In this document: piece by piece, positions 1-23,948 of the stretch
Layout of the letters: each line of letters starts with the position of its first letter
How positions within the stretch are numbered: position 1 is the first letter of the stretch
Virus record (IMG/VR): IMGVR_UViG_3300017788_000169
Span: 1 to 23,948 of that record
From: a virus
Length of the DNA stretch: 23,948 bases
Reading direction: 5' to 3' (one strand)
The notes under the pieces: generated by a model
Seen by the model: the letters and a program-made list of their open reading frames with translations, nothing else
Told to the model about the DNA's origin: nothing
Databases searched by the model: none
Position numbers and translations under genes: made by a program

Positions 1-1349
1 GCAGAAAGAACAAATCTTTCAGTTGAATAATCCCAAATAACACCAGCAGTTTTGGCAACACCAGCGTCACCATAATTCATCATAACTCCAAGATCCCATG
101 TTGTGGTTGATGGAGTTGAACCAGTCTGAATACCAAGAGTAATGGTTCTGTCGTTTACAGTTAATTCAGTGGTATTGATTTGAGTAGTTGTTCCATTGAC
201 ATACAAATCATTAGTAATAACAAGACTACCAGCAACTGTAGCAGTGGATCCATCATCACTCAAAATAGAATTTGCAAGTTGAGTGCTTGATGAAGTCCAC
301 TTAAGAAGTTTATTGTCTGTTAATGATGCTGCATTTTTAAATGCTACATCATTTGAGGTAATTGTTAATCCAGCACCGACAACAACGCGAAGATCGACAG
401 TTTGTCCTTCTCCTGCACTTGTAGTTTTAGTTAAACCTTCACCAGCAGTTACATCTTCAACATAATTTCCTGTAGTGTCGGTGCCAAGAGCAACTGAATC
501 TGGTTGAATTGTAACTGCAAGTCCTACATTACCAGTACCATCAAAGAAAACAGCAGCAGAAGCTACATCTCCAGTGATTTGGAAAGTTCTTGCAGTTTGA
601 AGTTGAACAGCATTTGTTGCTGTTGTTGCAGTACCAGTGACATTACCAACAAAACCACCAGTAGCGGTTAATGCTCCTCCAACGATTACATTATCAGGAA
701 GCCCAACAGTAACGGTTGAGTTGGTTCTTGAAACTTCTATTTCGCTGGAAGTTCCATTGATTGTTTGAACAGCACCAGTGGCACTATCAGCAAGAACAAC
801 ATTACCAGAAGTTACTGTAAAATCTCCAGAGTCAAAAGATGCAACACCCTTATTTGTATCTGATGCATCTTCCGCTGAAATTGTGACAGTGTTGTCAGTA
901 ACTGCAGTGTCAATACCTTCACCACCAGAAAATGTTAATGTCCCACCCGTACTAAAATCATCAAAACCAGTATCACCAGCAATTGAAAATGTTGAAGCTA
1001 CTGAAACGAATGAAAGATTTCCGCTACCATCAGTTTTTAAAACTTGTCCATTAGAACCATCTGTTCCTGGAAGAGTAAATGTTACAATACCTGCAAGAGA
1101 ATTTGGCGATTTTAATTGAACAAAATCTGTTCCATTATTAGTTCCCTCAACAAAGTTGATTCCACTACCAACTGTTGTTGTTTCCTTTCTCCAATAACGA
1201 TGAGAACCGAAGAATTTATTGTTATTAGTTGTGCTATCAATACCTACATAAAGATCATACGAATCTGTAGTCAGTGCAGGTTCACCAGCCCTCAGTCCGG
1301 GCAAATTTGCAAAAACACCTCTTTTAAACTGAAGAACTGGTGCTGACAT
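1..1349 (-). CDS. Tail-fibre-like virion protein, 3' end off the window (partial)
   Basis: I translated this frame by hand from the ATG at 1349-1347. It stays open for 449 codons to the left edge, so the C-terminus is missing. The N-terminus (MSAPVLQFKRGVFANLPGLR, then GEPALTTDSYDLYVG) resembles the Mtd_N-like fibre N-terminal domain in which a 'GEP..TTD...LYVG' signature is typical. Later come Gly/Thr/Ser/Val-rich beta stretches, a 'TGTATTATNAVQLQTAR' region followed by 'GDV...FDGTGNV', and 'DLYVNGTTTQINTTELTVND', all common in phage fibre shafts. Its role is probably a structural fibre attached to the virion, perhaps for host recognition; the receptor-binding end is not visible. The gene has its own late promoter (1378-1385) and an AAAGAG ribosome-binding site about 7 bases before the start. 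Fibre-type identity is fairly sure; its exact position on the virion is unknown. Confidence 0.75.
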   Translation of the reverse strand, partial: MSAPVLQFKRGVFANLPGLRAGEPALTTDSYDLYVGIDSTTNNNKFFGSHRYWRKETTTVGSGINFVEGTNNGTDFVQLKSPNSLAGIVTFTLPGTDGSNGQVLKTDGSGNLSFVSVASTFSIAGDTGFDDFSTGGTLTFSGGEGIDTAVTDNTVTISAEDASDTNKGVASFDSGDFTVTSGNVVLADSATGAVQTINGTSSEIEVSRTNSTVTVGLPDNVIVGGALTATGGFVGNVTGTATTATNAVQLQTARTFQITGDVASAAVFFDGTGNVGLAVTIQPDSVALGTDTTGNYVEDVTAGEGLTKTTSAGEGQTVDLRVVVGAGLTITSNDVAFKNAASLTDNKLLKWTSSSTQLANSILSDDGSTATVAGSLVITNDLYVNGTTTQINTTELTVNDRTITLGIQTGSTPSTTTWDLGVMMNYGDAGVAKTAGVIWDYSTERFVLS

Positions 1350-1377
1350 TTTTTTGCTCTTTACAACTTGATATTAA

Positions 1378-1385
1378 TATTTATC
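1378..1385 (-). promoter_or_regulatory. T4-type late promoter box for the fibre gene
   Basis: On the minus strand this reads GATAAATA, seven of eight bases matching the T4 late consensus TATAAATA used by the phage sigma factor (gp55 type). It begins two bases after the TAA of the 107-residue gene and lies in a 38-base gap. Transcription would begin about 6 bases downstream, leaving a short leader of about 20 bases with an AAAGAG Shine-Dalgarno before the fibre ATG. Confidence 0.65.
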
Positions 1386-1387
1386 AA

Positions 1388-1711
1388 TTAAAATGTGCCA
1401 GCATCTAAATCAATTCTGTTATCCAAATCTATGTCCAACTCATCTACAAAAGGATCTGGAATTCCTGGAGAAACAGTTTCATTTACAGATGCAATAAGAA
1501 CATCATCTGGATTTACATTTTTCCATTTACTCGCAGCAGCATCATACATTAAAACGTACTTATCAGGAGTTCCTATAATTTCTACGTCAGAAAGTTCGTT
1601 TAAATTTACTGGCATAATTTCTAATATGTAAGACTGTCCTATTTTATAATTTTTGGGAGAATCTATTTTAACCTGATAACTATTGTTTGATACCGTAACT
1701 TTGTAAGTCAT
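1388..1711 (-). CDS. Small virion or fibre-associated protein, 107 residues
   Basis: This is not a family I can name with confidence. It has no signal peptide or membrane segment. Residues about 35-65 carry 'LNELSDVEIIGTPDKYVLMY', then DAAASKWKN, a pattern common in fibre and baseplate proteins of T4-like cyanophages, in which a 'LSDV...D..VL.YD...KW' unit repeats. The C-terminus is Asp-rich (LDIDLDNRIDLDAGTF). The ATG overlaps the stop of the preceding 111-residue gene as ATGA (1708-1711), so the two are probably translationally coupled and may act together. It lies directly upstream of the fibre gene, which supports a role as a fibre connector or small baseplate component. That role is inferred from position and motif only. 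Confidence 0.7.
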   Translation of the reverse strand: MTYKVTVSNNSYQVKIDSPKNYKIGQSYILEIMPVNLNELSDVEIIGTPDKYVLMYDAAASKWKNVNPDDVLIASVNETVSPGIPDPFVDELDIDLDNRIDLDAGTF

Positions 1712-2043
1712 ACGGATACACTTTCATAGACTAGTGCTGTTCCCCTAAGAACCTTGACTCTTTTGCTGTTTATTGTTAAAACTACATCAAAATAATTTCT
1801 ACCTTCAGATAAATTTGCAGTCTGCTCTGCTGTCAAAGATAATTTAATAGTACCTGTTCCACCAGTTATAGTTTTTGAAAATTCTTCATAAGATGTTGAT
1901 GTTGGATATTTTCTAATCGCAGCATAAGTGGTGCTTAATCCAGACAAAACGCTAATTGAAGAGTCACTATCAAATAAATTAAAGGTTGCTTCAAAGTCAA
2001 CACCCTTTTCAATCACTAAATTTGTAATTTCAGCGACAGCCAT
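1708..2043 (-). CDS. Small baseplate/fibre N-terminal-domain-like protein, 111 residues
   Basis: The product is a single small predicted beta domain, starting MAVAEITNLVIEKGVDFEAT. It has a regular run of short beta strands, including 'GTGTIKLSLTAEQTANL' and 'GRNYFDVVLTINSKRVKVLRG'. The spacing (a strand ending in 'G.DFEATF', then 'AAIRK', then 'I.LSLT...T..L..G...FDV') resembles the N-terminal domain of phage baseplate upper (BppU-like) and fibre proteins. It stands alone here, so it may be a small decoration, adaptor or chaperone for the adjacent fibre; this is inference. The ATG at 2043 lies about 20 bases after a late promoter box (2066-2073) and has AAAAGG upstream. It overlaps the next gene by four bases. 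Confidence 0.7.
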   Translation of the reverse strand: MAVAEITNLVIEKGVDFEATFNLFDSDSSISVLSGLSTTYAAIRKYPTSTSYEEFSKTITGGTGTIKLSLTAEQTANLSEGRNYFDVVLTINSKRVKVLRGTALVYESVSV

Positions 2044-2064
2044 TGACTTTTATAACCTTTTCAA

Positions 2065-2511
2065 CTATTTATTATCTTTATCTTCTGTAAATTGATTTTT
2101 CAAAAGTTTTGATAACTCAGCAGTTGATCCTACAAATAATGCATTTGTAACATTTGTTGGGCCTTTAGAGGATTTTGTTTCGTCGATATCTTTAAGTTTC
2201 TTTTGGAGATCAATTAACTTATCTGTGGCATCTGCAACGTTTTTGATTAATTGTCCAGCAACTTCATATGCTCTAGGCATTTCGCTTTCTTGTGCGAGTT
2301 CCAAAATACCATTTAATGCTTCTTGTCCTTTTTCAATAATTGCGTATAAATTTCCTCTAGTATATTCGTAATCTTTTTTAAGATCATTGGAAACTTCTTC
2401 TATCTCATCAATTTTTTTTTCGATAGTTTCTACTTTTGTTTCTACAATTTCATTAGAAACATTAAAAGTTTTATTTAAATCTTCAAACTTTTTTGTCATT
2501 TTCATAATCAC
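2065..2511 (-). CDS. gp16: Small terminase subunit gp16 (DNA packaging)
   Basis: The protein regulates or recruits the large terminase gp17 for headful packaging of concatemeric DNA. At up to 148 residues it is slightly shorter than T4 gp16 (164). After a charged N-terminal coiled coil (about 15-50) it has 'KDYEYTRGNLYAIIEKGQEA', an 'ESEMPRAYEVAGQLIKNVAD' helix and a 'TNVTNALFVGSTAELSKLL' C-terminal segment. These align by eye with T4 gp16 'DYGVVRRNM', 'NADSPRHMEVFATLM' and 'NATVFMGSPTELM'. The longest start is GTG at 2511, giving a GTGA overlap with the gp15 stop (2508-2511). ATG at 2505 (two codons in) is an equally good start, as GTGGG lies just upstream of it. The gene shares a late transcript with gp15. 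Unlike T4, gp17 does not follow directly. Confidence 0.85.
   Translation of the reverse strand: MIMKMTKKFEDLNKTFNVSNEIVETKVETIEKKIDEIEEVSNDLKKDYEYTRGNLYAIIEKGQEALNGILELAQESEMPRAYEVAGQLIKNVADATDKLIDLQKKLKDIDETKSSKGPTNVTNALFVGSTAELSKLLKNQFTEDKDNK
2066..2073 (-). promoter_or_regulatory. T4-type late promoter box for the 111/107-residue gene pair
   Basis: The minus strand reads AATAAATA, one base from TATAAATA. The box overlaps the gp16 stop codon (TAG at 2067-2065) and lies at the edge of a 21-base gap before the next ATG at 2043. The predicted leader is about 15 bases. Confidence 0.6.
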
Positions 2512-3500
2512 CCACTAAATCCAAAATCATCCCCTGCTTGAATTAATGCATTATCCGCAGCAACGATTAGATTAACAGCACTGCCTAATACATGAGGTGC
2601 TGCAATTGTATTATCTGCTCCGCGTTTAACTGTAAGTTGATTTGAGGTTTTTGCTTCAACATACATTTCTTCATTATCAATGGTAATATAATCTCCCGCT
2701 ACAATACCAGAAGCATCATTGACATCAATAAATTTGGTTGTTTCATTAATATCTACACCTAAGTTAGTAACAACATTTCCGCTGTAACTCTTAATCGCTC
2801 TAGGTTCTGCTGAATATGTAATATCTCTTGTTGGAGTTCCAGTGGCATCTCCAGCAATATAACCGATAGAAACTTTTTTGATAACATCTTTGGAAACATC
2901 GGTGATAGGGCCAAAAAGATAAGTTTTAGCAGTAAATCTTAAAGTATAAATTAATGCTCTTCTTGTATCAAAATTCCCCTCATAATCATCTTGCATTGAA
3001 ATACCTTCAAAAATAACTGGTATATCTCTTTTTTCTCCAATTTGTTCTACTAAATCAATTGTCAATGTATATTGTGGTTGGAAATATGGGAGTACTTGTT
3101 CAATAATTTGAAGCATATCATCATTTAATTTTGTCATGATGCTCAGTTCAAATGTCATGTTATAAGGAACTGGCATATAAACTCTTCTAATTTGTTTTTC
3201 ATCAGAAGATAATCCAGACAAGAAAGTTTGAGTCGTAGTTACTTTTCTTGATGGATCGTATGTTAATCCAGTAAATTCAAATGACATTCTTGGTAATGAC
3301 ATTTGAACTGGTTTATTTAAATTTGGAACCTGCTCAAGTCTTGCTAAAAACTTTTGAGTTGGCCCATATGCCAAAGGAACTTCAATGACACTAACAGTTT
3401 GATCTGAACTGTTGACATGTTTGATTTTTATACCATTAAATAACGTTCCGAACGAAACAATGGTTTTTCTCAAAATTTCGTGGTAAAAATATTCAAACAT
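2508..3500 (-). CDS. gp15: Tail completion / sheath stabiliser protein gp15
   Basis: gp15 caps the top of the tail tube and sheath and forms the joint with the neck. The N-terminal three quarters match T4 gp15 by eye: MFEYFYHEILRKT against MFGYFYNSSFRRY, 'VPLAYGPTQKFLARL', 'LPRMSFEFTGLTYDPSRKV', 'YNMTFELSIMTKLNDDMLQI' leading into EQVLPYFQP, and 'KRDIPVIFEGIS'. T4 gp15 is 272 residues and this one is 330. The extra length is C-terminal: residues about 254-312 form an 'IDNE' module (VAGDYITIDNEEMYVE, then LTVKRG, then AAPHVLGSAV) that also occurs in the YHYH and DUF4815 proteins here. A late promoter box lies 35 bases upstream of the ATG. Shine-Dalgarno complementarity is weak (TTTACTAACATG). 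Confidence 0.92.
   Translation of the reverse strand: MFEYFYHEILRKTIVSFGTLFNGIKIKHVNSSDQTVSVIEVPLAYGPTQKFLARLEQVPNLNKPVQMSLPRMSFEFTGLTYDPSRKVTTTQTFLSGLSSDEKQIRRVYMPVPYNMTFELSIMTKLNDDMLQIIEQVLPYFQPQYTLTIDLVEQIGEKRDIPVIFEGISMQDDYEGNFDTRRALIYTLRFTAKTYLFGPITDVSKDVIKKVSIGYIAGDATGTPTRDITYSAEPRAIKSYSGNVVTNLGVDINETTKFIDVNDASGIVAGDYITIDNEEMYVEAKTSNQLTVKRGADNTIAAPHVLGSAVNLIVAADNALIQAGDDFGFSG
2565..2741 (-). other. IDNE module in the gp15 C-terminus
   Basis: Residues about 254-312 of gp15 follow the pattern 'G-D-I-I-D-N-E-x-M-x-V ... L-T-V-x-R-G ... A-x-x-H-x-x-G-S-x-V'. The same pattern occurs in the YHYH protein (about 17905-18106) and, more loosely, in the DUF4815 protein (about 7187-7350). T4 gp15 lacks it, so it reads as an added C-terminal module, probably a small beta domain. 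Confidence 0.65.
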
Positions 3501-3534
3501 GTTAGTAAACTATTATACTATTATTACGTTGCAC

Positions 3535-3542
3535 TATTTATG
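3535..3542 (-). promoter_or_regulatory. T4-type late promoter box for gp15-gp16
   Basis: The minus strand reads CATAAATA, matching the T4 late consensus at seven of eight positions. The gp14 stop codon TAA (3540-3538) lies inside the box. Transcription would start about 6 bases downstream in the 37-base gap, giving a leader of about 28 bases before the gp15 ATG. Confidence 0.65.
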
Positions 3543-4920
3543 GCGTTCCGAAAGGATTCCTCTCACTAAAATCAATAATCAGATCTGCTTCTTGTTCAAT
3601 TATATCATTTTGAGCATATGGATCTACTAAATTATTCGTTTGAACTGTTCTAAGACTATATGATGCTGAGGATGCTGAACCAACAACTATGTCGCCATCA
3701 ACAAAGTCTTTTGTGATTTTGTAAACTTCTAATGCACTAGTTGTAGCGTTCCAAGACTTAACTAATGCGGATGCTCCACTTACACTACCAGTAACCGTTT
3801 CATTAGCAACATAAGTGCCAACACCGATCATATACGGAGATCCAATTGTAATTGTTGGTGCAACAGTATATCCGAGTCCTGCGTTAGTGATTGTAATTGA
3901 AGTAACTACACCAGCAGTATTGATTTTTGCTCTTCCTGTTGCTGTAATACCTGTTCCAACTGGAGCAGCACTGAAAGTAACAAGTGGTGGAGTCGCATAT
4001 CCACCGCCGCCACTTGTGAGATTTATTGCTCCCACAATACCATCACCTATAGTTGCTGTTGCAGCCGCTCCTGCACCGCCACCCCCAATAAAAACAACAG
4101 ATGGTGCTACAGTATATCCAAATCCAGGATTTATAAGTTCAACTCCCTGAACTTTTAATGCACTTGTGCCATTACAATCAACAAGATTGCCAATCATTGT
4201 TGCAATACCAATTGCAGTTTGCCCTCCTGATGGAGCAGATGAAATTGCAACTGTTGGAGTTGATTTGTATCCACTACCTCTATTGGTAATCGTTACAAAC
4301 CTAACTCCGCCATTAACTATAGTAGTGGTTGCTGTTGCAGTCGTACCTACTCCAACCAAAGTAAGAGTTTGAATATAACCATCATTTTCAACATTATCAT
4401 CAATTTCATCAATTCCAGTATTTACAACTTCGTCTTCATATCTAAAGAGTTCACACCTCAGTTCATAAACATATGTTTTTTGAAGTTGGTAAAATGGTTT
4501 TTCATGCTCAACAAATTTGATTTCAAATAATCTATCGCCCAATGGAAAATAAATTAAGTCCCCCTCTTTGGGACGAGTTGATAATTTAATATTTGGTAAA
4601 TTTTGAATCAATGGAGTAATATAATTTTCAAATCTATCTTTTGAAATAATCAGTGTCAAATCTGTAAGTGGTTGAATACCAAATTTTGATAAAATTGTTC
4701 CCTGTCCCTCATATCCTTCATAAGTATCAACATATGCTTCTAATGGATATGCATTATCAAATTTTGATTCGATAACTTCTTTAATAATTGTTTTTTCTGT
4801 TACGTATTGACGAGGAAGATAATGAATGTCAACTCCATACATGCGGAGTTGTTCATTGATCAGATCCTGAATCAATCCTTGTTCGTTTTTTGATCCCTGT
4901 AGAAAAAATGGATTGAGCAT
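3538..4920 (-). CDS. gp14: Neck protein gp14 with a large repeat insertion
   Basis: With gp13, gp14 forms the neck that closes the filled head and joins it to the tail. Residues 1-180 match T4 gp14 by eye: 'GVDIHYLPRQYV', 'EAYVDTYEGYEGQGTILSKF', 'KEGDLIYFPLGDRLFEI' and KPFYQLQKTYVYEL. The last 15 residues (IIDFSERNPFGTP) resemble the T4 gp14 tail 'SFESSPFDNDF'. T4 gp14 is 256 residues and this is 460; the difference is an insertion at about 183-430. That insertion holds four Gly-Tyr beta repeats (around 205, 258, 297 and 340) and then a 'GE..GS.SGA' module (370-418). The ATG at 4920 comes one base after the gp13 stop, so translation is probably coupled. A late promoter box overlaps its 3' end. 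Confidence 0.92.
   Translation of the reverse strand: MLNPFFLQGSKNEQGLIQDLINEQLRMYGVDIHYLPRQYVTEKTIIKEVIESKFDNAYPLEAYVDTYEGYEGQGTILSKFGIQPLTDLTLIISKDRFENYITPLIQNLPNIKLSTRPKEGDLIYFPLGDRLFEIKFVEHEKPFYQLQKTYVYELRCELFRYEDEVVNTGIDEIDDNVENDGYIQTLTLVGVGTTATATTTIVNGGVRFVTITNRGSGYKSTPTVAISSAPSGGQTAIGIATMIGNLVDCNGTSALKVQGVELINPGFGYTVAPSVVFIGGGGAGAAATATIGDGIVGAINLTSGGGGYATPPLVTFSAAPVGTGITATGRAKINTAGVVTSITITNAGLGYTVAPTITIGSPYMIGVGTYVANETVTGSVSGASALVKSWNATTSALEVYKITKDFVDGDIVVGSASSASYSLRTVQTNNLVDPYAQNDIIEQEADLIIDFSERNPFGTP
3835..4308 (-). repeat. Four Gly-Tyr beta repeats inserted in gp14
   Basis: Four units of about 22 residues lie at gp14 residues 205-228, 258-279, 297-318 and 340-362. Their cores are TITNRGSGYKSTPTVAIS, ELINPGFGYTVAPSVVFI, INLTSGGGGYATPPLVTFS and TITNAGLGYTVAPTITIG. 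The consensus is 'hxIxNxGxGYxxxPxVxI' with small linkers rich in Gly, Ala and Thr. The unit is shared with gp8, the DUF4815 protein and the YHYH protein in this window. The codons for PGFGYT are identical at 4113-4128 and at 17167-17182 in the YHYH gene (a 16-base identity). Confidence 0.85.
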
Positions 4921-4921
4921 T

Positions 4922-5767
4922 TTATCCGATCATGTCCAGTGGGGGTAATTCGTATGTACTCGACATTCTTTCCATAAGAATATCTAGTTCTCTTTGAGCA
5001 TCGTCATATATTTGTCTTCCATTCAATTCAACTCCTCCAGGGAGTTTAACTCCTTGGAATTTAATTAAATTCTGTCCCCACTGACGTTTAATCAATGCAG
5101 TTAAATATGGTTTTAAGAAAGAATCATTCCATACTCGTGCATAATCATTACCATCCATTGTTCTCCAACAATCGATAATGATCCAATTTCCTACTGCCGC
5201 ACTACCCCAATCAATATCTAAGTAAAGTCTATCTTGTCTTTTATTAAATCTAATTTGTTTATCAGTTGTCAAAAGAAAATCAATATCTTCAAGATAGGTT
5301 TTAACCATTGCATAAGTTAACAATTCAGTAGATCCCCAATAATAAACATCGTTGAGAAACAATTGATATTTAACACTAAACATATTATGAGTAATACTAT
5401 TAGTGCCATCAAATTTATAAATTTTATTTACTCCAATTACGGATGGATGAACTGGCAAATAATTTCCATTCTCCTCAAACTTGAATGAAGTACTATTTCC
5501 TACGGTTTCATTAACAATTGTAGTTGTAATGCCTACAGATCCAGATGATCCACCTCTTGCTCTTCCTCTATCAATATCATCTTGTGTAATCTGATATTTC
5601 ATGTAAGTTTGATAGACACCATCAAAGTGTCTTTCTTGGAAAAATTGCACTGCATCATCAACAAGATCTTCAATCTGTTCATCGGCAACGTTGATTTCTA
5701 AAACTGGATATCCCAGTTTTCTTTTGCAGTAATCGATCAGCTCTTGTCGCGTTGATGGTTGTGCCAT
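4922..5767 (-). CDS. gp13: Neck protein gp13
   Basis: gp13 is the partner of gp14 in head completion. It binds the portal side of the filled head before tail attachment. At 281 residues it is close to T4 gp13 (309). The N-terminus has the family layout: 'RQELIDYCKRKLGYPVLEIN', 'VADEQIEDLVDDAVQFFQER' and HFDGVYQTYMKYQ, parallel to T4 'LKDVILRRLGAPIINVEL', '[21 protein letters not shown]'. Further on are 'WIIIDCWRTMDGNDYARVWN' and 'RQWGQNLIKFQGVKLPGGV', well conserved in T4-like marine phages. The ATG at 5767 shares its A with the stop of the 54-codon gene (TAATG). The gp14 ATG follows its own stop by one base. It is probably on the transcript that begins at the gp8 late promoter. Confidence 0.93.
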   Translation of the reverse strand: MAQPSTRQELIDYCKRKLGYPVLEINVADEQIEDLVDDAVQFFQERHFDGVYQTYMKYQITQDDIDRGRARGGSSGSVGITTTIVNETVGNSTSFKFEENGNYLPVHPSVIGVNKIYKFDGTNSITHNMFSVKYQLFLNDVYYWGSTELLTYAMVKTYLEDIDFLLTTDKQIRFNKRQDRLYLDIDWGSAAVGNWIIIDCWRTMDGNDYARVWNDSFLKPYLTALIKRQWGQNLIKFQGVKLPGGVELNGRQIYDDAQRELDILMERMSSTYELPPLDMIG

Positions 5768-5931
5768 TAGATTTTTGCCAATACTTCTTGTTGTTTTAAA
5801 TACAACTTAATATACATCTTTGAAAAATTTTTCAAAGTTTCAATATCATCTATATTATCTATGTCTCTTGCATGTTTTTCATATTCAAACATTTTATTAA
5901 TGTTTTCTAAGGTAATACTACTTGGATCCAT
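5767..5931 (-). CDS. Small protein upstream of gp13, 54 residues
   Basis: I found this gene by reading the gap before gp13. The frame runs ATG at 5931-5929 to TAA at 5769-5767. The protein starts MDPSSITLENINKMFEYEKH and ends YLKQQEVLAKI. It looks fully helical and charged, with a likely two-helix arrangement, and has no signal peptide or membrane segment. Its start overlaps the end of the 75-codon gene by 14 bases, and its stop shares one base with the gp13 start. This coupling on both sides argues strongly that it is real despite its size. T4 has nothing comparable directly before gene 13. A role in neck assembly, for example as a chaperone or small subunit, is only a guess from position. 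Confidence 0.8.
   Translation of the reverse strand: MDPSSITLENINKMFEYEKHARDIDNIDDIETLKNFSKMYIKLYLKQQEVLAKI
5818..5837. repeat. Perfect 20-base palindrome inside the 54-codon gene
   Basis: The sequence cttt-gaaaaa-tttttc-aaag is its own reverse complement. It lies inside the coding sequence for 'LKNFSK'. It is AT-rich and could fold as a hairpin in the transcript or form a two-fold protein site. It may also be chance in AT-rich DNA. Confidence 0.5.
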
Positions 5932-6145
5932 TGATCATACTCCTAAGTAAATCTTTAATCTCACCTAAATCACTTTTCATAGAATTTAAATCACTTTCTA
6001 AATTTTCAATTCTTTGATTTTCTTGTTCTTTAATTTTTCTTTGCTCAAGATACGATTTATACTCGTCCATATTAACATTTAAAACCGCGTTTGTTTGTTC
6101 ATCTCTAACTAAGTTAGAATATCCATCTACTTTTGAAAAAAACAT
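5918..6145 (-). CDS. Small coiled-coil protein, 75 residues
   Basis: The best start is ATG at 6145-6143 (MFFSKVDGYSNLVRDEQ), one base after the TAA of the DUF4815 gene. A TTG five codons upstream would overlap that gene and is less likely. Residues 1-30 hold 'VDGYSNLVRD...NAVLN', a head that I associate with small structural-region proteins of T4-like cyanophages. Residues about 35-70 (KIKEQENQRIENLESDLNSM and on to LRSM) form a clear heptad-type coiled coil, so it probably oligomerises. The position between the baseplate and neck genes suggests an assembly or small virion role, but I know no established function. It overlaps the next small gene by 14 bases. Confidence 0.78.
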   Translation of the reverse strand: MFFSKVDGYSNLVRDEQTNAVLNVNMDEYKSYLEQRKIKEQENQRIENLESDLNSMKSDLGEIKDLLRSMINGSK

Positions 6146-6146
6146 A

Positions 6147-9100
6147 TTAAGCCAATGCAATAACTCTAAGTTCTCTTAATCTTGGTGGATGTGCCTGATC
6201 TTGAGAAGAACCAACCAGTTTAATACTAAAGTATCTAAAATCTGGTAAATTGTTTACTGTGAATTCATACTCTTTATATTCCAATTCTGGACTCAGATTT
6301 TTAAAGTTATCAGATTTTGCAATCTTACTATCAGGAAGTCCATCATTATTTGCAGCATCAATAATTGCACCAAGATTAGTTAAATTACTATATCCAGGGA
6401 ATGGATAATACACTGGTTCTTCATTTGGATCTTTCATAATTGCATAAAGTGCTCTCAAATCACTTAATTGATTTACATATGCCGAAGTGATAATCTTAAT
6501 TGACGATGCAGGAACTTCAAGAGAAACTGCATTTGATGCGTAGACAAATGCTGATGGATCATCCTTAAGAGAAGCAACTCTAAGATCAGTAGCATAATTT
6601 GAAATTGCATCATTGACTCTGTTGCTAGTCAAAATCAAACTTACGCGATCCAAATCAATTACTGGCGAAATACTTTCATCAGAACTTGCCAATTTCATAT
6701 TTACAGTCAATGATTTTTTACCTGGCAATGAGGCAGGTAATTTAGACGTTTCATTAATTTTAGATGCAATAATTCTTGGAGTCGCAAAATAAGTATTACT
6801 ATCCAAATTGATTGGTTCAAAACCTCGATCAAGATAAGACTCCTCAGATCCATCTACACTACTGCCACTGGTTGTTCTTACAGTTGCAGTAATGTTAGTA
6901 TTTGTCAACTGCATGGTTTGAATGTTTGGCCTTACAATTTCAAATGGAATGTTTTGAGTTGCATAAATGTTTGGCCCACCAGATGATTTAGTTTCTTTAA
7001 TGTAGAGAAGCGGGAATGATGTTCCTACACTTCTATTAACCTGTCCAAATGGAAGAGAATCTGTTTTTCCATCTTGAGTTGTATCAATCTTAAGATAATA
7101 GTAATCAATATCAATTGGCCTATCAAGATCCGATGCATCTTGAAGTGTGTGTGTTTTATTGATTCTCCTTAAAGAAATACCATTAAGTTCATATTTGAAG
7201 ACTGGAGTTCCTGTAGTGTACGAGAAAGATTTTGTTTGATCAATTTGTCGAGTGACTCCAGTTAAATTATTACCACTTACACCAGTGTATGCAATAATTT
7301 CTTGATCAATTTTAACATATCCTGGATTTGTCGAACTGACACTTACATTTTCAAATGTTTGGAAAATACTTAATCCACTGATTGGATCAATAATCATATC
7401 CGACAGTGAAATGTCTGCGGTAGAGTCTTTAGCAACATCCGATGTGAGGAAAGATGGTAATGAGTCTGAGTAAACGTCACTAATTGTTACGTCGTTATTC
7501 AATGCATACATTCCATGATTTTTATGATTTACCTTAATGTAAAGTCCATCTTTTTCTTCAGAATCTACAGTTGCATAAGACACATCAACATTTCCAGCAA
7601 CTCCATTTAAATTAGTAGATCCAATACCAGTTGCAATATATGCAATTGTACTTCCAGTTCCAGTGGTAAAGTTTCCTTGAACATTGTCTACAATCAATTC
7701 ATTGATTGCATTGATTGAAGAAACAGATAGCCTTAAGTTTCTACCAAGAGTGCTTCCTCCTAGAGAGTTGACAGTTAATACATCACCAACTCTATAACCA
7801 GATCCTGGATTTACAATTGTTGCTGCAGTAGCAACGTTATTGATGATTGTAATGTTTGCAGTTGCATTCTGTCCCGATCCAGTTACATTTGCAAGTGCTG
7901 CTGTTGGATATGTGCCATTTGAATAACCAATTCCACTATTTGTAATTGTAAGAGTTCCAAATGCTGAACCTGCAGCACCAACATATTTTCCACTTGCATT
8001 GGAATTGTTTTGAATAATCGTATTGCCTAAAGTTAATCCAGTATCAGTAACTGTTTTTGCTAATCCAATTCTTACTGTACGAGAATTCATCTCAAGAGGA
8101 TTGATTAATAAATTAGCAATTTGCTTGTTACCAATATTCAACTCTGGATTGTAGAAATTAACATCTCCAACAGTAGATGTGTTAAACTCTGCTTTATACA
8201 GAGTCATTTTGAGATCTTCATATTGACTTGGATCCCAAGTAGAACCATTTTGGGACTTAAATAAAGATCCTAAAAGAACTTGTTGAGTTACGACAACTTG
8301 CTCCGACTCTGGGCCAGATGCTGTAGAAACATCTACTTCACCAAGTCTAGAAATCCAGACATTATATTCATTTGATTGCGAAAGAAGAACTAAAGCGTGC
8401 TCTTGTCCACCTTTAAGATAAACTGGAGATGGGAAAGTAATTGTTGTTTTTACTGATCCATCATCAGAAATATTAATATCTTTTGGATCAACCGTAATGC
8501 TACTTAGGGGGTAAACTTCAGATTTTGGAGTTCCCATTGACATGGGCCTTAACTGAACAACCACTGGAATAGTTTCATCCTTGGTTCTAAAATATAAATC
8601 TACTTTAGTAACAAAGATTCCATTTTCTTCATCAACAAAGAATGATTGTGCAAGAGGATCCCAATAACAATAACCCCATCTACCCCATCTATACCAAGGA
8701 TTGTAGTAAGACTGTTGAGTATTTGAAGATGTTGATGTTTCAGTAATTCTTCTATTTTCAGTCAGTGTTTCAGAACTAAATGTTGCACTTCTTACAGATG
8801 CAATTGTTTCTTGAATTGTATTTAAAGTTCCTTGTGCATAATAGTTTTCTTCGCCACTAGTATCAACAACACCGTCAATTTGAGAGTTAACTGAACTGCT
8901 AGTTAATCTAAAAGTTTTAGTTCCCGTTTCAAATACTGGATTTGTTGGTACATTTGGGTTTGGAATGAAGAATGATCCAATAACAGTACCAACATTGTCA
9001 GTAACCAATCTAACTGTATTAACAATAGCTTCAGCACCACTTGTTTGTCCTTTCAGTTTAATACCTGGCAGAACATTACCATAAAAAGTTCCAAGTGCTT

Positions 9101-12100
9101 GTTCTGCAAGACTTGCAATATCTACATTTAAAATAGTCGAAGTTGCTGAATAATCTGCGGGGAAAGTTGCAGTATTTTGTTGATCGTAAGGATTTCTCAC
9201 ATAAACATCTGTAGGAGCATTGAATGGCCCATATTTATGATTTGCAGTTGCAACTCTAAAAACAATTTCATTTAATGTTGTTCCAGGAGTAAAGTTTTCT
9301 GCAACAGTTGCTGAAGAAATAGTTCCAATTACAGTTTCTCCAACTTCAAATACTCCAGATTCCATCGTAATTTCAAGTAACTTTGGAGTTACAAAATTAT
9401 TAACGTCTTGTCCATCAAAGAAAGAATAAACTTGAGTGAATGGCCTAAATCTCTTACCAGTGAATTCAACGTTTCTAGATCTCATGTATTGAACAAGTTC
9501 ACTTGAAACAATAGAATCTCCTTGAGAAACAACGTCAACCTGCTCACTCAACTTAAGTCTAGTTCCAGTTCTTTGTTGATCGCTAACTGTTGTTGTGGTT
9601 GTGGTTGTAGTTGTGGTTGCAACACGACCCCACCGGCCGCCCCACCAGCCGCCACGCCAGCCGCGCCAACCATAATATCCATAATGTCCACGCCACCACC
9701 CATAACCACGTCCATACCAATAATATGGCCAACCCCAACCTCTATATTTGGTTGATTTAGACTGTGATGTTGTAGTTCCCGACCATGTTGTTTCCCAAGC
9801 GCCCCAAGTAACTGGACTGTATCCCGTTTGGGGATCCCATCCAGCAGCAGTTAACTGTTGTTGTGTTGCTGTAAAGTTATCAATTTCAATTCTCTTCGCA
9901 TCAATTCTTACTTGATCAGTCCAAGTATCGGATGATGGGAATAATTCAATTGATCCATTGTATCTTGTAACTAAGAATGGCGTTACATTAACAGATCTAG
10001 TTGCATAAGGTTGAACAACTCTAGCAACATCAGTATAATCTAATGTAATAAGTTGTCCTGTTCTTCTAATATTGTTTCCAACCAAATCAGTAACAAATCT
10101 AGCATCTGCAGTGGGATCAACAGATTGTCCAATTCCAATCAAGGATCTTGATCCAACCAAAAGATCTATTTGTGTTGTATAAGGAGAAGGCCTCAATTCT
10201 GAGTTAACAACATCAATACTATTTTTAACTATTGTAGATTTAATTTGAGAACTGTTGTTTGTAAAATTATCTACAAAAAATCCAGATTTAAATCGATCAA
10301 GTCCAGCACTGTCTCTAATTTTTAAATTTTCTATTTTTGTTTCGAGAAGATTTAATGTTGTATATGACTCTAAATTTTTAATTCTTTCTTCTAAATTAGA
10401 GATATCTCTCATTTGATATCTCTTATGCTGTAAGAAATTAATCGTTGCTTTTGAAGCGTCGCAAAGATATGGTGGAAGTGTTATTGTTGCAACTTCAAGA
10501 GCATTATCTAACGTTGGAGGTAATTCTGGGGTTTCACTTGGTTCACCAATGTTTAATTGAAAAACTCCTTCTCTTGTTAAAAATAATCTATCAATTCTTG
10601 GAAGATAATGCGAGTAACTTAAAACAATTGATTCGTCGGATGCTAAAATATTTTTTCCACTGTTTCCAACAGTGGAAAAAGTTCTAGATAAAAATTCAAA
10701 AGGAGATCTAGATCCAGAAGTTGTTGTATAATTTGCAACTCTGGGACGAATGTCAATAATATCAGAGTTATTATAATTATTAGAAAATGCAATTGTACAA
10801 TAATCAAACTGAGTGTATGAATCTGCTGTAGTAATATCTCCTTGATCTGAAGTTAAATATCCAGCAGATTCAAAAATAAATTTTAATTTTCTAAATGGTG
10901 CTTTGTTATCTTGTTTTCTAATTACTTTTGCATAATTGTATATAGTATCGTTCGTACCATTATCTAATGAATAGTTACTTAAAATATTTGGTGATCCCAG
11001 AGAAATAGATTGAATTACTGCAGTAATTCCGGATTCTTTGAATGTTACGACTTCACCTTCTTGGAAAGATTTTTCGTTGAAATATAAAAAGTCAATCTTT
11101 AGATCATTATTTTTTGCAACGTAAACACCAACAGCCTTACTAGTTCTTCCTACAAACTGCTCACCAACTAACAAATCATTTGTTTTATTAGTTGGGCCAT
11201 TAAGTTGAGTAAAAGTTATTGTTGGAGTAACAGGATCATTAGTATCAGTAGATTCTAAAATTGCATACAATAAAGTTACTTCTGGAGTGTTTAATGAAAT
11301 TTCTTCATCTTGAACTCTAGTTCCATATGGATATGATCCATAAGATAATCCATCGTTTAAAGTAGTTGTTCCAATACCGGAAGAACTAAGAGTAGAGTTA
11401 TTGACGACTAATGTATTAATTCTATTTTTATTTTTAACCTTTGAAGTTACATTAATTTTTCTTAATGTAGTGATGAGACGAGCATTTGCATCATTTGTCC
11501 CCAATCCAAAAATAGTTAATTGTTTTGATTGACTATCAAAAACTAACTTATCCGAAGTTAAAGGTTCAAAAGTTCCATTAGAGCGAGTTAAAACATACCT
11601 TTCTTCATCAAAAGGTAAGAAAAATTCGTCAGTTCCAGCAGTTACTGTATTTGTTTGATTGCTAGTAATCGAAACAGAAAATTCTTTTCTAATTGTTAAG
11701 TTAGACTCTGTTAAATCTACAGATTTAATATATGATTTTGGTAAAGGAGTATATAATGTATTATCTGGTGATGGTTGGAAATTAGATGCCAAGATTACTA
11801 AATCACTAACACTTGCTGCAGATGATGGCGGTGTTCCCTCACAAACTCCCGTAACCGTAGTAACACCAGTAACTACGATTGATTTTGGCTCAACACTCAG
11901 AACTCTAGAGAAAGTTGGAACAGGTGATCCAGAAACCGTGTATCCAACTAATCCACCAACTTTAACATTATTTGTAAATGTAAAGTCGTTATTTGTAGAA
12001 ACGCTAATACTACTAATTCCACTGGTGCTCCTTGCGGTAACAGACGCAATTCCAACGATATAAGATGGTGTTTGAATAATATCACCAGTAAATATTGTTG

Positions 12101-13763
12101 AAACTCCAACTAACTGAGAAACAGATCTAATATCTTTAGTAGTGTACTCTGTAATTGCTGTAGATACTCTACTTGTTGTTTCTACTCCATTGAAAATAAA
12201 CTTTTCTCCAGATGCAAAGGAACCCTTTACACCATATGCCGTCATAATACCAGCATTATTAACATCATATCTAAGATACCCTATTGCTCCACTCGCTTTT
12301 CCTTTAATATGTACAGGAGTAGAAAGAGTTATTGGCTCATTAAGAGAAATTTCAGTGTAAGTTTCAATATCAAACAATGCCAAATCCCACTGATTTAAAA
12401 TAGCATTGGAAGTATTATAAGAACCAGATTCTAATGCAAAATCATAAACCCTTGCTAATCCAATTTCTTTACCGGCGCCAACTGTTTGGGATGTTTCAAC
12501 TCTTTGATCCCTAAGACTTACAATAAATGGACTACTTAAGTCCAAGTTAGGAGCACCATATACTCTATTGAGAGTATAAGTAGGGCCAGTTAAATATTGA
12601 ATACTTGCATTCTCTTCAGTTTTGGTTGTTCTTGGTTTTGGAAAATCTAAAAATACTGTTGATATTGTTTCAACCTCATACCCTTTGATATATGCTTTTC
12701 CTGGAGAGATCTTATATGTAGCAAGATCATCTGATGGGACATTATTGTTATAAGTTAACTGAGTAGATTCAAATACACCATTATTGCCTAAAAGATTATT
12801 TAAAGTTTCTTTTGGTGTAATTGAAAATGGTTTTACATAATAATCACCAGACTCATCGGATGTTCTTCTGGCCATTTCGGTTTGAAGAACACTGTATTGT
12901 GGATTGGGACTTACGTTACGTGTTAAAACACCTTCTCTAATTTCTAACAGTCCTACAAAATTTTCAGTATTAGTATCATCTAAACTTCTTTTACCAAGTT
13001 GTGCTGAAATTTTAAACCTATCAGCGCCGGGGGCAGCATAATTTGAAAATCCTTGAGCATTATCATTTAAACTTTCATCTTCATCGGAAGTTATAATTTC
13101 TTCGATAATATCAAGTCCAACTTTGTATGATGGTTGGTTTGAGTATGGATCTAGGATTAAAGTTTCATCATCAACTTCAACAAAAGATCCTCTTAAGAAA
13201 TAAACACCAGCAGATAAAATAACTGCCGATCCAACAGCTGAGCAATCTAAAGTCGTATTTGCAAATCCTTCTCCTGCCTGAATAATAATAGCATCTTTAG
13301 TAAAAGTTTCTTGCAGGTTTAATTTTTCTCTATCGGAAAATACTCTTTGCTCTTCAATACCAGATGCCAAATAACTTACATATAATGTAGCATACTCGTT
13401 TCCAATTTCGTCTTCAGTCAAAACGTGAATAATTTTTGCTTCAACTTTAGTAGTATCTCCAATAATAGTTTTTCCTACTAAGTCTGGAAGATATTGATTT
13501 ACATCTATTCCTAAATATTGATTTTCAATTTTTACAGCAAAAAATTGATTGTTATAATTTACCTGGCCAGGAATTACAACAGATCCTTCTTTGAATACAT
13601 GATTGCCAAATTGTTCAATTTGGTTTTGTAGAGTTGATTGTAAAGTCGTTAACTCTCTTGCCTGAACAGGGTATCCTGGTTTAAATAATACCTTATGATA
13701 ATTTTTTGTTGCATCAAAATCATCAAAATATGGCGAAACGTTGAGGTTAGTCTGTTGAGGCAT
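6147..13763 (-). CDS. Giant DUF4815-type virion structural protein (gp9/gp10 position)
   Basis: The N-terminus (MPQQTNLNVSPYFDDFDATK, then NYHKVLFKPGYPVQARELTT) is the hallmark start of DUF4815 phage structural proteins. It lies between gp8 and gp13, where T4 encodes gp9-gp12 and wac, so it is probably a baseplate-peripheral or fibre-attachment protein; that role is inference. Features in order: DUF4815 region (about 1-600); a heptad coiled coil near 1110-1150 (ISNLEERIKNLESYTTLNLL); WGAWETTW; a 41-residue Trp/Gly/Arg/Tyr tract (1340-1380); ten Thr (1383-1392); a second aromatic patch around 1684-1700 (YYNPWYRWGRWGYCYWDPLA, then QSFFVDEENG); Gly-Tyr repeats near 1940-2000; an IDNE-like module near 2140-2190; and a C-terminal domain ending PPRLRELRVIALA. 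There is no frameshift over 2538 codons. The ATG follows gp8 by 6 bases. Confidence 0.88.
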   Translation of the reverse strand: MPQQTNLNVSPYFDDFDATKNYHKVLFKPGYPVQARELTTLQSTLQNQIEQFGNHVFKEGSVVIPGQVNYNNQFFAVKIENQYLGIDVNQYLPDLVGKTIIGDTTKVEAKIIHVLTEDEIGNEYATLYVSYLASGIEEQRVFSDREKLNLQETFTKDAIIIQAGEGFANTTLDCSAVGSAVILSAGVYFLRGSFVEVDDETLILDPYSNQPSYKVGLDIIEEIITSDEDESLNDNAQGFSNYAAPGADRFKISAQLGKRSLDDTNTENFVGLLEIREGVLTRNVSPNPQYSVLQTEMARRTSDESGDYYVKPFSITPKETLNNLLGNNGVFESTQLTYNNNVPSDDLATYKISPGKAYIKGYEVETISTVFLDFPKPRTTKTEENASIQYLTGPTYTLNRVYGAPNLDLSSPFIVSLRDQRVETSQTVGAGKEIGLARVYDFALESGSYNTSNAILNQWDLALFDIETYTEISLNEPITLSTPVHIKGKASGAIGYLRYDVNNAGIMTAYGVKGSFASGEKFIFNGVETTSRVSTAITEYTTKDIRSVSQLVGVSTIFTGDIIQTPSYIVGIASVTARSTSGISSISVSTNNDFTFTNNVKVGGLVGYTVSGSPVPTFSRVLSVEPKSIVVTGVTTVTGVCEGTPPSSAASVSDLVILASNFQPSPDNTLYTPLPKSYIKSVDLTESNLTIRKEFSVSITSNQTNTVTAGTDEFFLPFDEERYVLTRSNGTFEPLTSDKLVFDSQSKQLTIFGLGTNDANARLITTLRKINVTSKVKNKNRINTLVVNNSTLSSSGIGTTTLNDGLSYGSYPYGTRVQDEEISLNTPEVTLLYAILESTDTNDPVTPTITFTQLNGPTNKTNDLLVGEQFVGRTSKAVGVYVAKNNDLKIDFLYFNEKSFQEGEVVTFKESGITAVIQSISLGSPNILSNYSLDNGTNDTIYNYAKVIRKQDNKAPFRKLKFIFESAGYLTSDQGDITTADSYTQFDYCTIAFSNNYNNSDIIDIRPRVANYTTTSGSRSPFEFLSRTFSTVGNSGKNILASDESIVLSYSHYLPRIDRLFLTREGVFQLNIGEPSETPELPPTLDNALEVATITLPPYLCDASKATINFLQHKRYQMRDISNLEERIKNLESYTTLNLLETKIENLKIRDSAGLDRFKSGFFVDNFTNNSSQIKSTIVKNSIDVVNSELRPSPYTTQIDLLVGSRSLIGIGQSVDPTADARFVTDLVGNNIRRTGQLITLDYTDVARVVQPYATRSVNVTPFLVTRYNGSIELFPSSDTWTDQVRIDAKRIEIDNFTATQQQLTAAGWDPQTGYSPVTWGAWETTWSGTTTSQSKSTKYRGWGWPYYWYGRGYGWWRGHYGYYGWRGWRGGWWGGRWGRVATTTTTTTTTTVSDQQRTGTRLKLSEQVDVVSQGDSIVSSELVQYMRSRNVEFTGKRFRPFTQVYSFFDGQDVNNFVTPKLLEITMESGVFEVGETVIGTISSATVAENFTPGTTLNEIVFRVATANHKYGPFNAPTDVYVRNPYDQQNTATFPADYSATSTILNVDIASLAEQALGTFYGNVLPGIKLKGQTSGAEAIVNTVRLVTDNVGTVIGSFFIPNPNVPTNPVFETGTKTFRLTSSSVNSQIDGVVDTSGEENYYAQGTLNTIQETIASVRSATFSSETLTENRRITETSTSSNTQQSYYNPWYRWGRWGYCYWDPLAQSFFVDEENGIFVTKVDLYFRTKDETIPVVVQLRPMSMGTPKSEVYPLSSITVDPKDINISDDGSVKTTITFPSPVYLKGGQEHALVLLSQSNEYNVWISRLGEVDVSTASGPESEQVVVTQQVLLGSLFKSQNGSTWDPSQYEDLKMTLYKAEFNTSTVGDVNFYNPELNIGNKQIANLLINPLEMNSRTVRIGLAKTVTDTGLTLGNTIIQNNSNASGKYVGAAGSAFGTLTITNSGIGYSNGTYPTAALANVTGSGQNATANITIINNVATAATIVNPGSGYRVGDVLTVNSLGGSTLGRNLRLSVSSINAINELIVDNVQGNFTTGTGSTIAYIATGIGSTNLNGVAGNVDVSYATVDSEEKDGLYIKVNHKNHGMYALNNDVTISDVYSDSLPSFLTSDVAKDSTADISLSDMIIDPISGLSIFQTFENVSVSSTNPGYVKIDQEIIAYTGVSGNNLTGVTRQIDQTKSFSYTTGTPVFKYELNGISLRRINKTHTLQDASDLDRPIDIDYYYLKIDTTQDGKTDSLPFGQVNRSVGTSFPLLYIKETKSSGGPNIYATQNIPFEIVRPNIQTMQLTNTNITATVRTTSGSSVDGSEESYLDRGFEPINLDSNTYFATPRIIASKINETSKLPASLPGKKSLTVNMKLASSDESISPVIDLDRVSLILTSNRVNDAISNYATDLRVASLKDDPSAFVYASNAVSLEVPASSIKIITSAYVNQLSDLRALYAIMKDPNEEPVYYPFPGYSNLTNLGAIIDAANNDGLPDSKIAKSDNFKNLSPELEYKEYEFTVNNLPDFRYFSIKLVGSSQDQAHPPRLRELRVIALA
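7187..7350 (-). other. IDNE-like module in the DUF4815 protein
   Basis: The segment 'GYVKIDQEIIAYTGVSGNNL' followed by TGVTRQIDQ and a Gly/Thr-rich end follows the same plan as the gp15 and YHYH modules. Asn is replaced by Gln (IDQE) and the AxxH part is not kept. It is the weakest of the three copies. Confidence 0.5.
7763..7958 (-). repeat. Two Gly-Tyr beta repeats in the DUF4815 protein
   Basis: The cores are TLTITNSGIGYSNGTYPTA and ATIVNPGSGYRVGDVLTV, with a Gly/Asn/Ala/Thr linker (GSGQNATANITI) between them. They are the same unit as the four in gp14 and those in gp8 and the YHYH protein. Confidence 0.75.
9588..9746 (-). repeat. Trp/Gly/Arg/Tyr tract and threonine run in the DUF4815 protein
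   Basis: Positions 9746-9624 encode 41 residues that I counted as 14 Gly, 10 Trp, 8 Tyr, 7 Arg, 1 His and 1 Pro and nothing else (for example YRGWGWPYYWYGRGYGWW). After a Val-Ala pair, positions 9617-9588 encode ten consecutive threonines with mixed ACN codons. The DNA at about 9627-9670 is strongly GC-rich against an AT-rich gene. The frame stays open on both sides, and aromatic stretches continue upstream (WGAWETTW), so the tract is part of the protein. Confidence 0.9.
10652..10680. repeat. Perfect 13-base inverted repeat with 3-base loop inside the DUF4815 gene
   Basis: Arms tttttccactgtt and aacagtggaaaaa are exact reverse complements separated by tcc. It lies within codons for 'TFSTVGNSGKN'. 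The arms end in T outside-left and A outside-right on the plus strand, which is opposite to a usual terminator (there is no T tract after the stem on either strand). A stable mRNA hairpin is the likely physical consequence. Confidence 0.7.
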
Positions 13764-13769
13764 GATTCT

Positions 13770-15323
13770 TTAGAATTGCAAAATGACTTTAATATCTTCT
13801 TTTTGGTTAGTTGATCTAGTAATCGATGGACGATTATCAACATAAATTGTATTTCCAGAATATTTTTTGACTTCTGGATTTGCTACACCACTTGTAAAAT
13901 CTTGGCCCAAATAATATGTCCTACTATTTATTGTAGTTGAAATACCACTAAATCCAGTGTCAATTGAAAGGTTTGTGCTGCCACCTTGAATTGTTAAAGA
14001 ACCTCCAGTTGCTGGTGTGGAAGTAAATCTATTTAATTTAAATCCATATGTTGGAAGAGGATTTTGAGTTCCATCGGTATTGAATCCAACCAAGTTTCTG
14101 TCTTGCCAATATTTTAAAACACCAGTATTTTGATCATATGAAATAACTCTACCAACTGCTGTAGATCCAACACCAACTGTTTGAATAATTCTACTATCTG
14201 CAGTAAATGTAGCCGAACTATATCCAACCCCAGTTAATTTTAGAGCATAAACTGCGCTTGCTTTATCAAGACTTAATAGAGAAGTTGATCCATATGCTTC
14301 TGGATTTTCAATAATTCCAACTCTAGCAATTTGATTTCCCGTAATAAAATCTGGATTTTGTGTGTCATTTTCAATTCTAGAATAGATCAAAACATTAAAT
14401 GCACCTAATTCTCTATAAATGTTTGCACCATGTCCGCCTTTGGGTGGAATAATTACATCGAAAGTTGGTGCGGTTGTTCCTGTTGGCACATTCCCAGCAA
14501 CTAAATCAACAGTACCGTAAGTATATCCAGATCCTCCATTAGAAATGGTAATAGATTCTACTTTAGAATCATTATTAATAACGACTGTTGCTTCTGCATT
14601 AAAACCATCTCCACGAATAGGAACTCTAGTATAAGTTCTGTTCGCTGTTCCTAATCCAACTCCACGATTTGTAATTGTTACAATTTTTAATTGTCCACTA
14701 GTAGAAGCATTGTTTCTTACAGCCGAATCTGTAGAATTGGTTTCCCAATCTGTAGGAACTGGCATAAAGTTAATGGAATCAAACTTAACAATGTCGCTTG
14801 GTTTGATTGTATAAAGATATTTCCAAATATATCCATCTCCACTGTTACCAGCAGATCTTGGCTCTAAATCTGTAAAGGTTGGTTCATCTAATGATGGTTT
14901 TCCTTCAGGATTTTCAGGATCAATACCATTATAAAGACAAATATAAACTTTATAATCGCTATTTACCACATAGAAATTTGACGAATATAAACTGGTTGCT
15001 CCAGAAGGTTTTGATAAATTAGTTCTACTAATATCATGCCGATACATATCATATGTTGTACCAGAAGTCCAAGTAATTTTTCGAATTACTTGTTTTACAT
15101 CACTAGAATTAATTTTTTTTAATGCAATTGCAGTGTCCCAATAATCATTTTCTTGATCAAAATTATCCTTTGGAGCAGGAGGATTAATATCCCAATTAGA
15201 GCTATAATTTGTTGCATTGGGAAGTCCTACAAAAGCATAATAAGAATTTGCTGAAGATGTTGCTGCAGCAACAAAATTCTTCGCATTTAAAATTCTTAAT
15301 TGATCAGTTATAATTGCAGACAT
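13770..15323 (-). CDS. gp8: Baseplate wedge protein gp8
   Basis: gp8 is a wedge component that, in T4, joins gp10 and gp7 and then gp6. Family evidence by eye: the start 'MSAIITDQLRILNAKNFVAA' with a following 'YAFVGLP', 'YRHDISRTN', 'YKVYICLYNG', the strongly conserved 'SGDGYIWKYLYTIKPSDIVK' then 'FMPVPTDW' (T4 has 'PGDGYVWEYLFEIPPD' then 'IVVPWP'), and the ending 'YVDNRPSITRSTNQKEDIKV' then ILQF. T4 gp8 is 334 residues and this is 517. The surplus includes two Gly-Tyr repeats (about 213-236 and 254-276) and a 'GS..GRVISYD..TGVLKYW' module (about 374-407). The ATG lies 18 bases after a late promoter box, in a 20-base gap. gp8 probably heads the transcript that runs through gp14. Confidence 0.92.
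   Translation of the reverse strand: MSAIITDQLRILNAKNFVAAATSSANSYYAFVGLPNATNYSSNWDINPPAPKDNFDQENDYWDTAIALKKINSSDVKQVIRKITWTSGTTYDMYRHDISRTNLSKPSGATSLYSSNFYVVNSDYKVYICLYNGIDPENPEGKPSLDEPTFTDLEPRSAGNSGDGYIWKYLYTIKPSDIVKFDSINFMPVPTDWETNSTDSAVRNNASTSGQLKIVTITNRGVGLGTANRTYTRVPIRGDGFNAEATVVINNDSKVESITISNGGSGYTYGTVDLVAGNVPTGTTAPTFDVIIPPKGGHGANIYRELGAFNVLIYSRIENDTQNPDFITGNQIARVGIIENPEAYGSTSLLSLDKASAVYALKLTGVGYSSATFTADSRIIQTVGVGSTAVGRVISYDQNTGVLKYWQDRNLVGFNTDGTQNPLPTYGFKLNRFTSTPATGGSLTIQGGSTNLSIDTGFSGISTTINSRTYYLGQDFTSGVANPEVKKYSGNTIYVDNRPSITRSTNQKEDIKVILQF
14496..14687 (-). repeat. Two Gly-Tyr beta repeats in gp8
   Basis: The cores are KIVTITNRGVGLGTANRTYT and ESITISNGGSGYTYGTVDLV. The first has lost the Tyr of GxGY (VGLG). 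They sit just after the conserved 'GDGYIWKYL' domain, as an insertion relative to T4 gp8. Confidence 0.7.
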
Positions 15324-15340
15324 TTTATCGTTTTTTTATC

Positions 15341-15348
15341 TATTTATG
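15341..15348 (-). promoter_or_regulatory. T4-type late promoter box for gp8 and downstream genes
   Basis: The minus strand reads CATAAATA, seven of eight bases of the T4 late consensus. The TAA stop of the YHYH gene (15346-15344) lies inside the box. The gap to the gp8 ATG is only 20 bases, so the leader would be about 12 bases (with AAAACGATAAA before ATG), which is short but possible. Confidence 0.6.
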
Positions 15349-18300
15349 TGTTATAATTGCGGTATTTGAGTGGATTTACTCTTTGAATTGTTGGTGAAGT
15401 ACTAATTCCTAAAGTACCATTATTGTAAATTGTAAATTCTTTAGGATCTAATCTGACAAAAGAACTTAATCTTCCCCAACTATATTCACCATAAAAACTA
15501 CTAAATCCAAATCCACTTAATCCATTATAAGAATCAAGACTTACAGTTACTTGAGCAACATAAGTTAATCCAACTCCAGCAACATCAGTTTGCGCGATAG
15601 AAACTGATGCTACCTCGTAAATATTATCAATAAAAGTACTTCCTAGTCCAACAACAGATCCATCTTGTCTTAAAGAGGTAACTCCATATCCAATATTGGA
15701 ATTATTAATAGTAAAGTAATATCCAGTTTGAATTCCACTAACTCCCGTAGTTGCAATACCAACAGTATTAATGTTTAAATCTCTTAAGAAAGAATCTTGA
15801 GGAATAAAGAAATCAAACACAATACCAGTAGATGCAACTCCAACAGATGTTGAATTAACTCCTACAATAATACCAAAGTCACCTTCATAAGAAACATTAT
15901 CAATTATCTCATACTTTGGTGTAGGTTGCTCTATTAAAACAGATGGTGGATTTGTGGCAGTATACCCATATCCAGGATAATCTATGGAAATAGATGTTAC
16001 ACTTCCAGATGATATAGTTGCTGTTGCTGTCGCTCTTGTTGTTCCAATTCCAATTGGATCAGAAATAGTGACAGTTGGTGTTGTTGTATATCCAACGCCT
16101 CCATCAGAAATAACGATTGAACTAATTGTTCCAGCGATTGAAACTAAAGCAGTTGCGATTCCTCCAACAATTATATCTTGATCTGTAAGAATTAATTTTC
16201 GTGGTAACTTAGAACTTGAATCATACTCTTTAGCATGATCAAAAAATGTTTTAACACTTTCAACAAAAATTTCATTCGAAGAAATGCCTACATTTTGAAT
16301 AATATTTGTTGTTGGTTGAATCAAAGGTTCATAAGAAATTCTATCTTTACCAACACCAACACCATTAATAATTTTATCTTCAGTTTGTCTACACCAAATC
16401 AAAGGCCGCAATAGTGTGCTATCTTGAGTTAATCCTGGTTTATAATAAGCATTAGTTTGAATTATATCTGTAGAGTTTATTTGAGTAACCAATCTCTTAT
16501 TTTGTGTCAAGCGAATGCTGTCATCATATAATTGTACAGTGTCGCCTTCTTTGATTGTTTCAAGAATATCAACAGTTATAACATCAATATCACCATTGCC
16601 TTTATAGAAAAGTAATTTTGATATATCTCCAGGTTTTGGAGGCTCTGGAAAAGTAATTGTACTTCCACCATCAAATGTGTATCCATTTCCGGGAACTTGT
16701 AAAATATCATTAATAAAGATTAATAATGTTGCTTGAATATCAATGTTTGATCCTTTTCTTGCTCTAATTGTCGTTTGAAGTCCGTCAATTTTTAATGGGA
16801 AAGTTTTTAACTCACCGTCAAATAGATTATCAATAGGATCTAAAACTTGCAAATCTCCAATCGTCATTCCGAAGAAAGAATCTGTTTGAGTTCTATCAAT
16901 TGTAATTTGAAATTCTTCAAAAGTAAGCGTAGTGTTTGTTGGAATACCAGTTGATCCTCCAGTAGCAATAGTTAGAATTTCACCTTGTCCATAAGAATAT
17001 CCAGTATTTCTAATTTCAAAGTTAATTATGCTTGAACCTTGGCCAACAACAATATCAACAACCGCTCCAGTGCCCACTCCAAGAACGGAAGAGGAACTAT
17101 AAATTAATGGAATATTTGAATATGAAAGAGGATCTTCAAAGATTACAATTGGTGGATTTGATGAGGTATATCCAAATCCAGGGTTTGTAATTGCAACACC
17201 AATAACATGCCCATCACTAATAGTTGCAATACCAACATATTCAATATTTACAATTCCAGTGCTTTCTGTGATAACACCTACATTAACATAGGTTTGAATA
17301 CCAGATCTATATCCAGAACCACTGTTTCCAATACTAATGGATTCAATTGTTCCTGCAATAGAAACAATTGCGGTTCCTCCTGCAGCAACTAATGGCTGAT
17401 ATCCAAATCCTTCAGTTGATGCAACAGAAACTATAATTCCCCCACGCGGAATACTCGATGTATTGACATCATAATCTGTAGAAATTCCTGTCCCAGTAAA
17501 TGTAATTGACGTAATTCCTGATTGCTCACTGAGATCATAATCGCCGATAATTGGATTTGCTCCATCTCTTGCTGGCCCTTGGAAAATCTGATTAATTAAA
17601 ACTACAGCATTACTAGTTGAGAATCCTGTAATGTTTGAATTATTTGATTGTAGTGTAAATGTTTTATTGGAACCATTAAATTGCGAAGAAATATCATCAA
17701 AAATATAATTGTTGTAATACGATTCATTTAAACTTTGAGGAACTCCAGATTTTGTAAAAACTCTTCCACTAAATGTAGATCCAGTGGTTAATCCAACGTA
17801 GTCTTGCTCATCCGCTCTAGTTGATGGATTGAGAAAAGGAACTTGTCCATATGGAGCAGTAACAAAATGAATGGTATTATTAGTAATATTATAATTTCCT
17901 AAAACTTTAGTTACAATAGAATTTTGAGCGTGTGTTGCAACTCCAGTTCCAAGAAGAGGACGTTCAACCACTACAGCATTAGTAAATCCAATTCCTATTG
18001 AACTAATCTTCATAATTTCATTATCAATCTTAACTAAATCCCCACCAAAGAATGAGGTGATTCCACTTAATGTTATTTGAGTATCTGTTGCAGAAACATA
18101 TGTGCTAATAGTTGTTGTTATTGCTGTGGAGACAATAGGAGATTGTATTACGTTATCAATACTAATTAATGCCTTATTATTTTGATTCAGAGATCGTAAA
18201 ACATGAGAAGTTCCGATTCCTACACTACTCAAAGTCAATACAGATGGAGGAACACTTAAAGCTTCAGATGCTGATGCTGCTACACGAACATAAAGATCAT

Positions 18301-21300
18301 TAACTTTTACAACATATAAATCTGTTGGCAATTTGTCGGTAGTGCCAATACCAACAATTGATGTTGTGGAAATTCCAATTGCATTTAATGTGCCGACGCC
18401 AGAATCATCATAAGTGTATGATATTTTTTCACCTGTAACAAAGAAGTGATTTGGAACTTTAATTGCATTTAAACTCAAATCTACAATTGAGGAATCATTT
18501 CCAAGAACATATCTTTCAAAAATTGAAAGTTCTTTATGAGTTAGTGGGAAAGACTTTTTGATGTCATTGTCAGTTCCAGTATATGATCCATAACCACCCT
18601 CAATACTTGCTAATTCTAAATCTATTTCTGAATCTAAAGATAAATTGTGAACATGACTGACTAAATGTTCAAATACTCTAACTTGGCAATCTATATTTGC
18701 ATTTGGAGTAAATTTGAGTTGATAATTATTACCAGAAAGATCTGCACTAAAATCACCAAGATATGAGTTTGTAGTTAAAGTTCCAAACTCTGTTATATAA
18801 GCATTTGAACCTTCAGAAATACCAATTAACTCTTCAGTTTGATATTGATTATTGGTAGTATCTTCTATTGAAACAATATAATATGCAGAAGTGTAGTCAT
18901 CAAGATTGAATTGAGAAACTACTGTAGCTGTTGGTGATGTTGATGATGCAATAGAAACAAAGTTGGAAGAAAGTTGCGTATCAAGAATTGTTGAAGTTCC
19001 AACTCCTACTGAGTTTGTATTTGCAATAGAAACTTGAATTGTATTTACATTATAATCAGTGCTTAGTCCACTATTTGGAGTAAAATCGATATTTAAGATA
19101 GAACCCGAAATATACGCTGAATATGTTCCTAAACCAGGAGTTCCCTCTGGTTGAAGAGTATCAGTGGTTAACTGTCCATACTCAAGTAACTCTACATTAG
19201 TGTCATCATGTATTAAAGTAATCTCATCGACTTCAAAATATGACTCATCTGAGGCAGAAAATAAAATTAAAACTTTCGTTGATCTATATGTAGATGCAAT
19301 TCCAACAACAGTTGTTGCTGTAGATGTTCCTGCAGATACAAGAGTTGTTGAACTTTGAATTTTTACAATATCACCCAAATTACAAGTTGCAATTCCTGAG
19401 GCAATGTCTCCAATTCCATAGGATGATAATGAAATGTCGTAATTATTTAATGCAAATCGTTTTGGGAAAAATAAGAGTTGTCCATCAGTTCCACTTATAT
19501 TAAAATCAAAAGAACCCAAATCACGAACAGTTTCAACTCTTCCATATTGATTCAAATATGCATTACCATCATCATCATGCAACATAGAAATTATAAAAGT
19601 TTCTCTTTCATTTGTGTTAAATGTGTCAAATATAGATGCGACATATTTTTTATACCTATAAGTACTTATTAGGAAAGTATCAACTACACTAAATTTTGTT
19701 GGCCTTGGATTGCTATTGAATTGATTTCCTAAGTCATCAACAACTAAAACTCTATTACCTATTGATTCTAAGTAATCTTGCACCACTTGAGAATTCAATA
19801 CAATTTCATTTGAAGCAAAATTGCCACTAATATTAATAATTCTTTCCGATGCCAAATCAAAATCATATGTGCAATTTAAACTTACATTTTGAGTGAGATC
19901 TGCTATTCCACTAACATCTCCATTATCTTGAGAAGTAGAGATTCCTGAATAAGTTAATGGAGATGAATTAAGTAGCAAATCGCTAAATTTTTTAAATCCT
20001 GCAGTGTGATTCAAAGAACTAACAGGATCATTCCAAGTTTCAATTTCTACTTCAGATTTCAATGAATATGAGAAATATTGATAATAATCATTATCATGAA
20101 TTCTTTGCAAATCATTATTTAAAAATCCTGTCTCAGTATTCCATCCTTTTCTTACAGTTGATCCAGATCCAACGTTATATACAGAGTCTGCTTTAATAAC
20201 ATTATTGATTAATGCTTTAGTTCCCGAACTTTGGCCAATTAATATTTCATTAGCAATAAAATCTTTATTCGTTGCTACTTTTAAATTTCCATTCAATTCA
20301 TCCCATTCCTGAACTACTCCTAAAGAAGAATTTGAATATACATTTTCCCCAACACTAAATTCATTTGGTTCAATTTCTATATCAAAAATTGGAAAATGAC
20401 TCTGAGGAATTATTCTTCCAGCAGAATTAAGTGGATCAAATGTTCCAGGAATTTGTCCTGCAGAAAGATATGATGTTAAATTATAAGAGACAGTTGCACC
20501 AATACCACCAATATTTGGATCAGTATTTACAATTGTAAACAAAGCATAATTATATCCTGAAGAATTATATCCCCTAGCAGTAGTGGCAATACCAACACCT
20601 ATACCTTCAATTAAAACTTTATCTCCAATTCCAAAGGGGAAATCTGATGCATTACTAAAACTAGATCCTAAAGTTACAATAACATCTTTAGTTGATTCTA
20701 TAAAACGAATTGTACTTATACCAACTCCATTAATGTTGTTAATTGGTAAAATTGTAGGAGTAACATTACTTAAACTTTTTGTATTTTTAAGAATAGTAAC
20801 ACTCTGACTATCCAAATCATATTGCAAATCAACATCGTTAATAGTTTGATTCGTTATGCCATCAATAACCAATAAATCTGGCGCTAAAGTATAATTTCTT
20901 CCAACCGAAGAAACTCCAATCGATTTGAATGATGAAAGATTTTCTATTTGCAAAACATCTGGTAATTTTGCAGAAGGACGAACAGTCAGATCGGAAGGAT
21001 AATCAAATCCAATATCTTGAATTTCAATTTTGTTAATTAATCCTATTGAGGAACTGTTTACTTTAAGAATTGCATTATTACCAAATGTAGATCTGATAGA
21101 AGAAACTTTTGGAATTTTTTTATAATTTCTACCTTTCGAATTCAGTTCAATTGATGATATTGTACCATATGCCGTCCTCGAATCTGTAGTGTACTCAATT
21201 ACAGCTTCGGAAGATGTGTATTCGGATTTTTCTGGAGTAGATAATGTAGTATATGTAAAAGAAGTTGGAGAGCTTTGAAAAATATTATGCAATCCATTAT

Positions 21301-23948
21301 AAATGCTATCTACCAATAAAATTTGATTATTGTTAATAACCTCATTGTCCGTTATAATCTCAGTTTTAACAGATTCATTGTTCAATAAATCTGTTGCTTC
21401 TAACCTATAATATAAAACATTAGGAAGATTGTCATTAGTTCTTAGAGTTACTTTTGCTAAAGAACTAATACCAACACTTCCAAATTTTACAACTTCAAAC
21501 GTATTATTAGTTCCAGTAGATTCAAATTTATTTAAAAATTGAGAATCTGTATAAAAATTTAAATCAAATGCTGAATAGTTTTGTCCGCCTTTTGTAAAAG
21601 ATAGTGATGAATCTGAAACATCAAAAACTAAATTATTATTTTTTGTTAATCTAATTGGTGGATTAATTTCGGAAATTGTTCCCGAACCCGCTGTAGTAAT
21701 GCCAACAAAACTTGGATTTGTTTTTGTTGACTCGTAAAATGAATTTGAAAGTTTAATTTCATTATCGTTAACAACTACAATATAATAAACTTGTTCACTC
21801 AATAGTCCTCCAGAAAGTGCAGTTGTTGCAGTGTGAAGAACTTTTTGTCCGGTAAAATAACGATGATTAGGAATATTAATAGTATCATTTATGACATTTA
21901 CATCTCCTGCTGCAAATTCTCTAGGATTTGCAATTAATCTACGATTATAATTGTCGTATTTTAATGCAACCGTAGTGGTTATTCCTGGTTTTACTGAAAC
22001 GACAACATTATCCTCAGTTAAAAGTCCATGAGTGGAAGAGGTTGATACAGTAACTGTATTTTTACTAACTTGTCCAGTTAATATATTTGAATAGTTAGTT
22101 GTTAAACTATGTGTATCTCCAGTTCCAACATTTGTAAAGTATAATATATTAGTTGATGTGCTTCCGATTCCGACAAAAATTCCAGTAGATCCTAAACCAA
22201 CTTTAATCGTAGAAATACCAATTAAGTCATCTGATAGTTTAGCAGCATAAACAATTTGATTATCTAAAAGTTGAAAACTTGAAATACCGTCAGTAGACAC
22301 AGAAACCGCTGTTCCACCATTTGAAGAATATACTAATTCTAATCCAGTTAGTAAGTTGTGATTTGGTAAGTAAATTGACTGGGTTGGAACATTGATTTGC
22401 GTAATTCCAACTCCAGGATTTGTGAATGTTAAAGTGTATCCAATTCCAGGGCCAGAAGTTGTTCCAAGTCCGACAGATTCTTCTGGATTAAAATAAAATT
22501 CGGTATTTAAATCATATTGATATGATGTGGATAATCCGATATTAATTTCAAATTTTCTAGAATTTTCAGTTAAAGCTATTCCAGCACTATATGTAGAAAC
22601 TCCAAGAGTTCCATTTTGATTTCTAAGAACTCTAATTCTTGAAGAATTTGTATCAATATTGAGAACTCTAACCTGTTCAGTTAAAATTTGATATATGTCA
22701 TTCTCTTTTATTGAAGGATAAGTTAAAGATCCAGAAACTTCAAAATAAGTAACAAGTCCAGTGTACCCTACAGATCCAATTCCACTTACTAATGTAAGTT
22801 TATTGGGTGTAACTGTAATTTTTCCAGATTGTTCTGAATCATTTAATGAACTAAAGGTAACAATTTCATTTGTAAGTAAATTGTGAGGTGATGTTGCAAA
22901 TCCAATGAGTGTATTTGGTTGATTAAACGGTACAAATTCAATATTTGAAATTGTTGATGTTGCAACACTAACTTGAGATACTGTTTTTCCTTTAATTGAA
23001 GAAACTTTTGCAATTACTCCCGCACCACCAGTATTCGAATTATCAAAACCAATTTGATCGCCTACTTGATAATTATTTCCACCAGTTACAATACCTATTG
23101 AGTCAACTACTCCTCTTGAACTATTTTTAACAATAGAAAGTTGCTTTTTAATAGAGTTTGGATCTAAAAGGTAATCATAATAACTTCTGGATTTAGTCGC
23201 ATTGTATGGTGTAGTATTTCTAATCCATTTTGTTTCATTCAAATCAATATCATCTTGATTTGATGTTTTAAGGAAGTTAAATTCAATTGGAGTTGATTTG
23301 TAAGTATTACCGATCAGGTATGGAAATATCGGTTTTCTATAATTTTGGAATGGGCCAACTGATTCGAGATATTGTGAGTTTATTGTAGAGAAGTAAGCAT
23401 AAATTCCATTTGGATAATCTGGAGTAATACAGAATCTTCCATTATGTTCATCCAAATCTCCGCTGTTTGTAAATTCATAATCCTCAACAAAAATACCTAA
23501 AGGATAAGTAGATGTGTTTGGCCTTCCAGGTTTTAAAACTACTTCATAACCAGATTTTAATATTTTTATTGCGCCGCCGATTTGTGTTGAATATCCATAT
23601 GGCCCATAAATGGGATTACCATCATATGCCCAACCAATAATTGGGGAATGAACCGTTGAAGTTACTTCTTTTCCATTAAAGACTTGGAGATCTGGAATAA
23701 AAACTTCATTGGATCCGGCAAATTGCTTTGCCAACACCGAACTTCTTAATTTTCTTGCAGCATATGCATGAGAATATTCAAGTCCAAATGTTGAGATGAT
23801 AGGATCTGCCACAATTCCATCATCGGAGGAAATTTGATTCGCATTAAACAACCTTTCGACTAAATTAATTCTCCATTCCTTAATTTGTGCCTCAAATTTA
23901 GCTTCTGATCCGGCAGAGATTACATCAATGATAGTTGATGAAGATGAA
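15344..23948 (-). CDS. Giant YHYH-domain virion protein (gp7 position), 5' end off the window (partial)
   Basis: The frame is open from the right edge, including 32 codons before the TTG at 23851 (ending AQIKEWRINLVERL), so at least 2867 residues are present and the true start is outside. Just after it is a YHYH-type domain: 'SPIIGWAYDGNPIYGPYGYS' and 'DLDEHNGRFCITPDYPNGIY' then AYFSTI, with the namesake motif changed to YAYF. Beyond lie long beta-rich regions with many 'GIGST/GVGTS' turns, at least eight Gly-Tyr repeats, a GE/SGA module (20190-20375), an IDNE module (17905-18106), a 'DDISSQFNGSNKTFTL' to 'INQIFQGPARDG' segment and a 'LLIFINDILQVPGNGYTF' segment. The position upstream of gp8 equals T4 gp7 (1032 residues), the large wedge protein, but I see no direct gp7 similarity. 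A baseplate role is inferred. Confidence 0.85.
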   Translation of the reverse strand, partial: SSSSTIIDVISAGSEAKFEAQIKEWRINLVERLFNANQISSDDGIVADPIISTFGLEYSHAYAARKLRSSVLAKQFAGSNEVFIPDLQVFNGKEVTSTVHSPIIGWAYDGNPIYGPYGYSTQIGGAIKILKSGYEVVLKPGRPNTSTYPLGIFVEDYEFTNSGDLDEHNGRFCITPDYPNGIYAYFSTINSQYLESVGPFQNYRKPIFPYLIGNTYKSTPIEFNFLKTSNQDDIDLNETKWIRNTTPYNATKSRSYYDYLLDPNSIKKQLSIVKNSSRGVVDSIGIVTGGNNYQVGDQIGFDNSNTGGAGVIAKVSSIKGKTVSQVSVATSTISNIEFVPFNQPNTLIGFATSPHNLLTNEIVTFSSLNDSEQSGKITVTPNKLTLVSGIGSVGYTGLVTYFEVSGSLTYPSIKENDIYQILTEQVRVLNIDTNSSRIRVLRNQNGTLGVSTYSAGIALTENSRKFEINIGLSTSYQYDLNTEFYFNPEESVGLGTTSGPGIGYTLTFTNPGVGITQINVPTQSIYLPNHNLLTGLELVYSSNGGTAVSVSTDGISSFQLLDNQIVYAAKLSDDLIGISTIKVGLGSTGIFVGIGSTSTNILYFTNVGTGDTHSLTTNYSNILTGQVSKNTVTVSTSSTHGLLTEDNVVVSVKPGITTTVALKYDNYNRRLIANPREFAAGDVNVINDTINIPNHRYFTGQKVLHTATTALSGGLLSEQVYYIVVVNDNEIKLSNSFYESTKTNPSFVGITTAGSGTISEINPPIRLTKNNNLVFDVSDSSLSFTKGGQNYSAFDLNFYTDSQFLNKFESTGTNNTFEVVKFGSVGISSLAKVTLRTNDNLPNVLYYRLEATDLLNNESVKTEIITDNEVINNNQILLVDSIYNGLHNIFQSSPTSFTYTTLSTPEKSEYTSSEAVIEYTTDSRTAYGTISSIELNSKGRNYKKIPKVSSIRSTFGNNAILKVNSSSIGLINKIEIQDIGFDYPSDLTVRPSAKLPDVLQIENLSSFKSIGVSSVGRNYTLAPDLLVIDGITNQTINDVDLQYDLDSQSVTILKNTKSLSNVTPTILPINNINGVGISTIRFIESTKDVIVTLGSSFSNASDFPFGIGDKVLIEGIGVGIATTARGYNSSGYNYALFTIVNTDPNIGGIGATVSYNLTSYLSAGQIPGTFDPLNSAGRIIPQSHFPIFDIEIEPNEFSVGENVYSNSSLGVVQEWDELNGNLKVATNKDFIANEILIGQSSGTKALINNVIKADSVYNVGSGSTVRKGWNTETGFLNNDLQRIHDNDYYQYFSYSLKSEVEIETWNDPVSSLNHTAGFKKFSDLLLNSSPLTYSGISTSQDNGDVSGIADLTQNVSLNCTYDFDLASERIINISGNFASNEIVLNSQVVQDYLESIGNRVLVVDDLGNQFNSNPRPTKFSVVDTFLISTYRYKKYVASIFDTFNTNERETFIISMLHDDDGNAYLNQYGRVETVRDLGSFDFNISGTDGQLLFFPKRFALNNYDISLSSYGIGDIASGIATCNLGDIVKIQSSTTLVSAGTSTATTVVGIASTYRSTKVLILFSASDESYFEVDEITLIHDDTNVELLEYGQLTTDTLQPEGTPGLGTYSAYISGSILNIDFTPNSGLSTDYNVNTIQVSIANTNSVGVGTSTILDTQLSSNFVSIASSTSPTATVVSQFNLDDYTSAYYIVSIEDTTNNQYQTEELIGISEGSNAYITEFGTLTTNSYLGDFSADLSGNNYQLKFTPNANIDCQVRVFEHLVSHVHNLSLDSEIDLELASIEGGYGSYTGTDNDIKKSFPLTHKELSIFERYVLGNDSSIVDLSLNAIKVPNHFFVTGEKISYTYDDSGVGTLNAIGISTTSIVGIGTTDKLPTDLYVVKVNDLYVRVAASASEALSVPPSVLTLSSVGIGTSHVLRSLNQNNKALISIDNVIQSPIVSTAITTTISTYVSATDTQITLSGITSFFGGDLVKIDNEIMKISSIGIGFTNAVVVERPLLGTGVATHAQNSIVTKVLGNYNITNNTIHFVTAPYGQVPFLNPSTRADEQDYVGLTTGSTFSGRVFTKSGVPQSLNESYYNNYIFDDISSQFNGSNKTFTLQSNNSNITGFSTSNAVVLINQIFQGPARDGANPIIGDYDLSEQSGITSITFTGTGISTDYDVNTSSIPRGGIIVSVASTEGFGYQPLVAAGGTAIVSIAGTIESISIGNSGSGYRSGIQTYVNVGVITESTGIVNIEYVGIATISDGHVIGVAITNPGFGYTSSNPPIVIFEDPLSYSNIPLIYSSSSVLGVGTGAVVDIVVGQGSSIINFEIRNTGYSYGQGEILTIATGGSTGIPTNTTLTFEEFQITIDRTQTDSFFGMTIGDLQVLDPIDNLFDGELKTFPLKIDGLQTTIRARKGSNIDIQATLLIFINDILQVPGNGYTFDGGSTITFPEPPKPGDISKLLFYKGNGDIDVITVDILETIKEGDTVQLYDDSIRLTQNKRLVTQINSTDIIQTNAYYKPGLTQDSTLLRPLIWCRQTEDKIINGVGVGKDRISYEPLIQPTTNIIQNVGISSNEIFVESVKTFFDHAKEYDSSSKLPRKLILTDQDIIVGGIATALVSIAGTISSIVISDGGVGYTTTPTVTISDPIGIGTTRATATATISSGSVTSISIDYPGYGYTATNPPSVLIEQPTPKYEIIDNVSYEGDFGIIVGVNSTSVGVASTGIVFDFFIPQDSFLRDLNINTVGIATTGVSGIQTGYYFTINNSNIGYGVTSLRQDGSVVGLGSTFIDNIYEVASVSIAQTDVAGVGLTYVAQVTVSLDSYNGLSGFGFSSFYGEYSWGRLSSFVRLDPKEFTIYNNGTLGISTSPTIQRVNPLKYRNYNT
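15925..16135 (-). repeat. Gly-Tyr repeats in the YHYH protein, C-terminal pair
   Basis: Two units near the end of the protein have cores SSIVISDGGVGYTTTPTVTI and SISIDYPGYGYTATNPPSVL. They are separated by a Gly/Ala/Thr linker (IGIGTTRATATATISSG) that resembles the gp14 linkers. Confidence 0.8.
17129..17348 (-). repeat. Gly-Tyr repeats in the YHYH protein, second pair
   Basis: The cores are ESISIGNSGSGYRSGIQTYV and GVAITNPGFGYTSSNPPIVI. The second shares a 16-base DNA identity (17167-17182) with a gp14 repeat (4113-4128). Confidence 0.8.
17905..18106 (-). other. IDNE module in the YHYH protein
   Basis: The segment 'FGGDLVKIDNEIMKISSI', then 'VVVERPLLGTGVATHAQNSI' and VTKV, matches the gp15 module position by position: GD, IDNE.M, V.R, A.H, S.V. 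Confidence 0.65.
20860..21165 (-). repeat. Degenerate Gly-Tyr repeats in the YHYH protein, central group
   Basis: Three diverged units have cores ISSIELNSKGRNYKKIPKVS, NKIEIQDIGFDYPSDLTV and KSIGVSSVGRNYTLAPDLLV. They keep the 'I..I.....G..Y...P.V' spacing although GxGY has become GRNY or GFDY. A further unit (DSIGIVTGGNNYQVGDQIGF) lies at about 23040-23115. Confidence 0.6.
23378..23662 (-). other. YHYH-type domain
   Basis: Counted from the codon at 23851, residues about 64-158 carry 'GWAYDGNPIYGPYGYS' (family pattern G-x-A-x-D-G-x-P-I-Y-G-P), 'DLDEHNGRFCITPDYPNGIY' and AYFSTI. In bacterial members the second part reads 'LD.CNG...T.E.P.GTYHYH'; here the histidines are replaced, giving YAYF. 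Confidence 0.8.

Follow-up and report, generated by a model that had tools for sequence, protein, structure and literature searches.

The neck protein analyzed here has its nearest structural counterpart in gp14 of phage T4 (PDB 9lu4-9lu7, 9mkb), in which the core is followed by a gp15-binding tail of ~80 residues with no beta insert. Residues 178-256 of T4 gp14 are disordered before tail attachment and contact gp15 extensively in the virion (PMC12270204). The collar and whiskers of T4 are made of fibritin, which is encoded by a separate trimeric fibre gene (wac) and docks on domain III of gp13 (residues ~190-239), not on gp14 (PMC12270204). Stoppers may also carry extra domains of their own. 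In Staphylococcus phage 812 (8qgr, 8qkh), the stopper combines a beta-barrel with an external beta-sandwich domain that is absent from the E217 and Pa193 stoppers, and separate decoration proteins are thought to reinforce the neck (PMC12886913). Our literature searches turned up no experimental structure of the neck for any T4-like marine cyanophage.

We analyzed a viral genome fragment of 23,948 nucleotides, hereafter called the window; the features for which we give window coordinates below lie on its minus strand. It encodes a gp7-like protein (2835 amino acids [aa]), gp8, a 2538-aa DUF4815 protein, gp13, gp14, gp15, and gp16, and the order 13-14-15-16 is that of T4. Residues 1340-1380 of the DUF4815 protein (9624-9746) form a Gly/Trp/Tyr/Arg-rich stretch, YRGWGWPYYWYGRGYGWWRGHYGYYGWRGWRGGWWGGRWGR, followed by VA and a threonine run.

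The gp14 gene (neck protein, head-closure Hc2, or stopper) occupies 3538-4920 and encodes 460 aa plus a stop codon, compared with 256 aa in the T4-type gp14 of UFV-AREG1; an earlier note on this DNA had given the same two lengths. The whole protein matches phrog_460, head closure Hc2 (1.3e-132). The Pfam family PF11649 (T4_neck-protein) spans residues 2-177 (2.5e-31), and no Pfam match was found beyond residue 177 when the whole protein was scanned; NCBIfam gave no match. At the sequence level, T4 gp14 from the PDB aligns with residues 2-171. The fold agrees as well: residues 28-177 of T4 gp14 superimpose on residues 1-162 of the AF2 model of the window protein with VIA Z scores of 11.6-12.1 and rmsd of 3.4-4.3 Å over 124-134 aligned residues (9lu4-9lu7). 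The T4 N-terminal domain is thus kept, as the earlier note had stated, in a core of an N-terminal helix and a beta-barrel (residues 1-162; 4435-4920). A linker with a predicted helix at residues 171-180 joins this core to what follows (4381-4434). We read the window gp14 as the ring protein for head closure (stopper) in a T4-like marine cyanophage of the Kyanoviridae type.

Between core and tail lies a segment that T4 gp14 does not have. Our alignments place it at residues 181-432 (3625-4380), refining the borders proposed before (183-430), and the net excess over T4 is ~230 residues. The AF2 model predicts an all-beta insert, with pLDDT of ~82-96 over residues 181-430; the pTM is 0.53, and the model does not fix how the insert is oriented to the core. 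Two parts can be told apart, both named in the earlier note and both confirmed. The first is a GE/SGA beta-barrel at residues ~365-432 (3625-3828; the GE/SGA sequence itself covers ~365-425), whose first strand is formed by residues 183-189, within nucleotides 4345-4380. The second is a block of GxGY repeats at residues ~193-364 (3829-4344), placed in a loop of that barrel, with repeats starting at residues 215, 266, 305, and 348. Shuffling the insert 20,000 times never gave four GxGY...P repeats, the maximum being two. Taken together with the distribution of gp14 types described below, the model supports a putative independently folding beta domain that is optional among T4-like phages.

Residues 181-432 of the model also resemble residues 765-847 of the T4 baseplate chain 5iv5_BJ (Z of 8.6, rmsd of 2.2 Å, 76 aligned residues), which we take to be gp7 from its length. 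This match is consistent with a barrel interrupted by repeats but may reflect only a common arrangement. The chain belongs to a baseplate protein and not to a neck, small barrels of this kind are common, and kinship with the insert is not implied. For the GxGY block by itself we retained no relative, either by fold or by sequence: the insert profile matched no PDB chain at E values up to 1, and the top Foldseek and VIA matches for the whole model were to the barrel part and the core of gp14.

Within the clade of the window the insert is general, whereas in the superfamily it is optional. It is present in all 80 of the nearest viral contigs, each of which covers at least 96% of the window GxGY block; its length is near-constant, and gp14 measures 458-483 aa wherever the gene is complete. 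Across T4-like phages, gp14 spans 208-762 aa, and the gp14 alignment across cyanophages, which the earlier note had proposed as a way to map the borders, locates the variation mainly between core and tail. Its lengths are 208 aa in pf16, 216 aa in SKML-39, 256 aa in T4-like phages, 279 aa in phi-ST2, 292 aa in S-CAM1/3, 345 aa in S-H34, 374 aa in S-CAM4, 390 aa in S-H25, 470 aa in P-SSM2, 481 aa in S-SM2, 492 aa in ACG-2014f, 644 aa in S-8S53, and 762 aa in S-SSM6a. Because a few queries supplied these loci, how often each class occurs here does not reflect its abundance in nature. The region is therefore not a part of the core fold common to every T4-like gp14 outside the coliphages, given the short proteins of pf16, SKML-39, and S-CAM1/3. 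The five longest, from P-SSM2 to S-SSM6a, all belong to Kyanoviridae and share with the window protein its core, its beta insert, and a tail of the (N/D)PFG kind; they differ from it in repeat number, and the S-SSM6a type adds a LamG-like domain. In Pseudoalteromonas phage vB_Psh_XG4 (locus L423), a marine phage whose host is not a cyanobacterium, gp14 has a possible GE-type barrel between the core and an NPF tail, with a marginal score (36 of 1,000 shuffles).

Comparison of these types suggests how the insert was assembled. Core and tail of the S-CAM1/3 proteins are separated by nothing more than a small GE/SGA module, with no GxGY repeats. Residues 361-432 of the window protein are homologous to the S-CAM1 module from end to end (score of 78 against 27 ± 5 for shuffled sequences; 0/1,000), and removing the GxGY block from S-H25 gp14 raises its match to S-CAM1 from 99 to 132. 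The repeats do not occupy the same position everywhere: they lie between barrel strands 2 and 3 in S-H25 and S-CAM4, but the window type has them between strands 1 and 2. From this sequence comparison, the repeats appear to have entered a single barrel at least twice, in different loops, as a domain facing outward would permit. Purifying selection maintains the insert, which changes faster than the core: median dN/dS values, rough because dS is high (0.8-0.9), are 0.043 for the core, 0.126 for the GxGY block, and 0.087 for GE/SGA (36-38 pairs of relatives). Repeats of a similar kind are found elsewhere in the window, in gp8 and the gp7-like protein, as well as in many virion families. We considered and rejected recent copying of the module within the genome, as the insert is only ~30% identical to the gp7-like protein even where the two match best.

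The S-SSM6a type carries a further domain in the same segment. In this 762-aa gp14 (loci L087:1995-4283 [S-SSM6a] and L258-L337), a LamG/ConA-like match (PF13385) lies between the GxGY repeats, with E values down to 1.3e-6 in the 19 members scanned. By Pfam score, the lectin assignment is borderline: one member reaches 28.6 bits, where the cut-off is 27.6, and others stay just under it. AF2 gave no usable model of this type (pLDDT of 52). The Pfam scan of the window gp14 found no PF13385.

The C-terminal tail of the window gp14, residues 433-460 (3541-3624), reads YAQNDIIEQEADLIIDFSERNPFGTP and follows the pattern YAxNDxIExEADxIxDFSExNPFG. The earlier note had described a conserved tail; this stands for the cyanophages, among which the alignments show it to be well conserved, but it resembles the tail of T4 gp14 only weakly. 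In pairwise comparison, 40 of 1,000 shuffles score equally well, a marginal result, and the profile-profile match is also weak (probability of 30%; one-on-one E value of 5.5e-4). Kinship of the two tails is weak but plausible, and by comparison with T4 the window tail is predicted to bind gp15. The gp15 gene (tail sheath stabiliser/terminator, 330 aa) lies at 2508-3500. PF16724 covers residues 4-245 of its product, and residues 246-330 form a C-terminal extension beyond that domain.

What would such a protein look like in the virion? The small GE/SGA barrel would hang between the channel-lining core and the C-terminal tail of gp14, with the block of four GxGY beta-repeats held in one of its loops. 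Six copies of gp14 would then place a ring of beta-domains around the outside of the neck, where gp14 meets gp15 and the head joins the tail. There they could act as a decoration bracing the joint, and perhaps they would also adsorb weakly to particles or to glycans on cell surfaces. We infer the exposure of the insert, its six-fold ring placement, and its role from the comparisons above. We consider it probable that the insert is a solvent-exposed beta decoration of the stopper ring at this junction, with bracing of the head-tail joint as its most likely role. The earlier note had proposed a beta collar decoration that possibly replaces fibritin. An optional, folded insert under purifying selection, repeats common to virion proteins, and a LamG-like domain in one clade all fit the exposed part of that proposal; replacement of fibritin, discussed below, is not supported. 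Phage 812 offers a precedent, with an extra external beta-domain on a stopper barrel in a decorated neck. Its extra domain is a beta-sandwich and not a combination of GE/SGA and GxGY, with no demonstrated sequence kinship; in the window gp14, the extra beta-domain is predicted with confidence, and its position on the outside would follow from the comparison, the pTM of the model being 0.53.

The strongest competing explanation is that the insert is not a free decoration but a structural part of the head-tail joint, packed on gp15 and the first sheath ring and holding the tail. The insert adjoins a tail whose T4 counterpart binds gp15 (residues 178-256; PMC12270204), and its length is near-constant in the 80 relatives. 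Moreover, gp15 is usually longer in the classes with larger gp14 inserts, an observation that speaks against a pure decoration and also fits joint elaboration of gp14 and gp15 with the insert partly buried. The median gp15 length is 333-361 aa in the 460-492, 644, and 762 classes of gp14 (333 aa in the first and 357 aa in the last); where gp14 belongs to the 292, 374, or 390 class it is 262-269 aa, and T4-like phages have 272 aa. This correlation is confounded by phylogeny. Yet P-SSM2 and ACG-2014f have gp15 proteins of T4-like length (280 and 266 aa, respectively) despite their large gp14 inserts. The insert also changes more quickly than the core and tolerates additional domains, and a buried interface is hard to reconcile with a LamG/ConA-like domain in the same segment. 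We regard a packed interface as an unlikely explanation, albeit one to be taken seriously.

Returning to an exposed decoration of the stopper ring, a bolder version would make the segment between core and tail a swappable display platform on the neck. Its six beta-domains, lectin-like in some lineages, would bind glycans on hosts or particles and provide adsorption separate from that of whiskers and tail fibres. We hold this version to be doubtful, a little more so than the packed interface.

It is improbable that the insert is a mobile or neutral module, that is, one of the GxGY and GE/SGA repeats that have spread among marine phage virion proteins and are tolerated in exposed loops with no specific role. 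Such a scenario would account for the recurrence of repeats of this kind in gp8, the gp7-like protein, and many virion families, but the low dN/dS and the near-constant length across 80 relatives speak against it.

There remains the link to fibritin. The window gp13 (neck protein, 281 aa; 4922-5767) aligns without the fibritin-binding domain III of T4, with the junction near nucleotide 5164. The domain III region comprises 50-54 residues in T4-like and KVP40-like gp13 but 9 in the window and nine cyanophage gp13s (alignment A3), so that the domain is missing in 10 of the 10 cyanophage proteins compared, the window's included. The SKML-39 protein has 11 residues at this position in the same alignment; the pf16 row is not gp13 and was ignored. 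Two other features of this region were observed: gp13 of S-8S53 (L084:372-1490) has an insertion of ~90 residues in its N-terminal half (372 compared with 281 aa), and in S-H34 (L088:1314-1967) an annotated homing endonuclease gene lies between gp13 and gp14.

We searched for wac with the fibritin protein of a T4-like phage and with the Pfam model Fibritin_C, and found no match in nine complete cyanophage genomes. Of the controls, the T4-like genome was positive for both queries, and the KVP40-like genome was positive for the protein query. In a tenth genome, S-H34 (NC_070965.1, 41240-41509, minus strand), a Fibritin-C-like domain lies inside a 998-aa open frame in which the rest of fibritin is unmatched. 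We did not count S-H34 as a wac carrier, because the match is to the C-terminal domain only and falls inside that frame. These results agree with the missing wac of the earlier note, the absence from the window itself, a 24-kb genome fragment, being drawn from its relatives and its own gp13. Fibritin absence in cyanophages therefore looks real, but it is not tied to the gp14 insert, because S-CAM1/3, without GxGY repeats, also lack wac.

The idea that the insert has taken over the whisker or collar role of fibritin, in sensing or in holding tail fibres, draws on this absence of wac and on the loss of its binding domain from cyanophage gp13. T4 fibritin is indeed a neck decoration, as proposed for the insert, but it is a separate fibre that docks on gp13, at a domain absent from all ten cyanophage proteins, whereas the insert is part of gp14. 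In addition, the all-beta AF2 model of the insert contains no coiled coil or foldon, and gp14 has no match to a Pfam fibritin family. Since S-CAM1/3 lack fibritin although their 292-aa gp14 contains no more than the small barrel, and SKML-39 (Ackermannviridae, 216 aa) and pf16 (208 aa) have neither a fibritin match nor a gp14 insert, we consider replacement the least likely of these explanations, and very improbable.

Overall, the necks of cyanophages appear to lack T4-type whiskers, judged by gene content. The locus is also a cautionary case, in that the absence of fibritin and the acquisition of the insert in gp14 are events independent of each other. The gp14 modules show that virion surfaces can diversify without fibritin, and modular beta-domains on the stopper ring, lectin-like in a sister group, indicate where extra density at the neck should be sought.
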